The notes: a model not told the origin generated them from the letters alone. Shown: positions 1 to 64,000, counted from the first letter of the stretch. The stretch is 64,000 nt of DNA from Burkholderiales bacterium (GCA_016000195.1 JAECRO010000005.1:38010-102009), one strand, 5' to 3'. Numbers and translations are program-made.

Positions 1-1887
1 CTGCAAAGGTCGATTGCCACCAACCGGCAGGTTGAATTCGAGGATTTTTATCCCGGCCTGGGCAAGTGGCTCGAAGTGCGCGCCTATCCTTTTACCGAAG
101 GCCTGGCGGTGTACTTTCGCGATGTCAGCAAGCGGCGCAAGTCGCAGGAGCAGCTGATGCTGCTGGAGACCTGCATCTCGCGGCTCAACGACATCGTGCT
201 GATCGCCGAGGCCCATTCGGCATCCAGGAAAGTGCCCTACATCGTGTTCGTCAACCAGGCCTTCGAGCAGCACACCGGCTACAACCGCCACGAAGTGCTG
301 GGCCAGACGCCGGGCAAGCTGTTCGGACCCGGCGTAGCGCACGACGAATTGCAGCGCATGGCCAAAACGCTGCTGCGCAAGCGGCAGGCGCGCAGCGAAC
401 TGCTGATCTACCGCAAGAACGGCAGCTGCTTCTGGCTCGAACTGGAGATCGTTCAGGTGGCCGCCACGGCGGACGAACTTACCCACTGGGTGGCCGTGGG
501 GCGCGACATTACCCAGCGCAAGGTCAACGCCGACGCGATTCACCAGCTGGCCTTTTATGACCCGCTGACCACCCTGCCCAACCGGCTGCTGCTGCTGAAC
601 CGGCTGGAGCAGGTGATGTCCCAAAGCGCCCACCTGCGGCGCCAGGGCGCCCTGATGTTCATCGACGTGGACAAGCTCAAGGTGCTGAACGACACCCTGG
701 GCCACCACAAGGGCGACTTGCTGCTGCAGCAGGTCGCCACGCGGCTGGCGGGCTGCGTCGAGGACACCGACACGGTGGCGCGGCTGGGCGGCGATGAATT
801 TGTCGTGCTGCTGGAAAACCTGGGCGACGATGCGGACGCGGCCATCCGCCAGACCCGCAAGCTCGCCGGGAAAGTGCTCGACGAGCTGCGCGAGCCGTTC
901 GACCTGGCCGGCCACCAGCACTACACCACCTCCAGCATCGGCGTGACCTCGCTCCATGGCGCCCATGACAGCGTGAGCGAAGTGCTCAAGCAGGCCGACC
1001 TGGCGATGTACCAGGCCAAGACCGCAGGCCGCAACGCGCTGTGCTTTTTTGACCCCGAGATGCAGGCCGCCGTCAATGCCAACGCCGCCGCCAGTTCCGA
1101 GCTGCATATTGCGCTGAAAAAGCAGGAGTTTGTGCTTCATTACCAGCCCCAGGTGGATCGCCAGGGGCGCGTGAACGGCGTCGAGGCCCTGCTGCGCTGG
1201 CAGCATCCCAAACGCGGGCTGGTCATGCCGAGCGACTTCATTCCGATGGCCGAGGAAACCGGCTTGATTTTGCCGCTGGGCCAGTGGGCGCTGGCAACGG
1301 CCTGCGAACAGCTGGCGGCCTGGGCGCAGTGGCCGCAGGCTGCCAGCCTGAGCATCGCGGTGAATGTCAGCGTGCGCCAGTTCCGCCACCCCGATTTCGT
1401 GGACCAGGTGATGGCCGAGATCCGGCGCACCGGCATCAAGCCGCAGCACCTCAAGCTCGAACTCACCGAAACCCTGCTGGCCGACGGCATGGATGTCACG
1501 CTGGCGCGGATGGGCACGCTCAAGGCGCTGGGCGTGACGCTGGCGCTGGACGATTTCGGCATGGGCTACTCGTCGCTGTCGGTGCTCAAGCGCCTGCCGC
1601 TGGACCAGCTCAAGATCGACAAGAGTTTTGTCGCCGAAGTGCTGACCGACCCGGCCGATGCCGCCATTTCCCGCACCATCATCACCCTGGCGCATAGCCT
1701 GAACCTCAAAGTGGTGGCCGAGGGCGTGGAAACCCGGGCCCAGCAGGACTTCCTGGTGGCCGAGGGCTGCGACCAGTTCCAGGGCTTTTTGTTTGCAAAA
1801 CCGCTGCCGATTGGGGAACTGGAGGCCTACCTGATGGCACAGGACTCGCTTCCCCAGCGTCGAGCGGCTTCGTCGCCGTCGCCATAG
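1..1887 (+). CDS. PAS-GGDEF-EAL signalling protein (5' truncated by window edge)
   Basis: Frame open from base 1; PAS-like N-term, RLGGDEFVVLLENL (GGDEF), EALLRWQHPKRGLV (EAL), DDFGMGYSSL, AEGVET motifs. Confidence 0.95.
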   Translation: MQRSIATNRQVEFEDFYPGLGKWLEVRAYPFTEGLAVYFRDVSKRRKSQEQLMLLETCISRLNDIVLIAEAHSASRKVPYIVFVNQAFEQHTGYNRHEVLGQTPGKLFGPGVAHDELQRMAKTLLRKRQARSELLIYRKNGSCFWLELEIVQVAATADELTHWVAVGRDITQRKVNADAIHQLAFYDPLTTLPNRLLLLNRLEQVMSQSAHLRRQGALMFIDVDKLKVLNDTLGHHKGDLLLQQVATRLAGCVEDTDTVARLGGDEFVVLLENLGDDADAAIRQTRKLAGKVLDELREPFDLAGHQHYTTSSIGVTSLHGAHDSVSEVLKQADLAMYQAKTAGRNALCFFDPEMQAAVNANAAASSELHIALKKQEFVLHYQPQVDRQGRVNGVEALLRWQHPKRGLVMPSDFIPMAEETGLILPLGQWALATACEQLAAWAQWPQAASLSIAVNVSVRQFRHPDFVDQVMAEIRRTGIKPQHLKLELTETLLADGMDVTLARMGTLKALGVTLALDDFGMGYSSLSVLKRLPLDQLKIDKSFVAEVLTDPADAAISRTIITLAHSLNLKVVAEGVETRAQQDFLVAEGCDQFQGFLFAKPLPIGELEAYLMAQDSLPQRRAASSPSP

Positions 1888-1982
1888 ACGGCACACGCAT
1901 TGGGCGCACCGCCGCCCAGTGCATCATCGAACGCGCCAGCGCCTGAATTGCGGCGCCGGGTGCAAGACCGTACCCGGACGAC

Positions 1983-2714
1983 TCAGCCGCGCCCGCCAAA
2001 AATGGCTGTTCCCACGCGCACCATGGTGCTGCCGGCCTGGATGGCGGCCTCCAGGTCGGCCGTCATGCCGAGTGACAGCGTGTCCATCGGCACGGCCAGC
2101 ACGCCGGCTGCATTTATTTGGTCAAATAGGGCTTTTGCGCAGGCGTGCAGTGCGCAAGCAGCTACAAAATCAATAGCAGGCTCGGGAATCGCCATCAAGC
2201 CGCGAAGCACCAGGCGCGGCAACTGCGCGACCTCTTCGGCCAGCGCCTGGACCGCTTCGGGCGCCAGGCCTGATTTGTTCGCGCCGCCATCAATGTTGAC
2301 CTGCAGGCAGATTTGCAGCGGCGCCAGCTCAGGCGGGCGCTGCTCGCTCAGCCGCTGCGCAATTTTCAGCCGGTCCACCGATTGCACCCAGTCGAAATGC
2401 CCGGCCACCAGCCGCGTCTTGTTGCTCTGGACGGGTCCGATGCAGTGCCACTCCAGCGCCGCTGCCGCGATGCCGGTGCGCGCCGTTTCATCGGCCTGCC
2501 AGCGGCGCAGCGCCAGGATTTTTTCGACGCCCTCGGCAATGTAGTTCTCGCCAAAAGCATGCTGACCGGCGACCACGGCCTCGGCCACCGCCTCGGCGCC
2601 AAAGGTTTTGGAAACCGCCAGCAGCCGGACGCTGGCGGGGTCGCGCCCGGCGGCCAGGCAAGCGGCGTTGATCCGGTCGCGGACAAGACGTAAATGATGG
2701 GCAATCGTGGTCAT
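1983..2714 (-). CDS. YggS family PLP-binding protein
   Basis: LLAVSKTFGAEAV, FGENYIAEGVEK, WHCIGPVQSNKTR, LSLGMTADLEAAI motifs. Confidence 0.93.
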   Translation of the reverse strand: MTTIAHHLRLVRDRINAACLAAGRDPASVRLLAVSKTFGAEAVAEAVVAGQHAFGENYIAEGVEKILALRRWQADETARTGIAAAALEWHCIGPVQSNKTRLVAGHFDWVQSVDRLKIAQRLSEQRPPELAPLQICLQVNIDGGANKSGLAPEAVQALAEEVAQLPRLVLRGLMAIPEPAIDFVAACALHACAKALFDQINAAGVLAVPMDTLSLGMTADLEAAIQAGSTMVRVGTAIFGGRG

Positions 2715-2758
2715 AATCCGACTGTAAACTCAGAATCAACTTACAAGGATTTGCCGGA

Positions 2759-3802
2759 ATGGACATTACGCAGTTGCTGGCCTTTAGCGTCAAAAACAAG
2801 GCATCTGACTTGCATCTGTCGGCTGGCCTGCCGCCCATGATCCGGGTTCACGGCGACGTGCGGCGCATCAACATTGATCCGCTGGACCACAAGGAAGTGC
2901 ATGCCATGGTGTACGACATCATGAATGACACCCAGCGCAAGCACTACGAAGAGTTCCTGGAGGTCGATTTTTCCTTCGAGATCGACGGCCTGGCGCGCTT
3001 TCGCGTCAACGCCTTCAACCACAACCGGGGCGCCGGCGCGGTGCTGCGGACCATCCCGTCCAAGATCCTGACGCTGGAACAGCTGGGCGCACCGAAGATT
3101 TTCGGCGAGCTGGCCCTGAAGCCGCGCGGCATGGTGCTCGTCACCGGCCCGACCGGCTCGGGCAAGTCAACCACGCTGGCCGCGATGGTCAACTACCTGA
3201 ACGAAACCGAGTACGGCCACATCCTCACGGTCGAAGACCCGATCGAGTTTGTCCATGAGTCCAAGAAATGCCTGATCAACCAGCGCGAGGTCGGCCCGCA
3301 CACGCTGAGCTTCAGCGCCGCGCTCAAGTCGGCCCTGCGCGAAGACCCGGATGCCATCCTGGTGGGCGAAATGCGCGACCTGGAAACCATTCGCCTGGCC
3401 ATGACAGCGGCTGAAACCGGCCACCTGGTGTTCGGCACGCTGCACACGTCGAGTGCTGCCAAGACCATTGACCGGATCATTGACGTGTTTCCGGCCGAGG
3501 AAAAGGAAATGATCCGCTCGATGCTGTCCGAATCGCTGCAGGCGGTGATTTCGCAAACCCTGTGCAAGACCAAGGACGGCCAGGGCCGGGTGGCGGCGCA
3601 CGAGATCATGCTGGGCACCAGCGCCATCCGCAACCTGATCCGTGAAGCCAAGGTCGCGCAGATGTATTCCTCGATCCAGACCGGCAACAGCGTGGGCATG
3701 CAGACGCTGGACCAGAACCTGACGGACCTGGTCAAGCGCAACGTGATTTCCGCCGCCGAAGCGCGCGGCAAAGCCAAGATTCCCGACAACTTTCCGGGCT
3801 GA
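2759..3802 (+). CDS. pilT: Type IV pilus retraction ATPase PilT
   Basis: MDITQLLAFSVKNKASDLHLSAGLPPMIR; Walker A GPTGSGKSTT; AIRNLIREAKVAQMYSSIQTG C-terminal signature. Confidence 0.95.
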   Translation: MDITQLLAFSVKNKASDLHLSAGLPPMIRVHGDVRRINIDPLDHKEVHAMVYDIMNDTQRKHYEEFLEVDFSFEIDGLARFRVNAFNHNRGAGAVLRTIPSKILTLEQLGAPKIFGELALKPRGMVLVTGPTGSGKSTTLAAMVNYLNETEYGHILTVEDPIEFVHESKKCLINQREVGPHTLSFSAALKSALREDPDAILVGEMRDLETIRLAMTAAETGHLVFGTLHTSSAAKTIDRIIDVFPAEEKEMIRSMLSESLQAVISQTLCKTKDGQGRVAAHEIMLGTSAIRNLIREAKVAQMYSSIQTGNSVGMQTLDQNLTDLVKRNVISAAEARGKAKIPDNFPG

Positions 3803-3832
3803 AACCGCCCTGCACCCCAGGAGAACCACGCC

Positions 3833-4465
3833 ATGAAAGGCTTACTCGGATTGATCAGGCAGACCACGCCAGCCGATGCCGGCAGTGACAATCCGGACAC
3901 GTTCTTCTTTTCCACCGCGTTTGCCGACCAGGGCATTGACGCCACGTCGCTGGTGCCCTGGGAAGCCCGGGCCAACGAGGTGGGCGCCAAACGCCTGCCT
4001 GCCGAGCGCGGCAGCAAGCTGCTGCAGACCTTGTGGAGCAAAGACAACTACATGGCGCGGCTGGGTCCGGACGCCGTGTCGCGCCTGGAAAAGTTTTTTG
4101 ACTTCGCCACCCTGCCGGCCAATCGGGACGTGATTCGCCAGGACGAGTACGGCAATTTCATGCTCGTGCTGCTGAGCGGCAGCATTGCGGTGGACCGTGA
4201 GCAGCCCTGGGGCGACCGGCTGCACCTGACCGAAGCGCGCCCCGGCGATATTCTGGGTGAAATGTCGCTGCTGGACAGCGGACTGCGGTTTTCAGTGTGT
4301 ACATCACTGACCGATTGCGAGATTGCCGTGCTGGGTGCACAGTCGCTCGACGAGATGATGACCGCCGACCCGGCCCTGGCCGCCAGCCTGATTGCGCTGC
4401 TGGCCCGCAAGCTGTCGCGCCGCCTCCGGGTGGTGAGCGCCCGGCTCAGCGACAACAAAAACTGA
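3833..4465 (+). CDS. Cyclic nucleotide-binding domain protein between pilT and pilU
   Basis: cNMP-binding fold segment (MLVLLSGSIAVDRE...GDILGEMSLLDSGLRFSVCTSLTDCEIAVLG); no obvious HTH. Confidence 0.85.
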   Translation: MKGLLGLIRQTTPADAGSDNPDTFFFSTAFADQGIDATSLVPWEARANEVGAKRLPAERGSKLLQTLWSKDNYMARLGPDAVSRLEKFFDFATLPANRDVIRQDEYGNFMLVLLSGSIAVDREQPWGDRLHLTEARPGDILGEMSLLDSGLRFSVCTSLTDCEIAVLGAQSLDEMMTADPALAASLIALLARKLSRRLRVVSARLSDNKN

Positions 4466-4506
4466 CTCAGCACAACTTAACCTGCTGACAACACCCAGGA
4501 GAATTC

Positions 4507-5643
4507 ATGGAACGCGATCAGGCGAGTAAATTCATCAACGACCTGCTGCGGCTCATGGTCAGCCGCGGCGGCAGCGATCTTTTCGTGACCGGAGAGTTTC
4601 CGCCCGCCATCAAGGTGGATGGCAAGCTGACCAAGGTGTCGTCGCAGCCGCTCAATGGCAGCCACACGATGACGCTGGCGCGCGCCATCATGAACGACAA
4701 GCAGGCCGCCGAGTTCGAGCGCACCAAGGAGTGCAATTTCGCCATCTCGCCGCCCGGCATAGGGCGCTTTCGCGTCAACGCCTTCATGCAGCAGGGCAAG
4801 GTCGGCATGGTGATGCGGGTCATTCCGGCGGTGCTGCCCACGCTCGATGGCCTGGGCCTGCCCCCGGTGCTCAAGGACGTGGTGATGGCCAAGCGCGGCC
4901 TGGCCATCCTGGTGGGTGCCACCGGGTCGGGGAAATCGACCACCATGGCCGCCATGCTGGACTGGCGCAATGAACAGTCCTTTGGCCATATCCTGACGAT
5001 TGAAGACCCGGTGGAGTTTGTCCACATGCACAAGAACTGCGTAGTGACCCAGCGCGAGATCGGACTGGACACCGACAGCTGGGAATCGGCGCTGAAAAAC
5101 TCCATGCGCCAGGCACCCGACGTGATTTTGATGGGTGAGATCCGCGACCGCGAAAGCATGGACCATGCGCTGGCCTTTTCCGAAACCGGCCACCTGTGCC
5201 TGGCCACGCTGCATGCCAACAGCGCCAATCAGGCCATGGACCGCATCATCAATTTTTTCCCCGAAGAGCGCCGTCCCCAGTTGCTGATGGACCTCTCGCT
5301 CAACCTGAAGGCGGTGGTGTCGCAGCGCCTGGTGCCCCGGCAGGACAGCAAGGGACGCTTTGCAGCGGTCGAGGTGATGCTCAACTCCCCCCTGATTTCC
5401 GACCTCATCTTCAAGGGCGACGTCAGCGAGATCAAGGAGATCATGAAGAAGAGCCGCAACATGGGCATGCAGACCTTCGACCAGGCGCTGTTCGATGCCT
5501 TTGAAGGCAACCATATCCTTTACGAAGACGCCTTGCGCAATGCCGATTCAGTGAATGACCTGCGGCTGCAGATCAAGCTTTATTCGCAACGCGCCAAGTC
5601 CACCGACCTGTCGGCAGGCACCGAGCACTTTGCCATTGTCTGA
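4507..5643 (+). CDS. pilU: PilT/PilU-type type IV pilus ATPase PilU
   Basis: GATGSGKSTTMAAMLDWRN, ATLHANSANQAMDRIINFFPEERR; second PilT paralogue. Confidence 0.93.
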   Translation: MERDQASKFINDLLRLMVSRGGSDLFVTGEFPPAIKVDGKLTKVSSQPLNGSHTMTLARAIMNDKQAAEFERTKECNFAISPPGIGRFRVNAFMQQGKVGMVMRVIPAVLPTLDGLGLPPVLKDVVMAKRGLAILVGATGSGKSTTMAAMLDWRNEQSFGHILTIEDPVEFVHMHKNCVVTQREIGLDTDSWESALKNSMRQAPDVILMGEIRDRESMDHALAFSETGHLCLATLHANSANQAMDRIINFFPEERRPQLLMDLSLNLKAVVSQRLVPRQDSKGRFAAVEVMLNSPLISDLIFKGDVSEIKEIMKKSRNMGMQTFDQALFDAFEGNHILYEDALRNADSVNDLRLQIKLYSQRAKSTDLSAGTEHFAIV

Positions 5644-5672
5644 ACTTTCTTCAACAAGCCCATTTACAGCCC

Positions 5673-6575
5673 ATGACCTCTGTTTCCACGAAAACCTACG
5701 CGCCGTCCAGTCCCGGCAAGGTCGCCTTTCTCGGCCTTGGCGTCATGGGCTATCCCATGGCCGGCCACCTTGCGCTCGCGGGCCACGAAGTCACGGTGTA
5801 CAACCGCAGCGCCGCCAAGGCCCAGGCCTGGAGCGCCGAATTCAAGGGCGCCTCAGCCGCCACGCCGCGCGAAGCCGCCGCCAGTGCAGACATCGTGTTT
5901 TGCTGTGTCGGCAACGACGATGACCTGCGTTCAGTCACGCTGGGCGCAAACGGCGCGTTTGCCGGCATGAAGCCCGCTGCCATCTTTGTCGATCACACCA
6001 CCGCCTCGGCCACGGTTGCCCGTGAGCTTTACACTGCCGCCAAAAATATCGGCCTGCAGTTTGTCGATGCCCCCGTGTCGGGCGGCCAGGCAGGCGCGCA
6101 AAACGGTGCGCTCACGGTGATGTGCGGAGGCGAGGCGGCTGCGTTCGAGGCGGTCAAACCGGCCGGCATGGCCTTTTCAAAAGCCTTCACCCTGATGGGC
6201 GAGGCCGGTGCCGGCCAGCTGACCAAGATGGTCAACCAGATCTGCATCGCCGGACTGGTGCAGGGCCTGAGCGAAGCCGTGGCCTTCGGCCAGAAGGCCG
6301 GGCTGGACATGAACCAGGTGCTTGACGTAATCGGCAAGGGTGCGGCGCAAAGCTGGCAGCTCGACAACCGGGGCAAGACCATGGTGGCCGACCAGTTTGA
6401 TTTCGGTTTTGCGGTGGACTGGATGCGCAAGGACTTGGGATTGGTGCTTGACGAGGCCAAGCGCAATGGCGCCCGTTTGCCGGTCACGGCACTGGTGGAC
6501 CAGTTTTATGCCGATGTGCAGGCCATGGGCGGCCAGCGTTGGGACACGTCCAGCCTGATCAAGCGCCTGAAATAA
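5673..6575 (+). CDS. NAD(P)-dependent oxidoreductase, 3-hydroxyisobutyrate dehydrogenase family
   Basis: FLGLGVMGYPMAGHL Rossmann motif, DAPVSGGQAGAQNGALTVMCGG, GAGQLTKMVNQ. Confidence 0.92.
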   Translation: MTSVSTKTYAPSSPGKVAFLGLGVMGYPMAGHLALAGHEVTVYNRSAAKAQAWSAEFKGASAATPREAAASADIVFCCVGNDDDLRSVTLGANGAFAGMKPAAIFVDHTTASATVARELYTAAKNIGLQFVDAPVSGGQAGAQNGALTVMCGGEAAAFEAVKPAGMAFSKAFTLMGEAGAGQLTKMVNQICIAGLVQGLSEAVAFGQKAGLDMNQVLDVIGKGAAQSWQLDNRGKTMVADQFDFGFAVDWMRKDLGLVLDEAKRNGARLPVTALVDQFYADVQAMGGQRWDTSSLIKRLK

Positions 6576-6631
6576 GCGGACTGACCGCGCTGGCTGATGC
6601 GCCAGTCCGGCATCCAGCCGGGGCAGTCTAT

Positions 6632-7300
6632 TCAGATGCCGGCAGGCTTCGGAGCGGCTGGCGTCTGCATGCTGGAAGGTACTGTGTGCAGATTCTCCAG
6701 TTCCTGCTCGCTGATGATCTCGAAAATCCGGACGACTTTTTGCACCCCTGGCGTGGCGCGCACGACCTCGGTGGCCCGATCCGCTTCGCGCTGGGTGACA
6801 CGCCCCATCAGATACGTCGTGTTCCGTTCGGTCACTACCTTGAAGGCATTGGACTGCAAATCCTTGGTGTCCAGCAGCATGGCCTTGATGCGGCCGGTGA
6901 GCAGCGCATCCGAAGATCGGTCCATCAGCGATGGGCTGTTCAGGACCGCCAGTTCATTGACCACCGAGGCCACACTGTCCACCGTCCTGACCACCTGCTC
7001 GACCCGCTGCTTGTCCTGCAGATTGGGCACCTCACCCGTCAACAGCACCTGCCGGTTATAGCTGGTGACGCTCACGCGCACGCGGGTTCCGAGGTTGGAG
7101 TTGATCTGGTTGGCAGCGCGCAACTCGATGGCCTCGTCGTCGAGCTGGGCGCCAGAAGTACGGCGGTCTGTTGCCACCAGAGAGCCGCCCACCATGGCGC
7201 CGCCGACGACCAAGGGCCCCACGCATGCGCTCAGCGCGCCCGTGAGCAGCACTGCCGCGCCGACCGAGCAGGCCAGCCGTTTCATCACACCATGGTTCAT
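6632..7300 (-). CDS. BON-domain lipoprotein (DolP-like)
   Basis: Lipobox-like [11 protein letters not shown]; two BON repeats ([40 protein letters not shown]). Confidence 0.88.
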
Positions 7301-7917
7301 ACCGAAGACTCCTGATCACCAAGTAGCTGGGTATCCACGCCATCACAGATGCAGTGGATGACGAGGGAATGCACTTCCTGAATACGGGCGGTGCGCTCGT
7401 GCGGCACGCAGATATGGACATCGGTTTCACGCAGGGCCTGGTTCATCTTGCCGCCGCCCCGGCCGGTCAGCGCCACCACCGTCATGTCCCGCTCATGCGC
7501 CGCCTCAACGGCGGCCAGCACATTGGCCGAGTTTCCACTGGTGCTGATGGCCAGCAACACGTCGCCGGCTACGCCCAGGGCGCGCACCTGCTTGGAGAAA
7601 ATCACGCTGAAATCGTAATCATTGGCAATCGCCGTGATGATGGAGCTGTCGGTCGTCAGGGCAATCGCGCCGAGTTCGGGCCGCTCGCGTTCATAGCGGC
7701 CCACGAATTCGGCGGAGAAATGCTGGGCGTCGGCGGCCGAGCCGCCATTGCCGCACGCCAGCACCTTGTTGCCGCTGGTGACGCTGGCCAAAATGGCGTG
7801 TACCGCTGCGGCAATGGGTTTGGACAAGACTTGCGCAGCCTGGTATTTGAGGTCGGCGCTGTCGATAAATTGCTGTTCGATTCGTTGTTCAAGCATGGGC
7901 TGATGATAGCGGGTCAT
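7297..7917 (-). CDS. SIS-domain phosphoheptose isomerase / DiaA-like protein
   Basis: [30 protein letters not shown] and [14 protein letters not shown] motifs. Confidence 0.9.
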
Positions 7918-8021
7918 TCATGCGCGACAGCGTCGGCAAAGGGTCCGCCTTGTATCCCAGGAAGGGTTGGTTACAAATTTCCCCTGCCCTGCCGCACCGG
8001 GCGTTCAAAGCCCGCACGGGA

Positions 8022-8483
8022 TCAAGAAGCGTCAAAAGCAGCTGGCAGCCATTCAATGGTCGCTGGCGGCATTTCGCAGCCAGACAGCGCGCCATGGACC
8101 AGCACCACGTCAAAACGGCAAGGCGGCAGACTGGCAAAGCGCATCAAATAGTGCCGTGCTGCAAAAATGATGCGCCGCTGCTTGACGGTGCTGATGCTCG
8201 CTCCCGCACCGCCATGCGAAGCATTCGTGCGCTGGCGGACCTCAACGAACACCAGCGTCCCGTCAGGCGCGCGCATGACAAGGTCAATCTCGCCGCCGCC
8301 GCGCCCCGGTGTCCGGTAATTGGCCTCAATCCGTCGCAGGCCGGCGCCGACCAGATAAGCCAGCGCGGCAGCCTCAGCCGCATCGCCGCGCGACTTGGTG
8401 GTACTCTGCTTCGGCAACGCTGCAGCACCGCTTGCAGCACTCTCGGGCGCTACCTTGACCGCCTGTTTTCTGGAAAACCACAT
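8022..8483 (-). CDS. YraN/UPF0102 family endonuclease-like protein
   Basis: GDAAEAAALAYLVGAGLRRIEANYRTPGRGGGEIDLVMRAPDGTLVFVEVRQRT; start chosen at MWFSRK (8483), ORF extends to 8507. Confidence 0.88.
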   Translation of the reverse strand: MWFSRKQAVKVAPESAASGAAALPKQSTTKSRGDAAEAAALAYLVGAGLRRIEANYRTPGRGGGEIDLVMRAPDGTLVFVEVRQRTNASHGGAGASISTVKQRRIIFAARHYLMRFASLPPCRFDVVLVHGALSGCEMPPATIEWLPAAFDAS

Positions 8484-9394
8484 TGAACGCTTCTTTCGAA
8501 CTGGCACTGGACACCGCGCGCGCCGCAGCGGGCATGCAGCATTATCCGGAAGCCACGCTGTATGTCGTGGCCACGCCCATCGGCAACCTGGCCGACATCA
8601 CCTTGCGCGCCCTGCATGTGCTGCAGCTGGTGCAGGCCATCGCCTGCGAAGACAAGCGCCACACGCAGCCGCTGCTGCGCCAGTATGGCATCGACAAGCC
8701 CCTGCTGGCCGTGCATCAGCACAACGAAGCCGAAGCCGCCGGGCTGGTGGTGGAGCGCTTGCAGCGCGGCGAGCGCGTGGCCTATGTCAGCGATGCAGGA
8801 ACGCCGGCTGTCAGCGACCCCGGCGCGCGCCTGGTGGCGGCGGTCAGAGCCGCCGGTTTCAAGGTCATGCCCCTGCCGGGCGCCAGCAGCGTGACCACCG
8901 TGCTCAGCGCCGCCGGCGTGACGCGCGCCGAAGGCAGTGCCGACAATGGCAGCAGCTTTGTCTTTGCCGGTTTTTTGCCGACCAAGGCCGGCGAGCGAGA
9001 CCAGGCCATCCAGCTTTTGCAGGCCGACTCCCGCGCCACGGTGATTCTTGAAGCCCCGCACCGGATCGAGGCACTGGCCCGCGCCATGGCCGTTCTGCAG
9101 GGCCGGCTCGTCACCGTCGGGCGCGAGCTGACCAAGCAGTTCGAGGAAATCGCCACCCTGCCCGCGCAGGATTTTTCCGCCTGGCTGGACGCCGGACCGC
9201 AGCGCACCCGGGGCGAGTTTGCCCTGGTGCTGCATGCTTCGGCACCGCATGAAGGGGGTGATGACAGCCTGCGGGTGCTGCAGCTCCTGCTGGCGGAACT
9301 GCCGCTGAAAACAGCCGTCAAGCTGGCGGCTGACATCACCGGCGCGGCGCGCAATGAACTGTATGAAACTGCCTTGAAACTCAAAAAAGAATGA
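8483..9394 (+). CDS. rsmI: 16S rRNA (cytidine1402-2'-O)-methyltransferase
   Basis: TLYVVATPIGNLADITLRALHVL, CEDKRHTQPLL, SDAGTPAVSDPGARLV motifs. Confidence 0.94.
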   Translation: MNASFELALDTARAAAGMQHYPEATLYVVATPIGNLADITLRALHVLQLVQAIACEDKRHTQPLLRQYGIDKPLLAVHQHNEAEAAGLVVERLQRGERVAYVSDAGTPAVSDPGARLVAAVRAAGFKVMPLPGASSVTTVLSAAGVTRAEGSADNGSSFVFAGFLPTKAGERDQAIQLLQADSRATVILEAPHRIEALARAMAVLQGRLVTVGRELTKQFEEIATLPAQDFSAWLDAGPQRTRGEFALVLHASAPHEGGDDSLRVLQLLLAELPLKTAVKLAADITGAARNELYETALKLKKE

Positions 9395-10617
9395 ATCCGA
9401 ACGCTGACCAACTCTGGCGCGGCCCTCGCTGGGCGCTCGCCGCCCTGTTGGCCGTGCTCGGCATGCTGGGGCCGTTTTCAATCGACACCTATATTCCGGC
9501 TTTTTCCGGCATGGCCCGGTCGCTGGGCGCCACTCCGGTGGAAATGCAGCAAACCCTGTCGGCCTACCTGTTCGGGTTTGCCTTCATGAACCTGTTTCAT
9601 GGCGCGCTGGCCGACAGTTTCGGCCGCCGTCCGGTAGTGCTGTGGGGCATTGCCATGTTCACGCTCGCATCGGCGGGCTGCGCCCTGTCGCAAGGCGTGG
9701 GCCAGCTGGTGTTTTTCCGGGCCATGCAGGGCCTATCGACCGGCGCCGGCATGGTGGTGTCGCGCGCCGTGATCCGCGACATGTTTCCGCCCGCGCAGGC
9801 GCAGCAGGTCATGAGCCAGGTCACGATTTATTTCGGCGTCGCGCCGGCGCTGGCGCCCATCGTCGGCGGGTGGCTTTTTGTGCATCTGGGCTGGCACAGC
9901 ATTTTCTGGTTTCTGACCGGGGCGGGCGTCGTGCTTTGGGCGACCAACTACAAATTCCTGCCTGAAACCCTGCAGCCTGAAGCGCGCCAGCCCTTTGAAA
10001 TACGGCACCTGATGCGGGGCTACTGGCAGCTGGGCTCCAGCCCGCGCTTTTTGCTGCTGGCGCTGGCCAGCGGCGTTCCGTTCAATGGCATGTTCCTGTA
10101 TGTACTGTCAGCCCCGGCATTTCTGGGAGAGCATCTGGCCTTGCAGCCCACCCAGTTTTTCTGGTTTTTTATGCTGACCATCTCCGGCATCATGTCGGGC
10201 GCCTGGATGAGCGGGCGCCTGGCCGGCAAGATAGCTCCCAAAAAGCAGATTCGCCACGGTTTTGTCATCATGCTGGTGACTTCCGTGCTGAACCTGGCTG
10301 CCAATCTGCTGTTCACCGCCCATGCGTCGTGGGCCTTGTTTCCGATTGCCGTGTTTTCCTTTGGCTGGGCGCTGATGGTGCCGGTCGTCACGCTGCTGGT
10401 GCTTGACCTGTACCCCGCGCGGCGCGGCATGGCATCCTCGCTGCAGGCGTTTATCGGCTCCACGGCCAACGGACTGGTGGCCGGCATCATCGCGCCGCTG
10501 GTGATGCATTCCACACCGGCACTGGCTGCCGTGTCGCTGTCCATGATGTGCATCGGTCTGGCCGCCTGGGTCTTCCTGCACCACCACTGGCCTGAAATTG
10601 GCCGTGCGGTTGAATAA
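9391..10617 (+). CDS. Bcr/CflA family drug-resistance MFS transporter
   Basis: 12-TM pattern, GPFSIDTYIPAF, LADSFGRRPVVLWG. Confidence 0.92.
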   Translation: MNPNADQLWRGPRWALAALLAVLGMLGPFSIDTYIPAFSGMARSLGATPVEMQQTLSAYLFGFAFMNLFHGALADSFGRRPVVLWGIAMFTLASAGCALSQGVGQLVFFRAMQGLSTGAGMVVSRAVIRDMFPPAQAQQVMSQVTIYFGVAPALAPIVGGWLFVHLGWHSIFWFLTGAGVVLWATNYKFLPETLQPEARQPFEIRHLMRGYWQLGSSPRFLLLALASGVPFNGMFLYVLSAPAFLGEHLALQPTQFFWFFMLTISGIMSGAWMSGRLAGKIAPKKQIRHGFVIMLVTSVLNLAANLLFTAHASWALFPIAVFSFGWALMVPVVTLLVLDLYPARRGMASSLQAFIGSTANGLVAGIIAPLVMHSTPALAAVSLSMMCIGLAAWVFLHHHWPEIGRAVE

Positions 10618-10626
10618 CGTCAAGCC

Positions 10627-11166
10627 TCAGTCGTTGAGATGCATTCTGCTAGGGATTTCCATGCCCTGCCCGGTGCGCTGCACCCGGTTGCCAGCATCCA
10701 GATAAACCCAGAAGAACATGTCCTGGATGTTGTTCTCCCGCCAGCGATAAGTCATGATGTCGCCGGACCATGAGGCCACCTCATCGACCCGCGCAGGCGG
10801 GCCGAACTCGCGCTCCACGTCCTCGCGGGTCCACTTGCCGGGCTCGATTCTTAAAAACTCCCGGAGCGTCATGACCTCCCGCACCGCCACCACCTTGTCG
10901 GCAGCGTCCAGATCAACCATCACGACGCTCTGGCCAGCCGGCTGCCTGGAATACTGCAGCCGCGTCCCGGAGCCCACGGGAACCACCCGCGTCGGCTTAC
11001 CGTAGCTTGCCAACACCTGGTCGCGCGACATGCCCGGCTGCACTGACGTGAAAGCACAGCCGGCCATGAGCAGCGCGGCAGCAGCCAGGCTGAAAACAGT
11101 TTTAACGATCTTCATGGCGCACTCCTGAGATGTAACCATCCCCCGGCAAAGCCGGGGATTACCCAT
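10627..11166 (-). CDS. SmpA/BamE-like outer-membrane lipoprotein
   Basis: Lipobox LLMAGCAF; VQPGMSRDQVLASYGKPTRVV; two BamE-like repeats. Confidence 0.8.
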   Translation of the reverse strand: MGNPRLCRGMVTSQECAMKIVKTVFSLAAAALLMAGCAFTSVQPGMSRDQVLASYGKPTRVVPVGSGTRLQYSRQPAGQSVVMVDLDAADKVVAVREVMTLREFLRIEPGKWTREDVEREFGPPARVDEVASWSGDIMTYRWRENNIQDMFFWVYLDAGNRVQRTGQGMEIPSRMHLND

Positions 11167-11169
11167 TAG

Positions 11170-11514
11170 ATTTATTTCGCCGAATCACTCGACACTTTTG
11201 CAGCTGATCTGCAGCGCGCAAGACCCACCATATTTTTCTCGGTACCACGGCTGTGGGTCAAGTTCCAGCACGGCGTGCATCAGAAGATAGCGCCGGCCAA
11301 ACTCCAGTTGCTGCTGTCGCTTCCCTTGATTCGCGGATGGATGGGGCGCAAGGTACTCAAGGCCATGGGCCTGGACCATTGCCGCATCGCGGCGGGCGGT
11401 GCGGCACCCATGCCCCTGGCGCTGCTGAACTGGTATCGCAGGCTGGGCCTGCCCATCAACGATGGTTACGGCCTGACTGAAAACCTGGCTGTTTCGCACC
11501 TGACAATACCAGGT
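11170..11514 (+). pseudogene. Remnant of AMP-dependent (long-chain) acyl-CoA synthetase
   Basis: Frame 1 reads IYFAESLDTFAADLQRARPTIFFSVPRLWVKFQHGVHQKI...KAMGLDHCRIAAGGAAPMPLALLNWYRRLGLPINDGYGLTENLAVSHLTIPG; only a central part of the family is present, no N- or C-terminus. Confidence 0.8.
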
Positions 11515-11756
11515 CACAGCGCGCCATTGCAAGCCTTTTGCGCTGGATCAGCGTATCGATTGCCAACTGGCAAGCAACTGTCAGGCCTTGGCTGTAAACT
11601 CGATTTTGCCTATATTGGCTTGGAAATCTGGACTTGGCCGGGTCTTGATGTGTTGGCTCTCTTCAGACCTGCACAACCTGATTGATGCTTTGTCGATGCG
11701 GCGATTCGTTTTCTGCCGTACTTGGGTCAGGTCCAATTCAATAATTGAGAATCCAC

Positions 11757-12074
11757 ATGAAATCAAACCGTAGAACCTTTGTCATTCAATCCGTCGTCGG
11801 CGCAGGTGTTCTTGCCTCGACCCGACTGGTGCAAGCCCAGGCCGCAGCACCGCTGGTTCAGGACGCCGATCCGCAGGCAGTTGCGCTGGGTTACAAAAGC
11901 GACGCCACCAAAGCTGACAAGGCCAAATACCCGAAATATGCGGCAGGCCAGCAATGCGCCAATTGCGCGCTTTACCAAGGCAAGCCAGCCGATGCTGCCG
12001 GTGCCTGCCCCCTGTTTGCCGGCAAGCAGGTTTCGGCAAAAGCGTGGTGCAGCGCCTGGGCAAAAAAGGCCTGA
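11757..12074 (+). CDS. High-potential iron-sulfur protein (HiPIP)
   Basis: Tat-like leader MKSNRRTFVIQ; YAAGQQCANCALYQG...ACPLFAGKQVSAKAWCSAWAKK four-Cys pattern. Confidence 0.95.
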   Translation: MKSNRRTFVIQSVVGAGVLASTRLVQAQAAAPLVQDADPQAVALGYKSDATKADKAKYPKYAAGQQCANCALYQGKPADAAGACPLFAGKQVSAKAWCSAWAKKA

Positions 12075-12377
12075 TGAAGCCAGCGGCCTGACCGGAAGCA
12101 GGCCGCTGCTGCAGCCCGGAGCCATCCGGGTTGCCGTTCAGTTCAACAAAACATCAAGGCAATGAGCGCAGCATCCTCGCCCAGATTCAGCAACGCATAC
12201 CCCGCGACCCGGAAAGTCCAGTAAGAGGCCGTATCAAAAAAGAAAAAAGAATTCATGCCGGGTTGAAACCTCACATTGCGGAATGCCTATTCTGGTCCAT
12301 CCCAATGTTTATCCAGTCCCTGTTTGAAAATCAAACAGGAGCAAGCCAACCGCCAGCAACAAAAAATCGACCAGAAA

Positions 12378-12404
12378 CAAAAACGCCAACCAGAGCGGTT
12401 GGCG
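12378..12404 (-). terminator. Rho-independent terminator downstream of tRNA-Arg
   Basis: On minus strand CGCCAACCGCTCTGGTTGGCG followed by TTTTT. Confidence 0.8.
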
Positions 12405-12435
12405 TGATGGCCAGGAAACACAAGGGTGTCCTGAA

Positions 12436-12511
12436 TGGTGCGGCTGGCGGGGATCGAACCCACGACCCTTGGCTTCGGAGGCCAATACTCTATCCACTGA
12501 GCTACAGCCGC
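12436..12511 (-). tRNA. tRNA-Arg (anticodon CCG)
   Basis: Minus strand GCGGCTGTAGCTCAGTGGATAGAGTATTGGCCTCCGAAGCCAAGGGTCGTGGGTTCGATCCCCGCCAGCCGCACCA; acceptor GCGGCTG/CAGCCGC, T-loop GTTCGATCC, encoded CCA. Confidence 0.96.
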
Positions 12512-12709
12512 AACGCTGGGAACGACTTGCGCCAAAGTCCGGGACATGGACTTCAGTGCAAATGAGCGGCTGGAATGAGCCATACCGCACAGAATGCTGG
12601 ATTCTATCAGCCAGGGCGGCCCTTCAGGATTTTCGCCCCCACCGCTATAATGCGCCGATGCTGAAGCAGCCCGCGACAGTCCCCCGATGTTCAGTTTTTT
12701 GAGGACGCA

Positions 12710-13606
12710 ATGAGCGCAAACGATCACACCACGGCCCACGAAGAAGTCCATACGGGTCCGATCAAAACTCCCCAGCAATTGCTGGCAGCCGTTTTTTTCT
12801 CTTTCGTCGTTCCGGTTTTTGCCATTATCGGGCTGGTTTATTACGTCGCCTCGGCTGACAAACCAATGGCCGGGGCTGATGACGCGGAACGGGCCATCGC
12901 CCAGCGCATCCAGAAAGTCGGCATGGTTGAAATCCGCGATGCCAACCGCCCTTTGAGGACGGGCGAAGAAGTCTACAAGGGCCAGTGCATTGCCTGCCAC
13001 GGAACAGGCGCCGCAGGCTCACCGAAGTTCGGCGATGCCGCTGCCTGGGCGCCTCGCATTGCTACCGGTTACGACGCTCTCCTGAATTCCGCGCTCAAGG
13101 GCAAAAATGCCATGGCTGCGCAGGGCGGCGGCGACTTTCAGGATGTCGAAGTCGGTCGCGCCGTGGTCTACATGACCACTGCCGCAGGCGGAAAATTTGC
13201 CGAACCGGCTGTGCCGGCGGCTGGCGCGGGTGATGCGCCAGCGGCTGATGCCGCCGCTGCAACAGCCCCCGCTGCGGCTCCTGCCGCCGTAGCCGCTGCG
13301 GCCCCGGCGGCAACGCCTGCTGCAGTCACTGCGCCTGCCGCCCCCGCCAAGGTTGCAGCAGCGGACTTGGGCGCTGGTGAAGCGCTGTACAAACAGGCCT
13401 GCTTTGCCTGCCATGCCGCGGGTGTGGCCGGTGCGCCCAAGTTTGGCGACAAGGCCGCGTGGGCTCCACGCATCCTGACCGGCCTTGACGCACTGACCAA
13501 CAGCGCCATCAAGGGCAAGAATGCCATGCCCCCCAAGGGCGGCTCTGCAGCCTCTGACGCAGACATTCATTCGGCTGTTGTTTACATGGTGAACGCCGCC
13601 AAATAA
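12710..13606 (+). CDS. Dihaem c-type cytochrome (tandem cytochrome c5-like domains)
   Basis: N-terminal TM anchor; two CxxCH motifs (CIACH, CFACH) in duplicated domains joined by an Ala/Pro-rich linker. Confidence 0.93.
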   Translation: MSANDHTTAHEEVHTGPIKTPQQLLAAVFFSFVVPVFAIIGLVYYVASADKPMAGADDAERAIAQRIQKVGMVEIRDANRPLRTGEEVYKGQCIACHGTGAAGSPKFGDAAAWAPRIATGYDALLNSALKGKNAMAAQGGGDFQDVEVGRAVVYMTTAAGGKFAEPAVPAAGAGDAPAADAAAATAPAAAPAAVAAAAPAATPAAVTAPAAPAKVAAADLGAGEALYKQACFACHAAGVAGAPKFGDKAAWAPRILTGLDALTNSAIKGKNAMPPKGGSAASDADIHSAVVYMVNAAK

Positions 13607-13621
13607 GGCACTGCCTTCATG

Positions 13622-13649
13622 CAAAAAGCCGGCCATTGGCCGGCTTTTT
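13622..13649 (+). terminator. Rho-independent terminator after cytochrome gene
   Basis: AAAAAGCCGGCCATTGGCCGGCTTTTT perfect hairpin with T tract. Confidence 0.88.
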
Positions 13650-14009
13650 GCATGGTCTCGGGCTGCTTTCGCACCAATGAGGGGCAAAGACGTTTTTTGC
13701 CATCCGCTCGTATCTGCAGACCATGCGCAAGCAGCACATCAACTTGTTTAGCTGTCTGGTCAGCGTCTTTGAGGCCAATCCCATCAAGCCTGACTTTTGC
13801 GGTTTGAACTGGGCTTGGGGGTTGGTAGTTACCATTTTTCAAGCCAAAATGGCCGTTTGCGCACGCTACACCTGCGCAAGCAGCTATCAAAAAAATAGCA
13901 AATTAAGCATCCAGGCAGGGCGCTTGCATGGAGCTTGTAACTCATTGATTTTGCTCAGAATTTTAAAATCGCTCCTTTTGAAAATGGTGAAAAAATCAAT
14001 AGGTTACGA

Positions 14010-14298
14010 ATTTAGATGCAATCGCCCTGGGCATCCAGGAACACGCGGGTGGCCGGCTCCAGCCGGCAGAGTTCGCAGTCCACGCGGGCCGCTGCGCGTT
14101 CCAGCTCGCGCAGCGCATGCGGAAATCGCCGCCGCTGCGCCCGGAACAGCGCCAGCAGGGGCCGCCGCCGGCCGCGTCCAGTTGCAGGTCGTCCACCAGT
14201 TCAAAGCGCTCGGTGGTTCCGGCATTGATGGGGCGGCCTGCACCACCGTGCCGTAGGGTGCGAAGCCTTCAGGCGTCAGCGGCTGCGCCGTCAGCATC
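14010..14298 (-). pseudogene. Ureidoglycolate lyase (allA) remnant, two frameshifts and truncated 3' end
   Basis: Three successive frames give MLTAQPLTPEGFAPYGTVVQAA / INAGTTERFELVDDLQLDAAGGG / PLLALFRAQRRRFPHALRELERAAARVDCELCRLEPATRVFLDAQGDCI*. Confidence 0.8.
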
Positions 14299-15634
14299 AG
14301 GCAATACCCGCCTGATCGAGCATGGCGTGCAGCAGGACGTTGGCCCCGGCGGCGAGGTGCTCGGGCTTGGCGTCTTCGATCTCGTTGTGCGAGATGCCGT
14401 CCTTGCAGGGCACGAAAATCATCGCGGCCGGCGCGGTGCGGGCCACGTACACCGCATCGTGGCCGGCGCCGCTCACGATGTCGAGATGGGCCAGCCCCAT
14501 GCGCCGCGCGCCTTCGCGCACCGCCGCCACCAGCGGCGCGGCGAAACGGGCCGGCGGGTAGTACACGGTCTGCTCGATGGCGACCGCCAGCCCGCCCGCG
14601 CCTTCCAGCGCGGCGCAGGCGTCGCGCAGGCGCCGGTCCATGCGGCTCAGGCCCGCGTCGTCGCCATGGCGAAAATCCACCGTGAACGTGACCCGGCCGG
14701 GAATCACGTTGCGCGAATTGGGATGCACCTGCACATAGCCGACCGTGCCCCGGCCATCGGGCTGCTCGTCCAGCGCAATGCCGCGCACCGCCTGCATCAG
14801 GCCGGTGGCGCCCTGCAGCGCATCGCGCCGCAGCGTCATCGGCGTGGGGCCGGCATGGGCTTCCTGGCCCGTCACCACCACGTCGTACCAGCGCTGGCCC
14901 AGCGCCCCCGTGACCACGCCGAGCGGAATGTCGGCGTCTTCGAGCACCGGCCCCTGCTCGATGTGGGCCTCGAAGTAGGCGCCAAAGCGCGGCGCGCCTT
15001 CGGCCACCGCCGCAGGCGCAGCGCCGGCGAACCCGATGGCTTGCAGCGCCTGGCCGACGCGAATGCCATCGCGGTCCACCGCCTCCAGCACCGAGGCCAG
15101 CGTGAAGGCCCCGGCATAGACGCCCGAGCCCATCATCACCGGCACGAAACGCGAGCCTTCCTCGTTGGTCCAGACGCACACTTCCAGCGGCGCAACGGTG
15201 CGGATGCCCGCGTCATTGAGCGTGCGCAGCACCTCCAGCCCGGCCAGCACGCCGTAGTTGCCGTCAAACTTGCCGCCGGTCGGCTGGGTGTCGATATGGC
15301 TGCCGGTGGCGACGGCCGGCAGTGAAGGATCCTGGCCCTCGCGCCGGGCAAACAGGTTGCCGATGCCATCGACGCGCACCGTGCAGCCGGCCTCGCGCAC
15401 CCAGCGCACGAACAGCTCGCGCCCCTGGCGGTCGAGGTCGGTCAGGGCCAGACGGCAGACGCCGCCCTTGTCGGTGGCGCCGATGCAGGCCAGTTCCATC
15501 AGCGAGGCCCAGAGGCGCTGCGGATCAACCGACAGCGCCGGGCCGGGGCTGGCCGCGGGAAGCGGGGAGGCAGGGGCACGGGCAAGGGCGCTGGTTTGGG
15601 CAGTGGTCATGGCAGGCACAGATGCAGAAAGCAT
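14297..15634 (-). CDS. Zn-dependent hydrolase, allantoate amidohydrolase / N-carbamoylase family
   Basis: LMELACIGATDKGGVCRLALTDLD, ATGSHIDTQPTGGKFDGNYGVLAGLEVL, HIEQGPVLED, MIFVPCKDGISHNEIED; probable start at 15610 (MTTAQ). Confidence 0.92.
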   Translation of the reverse strand: MLSASVPAMTTAQTSALARAPASPLPAASPGPALSVDPQRLWASLMELACIGATDKGGVCRLALTDLDRQGRELFVRWVREAGCTVRVDGIGNLFARREGQDPSLPAVATGSHIDTQPTGGKFDGNYGVLAGLEVLRTLNDAGIRTVAPLEVCVWTNEEGSRFVPVMMGSGVYAGAFTLASVLEAVDRDGIRVGQALQAIGFAGAAPAAVAEGAPRFGAYFEAHIEQGPVLEDADIPLGVVTGALGQRWYDVVVTGQEAHAGPTPMTLRRDALQGATGLMQAVRGIALDEQPDGRGTVGYVQVHPNSRNVIPGRVTFTVDFRHGDDAGLSRMDRRLRDACAALEGAGGLAVAIEQTVYYPPARFAAPLVAAVREGARRMGLAHLDIVSGAGHDAVYVARTAPAAMIFVPCKDGISHNEIEDAKPEHLAAGANVLLHAMLDQAGIA

Positions 15635-15757
15635 GCCAATTTGTGGGCGGCGGCTGCGTTTAACATCCAGCGACCCGACAACCCCGCAGGGTGGCGTGGC
15701 GGCACAGGCAGCGCCGCCCCACCCTGCTTTCCAGGATTTTCATGACTTCTGATCTCG

Positions 15758-17128
15758 TTGCGCCTGAAACCCGTCTGTGCGCCGGCCGTGAACACGCTTG
15801 AACAACTGCGCTCGGGCGCACTGGCCGGCAGCCGGCGCCTGAGCCTGTCGTGCGGGCTGCAGGCCTTTCCGCCCGAAATCTTCGCGCTGGCCGACACGCT
15901 GGAAGTCCTCGACCTCTCGGGCAATGCGCTCAGCGCCCTGCCCGAAGACCTGGCGCGGCTGCACCGGCTGCGCATCATTTTTTGCTCGAACAACCGGTTT
16001 GCCGAACTGCCCACCGTGCTGGGCCGGTGCCCACGGCTGGAGATGATCGGCTTCAGGGCCAACCGCATCCGCCAGGTGCCGGACGCCGCGCTGCCGCCGC
16101 CCTTGCGCTGGCTGGTGCTGACCGACAACCAGATCGCCGAACTGCCGGCCGGCATCGGGCGCTGCACGCGGCTGCAAAAGCTGATGCTGGCGGGCAACCG
16201 GCTGCAGGCGCTGCCGCCCGAAATGGCCGGCTGCACCCGGCTGGAGCTGCTGCGCATCGCCGCCAACCGCTTCAGCGCCCTGCCCGAGTGGCTGCTCCGG
16301 CTGCCGCGCCTGGCCTGGCTGGCGTTTGCCGGCAACCCGCTGGGCGAGGCCAGCGAAGCCGCTGCGCAGGCGGCCGCGCCACTGGCCCGCATCGACTGGG
16401 CCAGCCTGCGCCTCGGGCAGCCGCTGGGCGAAGGCGCATCGGGCGTGATTCACGAGGCGCTGTGGCAGCGCGAAGGCGGCGCGCAGCCGGTGGCGGTCAA
16501 GGTGTTCAAGGGCGCGCTGACGAGCGATGGCCTGCCCCGGCACGAAATGGCCGCCTGCATCAGCGCGGGCGCGCATCCTGCCCTGATTGCCGTGCTGGGC
16601 CAGATCGCCAAGCATCCGGCCGGCGCCAGCGGCCTGGTGATGGCGCTGGTGGCGCCGCGCTTTCGCAACCTGGCCGCGCCGCCCAGCCTGGCGTCCTGCA
16701 CGCGCGATGTGTATGAAGACGCGACCTGCTTCACGCTGCCAGCGCTCATCCGGCTGGCGCGCGGCATGGCGTCGGCGGCGCTGCAGCTGCATGCGCGCGG
16801 CATCAACCATGGCGACCTGTATGCGCACAATATCTTGTGCAGCGCTGACGGCCAGGCCCTGCTGGGCGACTTCGGGGCGGCGTCGTTCTTTGCGCCCGAT
16901 GGCGGGCCGCTGGCGCAGGCGCTGCAGCGCATCGAGGTGCGGGCATTCGCCTGCCTGCTGGAAGAACTGCTGGCGCGCTGCCTGCCGCTGGACGGCTCGC
17001 CGGCCGTGCGGGACCGGCTGGCGACGCTGCAGGCTGAATGCGCCCGGGACGACACCGCCGCCCGCCCGCTGTTTGCGCAGATCGTGCAGGCGCTGGACGC
17101 CTGCCAGCAGGACGGCCAGCCGGCCTGA
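15758..17128 (+). CDS. Leucine-rich-repeat protein with C-terminal Ser/Thr kinase-like domain
   Basis: Several LRRs (LEVLDLSGNALSALPEDLARLHRLRIIFCSNNRFAELP...) followed by LGEGASGVIHEALW, VAVKVF, HGDLYAHN and GDFGAAS kinase motifs. Confidence 0.9.
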   Translation: MRLKPVCAPAVNTLEQLRSGALAGSRRLSLSCGLQAFPPEIFALADTLEVLDLSGNALSALPEDLARLHRLRIIFCSNNRFAELPTVLGRCPRLEMIGFRANRIRQVPDAALPPPLRWLVLTDNQIAELPAGIGRCTRLQKLMLAGNRLQALPPEMAGCTRLELLRIAANRFSALPEWLLRLPRLAWLAFAGNPLGEASEAAAQAAAPLARIDWASLRLGQPLGEGASGVIHEALWQREGGAQPVAVKVFKGALTSDGLPRHEMAACISAGAHPALIAVLGQIAKHPAGASGLVMALVAPRFRNLAAPPSLASCTRDVYEDATCFTLPALIRLARGMASAALQLHARGINHGDLYAHNILCSADGQALLGDFGAASFFAPDGGPLAQALQRIEVRAFACLLEELLARCLPLDGSPAVRDRLATLQAECARDDTAARPLFAQIVQALDACQQDGQPA

Positions 17129-17188
17129 GCGGGCCGAAGGCCACGGGCTGCGAAAGGCGAGCCGGTGGCGCAATACGGCCCGTTCGTC

Positions 17189-17362
17189 ATGAACACCCAG
17201 GCCGAGATCCGGCAGACGATGGCCGACTACCAGCGCACCCGGTTTGGCGGCTGGCCATGGCCCGACAGCGCGCCGGTGCATGGGCGCGAGCCGGCCCGGT
17301 TTGCGCGCCACCCCGGCGGCGCCGAGGAGCGGCCCGGCGCCAGCGCCGGCGATCCGGGCTGA
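17189..17362 (+). CDS. Small hypothetical protein ([29 protein letters not shown]...)
   Basis: Short ORF in track (17165..17362); internal ATG at 17189; conservation not testable here. Confidence 0.45.
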
Positions 17363-17542
17363 GTGGCCGGCTGCGCCCGGCGCACAACGTGAAATGCGCC
17401 GGGCCTGTCCGGGACTCGTGCCTTGTCCTACCTTTGCAGGCGCCATTGGATGGCAGCGCCTGAACCCCGGCGGTGTTTCCATGGAGCAGGGAGATTTCCT
17501 GATGTGCCGCAAGTCGATGGCGCATGAACAGACAGGTCATCC

Positions 17543-17983
17543 ATGCAGCCACTGATTACCTACCTTGTAGAAGACAACAAGACCATCCTGACCAACCTGA
17601 TGGAAACCCTGAGCGAGATAGCCCACCTGGAGATTGCCGCGCACTCGGCCACCCAGTCCGAGGCCAGCCAGTGGCTCACCCAGCATCACGCAAACTGGCA
17701 CCTGGCCATCGTTGACCTGTTTTTAAGGCAGGGCACCGGCCTGGGCATCCTGGCGGCCTGCCGCGACCGCGAGCCCCACCAGAAAATCGTCATTCTGACC
17801 AACTACGCCACGCCGGAAATCCGCCTGCGGTCGGCCGCGCTGGGCGCCGATGCGGTGTTTGACAAGTCCACCGAGCTTGACGGCCTGATGGACTACTGCA
17901 TCGAGCAGGCCAGCAATGTGAGGCCAGAACCCGTCCAGGAGGCGCAGCGTGAAGCCGGTTTGTGCAAGCGCTTGCTGAGCTGA
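17543..17983 (+). CDS. Response regulator receiver-domain protein (stand-alone)
   Basis: ITYLVEDNKTIL, AIVDLFLRQGTGL, IVILTNYATPEIR, AVFDKSTE; no output domain. Confidence 0.9.
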   Translation: MQPLITYLVEDNKTILTNLMETLSEIAHLEIAAHSATQSEASQWLTQHHANWHLAIVDLFLRQGTGLGILAACRDREPHQKIVILTNYATPEIRLRSAALGADAVFDKSTELDGLMDYCIEQASNVRPEPVQEAQREAGLCKRLLS

Positions 17984-18065
17984 ATGATGCGTGTTGTCTG
18001 CGCTACATCGACCGGCATTTCAGACCTCGGCCAAAATCAGCGCACTTGTTTGCTGGGAGCTTGTT

Positions 18066-19010
18066 GTGAAAATTGGAATCCTGGGTGCGGGCGCATTGGG
18101 TTGCGCCATGGGCGGCGTGCTGACCGAGGCGGGCCATGAGGTCTGGCTGATCAACCGCAATGCGGACCAGGTCGAGGCGATGAACCGCCGGGGCCTGATG
18201 CTGCGCACCGACGGCATCGACCGCACGGTAGCGGTGCATGCGGCCACCACGGCCGGGGGCGTGGCGGGCGGCGTGGTCGATCTGGTGATCGTGCTGGTCA
18301 AGTCCTTTCACACCGCCGAGGCGATGCAGGGCGCCACCTCTTTGCTGGGGCCTGACACGGTGGTGCTGTCGCTGCAAAACGGCCTCGGGCATGAAGACGT
18401 GCTGGCCGGCATCGTCGGCCGCCGGCGGCTGCTGGCCGGCAAGACCTATGTGGGCGGCACGCAACTGGCGCCCGGCCATGTGATTGCCGGCACCCGCCAC
18501 AAGCTGACCCTGATCGGCGAGCCGGACGGTGGCCTGTCGGAGCGGGTGCTGCGCATTGCCGGCATGTTCAATCAGGCCGGGCTGGACACCACCGTCAGCG
18601 AAAGCATCTCGGGCGCCCTCTGGGACAAGCTGCTGGTCAATGTGGCCACCGGCGCCCTGAGCGGCATCACCCGCCTGCCTTACGGCCGGCTCTACCAGGC
18701 GCCCGAGCTGGAGGCCTGCGCCGTGGCCGCCGTGGCCGAGGCGATGGCGGTGGCCCGGGCCAGCGGCATCACCTTGAGCATTGCCGAGCCGGTCGATGCC
18801 TGGCGCATGGCCGGCGCCGGCCTGCCCTTCGAGTTCAAGCCGTCGATGCTGCAAAGCCTGGAAAAAGGCTCGATCACCGAGATCGACTTCATCAACGGCG
18901 CGGTGGTGCGCCAGGGCGCCCAGGTCGGCGTGCCGACGCCGGTCAACCAGACGCTGCTGGCCTGCATCAAGGGCATCGAACGCGGCCTGGCTGGTTTTGC
19001 TATTAAATAA
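18066..19010 (+). CDS. 2-dehydropantoate 2-reductase family
   Basis: KIGILGAGALGCAMGGVL, LVKSFHTAEAM, LSLQNGLGHEDVL, LWDKLLVNVATGALSGITRLPYGRL, SMLQSLEKGSITEIDFINGAVV. Confidence 0.93.
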   Translation: MKIGILGAGALGCAMGGVLTEAGHEVWLINRNADQVEAMNRRGLMLRTDGIDRTVAVHAATTAGGVAGGVVDLVIVLVKSFHTAEAMQGATSLLGPDTVVLSLQNGLGHEDVLAGIVGRRRLLAGKTYVGGTQLAPGHVIAGTRHKLTLIGEPDGGLSERVLRIAGMFNQAGLDTTVSESISGALWDKLLVNVATGALSGITRLPYGRLYQAPELEACAVAAVAEAMAVARASGITLSIAEPVDAWRMAGAGLPFEFKPSMLQSLEKGSITEIDFINGAVVRQGAQVGVPTPVNQTLLACIKGIERGLAGFAIK

Positions 19011-19092
19011 GTAGCTGCCAGTGCACTACCCATCTGCGCAAGCAGCAGTTTTAATGCGCTTGTAGCTTGTATTCACCATTTAAGGACACTCC

Positions 19093-19539
19093 ATGAAAAT
19101 TCTCATGCTGCACGGCATCAACCACAACATGTTCGGCAAGCGCGACCCCAGGCAGTACGGCACCATCACGCTGGACGAAATCAACGCCAGCCTGGCCGGG
19201 CTGGGCCGGGAACTGGGCGCGCAGATCGAGGCCTTCCAGACCAACAGCGAAGGCGAGATGTGCGAGCGCATTCACCGGGGCTACCAGGACGGCGTGGATG
19301 CGGTGCTGATCAATGCCGGCGCCTGGACGCACTACAGCTACGGCATCCGCGATGCGCTGGCCATCCTGACCTGCCCCATCGTCGAGCTGCACATGTCCAA
19401 CATCCATGCGCGCGAAGCCTTCCGCCACGTCTCGGTGTTCGCCGAAATCGTCAGGGGCCAGATCTGCGGCTTTGGCGCGGACAGCTACCTGCTGGCACTG
19501 CGCGCAGCGGTGTCCGCCGTTGAAGCGGCCCGGACATAA
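19093..19539 (+). CDS. Type II 3-dehydroquinate dehydratase family
   Basis: MLHGINHNMFGKRDPRQYGTITLDEIN, FQTNSEGEMCERIH, INAGAWTHYSYGIRDAL, VELHMSNIHAREAFRH; divergent from housekeeping AroQ (NHNMFG instead of NLNLLG). Confidence 0.87.
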   Translation: MKILMLHGINHNMFGKRDPRQYGTITLDEINASLAGLGRELGAQIEAFQTNSEGEMCERIHRGYQDGVDAVLINAGAWTHYSYGIRDALAILTCPIVELHMSNIHAREAFRHVSVFAEIVRGQICGFGADSYLLALRAAVSAVEAART

Positions 19540-19650
19540 CGGCAGCCTGGCCGGTTGACGGCCACGCCGCATCCCGTCCCGTGCATCTGGTGGCTTGGCT
19601 GGCGGATTCGGCCAGGGCGCCGATGGCGCCGCACCGGCTTTTGAACGCCT

Positions 19651-21888
19651 TCAGGCCTTGCGGCGCAGCAGCCGCAGGCCGTTGGCCACCACCAGCAGGC
19701 TGGCGCCCATGTCGGCGAACACCGCCATCCACATGGTGGCGCTGCCAAACACGGCCAGCACGAAAAACACGATCTTGATCCCGAGGGCCAGCGTGATGTT
19801 CTGCCACAGCACGGCATGCGTGCGCCGCGACAGGCGCACCGTCTCGGCAATGCGCCGCAGGTTGTCGTTCATGATGACCACATCGGCCGCCTCGATGGCA
19901 ATGTCGGCGCCCGCGCCGCCCATGGCAAAACCGATGTCGGCCTGCGCCAGCGCGGGCGCGTCGTTGATGCCGTCGCCGATCATGCCGGTCGCGCCGTACC
20001 GGCCTTGCATTTCCCGGATGGCGGCCAGTTTTTCCTCGGGCAGCAGGTTGCCGCGCACGTCAATGATGCCGGCCTGCGCCGCCACTGCGCTGGCCGTGGC
20101 GGCGTTGTCGCCGCTGAGCATGACGGGCGTCACGCCCAGCGCCTTCAGCTCGGCAATCGCCTGGCGCGAGGTTTCCCTGATCGTGTCGGCCACCGCAAAA
20201 ATCCCCAGCACGCCCTGCCCGCTGGCCAGCAGCGTGACCGTGCGGCCCTGCTGTTCATGCAGCGCCAGCGCCGCTTCCAGCGCAGGCGAGCATTGCCGGC
20301 GTTCCTCCACCAGCCGGTGGTTGCCCAGCGCATACGGTTGTCCACCGATCTGGCCCTGAACGCCCCGCCCCGACAGCGCTTCAAGCCTCTCGACCGCCTC
20401 TGCCGCCTCTGCCGGCAGGGCGCTTTGCAGGTTGCCATCCTTCAGCCCTTGCGCGATGGCGCTGGACACCGGATGGTCGGAGCGCGCCGCCAGCGTGGCC
20501 GCCAGGCGGCCGACTTCGGCCCGATCCGCGCCGTTCCAAACCTGCCACGCCACCAGCACCGGCTTGCCCTGGGTGATGGTGCCGGTCTTGTCCAGCGCCA
20601 CGGCCTTCAGCCGGCGGGCCTCTTCCAGGTAAGTGCCGCCCTTGATCAATATGCCGCGCCGGGCCGCCGTGGTCAGGCCGCTGACGACCGTGACCGGGGT
20701 GGACACCACCAGCGCGCACGGGCAGGCAATCACCAGCAGCACCAGCGCCTTGTACAGCGCCTCCAGCCAGGTCCAGTCAAGCGCCAGCGGCGTCAAGGCG
20801 GCCACGGCCAGCGCCAGCAGGAACACCGCCGGTGTGTAGATGGCGGCGAAACGGTCGATGAAGGTTTGCGTGGGCGCGCGCGCGCCTTGCGCCTGCTCGA
20901 CGGCATGGATGATGCGCGCCAGCGTGCTGTCGCTGGCGGCCGCCGTCACCCGCAGCTCCAGCGCGCCGGTCTGGCTGATGGTGCCGCCGAACACGCTGTC
21001 GCCCGCCGCCTTGTCCACCGGCAGGCTTTCGCCGGTGACGGGCGCCTGGTTGACCGCGCTGGCGCCAGCCGTGACCAGACCATCCAGCGGAATGCGCCCG
21101 CCGGGCCTGACGCGCACCGTCGCGCCCAGCGGCACGTCATTGAGCGGCACGCTGGTCCACTGGCCGTCCGGCTGACGAAGCTCGGCTTCTTCGGGCGCCA
21201 GCGCCATCAGGCCCTTGATGGCATTGCGCGCGCGGTCCACCGCCATGGCCTCGATCAGCTCGGCGATGGAATACAGCGCCATCACCATGGCCGCCTCGGG
21301 CCACTGGCCGATCAGGAAGGCGCCCGTGACGGCCACCGTCATCAGCGCATTGATGTTGAGCCGGCGCCTGAACAAGGCCGTGAGGCCTTTCTGGTACACC
21401 TCCAGCCCGGCCATGAAGATGGCGGCCAGCGCCAGCGCCATGCCGGCCAGCGTCCAGGGCAGGCCGGCGGGGGCAAAAAAGCTGATGGCCTCGGCCACGC
21501 CCGCCAGCACCAGCGCGCCCGCCAGCCGGGGCAGGCCCGGGGGCAGGCCGCCGTGACCATGCGCGTGGCCGTGGTCGTGCCCGCCATGGGTTTCGCCGAC
21601 CGGCCCGGCGGCGGCAAACGGCTGCATCCTGTAGCCCGCCTGGCCTATCGCGCTGACCGCCGCCTGAAGGGCTTCGGCCTGCGCATCAATCGTCAGCGTG
21701 CGCGCCACCAGCTGAAAGCTGAGCGAGCGGATGCCCGGCACGCCGGCCAGCACGCGCCGGATGTCGGCCTCTTCAACCGCGCAGTCCATCGCCGGGATGC
21801 GAAAGCGCGCGGCGCCGGCGGGCGCGGGCGCGGCGGGAATGTTGGCAATGGCGGGCGTGTGGGAGGGTTGCTTGCAGCAGTCGCTCAT
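19651..21888 (-). CDS. Heavy-metal P1B-type ATPase (Cd/Zn/Pb)
   Basis: HMA-like N-term, His-rich GGHDHGHAHGHGG, CPCALV, DKTGTIT, GDGINDAPAL. Confidence 0.95.
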   Translation of the reverse strand: MSDCCKQPSHTPAIANIPAAPAPAGAARFRIPAMDCAVEEADIRRVLAGVPGIRSLSFQLVARTLTIDAQAEALQAAVSAIGQAGYRMQPFAAAGPVGETHGGHDHGHAHGHGGLPPGLPRLAGALVLAGVAEAISFFAPAGLPWTLAGMALALAAIFMAGLEVYQKGLTALFRRRLNINALMTVAVTGAFLIGQWPEAAMVMALYSIAELIEAMAVDRARNAIKGLMALAPEEAELRQPDGQWTSVPLNDVPLGATVRVRPGGRIPLDGLVTAGASAVNQAPVTGESLPVDKAAGDSVFGGTISQTGALELRVTAAASDSTLARIIHAVEQAQGARAPTQTFIDRFAAIYTPAVFLLALAVAALTPLALDWTWLEALYKALVLLVIACPCALVVSTPVTVVSGLTTAARRGILIKGGTYLEEARRLKAVALDKTGTITQGKPVLVAWQVWNGADRAEVGRLAATLAARSDHPVSSAIAQGLKDGNLQSALPAEAAEAVERLEALSGRGVQGQIGGQPYALGNHRLVEERRQCSPALEAALALHEQQGRTVTLLASGQGVLGIFAVADTIRETSRQAIAELKALGVTPVMLSGDNAATASAVAAQAGIIDVRGNLLPEEKLAAIREMQGRYGATGMIGDGINDAPALAQADIGFAMGGAGADIAIEAADVVIMNDNLRRIAETVRLSRRTHAVLWQNITLALGIKIVFFVLAVFGSATMWMAVFADMGASLLVVANGLRLLRRKA

Positions 21889-21910
21889 GGTTTTTATTTC
21901 CTGTGCCACC

Positions 21911-21941
21911 ATTAAAAACCCTGAACCCACTTGAAGGTCAA
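21911..21941 (-). promoter_or_regulatory. MerR-type promoter/operator for the metal ATPase
   Basis: Minus strand TTGACC-(19 bp)-TTTAAT with imperfect dyad ACCTTCAA-N5-TTCAGGGT (21918-21938) in the spacer. Confidence 0.7.
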
Positions 21942-21944
21942 GCC

Positions 21945-22403
21945 ATGTCCGCCATAAAACCTCTGCGCCTGATCGGGAAAGCCGCCGCCCTGAGCGGCGT
22001 CAGCGCCGCCAACATCCGTTTCTACGAGGCCCAGGGCCTGCTGGCGGCCGGCCCGCGCGCGGCCAACGGCTACCGCGGCTACGCCGACGGCGACATCCAC
22101 CAGCTGCGCTTCATCCGCCTGTGCCGGGCGATGGACATGTCGCTCGATGAAGTGCGCACCTTGCTGAACCTGGACCTGGCTGAAAAAGCCGGATGCGCGG
22201 CGGCGAACGCCGCGCTCGAATCCCACATCGCGCATGTCGGCGAGCGCCTGGCCGAACTGCAGGCCCTGCAGGACGACCTGGTAAAGCTGCGCGCCTGCTG
22301 CGACGGCAGCGGGCCGCAGTGCCGGATCATGCAGGCGCTGCACGACCGCGCCGCGCACCTGCCGCGCGAAGAGGCGAAGTCGCGCGCGCACCGGCATGTG
22401 TGA
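21945..22403 (+). CDS. MerR-family Cd/Pb-responsive regulator (CadR/PbrR-like)
   Basis: LIGKAAALSGVSAANIRFYEAQGLLA HTH; C-terminal metal-site-like CCDGSGPQC; divergent from metal ATPase. Confidence 0.92.
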   Translation: MSAIKPLRLIGKAAALSGVSAANIRFYEAQGLLAAGPRAANGYRGYADGDIHQLRFIRLCRAMDMSLDEVRTLLNLDLAEKAGCAAANAALESHIAHVGERLAELQALQDDLVKLRACCDGSGPQCRIMQALHDRAAHLPREEAKSRAHRHV

Positions 22404-22500
22404 TGCGCAACACGGCCTTCCCGGATTTCATCGCGGCGCGGATGCCGCCGTGAGCCCTACGCTGATTGCCACCGGCCAGGGCGTGGACTACAGTGTTTCG

Positions 22501-23613
22501 ATGCACTCAACACTTTCCCCATGGCGGCTGGTTCATCTGGCGCTGCTGGCGTCTGCCCTGGCCTTGAGCGCTGGCGCATCGGCGCAACAACCGCCGCCCA
22601 GCCTCCAGCCCGACAGCGGCCCGTGGAGCAGCGGCGCGGGTTTTCACTTTGACCTGGGCAAGAAAAAACTGAAGAAAACCCGCCAGTCGGTCAGCGGCAT
22701 CGCCTGCAACCTCGATGCCCGGCAGCAGCGCGTTTGCCTGGTGGTTTTTGATGAAGGCGCGCAGGCCCGCTACGCTTATCTGGGCGACAAGGCATTGACC
22801 CCCGATGCCGAACCCGTGGTGCTGCGCGACACGGCTGACGAACTCGATGCCGAGGGTGCGGCCACCGACGGGCAGTATTTCTACGTCACCGGCTCGCACT
22901 CGGCCAAACGCAACGACTGCGCCAGCAACCCCGGCAGCCGCCATGTGCTGCGCTTGCGGCTGGACCCGGCCACCGGCCGCGCCAGCCGCGCGCAGGCGGA
23001 CCCTGCCGGCAGCGGCAGGCTGTGGCCGATCATGCAGGCGCAGCCCGAGCTGGCGGCGCACGTCGGCGAGAACAAATGCCTGGGCTCCGAGATACCGCCC
23101 CAGGCGCCCGCGCTGGCCGGCCAGCAAGGCGTGAATATCGAGGGCCTGGCGGTGCAGGGCGGGCGGCTGTACTTTGGTTTTCGCGGCCCGGTTTCAAAGG
23201 GTGTGGCCTTGGTGCTGGCCGTCGATGCCGATGCGCTGTTTGGCGCTGAAGCGGCGCGCGACCCCAAGGCGACGATGACCCGCCTGGCGCTCGGCCAGAA
23301 CCGGGGCATTCGCGACATGGTGGCCGTCAAGACCGGGTTGCTGCTGCTGGCCGGGCCGGACGACAGCAGCGCCAGCCAGGGCGCGGGCTGGACGGTGGCC
23401 TGGTGGGATGGCAAGGCCGCCGAAGGCCGCGTGGTGCAGCCCAGGGTTCTGGCGACGCTGGACCTGAGCGGCGTCAAGCTGCGCAAGTGCGACAAGGAAC
23501 TCAAGCCCGAGGCCATGACGGTACTGGAAGAAACCCCTGCCGCCTACAAGCTGCTGGTGCTGTCGGACGGCCTGTGCGACGGCGGGCCGCTGGCCTTCAC
23601 GCTTGCGCGCTGA
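22501..23613 (+). CDS. DUF3616-like secreted protein
   Basis: Signal peptide; VSGIACNLDARQQRVCLVVFDEG, NIEGLAVQGGRLYFGFRGPV. Confidence 0.7.
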   Translation: MHSTLSPWRLVHLALLASALALSAGASAQQPPPSLQPDSGPWSSGAGFHFDLGKKKLKKTRQSVSGIACNLDARQQRVCLVVFDEGAQARYAYLGDKALTPDAEPVVLRDTADELDAEGAATDGQYFYVTGSHSAKRNDCASNPGSRHVLRLRLDPATGRASRAQADPAGSGRLWPIMQAQPELAAHVGENKCLGSEIPPQAPALAGQQGVNIEGLAVQGGRLYFGFRGPVSKGVALVLAVDADALFGAEAARDPKATMTRLALGQNRGIRDMVAVKTGLLLLAGPDDSSASQGAGWTVAWWDGKAAEGRVVQPRVLATLDLSGVKLRKCDKELKPEAMTVLEETPAAYKLLVLSDGLCDGGPLAFTLAR

Positions 23614-23731
23614 GGGAACCCGCATTAACGGGGGCTAAATTGCTCCTGAAACAATAGCTATTAATGCACACAGGCATTGCGCAAATGGCCTTTTTTAATG
23701 CTTTTTTGAAAATACGCGGCTAGCGTTAGCC

Positions 23732-23814
23732 CGTCATTCCCGCGCAGGCGGGAATCCAGACTCGTGTGAGCGTTCAATCCCGGTTGCTGGCTCCCCGCCT
23801 GCGCGGGGATGACG
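23732..23814. repeat. REP/BIME-like inverted repeat pair
   Basis: CGTCATTCCCGCGCAGGCGGGAATCCAG and inverted CTCCCCGCCTGCGCGGGGATGACG arms. Confidence 0.85.
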
Positions 23815-23818
23815 CGCC

Positions 23819-24049
23819 TCAGGCCAGCAATGCGGCGCTCACCGCAGCCTCATCGAGCACCGCAAACGCCATGTTGTGCCGCCCGGTCAGCGGGCCGCCG
23901 CCCGGAATGAGGTGGCCGTCCGCGTCATGGCCCAGCGCCTTGAACTTCCACACATTGCCAATCAGCTTGAGGTTGCCGACGCATTCCCCCTGGCGGGTCA
24001 GAACCCGAACCACCTGGTCGTTCACGCGGTGCAGGGTCAGTGGATTCAA
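23819..24049 (-). CDS. Small hypothetical protein (76 aa)
   Basis: MNPLTLHRVNDQVVRVLTRQGECVGNLKLIGNVWKFKALGHDADGHLIPGGG...; compact globular composition. Confidence 0.65.
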   Translation of the reverse strand: MNPLTLHRVNDQVVRVLTRQGECVGNLKLIGNVWKFKALGHDADGHLIPGGGPLTGRHNMAFAVLDEAAVSAALLA

Positions 24050-24196
24050 GGCGGCGGCTCCGGTGGGTTTGTGTCTGAAAGGCCGGAGCCGAGTTTAGCG
24101 ACCCGCGCAAGCCGCAATCCTGAACCGGAATTCAGGGCAAGCGCAGAGCCAGTTAATCTCGGGCCTTGTTCAAACCTTTTTTGAAAAGGCCGAAAG

Positions 24197-25474
24197 ATGC
24201 TTGATCTACTCGTCAAAAACGCCAGCCTGCCCGATGGCCGGACCGGCATGTCGGTGGCCGTGCGCGATGGCTTAATCGCCGAGGTCGCGCCCGGCCTGGA
24301 CGCCCCGGCGCGCGAGCTCATCGACGCGCAAGGCTTCCTGCTCAGCCCGCCCTTCGTCGATGCCCATTTCCACATGGACGCGACCCTGAGCTACGGCCTG
24401 CCGCGCGTCAACCAAAGCGGCACGCTGCTCGAAGGCATTGCCGTGTGGGGCGAACTCAAACCCCTGCTGACGGCCGACGCCATCATCGAGCGCGCCCTCG
24501 CCTACTGCGACTGGGCTGTCGCCAAAGGCCTGCTGGCGATTCGCAGCCATGTCGATACCAGCGACCCCAGCCTGCTGCCGGTCGAGGCGCTGCTCGAAGT
24601 CAGGCGCCGCGTCGCGCCCTACCTCGACCTGCAGCTGGTCGCCTTTCCGCAGGACGGCGTGCTGCGCTCCAAAGGCGGCATGGAGAACCTGAAACGAGCC
24701 TTGGACCTGGGCGTGGACGTGGTCGGCGGCATCCCGCACTTCGAGCGCACGAGTGAACAAGGCGCGGCCAGCGTGCGGCTGCTGTGCGAGCTGGCGGCCG
24801 AGCGCGGCCTGCTGGTGGACATGCACTGCGACGAGAGCGACGACCCGCTGTCGCGCCACATCGAGACGCTGGCCTTCGAGGCGCAGCGCCTGGGCTTGCA
24901 GGGCCGCGTCAACGGCTCGCACTGCACGTCAATGCATTCGATGGACAACTATTACGTCAGCAAGCTGCTGCCGCTGATCTTTGAGGCCGGCGTCAGCGTC
25001 ATCGCCAACCCGCTGATCAACATCACGCTGCAGGGCCGGCACGACAGCTACCCCAAGCGGCGCGGCATGACCCGCGTTCCCGAGTTGCTGGCCGCCGGCG
25101 TGAACGTCGCCTTCGGCCACGACTGCGTGATGGACCCGTGGTACGGCATGGGCAGCGGCGACATGCTCGAAGTCGCGCACATGGGTTTGCACGTGGCGCA
25201 GATGACCAGCCAGCAAGGCATCCGCGCCGGCTTCGACGCGGTGACGGTGAATGCGGCGAAGGTGATGCACCTGCAGGGCTACGGCTTGGCGCCGGGCTGC
25301 GATGCGAGCTTCGTGCTGCTGCAGGCGCGGGATGCGGTGGAGGCGATCCGGTTAAGGGCGAATCGGCTAAAGGTGTGGAGGAAGGGCAAGCTGGTGGCTG
25401 AGACGCCGGAGGTGGTGGCGCGGTTGCTGCTGCCGCAGCGGTCTTCGGCCACCCGCTTCATGCCTTCTCGATAG
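24197..25474 (+). CDS. Cytosine deaminase-like amidohydrolase
   Basis: FVDAHFHMDATLSYGLPRVNQSGTLLEGI, DMHCDESDDPLSRHIETLA, GSHCTSMHSM, FGHDCVMDPWYGMGSGDMLEVAHMG. Confidence 0.92.
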   Translation: MLDLLVKNASLPDGRTGMSVAVRDGLIAEVAPGLDAPARELIDAQGFLLSPPFVDAHFHMDATLSYGLPRVNQSGTLLEGIAVWGELKPLLTADAIIERALAYCDWAVAKGLLAIRSHVDTSDPSLLPVEALLEVRRRVAPYLDLQLVAFPQDGVLRSKGGMENLKRALDLGVDVVGGIPHFERTSEQGAASVRLLCELAAERGLLVDMHCDESDDPLSRHIETLAFEAQRLGLQGRVNGSHCTSMHSMDNYYVSKLLPLIFEAGVSVIANPLINITLQGRHDSYPKRRGMTRVPELLAAGVNVAFGHDCVMDPWYGMGSGDMLEVAHMGLHVAQMTSQQGIRAGFDAVTVNAAKVMHLQGYGLAPGCDASFVLLQARDAVEAIRLRANRLKVWRKGKLVAETPEVVARLLLPQRSSATRFMPSR

Positions 25475-25506
25475 ACTCCGAATTGCTTTGAGCGCCGTTG
25501 GACTGA

Positions 25507-25833
25507 CGCGAGCGACTTGAGTCAGAAGACAAGACCAAAAATGAAATGATGCGCCAGATGATTCATACCTGCCTGCAAAATGCCTTGCCATTTCACTTCG
25601 TGCTGACGGACAGCTGGTTCGCTTCGGAGGAGAACTTTGACTTCATCACGAGCCGGGGCAAGCACTTCATGGCGGCCCTGAAGAGCAACCGGCTGGTGGC
25701 GTTGAGCCAGGAAGACTGGAAGAAAAAGCGTTTCGTGCGCGTAGACGAGCTGCGATTTTCAGCGCAAGGCGCCGTGCAAGGCTGGCTCAAGGGGTCTGCC
25801 GCCTGGGCCATGCGCAGGCTGTGGCGGGCATAA
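25507..25833 (+). mobile_element. DDE transposase fragment (IS remnant, truncated both ends)
   Basis: SEDKTKNEMMRQMIHTCLQNALPFHFVLTDSWFASEENFDFITSRGKHFMAALKSNRLV...; preceded by in-frame stop, no start or terminal IRs recognised. Confidence 0.85.
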
Positions 25834-25890
25834 TTGCGATTCGGAATTCCCCACTTCAGCCGCCCGTCGTTTCCCAAATCAGCACAATCC

Positions 25891-28401
25891 ATGTCCCGCA
25901 ACCCAGCACGCCCCCTCAGGAAGCCGATCTCCGCGGCCCTCGCCCCCGAAGAGCAAGCGGCACTGGCACTGCTTCATCTCGAAAAAGGCCGCTTTCGTGA
26001 TGCCATTGACTGCTACAAGACCCTGCTGAAGACCGGGCAGCGCCCCGAATGGCTGGCCGGGCTGGCCAGCGCCTATGCCGGACGCGCACAAGCGCTTGCC
26101 GACAAAGGCATGCGACGTGAAGCGATTGAGCTATGGCGCAGCCGTGCCGAGGTTTGCCACACGGCGCTGTGGGAAGGCCCCTACGCAGGCTGGCTGATGG
26201 CCGAGGGCAGAATGAGCGAGGTGCTGGGCGATCTGTCCAGGCGCCGCGCCGCATCCGATGGCAAAGCCGACGACGGGCTCGCCGCCCTGGAAGCGCAGTT
26301 GGCCCCCGGCTTGTTGTCAGCCGACGATGCCGCCTTGAAGCAACTGCCGGCCGGGTCGCTGCTGTTGCAGCACCGCCCGCTCGCCCTGGCGGCGCTGGCG
26401 GCCTACGCCCGCCAGGACGCGGCCGCGCTGGAGGAGGCACTGGCAGGCATTTCCTTTCGTTCGCCCTATCGCGACCTGCGCTCGCTGCTCAAGGCGATGG
26501 CGCTTTGGGAGACTGATCGCGAGGCGGCGCGCGCAGCCATCGAGCGCGTGCCGCGGACCAGCCCATTCGAGCCACTCGCGGCACCCTTGCGCAGCGTGCT
26601 GGCGTCAGGTTCCGAGCGTTTGCAGCATTGGGTCCGTCTCAACGGCAGCCAGCAATTGATTGCGCTGGACTTGCTGGGCTGCCCGCGCACATGGGCTCCC
26701 TTGTTGCAAGCCCTGGCTGCTGCCAAAGCCGATCTGGCTCCCACTGAGCTGTTCGATCTGGTGCAGCGCAACGCGCGCGTTTTGCCCGAAGCGCTTGCCA
26801 CGCGCGTGTGGCAATGGCTGGCTCCGTGGGCGCAGCGGCGCGGTTGTGCGAGCCCGCTGATCTTTGGCAAGCCATCCCGGGCGCACCAGGAGTGCGCCAC
26901 CGCACTGGCGGTCGAGATCAAAGGAGAGTTCGGCCATGCCGAGGAGCATTGGCTGGACGCGGTGGACCTGCTGGCCAGCAGCAAGGACACCGATGACCGG
27001 CTGCGCGCGGCGATGGTGCTGCGCCACATGGCGACCAGAAAAAAGCATTTGTCTCGCGAAGGGATGCTCGACAAGGCGGGCGCCGGGTATTTAACGCGCA
27101 GCCTGGAGTTTGACGCCAGTGACTGCGATGTACACGTTCGGCTGGTGGCGTACTGGCGACACCATGGCGATTTGAAAAAAGCCCGTGAACGCCTGGACGC
27201 AGGGCTGAGCCTGTTTCCCGACAGCGCGGCGCTGCTGGGCGAAGCGGTTGAAACCGCGCTGGCGACCAGCGCCTTCAAAAAGGCGGCCACCACGGCACGC
27301 CGCCTGCTGGCGCTCGATCCGCTCAACCGCAAGGTGCGCACCCTGCTTGGCAACGCCCATTTGTCACATGCCGGCAAGCACATCGCGGCAGGCAAGCTGG
27401 AGCCGGCGAAAAAGGAAATCGAAGAAGCGCGCAGCTGGCTGGGCGCCGCTGCCGAGCAGGGTCGCCTGCAACTGCTGCTGGCCTGGACCGAAGCGCAAGG
27501 AAGCCCTGAGCGGCTGCGCCTGGCGCAACTTGCCGTGACGACCTGGGGCGGCGGGCTGGCCGCTGGCTGGCGCCTGCTGCGGGAGGCGCAGGGCATCTTT
27601 GCCCGTGTTGACTTGGCTTCGGCGAACTGGCTGCTCAGTGAAGCAGGCATCGATTCAGCCAAAGCACTGGCGCCAGCCGATGTCCTGGAGCTGGTGCAGG
27701 TGCTGGAACAAGAGGCGCCTGTCGCCCGCAAGGGGGCAGCCCCGCTGGCGCCCTGGCGCAAGGCGCTGGCGGCGCTGGCTTCGGCCCCGCTGTTCGACGC
27801 CGAGACGACCGTGAGAATCTGCGAGGCATGGAGTAGCCACAAGGAGCACGATCTGCTTGAAAAGTTCGCCACGGCCGCACGCAAGCGCTGGCCGGACTGG
27901 CCCGTCTTTGTTTACCACGCAGTGGCCGCACGCTTTGGCAAGACCGGAGGGATTGCGACCGAGCGCGACTTCGATGATCTGGAGCGCGCGGGGAAGCTCG
28001 CACAGAAAAACAAGGATTTCAAACTGAACTCGCGCATCGAGGCGCTGTTCGAGGCCGATGATCCAGGCCCTGACTTTGATGATTCGCACCCGATGGAGGG
28101 GCCGCCACTCCAGGTGCTGCAGGCGCTTCGGGAGATGCTCGAACAGACCATCATGATGGATGGCGGCAAGTCCTTCCTGAAAAAGGCCCGCGACAGTTTT
28201 GGCGATGCGCTGATCCGCCAGCTTGAGAAGGAGTGTGGCGGCGACAAGAAGGCATTTTTTGGTCGCCTGATTGAACTGACCATGGCTGAAATGGCCAGAC
28301 CTTTTGGCCAGCCGTTCCAGCCCGCGACGATCATAAACAAGGCCGCGCCAGCCAAACCCATAGCGCCCGCCCAAGGGCAAGAAAGCCTGTTCGATGAGTG
28401 A
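25891..28401 (+). CDS. Large helical/TPR-like repeat protein, first gene of Hsp70-like operon
   Basis: MSRNPARPLRKPISAALAPEEQAALALLHLEKGRFRDAIDCYKTLLKTGQRPEWLAGLASAYAGRAQALADKG...; TPR-like segments; stop overlaps next start. Confidence 0.85.
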   Translation: MSRNPARPLRKPISAALAPEEQAALALLHLEKGRFRDAIDCYKTLLKTGQRPEWLAGLASAYAGRAQALADKGMRREAIELWRSRAEVCHTALWEGPYAGWLMAEGRMSEVLGDLSRRRAASDGKADDGLAALEAQLAPGLLSADDAALKQLPAGSLLLQHRPLALAALAAYARQDAAALEEALAGISFRSPYRDLRSLLKAMALWETDREAARAAIERVPRTSPFEPLAAPLRSVLASGSERLQHWVRLNGSQQLIALDLLGCPRTWAPLLQALAAAKADLAPTELFDLVQRNARVLPEALATRVWQWLAPWAQRRGCASPLIFGKPSRAHQECATALAVEIKGEFGHAEEHWLDAVDLLASSKDTDDRLRAAMVLRHMATRKKHLSREGMLDKAGAGYLTRSLEFDASDCDVHVRLVAYWRHHGDLKKARERLDAGLSLFPDSAALLGEAVETALATSAFKKAATTARRLLALDPLNRKVRTLLGNAHLSHAGKHIAAGKLEPAKKEIEEARSWLGAAAEQGRLQLLLAWTEAQGSPERLRLAQLAVTTWGGGLAAGWRLLREAQGIFARVDLASANWLLSEAGIDSAKALAPADVLELVQVLEQEAPVARKGAAPLAPWRKALAALASAPLFDAETTVRICEAWSSHKEHDLLEKFATAARKRWPDWPVFVYHAVAARFGKTGGIATERDFDDLERAGKLAQKNKDFKLNSRIEALFEADDPGPDFDDSHPMEGPPLQVLQALREMLEQTIMMDGGKSFLKKARDSFGDALIRQLEKECGGDKKAFFGRLIELTMAEMARPFGQPFQPATIINKAAPAKPIAPAQGQESLFDE

Positions 28402-28687
28402 CCCCTACCAGGTGCTGGGCATTGCCCGTGGCGCCGACGATGCCGCAGTCCGCGCCGCCTACCTCGCTGCCGTGCGACTGCACCCGCCTGAGCGCGATGC
28501 CGAGCGCTTTGCAGCCGTGCGCAGGGCGTTTGACACGGTGTCGAGCGCACGCTTGCGGCTTGAGCACGAGTTGTTTAACCAGGAACCGCCGACCCTCGAT
28601 GGATTGCTGCATTTGCTGCAGGCCGATTTTTCTCCACGCCGCCCCGACACCGCCAGCCTGCTGCGCCTGCTCAAAGGGGGGCAATGA
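28394..28687 (+). CDS. J-domain protein with HPP in place of HPD
   Basis: DPYQVLGIARGADDAAVRAAYLAAVRLHPPERDAERFAAVRRAFDTV. Confidence 0.85.
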   Translation: MSDPYQVLGIARGADDAAVRAAYLAAVRLHPPERDAERFAAVRRAFDTVSSARLRLEHELFNQEPPTLDGLLHLLQADFSPRRPDTASLLRLLKGGQ

Positions 28688-29358
28688 TGGACGCTGAGGC
28701 GAAAGAGCGCTTGATCGATGAGTTTCGGGCCTGCCTGGAGGATTGGGAGCCGGCCGATGGCAACGCTTGCGACGCAGCAGGAGACGGGCCTGCGGTGGAT
28801 CTGGCGCTGCTGTTCGCCGAATTGTCGGTGTTGCGCAATGAAGTTCGGGCCGAGGCACGCCAGTTCAAGACGGCGCTGGACGACATGCGCGCGCTCACCG
28901 AATTGCTCAGTGAACAAAACCGCCGGCTGGCGCAGGACCTGGAGCGCGCGCGCGAAGCCGAAGGCGCGGCGCTTCGCCAGAGCGAGCGCCGGTTGTTGCT
29001 TGAGATACTGGAGATTCGCGACCGCATTGGCGCTGCCATGGGTGTTTTTAGTGCCTATCGTCCCGGTTGGCTTTCCCGCCTGGCACCGGCCGAAACCCGG
29101 CTGGCACAGGGCCTGGGCGAAGGTATCACGCTGACCCTGCGCCGGCTGGACGATGTGCTCGCCGAGCGGCGCGTACGCGCCATCGAAGCGGTCGGGGGTC
29201 GGCTTGACCCCAACACCATGCGCGCCATTGCGACCGCCGTTGACGCGGACCGTGCCCCAGGTGAAGTACTGAGAGAGGCGCGACGCGGTTATATGCGCGA
29301 TGACGAACTGCTGCGCCTGGCAGAAGTCATCGTTAACAAAAGAGAGAATCAAATATGA
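28684..29358 (+). CDS. GrpE-like nucleotide exchange factor
   Basis: Coiled N-terminal half; C-term RLDPNTMRAIATAVDADRAPGEVLREARRGYMRDDELLRLAEVIVNK resembles GrpE head. Confidence 0.85.
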   Translation: MMDAEAKERLIDEFRACLEDWEPADGNACDAAGDGPAVDLALLFAELSVLRNEVRAEARQFKTALDDMRALTELLSEQNRRLAQDLERAREAEGAALRQSERRLLLEILEIRDRIGAAMGVFSAYRPGWLSRLAPAETRLAQGLGEGITLTLRRLDDVLAERRVRAIEAVGGRLDPNTMRAIATAVDADRAPGEVLREARRGYMRDDELLRLAEVIVNKRENQI

Positions 29359-31181
29359 GCGACACCATTGTTGGAATTGATCTGGGCACCACCAATTCCG
29401 AAATTGCCATCGTCCGAAACGGCCGGGTTGAAGTCATTGATATTGAAAATGGCGTGCCGATGCTGCCTTCGGTGGTCGGCCTGGGTGACGACAACGCCTT
29501 GCTGGTGGGCGCAGCCGCGCGCAATCAATACGTGCTTCACCCCGAGCGCACGATTCGTTCGGTCAAGCGGCGCATGGGTGAGGCCACGCGCCTGGAACTG
29601 GGCGGCAAGCAATACAGTCCCCCCGAGATCTCGGCCATGATCCTGCTGCGGCTCAAGAAGGTTGCCGAAGCGCATCTGGGCACGCCGGTCAAGCGGGCGG
29701 TGATCACCGTTCCGGCTTACTTTTCAGATGCCCAGCGCCAGGCCACCCGTGAAGCCGGGGAAATCGCCGGGCTGGAGGTGGTGCGCATTCTCAACGAACC
29801 CACCGCCGCCGCGCTGGCCTACGGCGCCCACCGCAGTACCGATGCGGGTTCAGCCGCCAGTGCGGTGGCGCGCAAGGCGCTGGTTTACGACCTTGGCGGC
29901 GGCACTTTCGACGTGTCGATTGTCAACATGGAAGGCGATGTGGTCGAGGTGCTGGCAAGCCACGGCAACAACCGCCTGGGCGGCGATGACTTTGATCGCT
30001 GCATTGTCGATTTCGTGCTGGACCACCTGAACAGCGCCCACGGCATCGATGCCGCAACGGCAGCGGCCTCGCCGATTGCCATGGCACGCCTGCAGCGTGC
30101 GGCGGAAGCCGCCAAGATTACGCTCTCGGATCGCCCCTATGCGACGCTGGCTGAAGAGTTTTTATTCGAAAAGGACGGCGCGCCCGTTCACTTGTCGCTT
30201 GAAATTTCGCGCCACGAATACGAGGCCTTGATCGAGCCCTACATTTCCGAGACCATGGACGCCGTCCATGTGGCGCTGAGCGGCGCCCGGCTGGCCGTCT
30301 CGGATCTGGACGAAGTGCTGCTGGTGGGCGGTGCCACGCGCACGCCCATGGTGTCACGCTTGCTGGAGGCCTTGACCGGCATTGCGCCCCATGGCGAGAT
30401 CAATCCCGATTTGTGCGTGGCCATGGGTGCTGCGATTCAGGGCCAGACCATTGCCGGCGGTGCATCGCCCACGGTGCTGATCGATGTCACACCCTACACC
30501 TTTGGCACCAGCACGTTCGGCTTTCTTGATGGCCGGGAATACCCCTGCTGTTTTGTTCCGCTGATCCGCCGCAATACGCCGATACCGGCCTCGCGCAGCG
30601 AGGTCTTTTACACCCTGGTGGACAACCAGGAGAAGGTCGATGTCACGGTATATCAGGGCGAAGCGCCAGACGCACTCGACAATATCGAGATCGGCCGCTT
30701 TCTGGTGGAGGGCCTGCGCAAGGTACCGTCCGGCAACCCCATCGTGCTGGAGTTTTCTATCGACATCAACGGAATTCTCCAGGTTCGCGCCAGCGAGAAG
30801 AAAACCGGACTTGAATACGCCATCACCATCGACAACGCGATTTCCCGCTTTGAGGACGGCAAGCTCGACCAGGCGCGTGACCGCATCCGCGCCATGTTTG
30901 GTGACGATGCATCGTCGCTTGCACATGGCAGTGCTGATGCGGATGATGCGTCGCCAAACGCTGAGCAGCTGGAGGAGCGCCGCAGCAGGGTGGAGGCGCT
31001 CGCGCTGATTGAGAAGGCCGAGCGACTGCTCAAGACCGCAGGCGCGGATGACCGCGAGGATCTGATCGACAGCATCGAAGCCGTGCGCGACGCCATGGGC
31101 GCAGACGCAGTGGAAGCTGAGGCTGGACTCGAACAAGCCATGGCGGCATTGGCCGACGTGCTGTACTACCTCGACCAGTGA
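29355..31181 (+). CDS. Hsp70-family chaperone (DnaK paralogue)
   Basis: [85 protein letters not shown]. Confidence 0.96.
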
Positions 31182-31447
31182 TGCAAGGTCTGGAACCGCT
31201 GGAGCGCTGCCCGGCTTGCCGCGCGCGTCTGGGCGAGGCGGATGTATGTACGCGCTGCGGAAGCGATTTCTCCATTTCCCGGCGTGCGCAGCGCCAGGCG
31301 GCAGCGCTTGCGTGCGTCGCAGTGCAAGAATTGGCACGCGGCCATAACCGGCAAGCCGCAGCTGCGGCTGCGACCGCATCCCAGCTGGCCAACCCGCTGC
31401 TGGCGCAAGCGGTAACAAGAGCGATCAGACGACGGGAAGGGAAATAG
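31178..31447 (+). CDS. Small zinc-ribbon protein, last gene of Hsp70 operon
   Basis: RCPACRARLGEADVCTRCGSDFSISRRAQRQ; overlaps Hsp70 stop by 4 nt. Confidence 0.8.
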   Translation: MMQGLEPLERCPACRARLGEADVCTRCGSDFSISRRAQRQAAALACVAVQELARGHNRQAAAAAATASQLANPLLAQAVTRAIRRREGK

Positions 31448-31717
31448 ATTTTTACCGGCACCGATTGCGGAGTCACGCAATGAGCCTCCCGTGCTGGAGT
31501 GGTGCTCATGCGTAGACTGCATCAGCAGGGTTTGCATTTCAAACGCATGCCTCAAATGGATAAAGTCAAGCTGAGTACACCCAGAATCTGCTTCCCCTCA
31601 TCTACGGCCGCGTCACGCTGGGTTTCACCGAAGCCGGCTTTGAAGCGGTGGCGTTGGCATTGCTGAAAACGCTTGGAAAGCCATCGCGCAACGGCAGCAA
31701 GGGGAAGTCAGCAATCC

Positions 31718-31924
31718 TCACCACAGGCGTTTGAATGCATCCGCCAAGCCGCCCAAGGTGGCTTGCGCAAGACTGGCCGTTTTCCTGTCCAGCGGCGCAT
31801 GGCGGCAATTTGGGCAGGCGCTGAAGAACTCGCCAGGCATCAGGGCGTCACTGCGCGGCGCGACGGTTTTGGACCAGTGGCAGGCGGGGCAGGTGTAGGT
31901 GGTTGGGGGTGGTGGAATGGGCAT
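31718..31924 (-). CDS. Small zinc-ribbon protein, last gene of GTPase operon
   Basis: MPIPPPPTTYTCPACHWSKTVAPRSDALMPGEFFSACPNCRHAPLDRKT; ORF track start 31939 (TTG), ATG at 31924. Confidence 0.75.
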   Translation of the reverse strand: MPIPPPPTTYTCPACHWSKTVAPRSDALMPGEFFSACPNCRHAPLDRKTASLAQATLGGLADAFKRLW

Positions 31925-31935
31925 GGGGAACCTTA

Positions 31936-33600
31936 TCAATGTGTATTTACGGCATTTTCCAAACGTAGCTTGAGTACATCCAAAAATTGCCGATCAGCAA
32001 CAAAAGATTGATGCTCGCGGGCCAGACCATTTGCTTGATCTGCAAGCGCTTTCTCTATCGGCAAAAACACCGGCATGACAACCACCCGGCAGGCATCAAT
32101 TAGTTCTGCCTGCAGATTTGCAGTTGTTTGATCAACATGATCTGCCAAAGCCCGAGCTTGCTTCTGCATTGCTTGGGAGTATTCCTCCTGTTTTTTCGTT
32201 TCTTGGTAATAGTCGTAAATACCACGAACGGCATCGATAGCGGGACCAATGAATGGAGCAGCTTTTCCAGCAAATCGCCCTGCGTTTCCAGCCATCTTTT
32301 CAATTGTCTTTGCCCCCGTGCCTTTCATTAAGCTCGGTATCCATTCTTTAGTCAGTTGCAAAGCCGCTTTTGTCGCCACCTGGGTTGCTTTTTCGGCACT
32401 TTCCTTGCCAACTTTTGAGGCAAAGTTCTTCATGTTGTCAAGGATGAAGCTGTCCGCTTGAGATTCCCCTTGTTTCTGGTTCTCGTGAGATGCGCTGGAT
32501 TTAAATTGTCTTGCTGTCGCATCGGTGGCAACGCGGATGGATTCGATATCCGCGAGAGAAGCGCCTAGCGCTGAAAGAGTCGCACCCGCTGCAGTAATTT
32601 CACGCTCCATCGCTTGCGTTGTCGCTGTCACTGCCGCTTGCATTGCCGCCTGCATTGCTGATTCATCACGAGCCTCTACGGCGGCGTGAAAAGCTGAACT
32701 GAACCCAACTGCAGCGCGTCGAACTGCGCCTGTGACAGCGGCAAGAACTCTTTCCTTTTCACCGCGCACAACAGTTTGGTGTTCTGTGATGAGTCGTGCA
32801 TCAATACTCGTCTCCATGCTGTTTAACTTGGCAAGAGCAGCATCAATCAGTTTAAGCACGCGCTGGCGCAAAGTTGCCGCCACTTCATGGGTCCCCGTCT
32901 GGCGTAGCATTGTTTCGATGTCCCGTGCCAATGCAGGCAAGCCACTAGCGGCGATTAAATTATGTTTGTTGCTGAGTTTTCCCTTCAATGCCAATTCGGC
33001 ATTGACCAGTCTCACGGGTACCTTTTTCGATAAATCACTTAAGCCTTTGGCCTGTCCGGCAGCATCTATGTTGGAAATAATTTTTTCATAAATAAATCTA
33101 TAGTTAATATCCGATTCAGAATATCCATCTTTATTATTGACAATCACCATGACGGGTTTTTCTGCAGTTACAATATCAATAATTTCGTCATAGATTGATT
33201 TTTCGTCAAAGCTGCCATTGGTGCTCAAAATGAAAAGAACAACATCGCTTTCACTCAGCTGTTCACGCGAAACGCGTTCGTGCTCTGCTGGTGCATCAAT
33301 GCCAGGAGTATCCAGCAGCTTGAAGCCATTCCATTCATAAGAAGTGACAGCACTGGTTTCAGGGCGATCAGCCACGGCAGCGCGTTCTTCGCCCATCAAG
33401 GCATTCAGCAGAGTGCTTTTGCCGGCGTTGTAAATTCCAAAAACCATCACCACGGGAGTCGCATCAGAAGCGCGGTTTGCAATGAAGTTTGCAAGCTCCT
33501 GGGCGGGTGCCTCACCAACATGCTTGGTTAATAAGGGAAGTCCGTCGGCAAGAATGCCAGACACAATACTGATTTCAGATTTCATTGGGGCGAACCTCAT
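31936..33600 (-). CDS. Dynamin/Era-like GTPase (554 aa)
   Basis: G1 GIYNAGKSTLLNAL, G3 DTPG, putative G4 VNNKD; long C-terminal helical region. Confidence 0.88.
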   Translation of the reverse strand: MRFAPMKSEISIVSGILADGLPLLTKHVGEAPAQELANFIANRASDATPVVMVFGIYNAGKSTLLNALMGEERAAVADRPETSAVTSYEWNGFKLLDTPGIDAPAEHERVSREQLSESDVVLFILSTNGSFDEKSIYDEIIDIVTAEKPVMVIVNNKDGYSESDINYRFIYEKIISNIDAAGQAKGLSDLSKKVPVRLVNAELALKGKLSNKHNLIAASGLPALARDIETMLRQTGTHEVAATLRQRVLKLIDAALAKLNSMETSIDARLITEHQTVVRGEKERVLAAVTGAVRRAAVGFSSAFHAAVEARDESAMQAAMQAAVTATTQAMEREITAAGATLSALGASLADIESIRVATDATARQFKSSASHENQKQGESQADSFILDNMKNFASKVGKESAEKATQVATKAALQLTKEWIPSLMKGTGAKTIEKMAGNAGRFAGKAAPFIGPAIDAVRGIYDYYQETKKQEEYSQAMQKQARALADHVDQTTANLQAELIDACRVVVMPVFLPIEKALADQANGLAREHQSFVADRQFLDVLKLRLENAVNTH

Positions 33601-35434
33601 TTATAAGCGTCATTTTAAATATCTCAAGGGCTGTGACAATGTTTCGGCTGTTGGTTTCCAGTGGGATTAAATAATCCTGGTCCAATTTTTGAAAGGTTTT
33701 CAGAACTGCGGCCTGAGCGATATCGCTGGCGGCGCGAGTAGTTTGGGCAATGACTTCACGCGTGTTATCGCCGACACGCACAGTAATAATGGTTTCACCT
33801 GACAAGGCACTGCCTGCCTTTGAGCCGGCCCAGCTACCAGCAGCTGCTGCAGCTGTTCCGGCTGCAGCACTCACGAGAAGGCTTGTACCACCTGTTGGTA
33901 TGGCTAATATAATCCCAATTCCCCCGATGAGTCCTCCCAATGCACCGCCAATGGCGCGTCCCTTGCCTTTATTGGACAAAGTAATATCTTCAGTGAGGTC
34001 GCAAAACTCCGGGAGATCTTTGAATTCATCGAACTTAACTGCTTCATTAATAGATGTTTGCGTGTCTAGTAGCACCTCGGCCAGTGCCTCATTGGTATGA
34101 CGAACCACGATATCCTGAACGAGTTGGCCGCACGCGCGGGACAAGGCCTTGACATCTCGACTTGTTCGCTGCCGCATGACTTCCTGCTCAATCGCAAGGT
34201 CAAGTTCGAGCATGACACGGCCAGTCACTGCTTGCTGCTTGCGCACCAGGCTCGTACGCTGGCGAGTAACACTGTCTTCCAAATTTTTAAGGTCGGCACG
34301 CAAACTTGTGACCGACAGTTCTCCAACAAGTACCATATCAACGAAAGTCCGCAGATTGTTCAGTGGCGCTGCCTTTTTCAGGCTGACGCCTTGAGTCTGA
34401 GTGAGTGACGTTAATTTTTCAAACAAACCCGACATGCCACTCTCGCGCAGCATTGCCGGATCATCACCATTTTCCTGGGCAAAAGTTACCGAGATTGTGA
34501 TCACATCGGCATCGAGCAAATCCCGAGTTGGCATATCGACTTTTGCCAGTATTTCCTGGCTAACATAATCAATTTGATTTTTTCGATCTTTCGGCGTTTT
34601 CATTAAAAGTTTTTTAATCTTGTTGCCCTCGTCATCAAAATCAATCTCGACTTTGTCGCAACGGGAAATAACTACAACGAAGGCCTTGCGTGCATGCAAT
34701 AAATGGGTAATCTCGTCAAGGTCACTGGCGCGCCCAGGTTGACCTGAGTTCATTGGATAAACGATCAGGTCAGCCGCATCCGCATAACTTTTGCTGAGTT
34801 CACCATTCTCTGGGGTCACTGAATGCAAGCCCGGTGAATCAACCCAAGTCAAGCCGGGAAGGCGAAATCCCTGTATCTCGGTGGTTGTTTCCATCGCGCC
34901 AACAGAAAACTTTCCTCTTGCATGCAAGGCTTTTCTCTTCTGCTCTACCTCTGCACTATTTGCCGCATCCTCCATAAAAAACGTAGGCTGAAAACCTGTT
35001 TCCTGGGCTAAACGGATAAGCCTGGAATCAGGATCACCGTGACCGTAAGCAATGTAATTGCCTATAGAACTTTTTCCTGCCTTCACTTTGCCATAAACAA
35101 AAACCAGGAGAGAATCACCATAGTGTTCTCGAAACTCGGTGTTCCGGTCGTATTTTTCAATCTTGTTTTTCCATACGGCAAGTCGCGCTGCTACTTTCTC
35201 GTCTGCACTGCGTGCCGCCTGTACCAAAGGATTGTCATGAGCCAAGTGATCTTTGGCAGTATCGCCAATAGTGTGTTCAAGCGAATCGGCAAGCCGGTTC
35301 AAGGCAGCCATCAATGCCGCCTCTCGTGCATGCACATTTTCCTTGGCCTCAGAAAACTGATTGCTTAACCCTGCCATGGATGAAATGAACGCTTGCCTTG
35401 AATCAGGAAAATTAATGTTATTCATTACTGTCAT
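33575..35434 (-). CDS. Dynamin-like GTPase with C-terminal glycine-zipper hydrophobic segment (619 aa)
   Basis: G1 YGKVKAGKSSIGNYI, G3 DSPG, G4 SRCDK; C-term KGRAIGGALGGLIGGIGIILAIPTGGTSLLVSAAAGTAAAAAGSWAGSKAGSAL. Confidence 0.88.
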   Translation of the reverse strand: MTVMNNINFPDSRQAFISSMAGLSNQFSEAKENVHAREAALMAALNRLADSLEHTIGDTAKDHLAHDNPLVQAARSADEKVAARLAVWKNKIEKYDRNTEFREHYGDSLLVFVYGKVKAGKSSIGNYIAYGHGDPDSRLIRLAQETGFQPTFFMEDAANSAEVEQKRKALHARGKFSVGAMETTTEIQGFRLPGLTWVDSPGLHSVTPENGELSKSYADAADLIVYPMNSGQPGRASDLDEITHLLHARKAFVVVISRCDKVEIDFDDEGNKIKKLLMKTPKDRKNQIDYVSQEILAKVDMPTRDLLDADVITISVTFAQENGDDPAMLRESGMSGLFEKLTSLTQTQGVSLKKAAPLNNLRTFVDMVLVGELSVTSLRADLKNLEDSVTRQRTSLVRKQQAVTGRVMLELDLAIEQEVMRQRTSRDVKALSRACGQLVQDIVVRHTNEALAEVLLDTQTSINEAVKFDEFKDLPEFCDLTEDITLSNKGKGRAIGGALGGLIGGIGIILAIPTGGTSLLVSAAAGTAAAAAGSWAGSKAGSALSGETIITVRVGDNTREVIAQTTRAASDIAQAAVLKTFQKLDQDYLIPLETNSRNIVTALEIFKMTLINEVRPNEI

Positions 35435-35934
35435 GCATCCACCTCGGAAGTTTTTATATCAACGATGACTTGGCGCAATTTTTTTAAATCCTTAATTTCC
35501 TTATTCAAACGAGTCAACTCCTGACGGGCCACCGAAGCAATATCGTTTTCCGATGCACCAGCTACCAATTGAGTCAAAATTTCGACCGACTTTTGATTAT
35601 CTTTAACAGCTTTGCGTAACTGCGTAAAGTTGAACGATGACGGCACTGGCTCCTCCGTAATAGAATGCGATTTTTGTAGCGCGATCAATCCAATTTTGGC
35701 GTAAAAAACAATAGCTTTACGCTCTTCTTCAGCCCGCTTTTCTTTTGCTTGATGCTCGACACGCTCGCGTGCTTCTTGTTCACTTTCGGTGCTCGAATTA
35801 TCCGAGTCAGAAAAAACTTTGTTGCCAGTAACGCCTTCATAAGCCGCTCCTGCGACTGCAATTGGAGCAATAACTGGAAGAGCCACAACAAAAGCAACCT
35901 TTTCCCAAAATCCCATATCGCTAAAAAATCCCAT
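35431..35934 (-). CDS. Small protein with N-terminal hydrophobic segment and coiled coil (167 aa)
   Basis: FWEKVAFVVALPVIAPIAVAGAAYEGV then charged helical SEQEARERVEHQAKEKRAEEERK; stop overlaps next gene start by 4 nt. Confidence 0.8.
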   Translation of the reverse strand: MGFFSDMGFWEKVAFVVALPVIAPIAVAGAAYEGVTGNKVFSDSDNSSTESEQEARERVEHQAKEKRAEEERKAIVFYAKIGLIALQKSHSITEEPVPSSFNFTQLRKAVKDNQKSVEILTQLVAGASENDIASVARQELTRLNKEIKDLKKLRQVIVDIKTSEVDA

Positions 35935-35943
35935 ATATCCTCC

Positions 35944-36825
35944 TTAATATATTTTGTCGTACGCAGCAAATTTTGTGCGCAATGAATTGATCAATGTTTC
36001 TGAGTCTTTGGTAAAAGCCTGAGTTGATTGATCAAATTTTTTCTGAGCAATAATGCTTTGCTCCATGCGTTTGGCAATTTCTGTATCGACTGCATTGATT
36101 AATTCCTTGCAGCTATCATCGATACGCACTTGACGCAGTGTTTGGATATGGCTGTGCATACGCGCCAGGTTTTCAAAAATATACTGCTGCAGTACAGGAA
36201 TCCGGCTGTACTCGACAAGTTTTTGCTTGCCTTGTAATTTTCCGTTCTGGTAGCTCGTGAAAGAGACCTGGAATAAACGCGGTTCAATCCCAAGGCAGCT
36301 TTTGATTTGATGCTGCACCTTTTGAGCAATTGCATCGATGACTTCTTCATTCGAGTCAAGTCGCGTCAGTATGACTACAAGGCGCTCCTCAAGCCCGTGC
36401 CTAGCTCCCGGCTGGCCTGCAAGCTCTAAAAGAAATTTAACCTCCGCTTGATCTAGTTCACCAACTCCTGGGTCATGAACAAAAAGCAAAACGTCGGCAA
36501 TGCCCAAGGCATCCCAGGCTTCCTTGTCATCTTCTTCGGTAGCGTCCAGGCCAGGGGTGTCAACGAAAATGAAATCCTGATGCGACAGTGTTTGGTTTTG
36601 CACTGTCGTTCTCACGGCGCCAGTGGCAAACAGCTCTGTTTCAAGATGGTCGGTTAGTGCATTCAACAACGAACTCTTCCCCGCCTTGAGCAGACCACAT
36701 GTGGTTATTCGAAGCGGTTGCGCTGTTGCGGAAAGGGCACTGTCAAGAGCAGACGTTAACTGACCGCCATCATTCAAATATTGATTTAACTTTTTATAAG
36801 TTGATATTTTTAAATCTGAACTCAT
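35944..36825 (-). CDS. Small GTPase, Era/dynamin-like (293 aa)
   Basis: G1 GLLKAGKSSLLNAL, G3 DTPGLD, G4 TRLDS; SD AAAAGGAAA upstream of ATG. Confidence 0.88.
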   Translation of the reverse strand: MSSDLKISTYKKLNQYLNDGGQLTSALDSALSATAQPLRITTCGLLKAGKSSLLNALTDHLETELFATGAVRTTVQNQTLSHQDFIFVDTPGLDATEEDDKEAWDALGIADVLLFVHDPGVGELDQAEVKFLLELAGQPGARHGLEERLVVILTRLDSNEEVIDAIAQKVQHQIKSCLGIEPRLFQVSFTSYQNGKLQGKQKLVEYSRIPVLQQYIFENLARMHSHIQTLRQVRIDDSCKELINAVDTEIAKRMEQSIIAQKKFDQSTQAFTKDSETLINSLRTKFAAYDKIY

Positions 36826-36984
36826 AAATTTCCTTTTTTCATTGATTTCTTCTAGAGGGGCTTGGGCCTGATCTGTGGTGGCTTTACGCCACGGGTCAGG
36901 CGGGGGTGCAGGCAGAGATGCTTGCCTGGTGTTACTGGCCGTCTTGGCCGCGTGCAGTGGCCAGAACTTGGCAGGTAAGGGCAG

Positions 36985-37110
36985 TCAAGCTTGGGCTGCC
37001 TTGTGCAGCCGGCTGACGTAAATGCTCAGTGCAGCGGTGGAAAGAGCGCCTGCCGCAAAGGCGATGGCAAACGCAGCCAGGCTTTCAAGAGGTGAAGTGG
37101 TAGTGATCAT
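36985..37110 (-). CDS. 41-aa single-TM peptide (not in ORF track)
   Basis: MITTTSPLESLAAFAIAFAAGALSTAALSIYVSRLHKAAQA*; SD AAGGAC upstream of ATG; hydrophobic core. Confidence 0.6.
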   Translation of the reverse strand: MITTTSPLESLAAFAIAFAAGALSTAALSIYVSRLHKAAQA

Positions 37111-37161
37111 GGTTTCGTCCTTATTTGGAGTTGGTGATGGAAAAAATGGGTGTGCAGTGCG

Positions 37162-38067
37162 TCATGCTTGCCCAAGGTAACCCCGCAACTGGCTTTCCAG
37201 TTCTGCCTGCATGCCTTCCGGGCTGATGACGTGGATGCTGGGCAGCCAGTAGCGCACGATGGGCAAAATCTGGTTCGGGTGGGCGATGGTGCCGGAGATG
37301 ATCAGGCCGCCGTCCTCCAGTTTTTTCTCAATCTTCTGGCCGCCTATGAGCTTGCGGCGCAAAAAGTAGTCGGCTGCGTGCCGCGCCACCTTGAGCACCA
37401 CTTCGGTTTTTTTCAGGTTCATCCAGATGCTGTCTTCCTCGTTGACGTTCTTGACGATGGCCGGGTCGGGCGTGAAAGTTTCCGGCCATACCAGCAGCCG
37501 GTCGATCTTGCTGAACGCATAGGACTTGAGCTGGCCTGCATCCGTGGCGGCCAGGTACCAGATGCCGTCCTGGTTCACCAGCTTGTAGGGCCGCACGGAT
37601 TCAACCAGCTTGGAGCCGGCGGGTTTGAGGTATTCGTAACTGACGGCGTGGCATTCCTCGATGGCATGCTTCAGCTGGTTGAACAACTGCTCTTTACCGC
37701 GCAGGTCTTCGTAGTTATGGCCCCGGATCAACAGCGCACTCTGCAGACGGTTTTCCAGAATGGACTTTAAAAAATCTGTCGAGAGCATGGGGTGCAGACC
37801 TTGCAGCCCAGCCAGGCTGGCGAAACGCTGCACGTCCTTGAAGTTGAGCGTGCCCAGGCGCATTCGGTTGATCGAGTAAACGCCTTCTTTCTTTTCCAGC
37901 TCCAGGAAGGCAAAGCGCTCGTTCAAATCACGCTGAATGGTGCGCAGGTTGACGCCAAACTCTTCAGCCAGCGCGTGCGGGTCGAGTTTTTCGCCTTCAT
38001 TGAGGCGACGCAGGATCTCGGTCAGCCGGTAGGCAATGGTTTCCTGGAGTTTTGGTTTGCTGGGCAT
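37162..38067 (-). CDS. WYL-domain HTH transcriptional regulator
   Basis: YRLTEILRRLNEGEKLDPHALAEEFGVNLRTIQRDLNERFAFLE HTH_11-like; C-term WYL-like region with DGIWYLAATDAGQLKSYAFSKID; start trimmed to MPSKPK. Confidence 0.88.
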   Translation of the reverse strand: MPSKPKLQETIAYRLTEILRRLNEGEKLDPHALAEEFGVNLRTIQRDLNERFAFLELEKKEGVYSINRMRLGTLNFKDVQRFASLAGLQGLHPMLSTDFLKSILENRLQSALLIRGHNYEDLRGKEQLFNQLKHAIEECHAVSYEYLKPAGSKLVESVRPYKLVNQDGIWYLAATDAGQLKSYAFSKIDRLLVWPETFTPDPAIVKNVNEEDSIWMNLKKTEVVLKVARHAADYFLRRKLIGGQKIEKKLEDGGLIISGTIAHPNQILPIVRYWLPSIHVISPEGMQAELESQLRGYLGQA

Positions 38068-38229
38068 GTCGGAAGGCTTCGATGTTGGGGTGCCACAAAA
38101 AAGCTTTGCGGCATGTAACCCATCGTAAGCGTCGCCTCTGACAAACCACGTCGTTTTTGGCGACGCCTCAAACTTTTTCCAAAAAGCCGGGCCAAGCGTG
38201 CAATGGCGCGGCTTTCTACAATAGCGCCC

Positions 38230-39279
<1,050 letters not shown>

Positions 39280-39337
39280 ATAAGGAAAATAAGGAAAAGC
39301 CGCAAGCGCTTTCAGCGCCTTGCCGGCAGGCGCGGCA

Positions 39338-39922
39338 TCACAGGCGGGTCCGGGAGGCGATTTCCTGCTCCATCGCCTGCGTCAGCTGGACATACATCTT
39401 GAGCTTGTCGGTAATCTCGCGCAGGCGCACGCCGATTTGCAGGGACAGGGCCAGGATCAGCTTGGCGGCCACGGGCGCATTTTCCTGCATCAGCCGGTTC
39501 AAGGCCTCGCGCGTCAGGATGGCGCAGCGCAGCGGGGTGGCGGCAATGCAGGTGGCGTAGCGCGGCTGGGCGTCCAGCAGGCCCAGCTCGCCAATCAGGC
39601 TGCCCGGCCCCAGCACGGTGATGGTGATGGGCTCGACGCGGCTCACCACCAGCGTTTCCACGGTCACTTCGCCGTCGAGCAGCAGCAGCATGAAGCCGGT
39701 GTCGCGCGCATCGCCTTCACGAATAAAGATCGTTCCCTTGGCCACCAGTTGCGGCTGCATGTAACGCACGATGACGCGGGCTTCCTCAAGCGTCAGCTGC
39801 ATCAGGGCGGTCGGGGCCATCAGCAGCTCGGCCGCGAGGTCAGCCGACCCGGAGCCTTCCGTCGTGTCCTGCGGCCCACCGTCAGTGTGTAAGAAAGTTT
39901 TCTTGAAAATGTTTTTTAACAT
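39338..39922 (-). CDS. Cyclic nucleotide-binding domain protein
   Basis: GTIFIREGDARDTGFMLLLLDGEVTVETL...PGSLIGELGLLDAQPRYATCIAATPLRCAILTREAL. Confidence 0.85.
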   Translation of the reverse strand: MLKNIFKKTFLHTDGGPQDTTEGSGSADLAAELLMAPTALMQLTLEEARVIVRYMQPQLVAKGTIFIREGDARDTGFMLLLLDGEVTVETLVVSRVEPITITVLGPGSLIGELGLLDAQPRYATCIAATPLRCAILTREALNRLMQENAPVAAKLILALSLQIGVRLREITDKLKMYVQLTQAMEQEIASRTRL

Positions 39923-39990
39923 GGGGGGCGCTGGGTAATTTGATGGCTGACGGCTTGCTGCCGGCATTCGATGCTTAAAATCGAGCTTAA

Positions 39991-40077
39991 CTCAAGGAGC
40001 GTTGCAGCGAAACGGTGGTTTCGTCAGGCTTGGGTAAACAGGGCCGCCCCCTCCCTTTTTAGCAACGACGCTCACCT
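39991..40077 (+). ncRNA. S-adenosylhomocysteine (SAH) riboswitch candidate
   Basis: CAAGGAGCGTTGCAGCGAAACGGTGGTTTCGTCAGGCTTGGGTAAAC...AGCAACGACGCTCACC matches remembered SAH-riboswitch pattern (GGAGCGyTGCarC..., CAGGCTyGG, AACGRCGCTC) directly upstream of metH cobalamin half. Confidence 0.85.
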
Positions 40078-40094
40078 TTATTCCAAGGTGAGCC

Positions 40095-42926
<2,832 letters not shown>

Positions 42927-43051
42927 AACCCGCCTGCCGGTGCGGCTGAAGTGGCGCGGGGGCGCCCGTCTCAGGCGGCGCGGCGCTTGCCGTTCGGCGT
43001 CGAACCAGCCGTGACCAGATGCGTGACCGTGCCCTGTTCGGCCAGCGCGGC

Positions 43052-46000
43052 TCAGGTTTCCTCGCGCAAAGCCAGCTCCCTGCCAAATACTTCAACCACT
43101 TTTTCCACGCCGGGCATCACCATCATCTTCAGGTGGGAGCCATCGATGGGCGTCACGCGGATGTCGCCGTGAATGTGCTTCTCCCAGCCCAGACAGTTTC
43201 CGGCGGCCAGGTACTGTGTTCTGGCCTGCGTTGCCCGGAAAAGAAGCAGCGATCCGTGGTAGGGCTGCGCCTGGTAGCGGTCCTGCGCCTGGAGGTAGTT
43301 GCGGAACAGGTAGAAGTCGGCCACTTCTTGCATGTCGGGTCCGGCGACGGTGGCATTCTCCTGCGCCTTCGCCTGCGTGATGCTGGCCGCTACCGCGCGG
43401 TCTCTTTTGTTTTGCTCCGAGCGTTCCATTGCAAACTTCAGCGACCAGTGCCGCAACAGCCACAAGCGCTTGAGCAGCGGAATCCTGCGTTTTTCGGCCT
43501 CCGGGGACAGCGTGTCTATCATCCCGAGCCGCGCGATTTTCGCGCCCGCCCGGGTCAGTTGCTGCGCCATTTCAAAGGCGATCACGCCGCCGCCGGAAAA
43601 GCCGGCGAGCTGATAGGGGCCGTGCGGGTCCACCGAGCGCACGGCCTCGACATATTGCGCCGCCATGGCCTCAATCGTCGTATGAAAAGGCAGCTTGCCA
43701 TCAACCCCCTGCGCCTGCAGGCCGTAGAAGGGCTGGTCCGGCCCCAGCCGGTCGGAAATAATCTTGTAGTTGAGCACGTTGCCGCCGGCCCCGTGAATGA
43801 AAAACAGCGGACGGCGGCCCGGGCGCCCCCGGCAGATTCTCACCAGCGGAGAAAATGCGCGCGCGGCGGGCCGGGTGAACGGCAAGGCGTCTGCTGCCGA
43901 TGCGCTGGCGTCCGGCCTGAGGTTGTTTTTGACGGTGGCGGCAAGGGTGGCAAGCGTTGGTGCTTCAAACAAGGTGGCCAGTGGCAGCTCAACGGCGAAT
44001 TGCTTTCGGATTTGCGCGAACAGCCGGACGGCCGTGAGCGAATGGCCGCCGAGCGCGAAAAAGTCGTCCTCCGAGCTGATTTCCTCGACCCCCAGAAGCT
44101 CGCGCCACAGCTGGGCGATGGCGGACTCGACCGGGCACGGGGCGCTCTGGCCGGGGCTGTGGCGCACACTGATGGCGGCAGGTGGCGGCGCCTCGGGCGC
44201 GGCATCGGCCACCGCCTTGTCCACTGGCGCATCGTCTGGCCCGGCCCCGCCGAGGATGCCTGGCGCAGTCTGCTCCAAATGCGCGGCCAGTTCCCGAACG
44301 GTCGGGAAACGCGCCATGTCGGCAAGGCCGACCCGGCACCCATGCGCCGCATGCAGCCGGTGCTGCACCTGCACCGCCCGGAAAAAGCTCCCGCCCAGAT
44401 CGAAGAAGTTGTCGGTGGCCGCCACGGTGGGCTGGCCCAGCACCTGCTCCCACACGGCGGCGATGGCCTTTTCGGGCGGGCTTTGCGGCAGCCCGGCGCC
44501 AGCATCCGCGGTATCCAGCCGGGGCGGCAGCAACGCGCGCCGGTCCACCTTGCCATTGGGCGTCAGCGGAAACTCGCGCAACATCACGATGGCCCTCGGC
44601 AGCATGATGTCAGGCAGTGTTTCGGCCATGCTGCACCGGATGCTCCCGGTGTCGAGCACGCCTTCGCCCTGCGGCGTGATATAGGCGGCCAGGCTCCAGT
44701 CGCCCGCTGCGTCCTCCCGGGCAATGACCACGGCGTCCTTGACGCCCGGCTGGCGCAGCAGCACGCTTTCAATTTCGCCCAGCTCGATCCGGTGGCCGCG
44801 AATCTTCACCTGATGGTCGATGCGGCCCAGGAACTCCAGCGCGCCGCCGGGGTGGCGGCGCACCAGGTCGCCGGTACGGTAAAAGCGCGCGCCCGGCTCG
44901 GCAGGATCGGCAATGAAACGCTCCGCGCTCAGTTCCGGGCGCTGCCAGTAGCCGCCAGACACGCCGGCGCCGCCTATGAGCAGTTCGCCGGCGACCAGCG
45001 CCGGGCATTCGGCGCCTGCCGGCGTGCGGATGGACAGCCGCGTGTTGGCAATCGGCTGCCCCAGCGGAACGAAGTCGCCGATGTCCGCCAGCGCGCAGGC
45101 GGTTGACCAGACCGTGGTTTCGGTCGGCCCGTACATGTTGAAAAAAGACCCGGGAACCAGGGCCCGAAGTTCCCTCGCCAGCTTCAGGGACAGCGCTTCG
45201 CCGCCCACCAGGAGCGCCGACAGGCGGGACAAGGCCTGGCGGCCCAGCGTGTCCGCCACCAGCATCGACGCCATCGAAGGGGTGCATTGCAGGTGCGTCA
45301 CCTGCTCGTCCAGGATGGTTTGCGCGACCGGGCGATAAGGCAGGGCATTGGAATGCAGGACGATGGTGAAGCCGCGCGTCAGGGTCCAGCAGAGTTCGAG
45401 CACCGAGATGTCAAAGCACAGACTGGTCACGGCAATCCACCGGCCGGGCGGGTCGTGGGGAATGCGCGCGTCCAGGCCGGCAAAAAAGTTGAGCACGTTG
45501 GGGTGCGTGACGACCACGCCCTTGGGGCGGCCGGTCGAGCCGGAGGTATAGATCAGGTAGGCAATGCGCGGCGCTCCGGCTGGCGCGCCACTGGCCGCCA
45601 GGACGGGTGACGGGAAGGAAGGCTGCCCGGGCGCGTCAATCAAAAACACTTTTTCGGCGGGTATGGCCAGCTTGGCCGTGACCGCGCCACACGTCAGGAC
45701 CAGCGCCGCGCCGGAATCCTCGATCATGTACAAAAGCCGGTCGTGCGGATAGTCGGGGTCCAGCGGCAGGTAGCCCGCGCCAGCTTTCAGGATGGCCAGC
45801 ACGCCGGCCACCAGATCGGGGCCGCGCTCAAGGCACAGGCCGACAATGTCGCCCGCCCTGACGCCACGCGCCGCGAGGCGGCCAGCCAGTGCCGTGGCCC
45901 GGTCATCGAGTTCGCGGTACGACAGCATTTGCCCCCGAAAAGAGAGGGCTGCGTGATGCGGCGTTCGGGCGGCTTGCGCGGCTATCGCCTCATGCACGCC

Positions 46001-47659
46001 CAGGGTGGCGTCGCAGGGCGTTGCCGTCGCGTTCATCGCCGCCAGCATGCCGGCTTCAGCCTCGGGCAACAGGGGAATCGCCGCCACGCGCGCCGCGCCC
46101 GGAAAGGCCTTCAGGTAAGCGGCCAGGTGGCCGGCCATCCGCTGAAGGGTTTCGCTTGAAAAAACGGCGGCATCGGCGACAAGCGACAGGCCTCCGGCAT
46201 TGGCCATCAGCGCGAGATCGGCCTTGGCCGGGGCCGCCGCGCCGCTCAGGCCAAGGCCAAGGCCGACCTTGCCCCAGTGCTCGCCAGCGCCTGAGCGGCC
46301 CAGCCGCGAGGGCAGATCGCGCGGGCAGGGACCGGCCTGGTGCATCCTGGCGACTTCGCCGGCTGCGCGCTCTGCGGCTTGCTGCGCCGAGCCCTCGGGC
46401 ATCGTTTCAAGCGTCAGGGGAACCCACGGCGACAGCCAGCCCGCCAGTCCGCTGGCGCTGGCATCGAGCACGCGGTCGGAATACAGCATGGAAATCCGTT
46501 GCTGTCCGGTCAGGGCCGTCAGCCAGGCAAAGAAGGCCGCGACAGTCGTGGCGCGGTCGGGCGCGGGTGCCTGAAGAAGCCCTACGCGAAGCAGCTGCCG
46601 CGCGCCTGGCTGCGATGCGCCCGGCTTTTGCGGGTAGGGAATTTCAACCGGCGCCAGCGTGGCAAAGGCCTGGCGCCAGAATCGCTCGCCCTGGCCGATT
46701 TCCGGGGTACGGCTAGCGAGCTGCTCGCGCAGCCGGGCCGCCAGCGTGGGCAGCACCATGCCTGCGGCAAGGGCGGGGCCGGGCGCGGCACCCCAGGCAT
46801 CGGCCAATCCGCCGAGCACGATGTCGCCCTCGGCGGTGGCGATGCGCACGCCCTCGCCATTCACCTGCAGCACCGTGCCGGGCGCGGCGCCGGAGGCATG
46901 CGCCGGGATGCGCGCCGAGCGGACCAGCAGCGTGCGGTCGCCCAGGTAGATTTTGGCGCGTGCCACCGGACTGGCGTAGGGGCCGAAGTCGAGCGCGCCG
47001 ACGAGGCGCGCGAGTTCGGCGGCGGGGCGCGAAAAGTCAAGGGTGCCGAGTGCCGGCGGACGCGGCGGGCCGTCAGGGCCGCGACCTGCCGCCGTCGCCC
47101 CGGACAAAGGCCGTGCGGCGCCTTGCGCGATCGCCGGCATTTCTCCTCCGATCTCCCCGATGATCGATTTAAAGCTCTCAAGGCCCGCTTCGTAGCACCG
47201 GGCCCGCAGGCTCAATGCCGTCTCGCCTGCCGCAATGTCAAAGGCCACCTGCCGCACGGCGCGGCTTTCATTCTCCGGCGCCATGTCGCGCCAGCTGACG
47301 CCGTGCCTTGTTTCCTGCGTCATGAGCGCCCAGGCCGGCGCGTGCCCGCCGGCATGGCGGGGAAGCAGCGAATCGTGAAAATCGAGGGCCAGCTTTTGCG
47401 CGCGGGAAACCAGCTCGACTGGCAACGCACGAGCGCTGGCCATGCTGAAGAGGCAGTCGAACGCAACATCCGGCAGGCTGAGCCACGCAGCCGCGTCAGC
47501 CAAAACGGCGATGCCCCGGGCTTGCGCCCAGCGGACGGTGCCCGGCCTGGCGGTAATGACGGCCCGGATGCCGTGCCCGGCATTCAGATAGGCTTCAGCG
47601 CAATGAATCAGAAGGCTTTCATCGCCTGAAAAAACGGCACTTGTCGAGTTACTGTTCAT
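43052..47659 (-). CDS. NRPS: formyltransferase-like / partial C-like / A / PCP / PCP / TE
   Basis: N-term LDFHDSLLPRHAGGHAPAWAL; A-domain YLIYTSGSTGRPKGVVVTH, YRTGDLVRR; carrier segments DNFFDLGGSFFRAVQV and DDFFALGGHSLTAVRL; TE FFIHGAGG, GFSGGG. Confidence 0.93.
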   Translation of the reverse strand: MNSNSTSAVFSGDESLLIHCAEAYLNAGHGIRAVITARPGTVRWAQARGIAVLADAAAWLSLPDVAFDCLFSMASARALPVELVSRAQKLALDFHDSLLPRHAGGHAPAWALMTQETRHGVSWRDMAPENESRAVRQVAFDIAAGETALSLRARCYEAGLESFKSIIGEIGGEMPAIAQGAARPLSGATAAGRGPDGPPRPPALGTLDFSRPAAELARLVGALDFGPYASPVARAKIYLGDRTLLVRSARIPAHASGAAPGTVLQVNGEGVRIATAEGDIVLGGLADAWGAAPGPALAAGMVLPTLAARLREQLASRTPEIGQGERFWRQAFATLAPVEIPYPQKPGASQPGARQLLRVGLLQAPAPDRATTVAAFFAWLTALTGQQRISMLYSDRVLDASASGLAGWLSPWVPLTLETMPEGSAQQAAERAAGEVARMHQAGPCPRDLPSRLGRSGAGEHWGKVGLGLGLSGAAAPAKADLALMANAGGLSLVADAAVFSSETLQRMAGHLAAYLKAFPGAARVAAIPLLPEAEAGMLAAMNATATPCDATLGVHEAIAAQAARTPHHAALSFRGQMLSYRELDDRATALAGRLAARGVRAGDIVGLCLERGPDLVAGVLAILKAGAGYLPLDPDYPHDRLLYMIEDSGAALVLTCGAVTAKLAIPAEKVFLIDAPGQPSFPSPVLAASGAPAGAPRIAYLIYTSGSTGRPKGVVVTHPNVLNFFAGLDARIPHDPPGRWIAVTSLCFDISVLELCWTLTRGFTIVLHSNALPYRPVAQTILDEQVTHLQCTPSMASMLVADTLGRQALSRLSALLVGGEALSLKLARELRALVPGSFFNMYGPTETTVWSTACALADIGDFVPLGQPIANTRLSIRTPAGAECPALVAGELLIGGAGVSGGYWQRPELSAERFIADPAEPGARFYRTGDLVRRHPGGALEFLGRIDHQVKIRGHRIELGEIESVLLRQPGVKDAVVIAREDAAGDWSLAAYITPQGEGVLDTGSIRCSMAETLPDIMLPRAIVMLREFPLTPNGKVDRRALLPPRLDTADAGAGLPQSPPEKAIAAVWEQVLGQPTVAATDNFFDLGGSFFRAVQVQHRLHAAHGCRVGLADMARFPTVRELAAHLEQTAPGILGGAGPDDAPVDKAVADAAPEAPPPAAISVRHSPGQSAPCPVESAIAQLWRELLGVEEISSEDDFFALGGHSLTAVRLFAQIRKQFAVELPLATLFEAPTLATLAATVKNNLRPDASASAADALPFTRPAARAFSPLVRICRGRPGRRPLFFIHGAGGNVLNYKIISDRLGPDQPFYGLQAQGVDGKLPFHTTIEAMAAQYVEAVRSVDPHGPYQLAGFSGGGVIAFEMAQQLTRAGAKIARLGMIDTLSPEAEKRRIPLLKRLWLLRHWSLKFAMERSEQNKRDRAVAASITQAKAQENATVAGPDMQEVADFYLFRNYLQAQDRYQAQPYHGSLLLFRATQARTQYLAAGNCLGWEKHIHGDIRVTPIDGSHLKMMVMPGVEKVVEVFGRELALREET

Positions 47660-47676
47660 GGGGTTCCTTCATGTGC

Positions 47677-48444
47677 TCAGGGCTGCTGCGGCTGGCCGGC
47701 TGGAGGGGCTGCCCGGAAAAAATCCGGGTCATGGTAAATCACGTTGATCTCGCCTGCAGCAGCGCCGGCCCGGCGGCCTTCAAGGACCAGCGAAGCCACG
47801 CAGCCGGGCGGCGAGGTCAAGGAAATGGCCCATGCGCACGCTAGCGAGGCGTCGCCAGAGGCCGGCGAAACCTTGAACCAGCCTGGCCCGGTTTTATGGC
47901 AGCGGATCGGCGGGTTGGCGAACGACAGCCCGCACCCCCTGGATTTCCAGTAGGCTTCCAGCAGCGTCCAGTAAATGAAGAAGTGGCGCGGCGCATCACC
48001 GCCCCGTTCCATCTCGCGGCGCAGCGCATCGGGCAGTTCCACAAAGCCGGCGAGCAGGTCCAGCTCCGCCGTGTCGCCGTCAAGCGACTCCACGTCGATC
48101 CCGACCGGCCCGATCCGCGTCACGGCGCACACCACCCGGCTGCGGGTGCGCGCGTGGCTGAAGTAAATGCCCGGGTCTTCAGGCGCCGTCAGCAGGGGCT
48201 TGCCGCTGGCTGCGCTTGAAAATGAAAGCTCGCCCGGCGGCACCGCAAGCGCGCTTGCCAGCGCCAGACGGCGCAAGGCATGCGCCAGAATGTAGGCGCG
48301 CCGGTCGGCTTCGAGCCGGAATAAGCACGCGCGAAAGCGCTCGAAGGAGTCGAGCCATGCGGCCAGCCCTGACCATTGCGCCTCGTCAAAATCTTTCGGA
48401 TGCGCTGCCCAGACATGCACCCCGCCCGCTTGATTGATGCTCAC
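47677..48444 (-). CDS. Sfp-type 4'-phosphopantetheinyl transferase
   Basis: LSFSSAASGKPLLTAPEDPGIYFSHARTRSRVVCAV, GIDVESLDGD, WTLLEAYWKSRGCGL; internal start MSINQAGGVHVW. Confidence 0.9.
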   Translation of the reverse strand: MSINQAGGVHVWAAHPKDFDEAQWSGLAAWLDSFERFRACLFRLEADRRAYILAHALRRLALASALAVPPGELSFSSAASGKPLLTAPEDPGIYFSHARTRSRVVCAVTRIGPVGIDVESLDGDTAELDLLAGFVELPDALRREMERGGDAPRHFFIYWTLLEAYWKSRGCGLSFANPPIRCHKTGPGWFKVSPASGDASLACAWAISLTSPPGCVASLVLEGRRAGAAAGEINVIYHDPDFFRAAPPAGQPQQP

Positions 48445-48939
48445 GATGCCCCCTGTTCCTGAAAAGAAATTGTATGAACGCCCCATGCGCTTTACAACTG
48501 TCCCCATAAAGCAGGGGCGCGCGCGGGCATGCTGTCAATGCGCCAGATTTGAGGAGGTTCAAGCGGATGGAAAATGCCTTATTTCTAATCAAACAAGCCT
48601 CTTGCGCAGGTGCAGCATGCCTGTATTGCTATATAAAAAATAGCAAATCCGTTGGCTTGCCAAAACTGCCCTGCAGGCCTGCGCGGTCCTGGCATGGGTA
48701 CCCATGAATCACGCAGGTTGGCCGGCCAGCTTATTCGCCCCGTCCCTTTTGAGGCGACAGGAGGACGGATTCAACCCTTCCGGCCAGCCCCAGGCCAGCT
48801 TGCGCATTGCTTGCCGGTGTTACGTAAAGCAACGTCTTCGGGACGTGAAAAAAATGAAAGCAGGCTGCAGATTTGCTACGGAACGTGACAGGCGCCATGG
48901 GAGGGCCCCACGAGGCGCTGGCACTGCCGCGCTGGCTTG

Positions 48940-50484
48940 CTAATGCGCACCCTTCAAGACCCGCCGGTACTGCACGGCTTCGGCCACATGCGTGAGCTGC
49001 ACTGTTTTGGCGCCGGCCAGGTCGGCAATGGTGCGCGCCACTTTCAGGCAGCGGTGAATGCCCCGGCCCGACCAGCCCAGCCGCGTCGCCGCCGTGTTGA
49101 GGAACTTGGCCGCTGCGGCATCGAGCTGGCATTGCGCATCAATCGCCTGGCCCTGCAGCGCCTGGTTGGCGCTGCCCTGCCGGTCCATGGCGCGCGCCCT
49201 GGCCTGCACGACGCGGCTGCGGATGGCGTCCGTGGATTCACCCGGCGGCGTGTTCACCAGCTCGTCGGCGGCCAGCGCGCCCACTTCCACATGCAGGTCG
49301 ATCCGGTCCAGCAGCGGGCCGCTGAGCTTGCCCTGGTAACGCGACACCTGGTCGGGCGAGCAGCGGCAGGTGCGCAGGCTGGAGCCCAGGTAGCCGCAGG
49401 GGCAGGGGTTCATGGCGGCGATGAGCTGAAAGCGCGCCGGAAACTCGGCCCGGCTCGCGGCCCGGGAAATGGTGATGGTGCCCGACTCCAGCGGTTCGCG
49501 CAGGGCTTCGAGCGCGGCCCTTGGAAATTCCGGCAGTTCGTCGAGGAAAAGTATGCCGCGATGCGCCAGCGAAATCTCACCCGGGCGCGGTGGCGAGCCG
49601 CCGCCCACCAGCGCCACCGCGCTGGCCGTGTGGTGCGGCGCGCAGGTCGGCCGCACGGCCCAGCTGTCCAGGCTGAAGCGCCCGCCCAGCGACGCGACGG
49701 CAGCGGTTTCCAGCGCTTCTTCGGTCGTCATGGCCGGCAGCAGGCCGGCAAAGCGCTGCGCCAGCATGGACTTGCCCGAGCCCGGCGAGCCGACCATCAA
49801 AATGCTGTGCCCGCCGGCCGCCGCAATCTCCAGCGCGCGGCGGGCGGCGGCCTGGCCCTTGACATCGGCCAGGTCCGGGTAGGCCGGTTGCAGGGCCGGC
49901 AAGGTGGGCGCGATGCGCGTCCAGCCTTGCGCTACTTCGGGCACGGCGTCGCCGGGCAGGAACTGCCTGACCACATCGAGCAGGTGGTGGGCGCGGTAAA
50001 TCTCCGCATCGGGCACCAGCGCCGCTTCCTGCGCACTGCCTTCGGGCAGCACCAGCCGGGGCAGCTTTTGCGGCGTGCCGCGCGCCGGCCGGGCAATCGC
50101 CAGGCTCATGGCGAGCGCGCCCCGCACCGGCCGCACGTCGCCGCCCAGCGACAGCTCGCCGGCAAATTCATAGCCCGCCAGCTTGCGCGCATCAATCTGG
50201 CCGCTGGCGGCCAGGATGCCCAGCGCAATCGGCAGGTCAAAGCGGCCCGAATCCTTGGGCAGGTCGGCCGGCGCCAGGTTGACCGTGATGCGCTTGTTGC
50301 CCGGAAACTCCAGTCCGGCATTCTGGATGGCCGAGCGCACCCGCTCGCGCGCTTCCTTGACTTCGGTATCGGCCAGCCCGACCAGCGTGAAGCTGGGCAA
50401 GCCGTTGGCCAGATGCACTTCGACGCAGACCGGCCGGGCTTCCAGGCCCAGCAATGCACGGCTATGCACTAAAGACAAGCTCAT
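48940..50484 (-). CDS. YifB/ComM family Mg-chelatase-like AAA ATPase
   Basis: VHLANGLPSFTLVGLADTEVKEARERVRSAIQNAGLEFP, MVGSPGSGKSMLAQRFAGLLP, GILFLDELPEFPRAALEALREPLE, MNPCPCGYLG. Confidence 0.95.
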   Translation of the reverse strand: MSLSLVHSRALLGLEARPVCVEVHLANGLPSFTLVGLADTEVKEARERVRSAIQNAGLEFPGNKRITVNLAPADLPKDSGRFDLPIALGILAASGQIDARKLAGYEFAGELSLGGDVRPVRGALAMSLAIARPARGTPQKLPRLVLPEGSAQEAALVPDAEIYRAHHLLDVVRQFLPGDAVPEVAQGWTRIAPTLPALQPAYPDLADVKGQAAARRALEIAAAGGHSILMVGSPGSGKSMLAQRFAGLLPAMTTEEALETAAVASLGGRFSLDSWAVRPTCAPHHTASAVALVGGGSPPRPGEISLAHRGILFLDELPEFPRAALEALREPLESGTITISRAASRAEFPARFQLIAAMNPCPCGYLGSSLRTCRCSPDQVSRYQGKLSGPLLDRIDLHVEVGALAADELVNTPPGESTDAIRSRVVQARARAMDRQGSANQALQGQAIDAQCQLDAAAAKFLNTAATRLGWSGRGIHRCLKVARTIADLAGAKTVQLTHVAEAVQYRRVLKGAH

Positions 50485-50503
50485 TCGGTGACTTTCTTAT
50501 AAA

Positions 50504-50544
50504 TGCATCAAAGTTGTGCATCGGGTCTGCATCAAGATGGTGCG
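50504..50544 (+). promoter_or_regulatory. Two NtrC-like sites upstream of glnK
   Basis: TGCATCAAAGTTGTGCA (50504-50520) and TGCATCAAGATGGTGCG (50528-50544), cf. TGCACY-N5-GGTGCA. Confidence 0.65.
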
Positions 50545-50625
50545 TAACAGCTTGTAAGCCTCTAGCGTAACCCGGCAATCCATGAAATCAGCCGGCCGCT
50601 TTCAGAGCGGAAAAACAAAAATAAC

Positions 50626-50641
50626 TGGCACGGTCCCTGCT
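50626..50641 (+). promoter_or_regulatory. sigma54 promoter for glnK-amtB
   Basis: TGGCACG-GTCC-CTGCT, cf. TGGCACG-N4-TTGCW; correct GG-GC spacing. Confidence 0.75.
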
Positions 50642-50767
50642 AAAGAAGTTCCGCCAACTTTAAAAAATTTTCGGGATTTCATGAAATCAATCTTCGTCAC
50701 CCTCGTTTATAGCGGCCGCTCTGTCACCAAGAACACGCTGGACGTGATGCCTACAAAAACCCTGTAA

Positions 50768-51163
<396 letters not shown>

Positions 51164-51197
51164 CATCACCACCCTGAAAAAAAAAGAGAACATTGAC

Positions 51198-52766
51198 ATG
51201 AAAAAATTGATTGCTTCCCTGCTGCTGGGACTGAGTTTGCTCGGCACGGGCGCGACCGCCTGGGCGCAGACCCCGACCGAAGCGCCCGCCGCAACCGCCT
51301 CGGCGCCCGCTGAAGCCAAGCCTGACGCTGCCGCCGCTCCGGCAGCGCCCGCCGCTTCAGCCGCGCCCGCAGCGGCTCCGGCCGCACCCGCCGCTGATGC
51401 CGCTGCTCCGGCCGCCGCCGCGCCAGCGCCCGTCCCCAACAAGGGCGACACGGCCTGGATGATGGTCTCGACCATCCTGGTGATCCTGATGGTCGTGCCC
51501 GGCCTGGCGCTGTTCTACGGCGGCCTGGTGCGCAGCAAGAACATGCTGTCGGTGCTGATGCAGGTCATGGTGACGTTCTCGCTCATCGTCGTGCTCTGGT
51601 TCATCTACGGCTACAGCCTGGCCTTCACCGAGGGCAATGCCTTCATCGGCGGCTTTGACCGGTTGTTCATGAAAGGCATCTGGGACAACGCCGCAGGCAC
51701 CTTTGCCAACGCGGCGACTTTCAGCAAGGGCGTCGTGATTCCTGAAATCGTGTTCGCCGCCTTCCAGGCCACCTTTGCCGCCATCACCTGCACCCTGATC
51801 GTCGGCGCCTTTGCCGAACGCATCAAGTTCTCCGCCGTGCTCGCGTTCATGGTGATCTGGTTCACCTTCAGCTACGCCCCGATGGCGCACATGGTCTGGT
51901 TCTGGATGGGCCCTGACGCCTACACCGGCAAGGAAGTCGTTGACGCCATGACCGGCAAGGCCGGCTACATCTGGCAGTCGGGCGCGCTGGACTTTGCCGG
52001 CGGCACCGTGGTTCACATCAATGCCGCCGTGGCTGGCCTGGTCGGCGCCTTCATGGTCGGCAAGCGTATCGGTTATGGCAAGGAAGCCATGGCGCCTCAC
52101 AGCCTGACGCTGACCATGGTCGGCGCTTCGCTGCTGTGGGTGGGCTGGTTTGGTTTCAACGCCGGCTCGGCACTCGAAGCCAACGGTTTTGCCGCACTGG
52201 CCTTCATCAACACCCTGGGTGCCACTGCTGCGGCTGTGCTGGCCTGGTGCCTTGGTGAAGCGCTGATGCGCGGCAAGGCCTCCATGCTGGGTGCCGCTTC
52301 CGGTGCCGTGGCCGGCCTGGTGGCCATCACGCCTGCCGCCGGCAACGTCGGCATCGCCGGCGGCCTGGTGATTGGTTTCATCGCCGGTTTTGCCTGCCTC
52401 TGGGGTGTGCATGGCCTGAAGAAAGTCCTGGGCGCTGACGACTCGCTCGACGTGTTCGGCGTGCATGGCGTGGGCGGTATCGTCGGCGCCTTGCTGACCG
52501 GCGTGTTCAACTCGCCTGCTCTGGGTGGTCCTGGCTTTGTCGCTGACTGGGTGACGGCTACCGGCATCACCGCTGCTGACTACTCGATTGCTTCGCAAGT
52601 GTGGATTCAGGCCAAGGCCGTCCTGATCACCATCGTGTGGTCCGGCGTCGTGTCGCTGGTCGCCTACAAGATTGTTGACCTGACCATCGGCCTGCGCGTC
52701 AGCGAAGAAGACGAACGCGAAGGCCTGGACATCACTTCGCACGGCGAAACGGCCTATAACCGTTAA
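51198..52766 (+). CDS. amtB: Ammonium transporter with signal peptide and Ala/Pro-rich N-terminal extension
   Basis: MMVSTILVILMVVPGLALFYGGLVRSKNMLSV; DSLDVFGVHGVGGIVGALLTG. Confidence 0.95.
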   Translation: MKKLIASLLLGLSLLGTGATAWAQTPTEAPAATASAPAEAKPDAAAAPAAPAASAAPAAAPAAPAADAAAPAAAAPAPVPNKGDTAWMMVSTILVILMVVPGLALFYGGLVRSKNMLSVLMQVMVTFSLIVVLWFIYGYSLAFTEGNAFIGGFDRLFMKGIWDNAAGTFANAATFSKGVVIPEIVFAAFQATFAAITCTLIVGAFAERIKFSAVLAFMVIWFTFSYAPMAHMVWFWMGPDAYTGKEVVDAMTGKAGYIWQSGALDFAGGTVVHINAAVAGLVGAFMVGKRIGYGKEAMAPHSLTLTMVGASLLWVGWFGFNAGSALEANGFAALAFINTLGATAAAVLAWCLGEALMRGKASMLGAASGAVAGLVAITPAAGNVGIAGGLVIGFIAGFACLWGVHGLKKVLGADDSLDVFGVHGVGGIVGALLTGVFNSPALGGPGFVADWVTATGITAADYSIASQVWIQAKAVLITIVWSGVVSLVAYKIVDLTIGLRVSEEDEREGLDITSHGETAYNR

Positions 52767-52810
52767 TAGCCGGGCCGAGTATTGAACTGACAGAGTTTTA
52801 GAGGGAAGTT

Positions 52811-52848
52811 CAGCCCGCTGGCGCCAAGCCAGCGGGCTGTTTTTTTTT
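52811..52848 (+). terminator. Rho-independent terminator after amtB
   Basis: CAGCCCGCTGGCGCCAAGCCAGCGGGCTGTTTTTTTTT. Confidence 0.92.
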
Positions 52849-52914
52849 GCTGCGCTACAGTCAGCGGCTTCTGCCGATGCCTGACTGAAACGCATGGCCC
52901 CCCAAGGAGATTGC

Positions 52915-53841
52915 ATGCCCTGGAAAATCGCTGTTTCCCAGCCCAGCGAGCTGGGTGAATCCCCGTTCTGGCATCCTGACGAGGAGCGCCTGTACTGGGT
53001 GGACATTCCCGCCCGGCAGATACGCCGGTCCAATGACGCGACGGGCACGCTCGAAAGCTGGACCCTGCCGTCGGAACCCGGCTGCATCGCACCGGCCCGC
53101 AGCGGCGGCCAGAACTCCGGCCTGGTGATCGCCTTGCGGGACGGCATCTACCGCGCCCCGCAATGGGGCGGGGCGCTGGCCCTGCTGGCGCCAGCCCTGC
53201 ACGACCCGGCCACCACCCGCTTCAACGACGGCAAGGCCGATCCGCTGGGCCGCTTTTGGGCTGGCACCCTTTACGAGCCGCGCGACGCCGCCCGGGCGCA
53301 GCTTTTTTCCCTCGACGCCCGGGGTGGCCGTGCGCCTGTGCTGGAAGCCAAGGCCGCTGGCGCCACCACGGCCAACGGCCTGGCCTGGTCGCCCGACGCG
53401 GCCACGCTGTACTGGACCGATACGCCGCGCCACGCCATTCGCGCCTGGGACTGGCAGGCCGGCAGCAACACGCTGAGCCATGAACGGGTGTTCAGGCAAT
53501 GGCCAGTCAAGCCCGAAGGCTGGCAACCGGGCATGCCCGGCTATGGCGGCCGGCCCGATGGCGCGGCGGTCGATGTCGAGGGCAACTATTACGTCGCGAT
53601 GTACGAAGGCGGGCGGCTGCTCAAGCTCTCGCCCGCCGGAGAGTTGCTGGCCGAATTCGCGGTGCCCGCGCAATGCCCGACCATGCCGTGCTTTGGCGGC
53701 GCCGACCTCAGGACGCTTTACCTCACGACCGCGCGCCATGGCCGTCCGCCGGGCGAGCTGAAACGCTGGCCTGATTCGGGCTGCATTTTTTCGATGCGGG
53801 TCGAGGTGGCCGGCTTGCCGGTGAATTTCTTCAGGGATTGA
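52915..53841 (+). CDS. SMP-30/gluconolactonase-family protein
   Basis: LGESPFWHPDEERLYWVDIPARQI, TRFNDGKADPLGRFWAGTL, TANGLAWSPDAATLYWTDT, GGRPDGAAVDVEGNYYVAMYEGGRL. Confidence 0.9.
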   Translation: MPWKIAVSQPSELGESPFWHPDEERLYWVDIPARQIRRSNDATGTLESWTLPSEPGCIAPARSGGQNSGLVIALRDGIYRAPQWGGALALLAPALHDPATTRFNDGKADPLGRFWAGTLYEPRDAARAQLFSLDARGGRAPVLEAKAAGATTANGLAWSPDAATLYWTDTPRHAIRAWDWQAGSNTLSHERVFRQWPVKPEGWQPGMPGYGGRPDGAAVDVEGNYYVAMYEGGRLLKLSPAGELLAEFAVPAQCPTMPCFGGADLRTLYLTTARHGRPPGELKRWPDSGCIFSMRVEVAGLPVNFFRD

Positions 53842-54113
53842 GGCGGCTGGCGTGCTGAGTTTCGTAACGGCGCGGGGCGCTGTTGCCGCGCTGCGTCAAC
53901 CGCCTTTTCCCGGAGGGATTTATTATTAAAACAGGCTTTAAGCGCACGTTCTGTATGTGTTTATTGCTATAAATTTAATAGTAATAAACCTGTAGCAAAA
54001 GGTGCCGGTCTTACGACGGTTAATGGACAACGGATAGCAATAACCAGCTCAGGTTTCCCGAGTTGCAAGAAGCAATCTCTGCAACTCGCTCAGGGCTTTT
54101 CCGGGAACGGGTA

Positions 54114-54929
54114 TCACCCGGAAATCAGGCTGATACGGCGCAGGCCGGGGAGTTTCGCCAGACGTTGCAGCACGGGGGCGCTGAGGCGTTCCAGCAGCGT
54201 GCTGGCTTTTGCCGCGTACGGTGTGTAAAAGCCCCAGCCGAAACTGACCAAACCAAGAAACATGCCGCCCACGAAAACATCCGAACCCCAGTGCGCACCG
54301 GACACCAGCCTGGGCAACAAAACAATTACGCTCAAGAACCCGATGAGCAGACGTTGCCGACCACTGGCAAATGGCCAGAGGAACATGGCCCAGAGCAGCA
54401 GAACGGAAGCATGGTCTCCCGGAAAACTGCGCCTGGAACTGTCTTTCATGGACCAGTGCTCCGCCCAGTCAGGAAACAGGGTGCTCAGCCGGACCGCGCC
54501 ATCCACGACGAGCGAGGGGCCGTCATGCTGCCAGTGCATGATCTTGACCACTTCAGAAAACAGGATGCTGCGGATCAGCAGCAATAAAAACAAAACCGAC
54601 AGAAAGGCATACAGCGCACTGCGCACCTGAGCGCCCGTGAATATCCAGTTTCCTTTGAGCAGGAAACCCAGCATGAGCAAACCCAATACCAGATCGGCCA
54701 ACCGCATGCTGGCCACTCCCCATAGATAAGCCCATGATGTGCTGGTGGCCAGGGGCGCATTCAGCAGCGCAAATAGATGTCTGTCGAAACTGTCCCATAG
54801 TTGCCGGCCTGGCGGCCACAACCAGCTGGCAAAGAGAGCCAGCGCAAGCAGATGGCAGCTTGTCAGGCCGCGCCAGGACCAACGGTCTTGCACCAGACCG
54901 GAGGCGTGTAGTGAGTTATGCATAGTCAT
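54114..54929 (-). CDS. PAP2-family membrane phosphatase
   Basis: Multiple TM segments; KDSSRRSFPGDHASVLL and SGAHWGSDVFVG motifs. Confidence 0.85.
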   Translation of the reverse strand: MTMHNSLHASGLVQDRWSWRGLTSCHLLALALFASWLWPPGRQLWDSFDRHLFALLNAPLATSTSWAYLWGVASMRLADLVLGLLMLGFLLKGNWIFTGAQVRSALYAFLSVLFLLLLIRSILFSEVVKIMHWQHDGPSLVVDGAVRLSTLFPDWAEHWSMKDSSRRSFPGDHASVLLLWAMFLWPFASGRQRLLIGFLSVIVLLPRLVSGAHWGSDVFVGGMFLGLVSFGWGFYTPYAAKASTLLERLSAPVLQRLAKLPGLRRISLISG

Positions 54930-55076
54930 TCTTGATTATTCAACGCATTTGCCGGCCGGTACTGCCGACCTTCAAGGAAAATCACCAGCCCCGGCAGACA
55001 TGACCACCATGTGACGCGATGGCGAGACAGCTCAAACCGTGGTTGAGCCAACCTGATTCCAGAGCCCGCACTCCGT

Positions 55077-57106
55077 TCATTCATCCGGCTTGCCATCAAC
55101 GGCAGCACCTGCCGCCACGCCTTTTGCCTGATAGCCGGTGACCAGCCTGGCGTAATAGCGGCCAGCCGGCTTGCCCTGTTGACGGACGTCGATCTCCTTG
55201 ATTTCTCCCGCCGTTTTCACACGAGAAAGCACCTGCACGGTGCCCAGGCTGGAAGCATCCTTGGCGACCAGCAGCATGGTCTTGCCATTTTGCTGGCTAT
55301 CCGGAAACCAAAGCGCATACATCAGCCCAACGCTGCCAAACAGATGCTCGCTGGCAGTCTCGAACGCCGGATCATGACCGGCATTGCCTCCTGCGGCATC
55401 GAGATACTGGCTGCGGTAGAAAGCAAGCCCGCTGGCAATCCTGTTTCTGTCCATGCCGACAACCAGTATCTCGCGCCCGGTTTCACGCCGGGACTGCTGC
55501 ACCAGCAACTCGACATCGCGCGCGAAATCCCGCCAGCCGATCAGGTGCATATTGTTCGGATAGGCAACCCCGGGCAAACCAAGGCTCAGCCAATGCAATG
55601 CCGCGCCATAAAGCAGCAGGCAGATCACGATGGTCGGCGGCCATGCCTGGCGGCACCAGGTCAATAATTTCGGCAAACCCGCTGCCGGCCCCGGCGTGAC
55701 CAGCAGCGCCATGAGCGGCAGCAGAGCCAGCCAGGCGGGCCCTGTCCAGTTCAGCTTGCTTGCCCGGAACAGGCTCACCGCAGCAAATACGGCAAGCGGA
55801 AAAAGCGCCAGCCAGGTCAGTAAAATCGCGCTGCGCAGCCATGTGCCGGTAGCGGCGGTATGAGATGCGAAGCGGTCTGAAAATCCAGCCCATGCCTGCT
55901 GGCGATAGATGAGCAGCGCAGCGACCGAAACAATGCCGGTCGGCGTCAGGATGACAATGATGTTACCGATCAGGCGCGGCAAGGAGAAGGAAAACTTGCT
56001 CGCCAGCCTGTCCTGGCTCTGGAAAGAAAACGATATCCAGTCATGCTGCCAGTTCCAGATGACCGCTGGCAAAAACAAAGCCAGCGCAACGAGTGCCGCC
56101 ATGTAAGGCTCCGGCCGCGACAGCCACTTGCGCGAAGGCCGGTCGAACAGCACGAACAGCACAATGGCCGCAGCCAGCAGGGCGATGGTGTATTTTGAGA
56201 TCATGCCAAGACCAATGGCGATACCCAGCCCCAGCCAGGCGCGGGATTTTCCCCTGACCACGATTTGCTGCATGAAATAAATCGCCGCAGCCCAGCACGC
56301 CGTCACGGGCGCATCGGGAGTCATGAACAGGCCGAACGAGAAGTAAATGGGCAATACGGCAACCAGCATCAGCGCCCGGTAGGCCGCCGCCCGGTCGAGG
56401 ACATCGCGGGTCAATCGATAAGAAAAACTGGCGGTGGCCAGCCAGCACAGAAAAGCCCCGCTGCGAACAGCGAGTTCGGTGTTGCCCATCAGGTCAATAA
56501 ATGGCCGCATGATCCAGGCCACCATCAGGGGATGATCCAGATAGCCGATTGCCAGGTGCCGCGCGTAATTCCAGTAATAGGCTTCTTCGAAAAGGAGTTC
56601 CGGCACGCCAAGATACAGCAGCCTCAACAGGACGGCATAGCCAGCAGCCACCAGACAAAACAAATCCCAGCGGGTGGCGTCTGAGCGTCCCTGCGCACGC
56701 TGCGGCTCGACAAACCAGAGATACCCGGCATACAGTGCCAGCACGGAAAAAAGAGCCGTGACGAGATGCGCCACCGTAACGGGAACGCCGAGAATTTGCA
56801 CCAGGGAGGCCAGCAGTCCGCCACGCAAAAAAAGCACCAGCAAGGCGATGACGGCGATGGTTGACAGATGCGCCGGACGCCGTATGCGCATCCCCTTGTC
56901 AATCAGGGCGAGCAACGGAAGGCTTAGCGCCAGGGCGCTGAAAAAGCCCACGATCTGCGCCAGTCCCAGGGTGGTGGCACTGACATGGAAGTCATTGAAG
57001 ACCGCGCTATCCAGACTGATCGCGAGAACACCAATTGCCAGCAGCGGCAGCCTGCCGCCCCATGAATTATCAATAATCATCCGCTTTTCCTGTTTTTCGC
57101 CCATGC
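55077..57106 (-). CDS. Glycosyltransferase family 39-like membrane protein
   Basis: LFEEAYYWNYARHLAIGYLDHPLMVAWIMRPFIDLMGNTELAVR; many TM segments; start uncertain (MGEKQEKR or MIIDNS). Confidence 0.85.
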
Positions 57107-57353
57107 TGGCGCAACTTCTGCGGCACCGTTTCCGCGCTGATACCGTTGGAATATACGTTACCCATCTGCGCCGCAAGCCGCGTCGCCCCTGCGGCGAGCC
57201 AGCAGCCGGGCGAAATGCGCATAAGGGAAGGGCGTTCGCAAAAATCGAACACAGCGCGTTCAAAAAATCAAAACCCTTAATCTTACTGTGTCATAAATTA
57301 AGTTTCTGACTAACTGACCTTACGCGGCAGCCTGTCCTGTTAGCCTGCGCGCA

Positions 57354-57419
57354 TGAAAAATTCTGAACTGGCGTTGTATACGGACTACCTGCTGAGCAGT
57401 ACCAAATGGGTGAAACTTA
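57354..57419 (+). mobile_element. Possible N-terminal transposase remnant
   Basis: MKNSELALYTDYLLSSTKWVKLTP resembles remembered start of IS transposases; very short. Confidence 0.3.
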
Positions 57420-57746
57420 CTCCTTATTTCATAGCTGCTTGCGCACGTCCTCATTGCGTCAGAGGCACTTTTTCCACCTGAAAAAGCGAGTTTTAAAGCC
57501 AGCATCAGGCTGCCAGAGGGCGTGAAAGCGCTGCTTAGGAAGGAAAACCACTTATTTTCAGCATCAAATCAGCCTCTGGCGCAATGAAAACGGGCGTAGG
57601 CAGCTATGTAATTCATAGCACAGACAAGACCCCGTCTTCGCGGGAATTACGGAAATAAACGGTAGATTTGCCATTTCTGGCGCCCTTAGCAGAACGGCTA
57701 GTCTTGCGAGTGGCGGCTTTGCGGCATCAAGGCCAGGTCGACTCTA

Positions 57747-58253
57747 TCAGGCAGCCGCTTGTGCCAGCAGCGTGTCCGCATCGCTGACTTCAAACTTGCC
57801 CGGCCCTTCGATATTCAGGCTCACGACCTTGCCATCCTTGACCAGCATCGAGTAGCGGTTGCTGCGCAGGCCCAGGCCCTTGCCGTTCAGGTCCAGCGTC
57901 AGGCCGGTGGCCTTGGCAAAGGTGGCATCACCATCGGCCAGCATGCGCACCTTGCCTTCGGTTTTCTGGTCGCGCGCCCAGGCGCCCATCACAAACGCAT
58001 CGTTCACGCTCAGGCACCAGATTTCATCAACGCCGGCGGCCTTGAATTCGGCGAACTTCGCCACATAACCGGGCACATGCTTGGCCGAGCAGGTCGGCGT
58101 GAAAGCGCCTGGCACCGCAAACAGGGCGATGGTCTTGCCGGCGCTGGCCTGGACCACATCGACCGGATTGGGGCCAAGGCTGCAGCCATTGCCTTCAACT
58201 TCGACAAATTCCATCAGCGTGGCTGCGGGAAGGTTATCGCCTACTTTAATCAT
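57747..58253 (-). CDS. Peroxiredoxin (Prx5-type)
   Basis: MIKVGDNLPAATLMEF, KTIALFAVPGAFTPTCSAKHVPGYVAKF, DVIWCLSVND-like, RSNRYSMLVKDGKV. Confidence 0.94.
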   Translation of the reverse strand: MIKVGDNLPAATLMEFVEVEGNGCSLGPNPVDVVQASAGKTIALFAVPGAFTPTCSAKHVPGYVAKFAEFKAAGVDEIWCLSVNDAFVMGAWARDQKTEGKVRMLADGDATFAKATGLTLDLNGKGLGLRSNRYSMLVKDGKVVSLNIEGPGKFEVSDADTLLAQAAA

Positions 58254-58380
58254 GGGTGCTCCTTATTTGGACTCAACGAAAAATCACGTTGCGGGCAGCA
58301 TTTTGTCTCAGCTCAAGAGTCATCGGTTCAGCACGGTCTTTGACGCAAAATCACTCTGGCACTCACAGGGTACGAAAACA

Positions 58381-58408
58381 AAAAAGGCTCACAAAGTGAG
58401 CCTTTTTT
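58381..58408 (-). terminator. Bidirectional terminator downstream of rpsQ
   Basis: AAAAAGGCTCACAAAGTGAGCCTTTTTT. Confidence 0.9.
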
Positions 58409-58436
58409 GGGAGCGCAGCGCCAAAGCCTTGTGGAC

Positions 58437-58706
58437 TTAAACGAGGGCGGCCTTTTGTACCAGACGGGTCACAACCCAGTTCTTGGTCTTGGAGATAGGC
58501 CGGCTTTCGGTGATCTCGATCACGTCGCCTGTCTTGAACTCGCCCTTTTCGTCATGGGCGTGGTATTTGCTGGACAGGGACACGATCTTGCCGTACAGCT
58601 CGTGCTTCACGCGGCGCTCGACCAGAACCGTGACGGTCTTGGCGCGCTTGTCGCTGACCACCTTGCCAATCAAGGTGCGCTTGAGGGATTTTTTAGCTTC
58701 CGTCAT
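58437..58706 (-). CDS. rpsQ: 30S ribosomal protein S17
   Basis: [34 protein letters not shown]. Confidence 0.97.
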
Positions 58707-58909
58707 TATTTGGCTCCTTGCTTGACGATGGTTTCGGCCAGGATGGTCTTGGCGCGAGCGATGGCACGGCGCGTCGAGCGCAGCGTGGACGTGTTGGTCA
58801 GTTGCTGCGTGGCTTTTTGCATGCGCAGGCCAAAGTGGGCTTTTTGCAGCTCTTTGACTTCGGCTTTCAGGCCGTCAACGTCTTTTTGGCGCAGTTCAGT
58901 AGTGTTCAT
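58706..58909 (-). CDS. rpmC: 50S ribosomal protein L29
   Basis: [57 protein letters not shown]. Confidence 0.97.
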
Positions 58910-58925
58910 TTCTTCATTCTCCTGA

Positions 58926-59342
58926 TTACTGGCCGATCATGCGGCTGACGAACGTGGTGCGCAGCGGCAGCTTGGCGGATGCCAGGCGGAACGCTTCGCG
59001 AGCCAGTTCTTCAGTCACGCCGACAATTTCGAAAACGATCTTGCCGGGCTGGATTTCAGCCACGTAGTACTCTGGATTGCCTTTACCGTTACCCATGCGC
59101 ACTTCAGCAGGCTTTTGGGAAATCGGCTTGTCCGGGAAGACACGGATCCAGATACGGCCGCCACGTTTGACGTGACGGGAAATCGCACGGCGTGCGGCTT
59201 CGAGTTGACGAGCAGTCAGGCGGCCACGGTCGGTGCATTTGAGACCGAAGTCACCAAACGCAACCGTGTTACCGCGGGTGGCGACACCCGTGTTACGGCC
59301 TTTTTGCTCTTTGCGGTATTTTCTGCGAGCGGGTTGCAGCAT
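58926..59342 (-). CDS. rplP: 50S ribosomal protein L16
   Basis: [35 protein letters not shown]. Confidence 0.98.
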
Positions 59343-59366
59343 TTAAATTCTCCGTTAGTAGACCGA

Positions 59367-60272
59367 TTACTCGGTCTTGGCACCGTCAGCTGCTGCAGCT
59401 GGCGCGGCTTTGCGGACGCGCTTAACGGTGTTGTTCGGGGCTTCGGCGCCAGACGCCTCAGCCGGTTTGTCGCTGCCGTCAGCCGGTGCGGTGTTGCCAC
59501 CGACCGCGCCGCGCGGGGCGCGCGGGGCACCGCGAGGCGCTCCACGGTCCGGACGATCACCAGGACGGGCATCACGGCGCGGGCCGCGCGGCTTGCGTTC
59601 CTCGTCGGCAACCTCGATCATCTTGGCGCCCGTGCCGTCGTTGCGGCCCAGCGTGTCGCCCTTGTAGACCCAGACCTTGACACCAATGATGCCGTAGGTG
59701 GTCTGGGCTTCCGAGGTGCCGTAGTCGATGTCGGCGCGCAGCGTGTGAAGGGGCACGCGACCTTCGCGATACCACTCGCAACGAGCGATTTCGATGCCAT
59801 TCAGGCGGCCGGACGACATGATCTTGATGCCCAGGGCACCCAGACGCATGGCGTTTTGCATGGCGCGCTTCATGGCACGGCGGAACATGATGCGTTTTTC
59901 AAGCTGTTGGGTGATGCTGTCAGCGATCAGCTTGGCATCAATTTCAGGCTTGCGAACTTCTTCGATGTTCACGGCAACCGGCACGCCCAGCTGGCGGCTC
60001 AGTTCCTTCTTGAGGGCTTCGATGTCCTCGCCCTTTTTGCCGATCACGACGCCCGGACGAGCCGAGAAAATCGTGATGCGGGCATTCTTGGCGGGACGCT
60101 CGATCAGAACGCGCGAAACCGCGGCATTCTTGAGCTTCTTCTTCAGGTACTCGCGCACCTTGATGTCTTCAGCCAGCATGCCGGCGAAGTCACGGTTGTT
60201 GGCGTACCAGCGGCTGGACCAGTTGCGGCTGATTGACAGGCGGAACCCGGTTGGGTTGATTTTTTGTCCCAT
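59367..60272 (-). CDS. rpsC: 30S ribosomal protein S3 with long charged C-terminal extension
   Basis: [43 protein letters not shown]. Confidence 0.98.
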
Positions 60273-60284
60273 ATCCTGCTGCCC

Positions 60285-60614
60285 TTAGTTGCCAACGACC
60301 ACGTACACATGGCACGTAGGCTTGCTGATGCTGTTGCCGCGGCCTTTTGCGCGCGCGGAGAAACGCTTGAGCGTGGCGCCTTGCTCGACATAGATGGTTT
60401 TCACCCTCAACTCGTCGATATCGGCACCGTCGTTGTGTTCAGCGTTGGCGATGGCGGACTCCACAACCTTCTTGATGATTCCAGCAGCTTTTTTCTGCGT
60501 GAAATTCAGGATGTTGAGCGCTTGATCCACTTTCTTGCCGCGGATCAGGTCAGCGACCAGACGGCCCTTGTCGACCGACAGACGAACGCCCCGGAGGGTT
60601 GCACGTGTTTCCAT
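60285..60614 (-). CDS. rplV: 50S ribosomal protein L22
   Basis: [36 protein letters not shown]. Confidence 0.98.
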
Positions 60615-60623
60615 GGTCTTTCC

Positions 60624-60902
60624 TTACTTTCTCACAACTTTTTTGTCAGCCGGATGACCTTTGAAAGTCCGGGTGAGTGCGAACTCGCCGAGCTTGTGGC
60701 CAACCATTTGATCGGTGATGTAGACAGGGACGTGCTGCTTGCCGTTATGCACGGCGATGGTCAGGCCGATGAACTCGGGCAGGATCATGGAGCGGCGCGA
60801 CCAGGTCTTGATCGGCTTTTTGTCTTTGTTGGTAACGGCTTTATCAGCCTTGGCTACCAAGTGATGGTCGACAAATGGACCTTTTTTGAGTGAACGTGTC
60901 AT
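60624..60902 (-). CDS. rpsS: 30S ribosomal protein S19
   Basis: [22 protein letters not shown]. Confidence 0.98.
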
Positions 60903-60912
60903 GGCTTAGCCC

Positions 60913-61737
60913 TTACTTCTTGCGACGCGAAACAATCATCACTTGCGTGCGCTTGTTGTTGCGGGTGCGGTAGCCCTTGGTCAGGTTACCCCATGGATCG
61001 ACAGGATGGCGACCTTCGCCAGTCTTGCCTTCGCCGCCACCGTGTGGGTGATCGACCGGGTTCATGACCACACCGCGAACGGTCGGGCGAATACCCATCC
61101 AGCGCTTCACACCGGCCTTGCCGAGGCGGCGCAGGCTGTGCTCTTCGTTGGCGACTTCACCGATGGTGGCGCGGCATTCGATGTGGATCTTGCGAACTTC
61201 ACCGGAGCGCATGCGCACCTGGGCGTAAGTGCCTTCACGGGCCAGCAGCGTCGCCGATGTACCGGCGGAACGCGCAATTTGCGCGCCCTTGCCGATTTGC
61301 ATCTCGATGCAGTGGATGGTGGAGCCCACGGGGATGTTGCGGATAGGCAGCGTGTTTCCGACGCGAATCGGCGCTTCCGAGCCGCTCAGGATCGTGGCGC
61401 CGACTTCAAGGCCGCGAGGGGCGATGATGTAGGCGCGCTCGCCGTCGGCGTAGCAAATCAGGGCAATGTGGGCCGTGCGGTTGGGGTCGTACTCGATACG
61501 TTCGACCTTGGCCGCAATAGCATCCTTGTTGCGCTTGAAGTCAACCACGCGGTAGTGGTGCTTGTGACCACCGCCCTTGTGGCGAACCGTGATGTGCCCG
61601 TTGTTGTTACGGCCGGACTTCTGGAACTGAGGTTCGAGCAGCGGCGCGTAAGGCTCACCCTTGTGCAGGTGATCCCGGGAAATCTTCACCATGCCGCGCA
61701 TACCCGGCGAGGTGGGTTTCATCTTGATAACGGCCAT
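60913..61737 (-). CDS. rplB: 50S ribosomal protein L2
   Basis: [49 protein letters not shown]. Confidence 0.98.
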
Positions 61738-62075
61738 TATGCGGACTCCCCACCGAGGTTCAGCTCTTGACCGGCCTGCAGCGTCACGTAGGCTTTGCGC
61801 AGGTTGTCCCGGCGGCCTACAGACTTGCCAAAGCGCTTGGTCTTGCCTTTGATGTTCAGTACGGCCACAGCCTTGACGTTTACCTTGAACATCAATTCCA
61901 CAGCGGCCTTGATTTCATATTTGGTAGCGTCCTGCAGGACCTTGAAGGTGACTGAATTGGATTTTTCCGCAATCATCGTGGCCTTTTCAGACACGATGGG
62001 AGCAACCAAAACCTGCATCAGGCGGCCTTCGTCATATTTGGTTTGGGCACTATTGAAAGTGTTAGCGGCGCTCAT
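61737..62075 (-). CDS. rplW: 50S ribosomal protein L23
   Basis: [46 protein letters not shown]. Confidence 0.97.
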
Positions 62076-62692
62076 GCGAACATCTCCTTGAGTTGGTCCA
62101 TGGCGGCCTTGGTCACGAGCACCTTTTTGTAGTGCACCAGTGACAGCGGGTCGGCATAGCGGGGCTCAACAACCAGGATGTTGACCAGGTTGCGCGATGC
62201 CAGGTACAGGTTTTCATCAACCTGATCAGCAATCACCAGCACCGAGTTGAGGTTCATGGCCTTGAACTTGTCAGCCAGGACTTTGGTCTTGGGTGAATCC
62301 ACGGTCAGGGAATCAACCACAGCCAGGCGGCCTTCGCGCGCCAGCTGCGAAAAGATCGAAGCCATGCCGGCGCGATACATTTTCTTGTTGATCTTGTGTG
62401 TGAAGTTTTCATCAGGCATGTTCGGGAAAATACGACCGCCTCCGCGCCACAGCGGGGAAGATGTCATACCAGCGCGTGCGCGGCCAGTGCCCTTTTGTTT
62501 AAAGGGCTTCTTGGTCGAGTGACGAACCTGCTCACGGTCCTTCTGGGCACGGGTGCCCTGGCGGGCGTTGGCCTGGAAGGCCACGATCACCTGGTGAATC
62601 AGGCTTTCGTTGTATTCGCGACCAAATACGGTATCGGACACGTCCACTTTGGACGATGACAGACCCTGGTCATTCAGGAGTTCGACCTGCAT
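62072..62692 (-). CDS. rplD: 50S ribosomal protein L4
   Basis: [61 protein letters not shown]. Confidence 0.98.
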
Positions 62693-63372
62693 CAGTTCGC
62701 TCCTTTGGCAGCGGTTGGTTTGGCCTTGATGGCGGCGCGAACCGTCACAAAACCGCCTTTGGAACCAGGCACGGCGCCACGAATCATCAGCAGTTGACGG
62801 GCTTCGTCAATGCGCACGATGCCGAGGTTTTGCGTGGTCTTGGTGACATCACCCAGATGGCCCGTCATGCGTTTACCAGGAAACACGCGACCAGGATCCT
62901 GGGCCATGCCGATGGAGCCGGGAACGTTGTGCGAACGGCTGTTACCGTGCGACGCGCGCTGCGAACTCATCTTGTGACGCTTGATGGTGCCGGCAAAGCC
63001 TTTACCAATGGAAGTACCCTGCACATCCACCAATTGGCCGACTGCAAAGATATCAGCAGCGGGCACCACGGCACCAGCAGCATATTTACCAGCAACGTCA
63101 GCCGTCACGCGAAATTCTTTCAGGATTTCACCAGCTTCAACGCCTGCTTTCGCAAGGTGGCCGGCTTCAGGCTTGGTCACGCGCGATGCTTTGCGCGAGC
63201 CAAATGCCACTTGGAGGGCATCGTAGCCGTCATTTGCTTCGGTTTTAACCTGGGTCACGCGGTTGTTTGACACATCTACCACTGTGACAGGAACTGTGTC
63301 CCCATCATCAGTGAACAGACGCATCATGCCCACCTTGCGGCCCAGCAACCCGAGGGAGTTGCTCAGACTCAT
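62692..63372 (-). CDS. rplC: 50S ribosomal protein L3
   Basis: [45 protein letters not shown]. Confidence 0.97.
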
Positions 63373-63499
63373 GATTTTCTTTCGTAACTTCCACCGTTGC
63401 CACTTCAATTGGTGACAAGCGTTTTGATGTGAAAGACTGTTAATAAAACTGCCCCTAAATTCATACGATTTCTCATGGCGAATTTAGGCCAGCCCAAAA

Positions 63500-63540
63500 G
63501 TATAGCGCAGACTGCCAAAAATGGCAAATCTGCGCTATAC
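63500..63540 (-). promoter_or_regulatory. Palindrome containing a near-consensus sigma70 promoter upstream of rplC
   Basis: Minus strand TTGCCA-N17-TATACT embedded in TATAGCGCAGATTTGCCATTTTTGGCAGTCTGCGCTATA. Confidence 0.65.
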
Positions 63541-63608
63541 CAGAAGAATTTGAAGGGGAACGGTGTTGGGTTTTCACCCAACACATTCAAGTCCGCTTCA
63601 GCTTCCGT

Positions 63609-63923
63609 TTACTGCAGCTTGATTTCGACGTCCACGCCAGCAGGCAGATCGAGTTTCATCAACGCATCGACGGTCTTGTCCGTCGGGTCAACGATGTCCA
63701 TCAGGCGCTGGTGCGTGCGGATTTCAAGCTGGTCGCGGCTCGTCTTGTTGACGTGGGGCGAACGCAGGATGTCGAAACGCTTCATGCGGGTTGGCAGGGG
63801 CACGGGCCCCTTGACAATCGCGCCGGTGCGCTTGGCGGTGTCAACGATCTCGGCGGCGGACTGGTCAATCAGTTTGTAGTCAAACGCTTTGAGACGGATA
63901 CGGATTTTTTGCTTGGTGGCCAT
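63609..63923 (-). CDS. rpsJ: 30S ribosomal protein S10
   Basis: [46 protein letters not shown]. Confidence 0.98.
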
Positions 63924-63950
63924 GGTAATTCCTTGGGTTGTTCTGGGGAA

Positions 63951-64000
63951 TTACGCGAGGATCTTGGCCACAACGCCAGCGCCCACGGTACGGCCGCCTT
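63951..64000 (-). CDS. tuf: Elongation factor Tu C-terminus (truncated by window edge; not in ORF track)
   Basis: Minus strand reads ...KGGRTVGAGVVAKILA* immediately upstream of rpsJ. Confidence 0.93.
   Translation of the reverse strand, partial: GGRTVGAGVVAKILA

Follow-up and report, generated by a model that had tools for sequence, protein, structure and literature searches.

Three Hsp70 lineages are usually recognised in bacteria (PMC8215388), and there are precedents for specialised Hsp70 paralogues with co-chaperones of their own (PMC8215388, PMC11019930, PMC9239167); whether a J domain that lacks the histidine of the HPD motif can drive or recruit an Hsp70 has been called “enigmatic” in a 2026 review (PMC13254874). 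On the GTPase side, a catalogue of defence types includes both Eleos and Dynamins (PMC11811056), DynA is reported to give phage resistance (PMC8844932), and LeoABC of ETEC affects vesicle release (PMC4159319). Conflict systems that combine DO-GTPases with HSP70 and GrpE are known in other phyla, and chaperones have been proposed as thresholding devices in conflict systems (PMC7159879).

The window (the whole 64,000-nt stretch of DNA that was analysed) contains, between an amidohydrolase gene and metH, what are almost certainly two unrelated accessory cassettes lying tail to tail. Cassette A is an Hsp70 operon on the (+) strand (25891–31447) with genes for a TPR protein, a J-like protein, a GrpE-like protein, an Hsp70 and a zinc ribbon; cassette B is a GTPase operon on the (−) strand (36825–31936), perhaps including neighbouring genes. 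The pair are transferable gene sets that sit side by side in one soil bacterium. Cassette A shares an Hsp70, a J-fold protein and a GrpE with the housekeeping DnaK/DnaJ/GrpE machine, but differs from it in the separate clade of its Hsp70, in a J protein that lacks the HPD histidine, and in being a transferable cassette with a dedicated TPR scaffold and a zinc ribbon. The locus as a whole resembles the GAP1-N2 DO-GTPase conflict systems (Kaur et al. 2020), in which GTPases are likewise found with HSP70, GrpE, J and TPR parts; it differs from them in that its GTPases are dynamins of the LeoA type and its Hsp70 operon does not depend on a GTPase partner. No GAP1 or FNIII domain came up when the proteins of the window were scanned with Pfam, although Pfam may not model GAP1. 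Our overall reading, which we hold to be somewhat better than an even bet, is of two neighbours: an Eleos-like cassette, and a dedicated Hsp70 machine that its TPR scaffold attaches to the replication clamp.

Separate occurrence of the two cassettes

This genome is the only one in which we found both operons together. Polaromonas glacialis, two other betaproteobacterial MAGs, cyanobacterial plasmids and 16 of 398 sampled Pseudomonadota genomes carry the Hsp70 operon but not the GTPases, while the GTPase operon occurs without the Hsp70 operon in another Polaromonas and on plasmids of Klebsiella and Photobacterium. In the phylum sample, 17 genomes had the chaperone Hsp70 and 3 had the 619-aa GTPase, with this genome as the sole overlap, and whole-genome searches of 101 relatives placed each operon in one other Polaromonas, a different one for each. 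GTPases adjoin none of the 21 chaperone-operon loci (0/21), and no chaperone genes were present among the GTPase-operon loci examined.

The first-pass annotation had proposed that the two operons make up a single stress or defence system, with the GTPases assembled by the chaperones, and had named rare co-occurrence in a gene-neighbourhood search as the result that would speak against it, which is the result obtained. The adjacency of the operons in this genome and the DO-GTPase systems with HSP70 and GrpE mentioned above favour such a joint system; we nevertheless reject it as extremely improbable because the operons are separate everywhere else we looked and their codon composition differs (GC3 of 0.64–0.76 for the cassette A genes and 0.38–0.46 for the cassette B GTPases; metH has 0.88), and because these GTPases belong to the LeoA-type dynamins. 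The narrower claims in that annotation fared better. The overlaps between successive genes of the (+) operon are 8, 4, 4 and 4 nt, in agreement with the 4–8 nt given there, the Hsp70 set is indeed a separate, self-contained operon, and it is distinct from the housekeeping dnaK, since DnaK, an HscA and a third Hsp70 are encoded elsewhere in the genome. Of the full gene set, for which that annotation knew no named system, the GTPase half matches the Eleos type in part.

The left edge of cassette A was placed too far out at 25507: the sequence up to about 25833 lies outside the repeat protein and holds a 95-aa remnant of a DDE transposase (25546–25833, +; Pfam DDE_5 2.5e-4, DDE_Tnp_1 7e-4). DNA identity with P. 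glacialis (90.6%) begins at 25804, 87 nt 5′ of the first gene, and the block ends 17 nt past the last gene of the cassette.

The chaperone cassette

The first gene of cassette A encodes a TPR-superhelix protein of about 836 aa (25891–28401, +), whose start is set by its homologues, the open reading frame itself opening at a TTG at 25834. Its TPR matches in Pfam are weak; the AlphaFold2 model is an all-helical solenoid up to about residue 806, followed by a disordered tail, and Foldseek matches it at low TM to long scaffold proteins of the TPR type, Naa15 and Ctr9 among them. It is followed by the 97-aa J-like protein (28394–28687, +), the 224-aa GrpE-family nucleotide exchange factor (28684–29358, +), the 608-aa Hsp70 (29355–31181, +; HSP70 1.1e-144) and, last in the operon, an 89-aa zinc-ribbon protein (31178–31447, +) with a CxxC...CxxC pattern and a helical tail. 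The order TPR–J–GrpE–Hsp70–zinc ribbon is shared by the window, two further loci (L011 and L012), the phylum-sample loci and a Nostoc plasmid, and is largely kept on Acaryochloris plasmids; the zinc-ribbon gene follows the Hsp70 in 15/16 phylum-sample loci and in Nostoc. The Nostoc TPR protein has no sequence similarity to that of the window, and size and position alone match. A reduced module also exists, in which the TPR protein and the tail of the J protein are found without an Hsp70, and with no Hsp70 or GrpE adjacent. The DnaK1 of N. punctiforme was considered as a counterpart of cassette A and set aside, its gene arrangement being different.

The Hsp70 belongs to a lineage of its own. 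In our tree, a branch with 100/100 support and a length of 0.99 separates 22 operon Hsp70s from six DnaKs, HscA and another Hsp70. Its scores stay below the cut-offs of the DnaK equivalogs (TIGR02350, 523 against 822.55 bits; NF001413, 533 against 648 bits) and of HscA (413 against 708.55 bits), and search scores are bimodal, with the operon types at 625–820 bits and the DnaK of this genome at 460. Like HscC with DjlB/DjlC and HscA with HscB, it would be a specialised paralogue with a dedicated J protein, and the loop in its D211 region is shortened, as reported for HscC. It lies outside the HscA branch tested, however, and differs from both in having a GrpE gene in its operon, a TPR scaffold, and a retained GrpE-contact loop, the signature whose loss marks HscA and HscC; the genome's HscA and third Hsp70 do not keep this loop. 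The operon Hsp70 is also separate in the tree from that third Hsp70, itself not proven to be an HscC. The catalytic and allosteric residues K70, E171, R151 and D148 are kept, and R167 nearly always. Covariation between the J protein and the Hsp70 at R167 was considered and dropped, there being no variation to compare (R167 in 20/21, with Q only in Nostoc).

The J-like protein reaches the Pfam DnaJ cut-off exactly (27.8 bits). Its AlphaFold2 model has helices at 4–8, 16–29, 36–49 and 52–62, and its leading Foldseek matches are J-domain structures (E 0.016–0.1), which together point to a J fold. In place of the HPD motif it has PPE (28484–28492, +), as read from an alignment with 20 relatives and the J domain of E. 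coli DnaJ, and the HPD histidine is absent in all 21 J-like proteins read; DjlB/C have HPE here. Pseudo-JDPs such as Pam16 similarly combine a J fold with a replaced HPD. Cassette A differs from these in that [P/S]-P-[E/D] is conserved across the whole lineage, beside the cassette's own Hsp70 and GrpE, and in that the operon has no second, HPD-bearing J protein. The GrpE-like protein is well above the Pfam cut-off (70.8 against 25.8 bits; 1.4e-19) and below every NCBIfam GrpE equivalog cut-off.

On this evidence, cassette A very probably encodes an Hsp70 machine that belongs to a separate lineage and is dedicated and scaffolded, with the long TPR superhelix as the scaffold. The J-like protein would recruit the operon's own Hsp70 to it, the GrpE-like protein would exchange nucleotide, and the small zinc-ribbon protein would complete the set. 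Such a machine would be an undescribed one, which bacterial J-protein surveys may nonetheless have noticed earlier. If our reading is right, one more Hsp70 lineage would join the three mentioned at the outset. Because the J-like protein is encoded together with its own Hsp70 and GrpE, the operon would also be a natural setting in which to ask if a J domain that lacks the HPD histidine can drive or recruit an Hsp70.

The neighbours of the operon disclose neither a role nor a partner protein or client, as the flanks of 21 loci share nothing beyond the five genes. The one cluster that recurs across many loci resembles generic signalling proteins, and guilt by association was abandoned as a guide. 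Single flanks include BacA, transporters and transposases. One possible role is that of an antiphage or anti-plasmid system, which would sense foreign replication at the clamp with the Hsp70 machine as its switch or threshold. We count the patchy, transferred distribution and the plasmid carriage in its favour, along with the Schlafen-AlbA and ImmA/IrrE-type genes near the P. glacialis copy, a Gabija GajA near one other copy (L066) and the thresholding role proposed for chaperones. Still, this role is quite improbable: no recognisable effector (nuclease, pore, NADase) is found among the five genes, most of the flanks examined are ordinary or transposon genes, and none of the five proteins is matched convincingly by PADLOC.

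The C-terminal tail of the TPR protein

The disordered tail of the scaffold ends in QESLF (28378–28392, +, within the last 15 aa), a candidate motif for binding the β sliding clamp. The clamp consensus is Q-φ-x-[L/M]-x-[F/L], with LQLELDF as the winner of a phage display (PMC11139829); the tail in the window has E instead of an aliphatic residue at position 2 and so fits the loose form and not the strict one. In a first set, 10/19 homologues matched the loose pattern, which was set post hoc after the tails had been seen, and 4/19 the strict one; the loose pattern was found in 0/177 controls (0.02 expected). Among held-out homologues 8/9 matched the strict form (0.06 expected), this set being a single family that includes near-identical tails. 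Being related, the homologues do not count as independent events. At the level of the family, then, the region predicted to be disordered carries a putative clamp-binding consensus, to which the window itself conforms in the loose form only. The motif is missing from four operon-type TPR proteins (L062, L063, L064 and L067), and in P. glacialis the tail reads GLGSLTDE.

While the rest of the tail diverges, the motif is conserved, and it persists in the reduced module. As no Hsp70 or GrpE is adjacent there, it is unlikely to be a docking site for the Hsp70. We suggest that the tail would dock on the β clamp of DNA replication, to which, judging from the motif, we give slightly less than an even chance; a motif of this kind would place the machine most likely at replication or repair sites, where it would remodel clamp-associated or DNA-bound proteins. 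The full version of this proposal is more tentative: a further bacterial Hsp70 lineage beside DnaK, HscA and HscC, whose TPR scaffold would tether a non-HPD J-like protein, the Hsp70 and GrpE to the sliding clamp, with the reduced version of TPR protein and J tail keeping the docking without the Hsp70. Targeting of a chaperone machine to the replication clamp would, if real, suggest a role in replication, repair or conflict with mobile DNA.

Somewhat doubtful, though well worth weighing, is that cassette A is instead a mobile accessory Hsp70 set for stress or proteostasis, like HscC or MxDnaK2, whose tail is bound by a partner other than the clamp, for example one of its own subunits. The precedents for specialised paralogues fit this, as do the cyanobacterial TPR proteins, which end in FQELF or GFQF, outside the clamp consensus, and the flanks of the loci examined link cassette A to no gene of replication. 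Against it stands the agreement of the tail with both known forms of the clamp motif, the hexapeptide QLxLxF/L and the betaproteobacterial QxSLF, and the retention of just this part of the tail, including where the Hsp70 is missing.

The GTPase cassette

By sequence comparison, cassette B is a dynamin set related to Eleos (LeoA/LeoBC) that has two conserved genes in addition. Its 554-aa GTPase (31936–33600, −) is LeoA-like (PADLOC LeoA 6.8e-37 over residues 33–499), with the motifs G1 GIYNAGKS, G3 DTPG and G4 NKD and a C-terminal region that aligns with the LeoA structure 4aur. The 619-aa GTPase (33575–35434, −) also has G motifs, together with a glycine-rich hydrophobic segment at 492–526, and is LeoBC/LeoA-like: it prefers LeoA itself (7.7e-20, LeoBC 8.1e-16), while its relatives prefer LeoBC. 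The tandem of LeoA-like and LeoBC-like GTPases expected of Eleos is present, and the dynamin-like nature noted in the first-pass annotation extends to kinship with a named defence system. The narrower NCBIfam LeoA/HP0731 subfamily (NF041922) does not cover these proteins, the 619-aa and 293-aa GTPases scoring 24.3 and 15.8 against 325 bits and the 554-aa GTPase having no listed match. The 293-aa protein (35944–36825, −) is a third GTPase, kin to the N-terminal half of LeoA (PADLOC LeoA 3.3e-20), and is the conserved first gene in three other loci (L009, L014 and L015). Between it and the 619-aa GTPase lies a 167-aa coiled-coil protein with an N-terminal membrane anchor (35431–35934, −; TM-like 7–35), which occupies the same place in these three loci and has a matching hydrophobic N-terminus in L009 and L014. 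The four-gene order is kept in three other lineages. With Eleos, cassette B shares the tandem GTPases, the LeoA-like C-terminal region (4aur) and a mobile, patchy distribution; it differs in the extra small GTPase and the membrane-anchored coiled-coil protein, and in a LeoBC that is not split. It would thus enlarge the Eleos family by two accessory genes of testable role.

Cassette B probably works like Eleos: in response to a trigger, most likely phage, it would presumably assemble on the membrane and remodel it. Bacterial dynamins also have membrane-maintenance roles, and it might accordingly be a device for membrane maintenance or vesiculation and not for defence, as the effect of ETEC LeoABC on vesicle release would suggest. 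We consider this unlikely, given the patchy carriage on conjugative and mobilizable plasmids and the CRISPR genes that adjoin the Photobacterium copy, together a pattern typical of defence, the cataloguing of Eleos and Dynamins as defence types, and the phage resistance described for DynA. A viral origin of the GTPases was tried and discarded, as IMG/VR scans with the 619-aa alignment gave no matches and those with the 554-aa alignment gave matches at the level of the G domain only. In the E. coli genomes searched, nothing came close to the GTPase operon of Klebsiella.

The genes at either end are less firmly part of the cassette. A small 73-aa zinc-ribbon protein (31718–31939, −) overlaps the 554-aa GTPase by 4 nt, and has a GC3 of 0.74, unlike the GTPases; among the other GTPase loci no counterpart of it was identified. 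At the upstream end, a 41-aa single-TM peptide ORF (36985–37110, −), not seen in other loci, may not be a gene, and beyond it lies a 301-aa WYL/WCX-domain regulator (37162–38067, −; Pfam WYL 1.6e-10, WCX 7.3e-9). The genes of the (−) operon are as the first-pass annotation listed them, but the WYL gene is not tightly joined to it: gaps of 51 nt (WYL to TM peptide) and 159 nt (TM peptide to GTPase) intervene, and the GC contents are 0.57, 0.58 and 0.45 for the WYL gene, the TM peptide and the GTPases. A dedicated regulatory role for WYL is doubtful, because an 87% identical copy adjoins metH in a relative (G003) in which the 619-aa GTPase was not found. Another WYL copy, 56% identical, lies beside the GTPase operon of another Polaromonas.

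Cassettes A and B have separate neighbourhoods

The gene list of the first-pass annotation proved accurate. The chaperone operon (cassette A: TPR protein, J-like protein, GrpE-like protein, Hsp70, zinc ribbon) occupies 25891–31447 (+), with successive gene overlaps of 8, 4, 4, and 4 nt, and a DDE-transposase remnant lies in the stretch before 25834. The minus-strand set, containing the dynamin-like GTPase operon (cassette B), runs from its WYL end at 38067 to its zinc-ribbon end at 31718 (−); gaps of 51 nt separate the WYL gene from a 41-aa TM peptide and 159 nt the TM peptide from the GTPases, and the GC of both WYL and TM-peptide genes is unlike that of the GTPase genes.

The same annotation's proposal of a single chaperone-plus-GTPase system was not borne out. 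Strong support for independence comes from local gene neighbourhoods: the flanks of 21 chaperone-operon loci hold no homologues of the window GTPases, and no chaperone genes occur at the GTPase-operon loci of another Polaromonas (G024) or of Klebsiella and Photobacterium plasmids. Among 101 related genomes, the 619-aa GTPase was found only in the window genome and G024, and the Hsp70 and TPR genes only in the window genome and P. glacialis (G037). Of 399 genomes sampled across the order, 5 carry the GTPase and 1 the TPR protein; of 399 sampled across the phylum, 17 carry the operon-type Hsp70 and 3 the GTPase. The window's is the sole genome with both in either sample; chance alone predicts less than one overlap, so its absence is weak evidence by itself.

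The window genome is a Polaromonas, and the nearest named relative for the chaperone operon, P. glacialis, is flagged as the same genus; its DNA identity (90.6% over 25804–31464) ends at the chaperone-operon edges. GC3 is 0.64–0.76 in the chaperone genes, 0.38–0.46 in the GTPases, and 0.88 in metH. Because the cassettes occupy separate loci elsewhere, and given these identity edges and the GC3 contrast, the two gene sets differ in recent history and came together in the window genome.

The operons converge on a 270-nt intergenic region (31448–31717), to the right of which the 73-aa zinc-ribbon ORF has a chromosome-like GC3 of 0.74 despite its 4-nt overlap with a GTPase gene. Beyond the WYL end, at 38203–42926, metH is in two ORFs with an opposite-strand cyclic-nucleotide-binding-type protein between them; it is also split in several Polaromonas relatives and is a single ORF of ~1240–1330 aa in other Burkholderiales. 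In another Polaromonas (G003 C223, L100), an 87% identical WYL regulator adjoins metH and the 619-aa GTPase was not found there, which suggests that accessory genes insert at the metH–WYL edge.

A distinct Hsp70 lineage in a conserved operon

A profile of the operon Hsp70s split sharply, scoring 625–820 bits in 16 further genomes versus 460 for the window genome's DnaK, which is encoded elsewhere in that genome, as are an HscA and a third Hsp70 of full length. In a maximum-likelihood tree, a branch with 100/100 support divides 22 operon Hsp70s from HscA, one further Hsp70, and six DnaKs. The catalytic residues of the operon Hsp70s are kept, as are R167 (in 20/21) and the GrpE-contact loop, and the D211-region loop is absent.

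J-like and GrpE-like genes precede the Hsp70 in all 16 further genomes, a zinc ribbon follows it in 15, and a recognisable TPR gene lies upstream in 14, one of the remaining two loci being cut by a contig end and the other having an unmatched 493-aa ORF in the TPR position. A Nostoc plasmid has the identical five-gene order, although no sequence similarity could be detected between its TPR protein and the window's. Two Acaryochloris plasmids carry broken copies (L034, L035): the operon is frameshifted, and after it come ORFs resembling penicillin-binding proteins and, next, a gene for an RNB-family ribonuclease.

The J-like protein and the scaffold tail

The HPD histidine is missing in 21/21 J-like copies read. 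Proteobacterial copies have [P/S]-P-[E/D] in place of HPD, the window's reading PPE, and cyanobacterial ones have PAH. The AlphaFold2 model is nonetheless a J domain, whose top Foldseek matches, with modest E-values, are J-domain structures, including one bound to DnaK. Swapping the HPD histidine or aspartate kills ATPase stimulation in every system tested, the exception among HPD changes being the tolerated HPE of DjlB/C (PMC8215388, PMC13254874). Because such replacements abolish stimulation elsewhere, the J-like protein may either pair with an adapted Hsp70 or recruit Hsp70 without stimulating it.

In its structural model, the TPR protein is a solenoid built entirely of helices; its tail, disordered from ~residue 807, ends in a motif similar to the consensus for beta-clamp binding. 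After the tails had been inspected, a loose pattern was devised (Q.[SD][LM]F or Q[LM].[LMIF].[LF]), which occurs in the last 15 residues of 10/19 TPR copies and 0/177 control proteins, with 0.02 expected on shuffling; the strict published consensus (PMC11139829) matches 4/19. With the strict pattern fixed beforehand, 8/9 more distant held-out relatives (26–30% identical to the query) matched (QLEMDL, QLELDL, QLELEL) versus 0.06 expected, some tails being near-copies, so that the effective n is smaller.

These held-out relatives sit in a reduced module. In most cases an ORF of 65–72 aa comes after the TPR gene; it lacks a J domain and at several loci is a match to the J-like protein's C-terminal half. 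Neither GrpE nor an operon Hsp70 is adjacent. Since this module exists without them, the scaffold, the J-protein tail, and the clamp-like motif seem to make up the conserved core, to which the full version adds the Hsp70 machine. Genome G534 carries a module of each kind; the clamp-like tail was seen in reduced modules at L133, L135, L137, L138, and L139.

We propose that the TPR tail would dock on the sliding clamp, that the J-like protein would bind the TPR protein through its C-terminal part and present Hsp70 on its J fold, and that GrpE would recycle Hsp70; we infer each of these contacts from conservation. The cassette may serve in defence, in plasmid or replication support, or in stress, its flanks including a Gabija gene, transposases, and ordinary genes alike. 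We found no description of the operon in the literature searched, whose coverage of bacterial J-protein surveys was incomplete. The Gabija gene is a GajA (L066, 2350–4374; PADLOC 1.8e-239) adjoining one operon copy.

A probable extended Eleos GTPase operon

Cassette B is most likely an extended Eleos, a system classed as a dynamin-like defence type (PMC11811056). The 554-aa GTPase matches LeoA over most of its length, the 619-aa GTPase matches both LeoBC and LeoA, as do its relatives, and the 293-aa GTPase matches the N-terminal half of LeoA; all three window GTPases keep the G1 and G3 motifs. The order GTPase–coiled coil–GTPase–GTPase is kept in G024, Klebsiella-group plasmids, and a Photobacterium plasmid, and simpler sets of two genes are present in Acetobacter, Diaphorobacter, Acinetobacter, and Burkholderiales. 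The N-terminus of the coiled-coil protein includes a TM-like stretch in the copies from the window, G024, and Klebsiella. The GTPases most likely form hetero-oligomers that associate with the membrane and act there during infection, and an antiphage role is presumed; DynA of B. subtilis is described as protective against phage (PMC8844932). On the Photobacterium plasmid the operon adjoins CRISPR cas1/cas2 and RAMP genes, and two further GTPase genes (L015, 1421–3223) lie beyond csm6/cas1/cas2, so that the CRISPR genes are flanked by GTPases.
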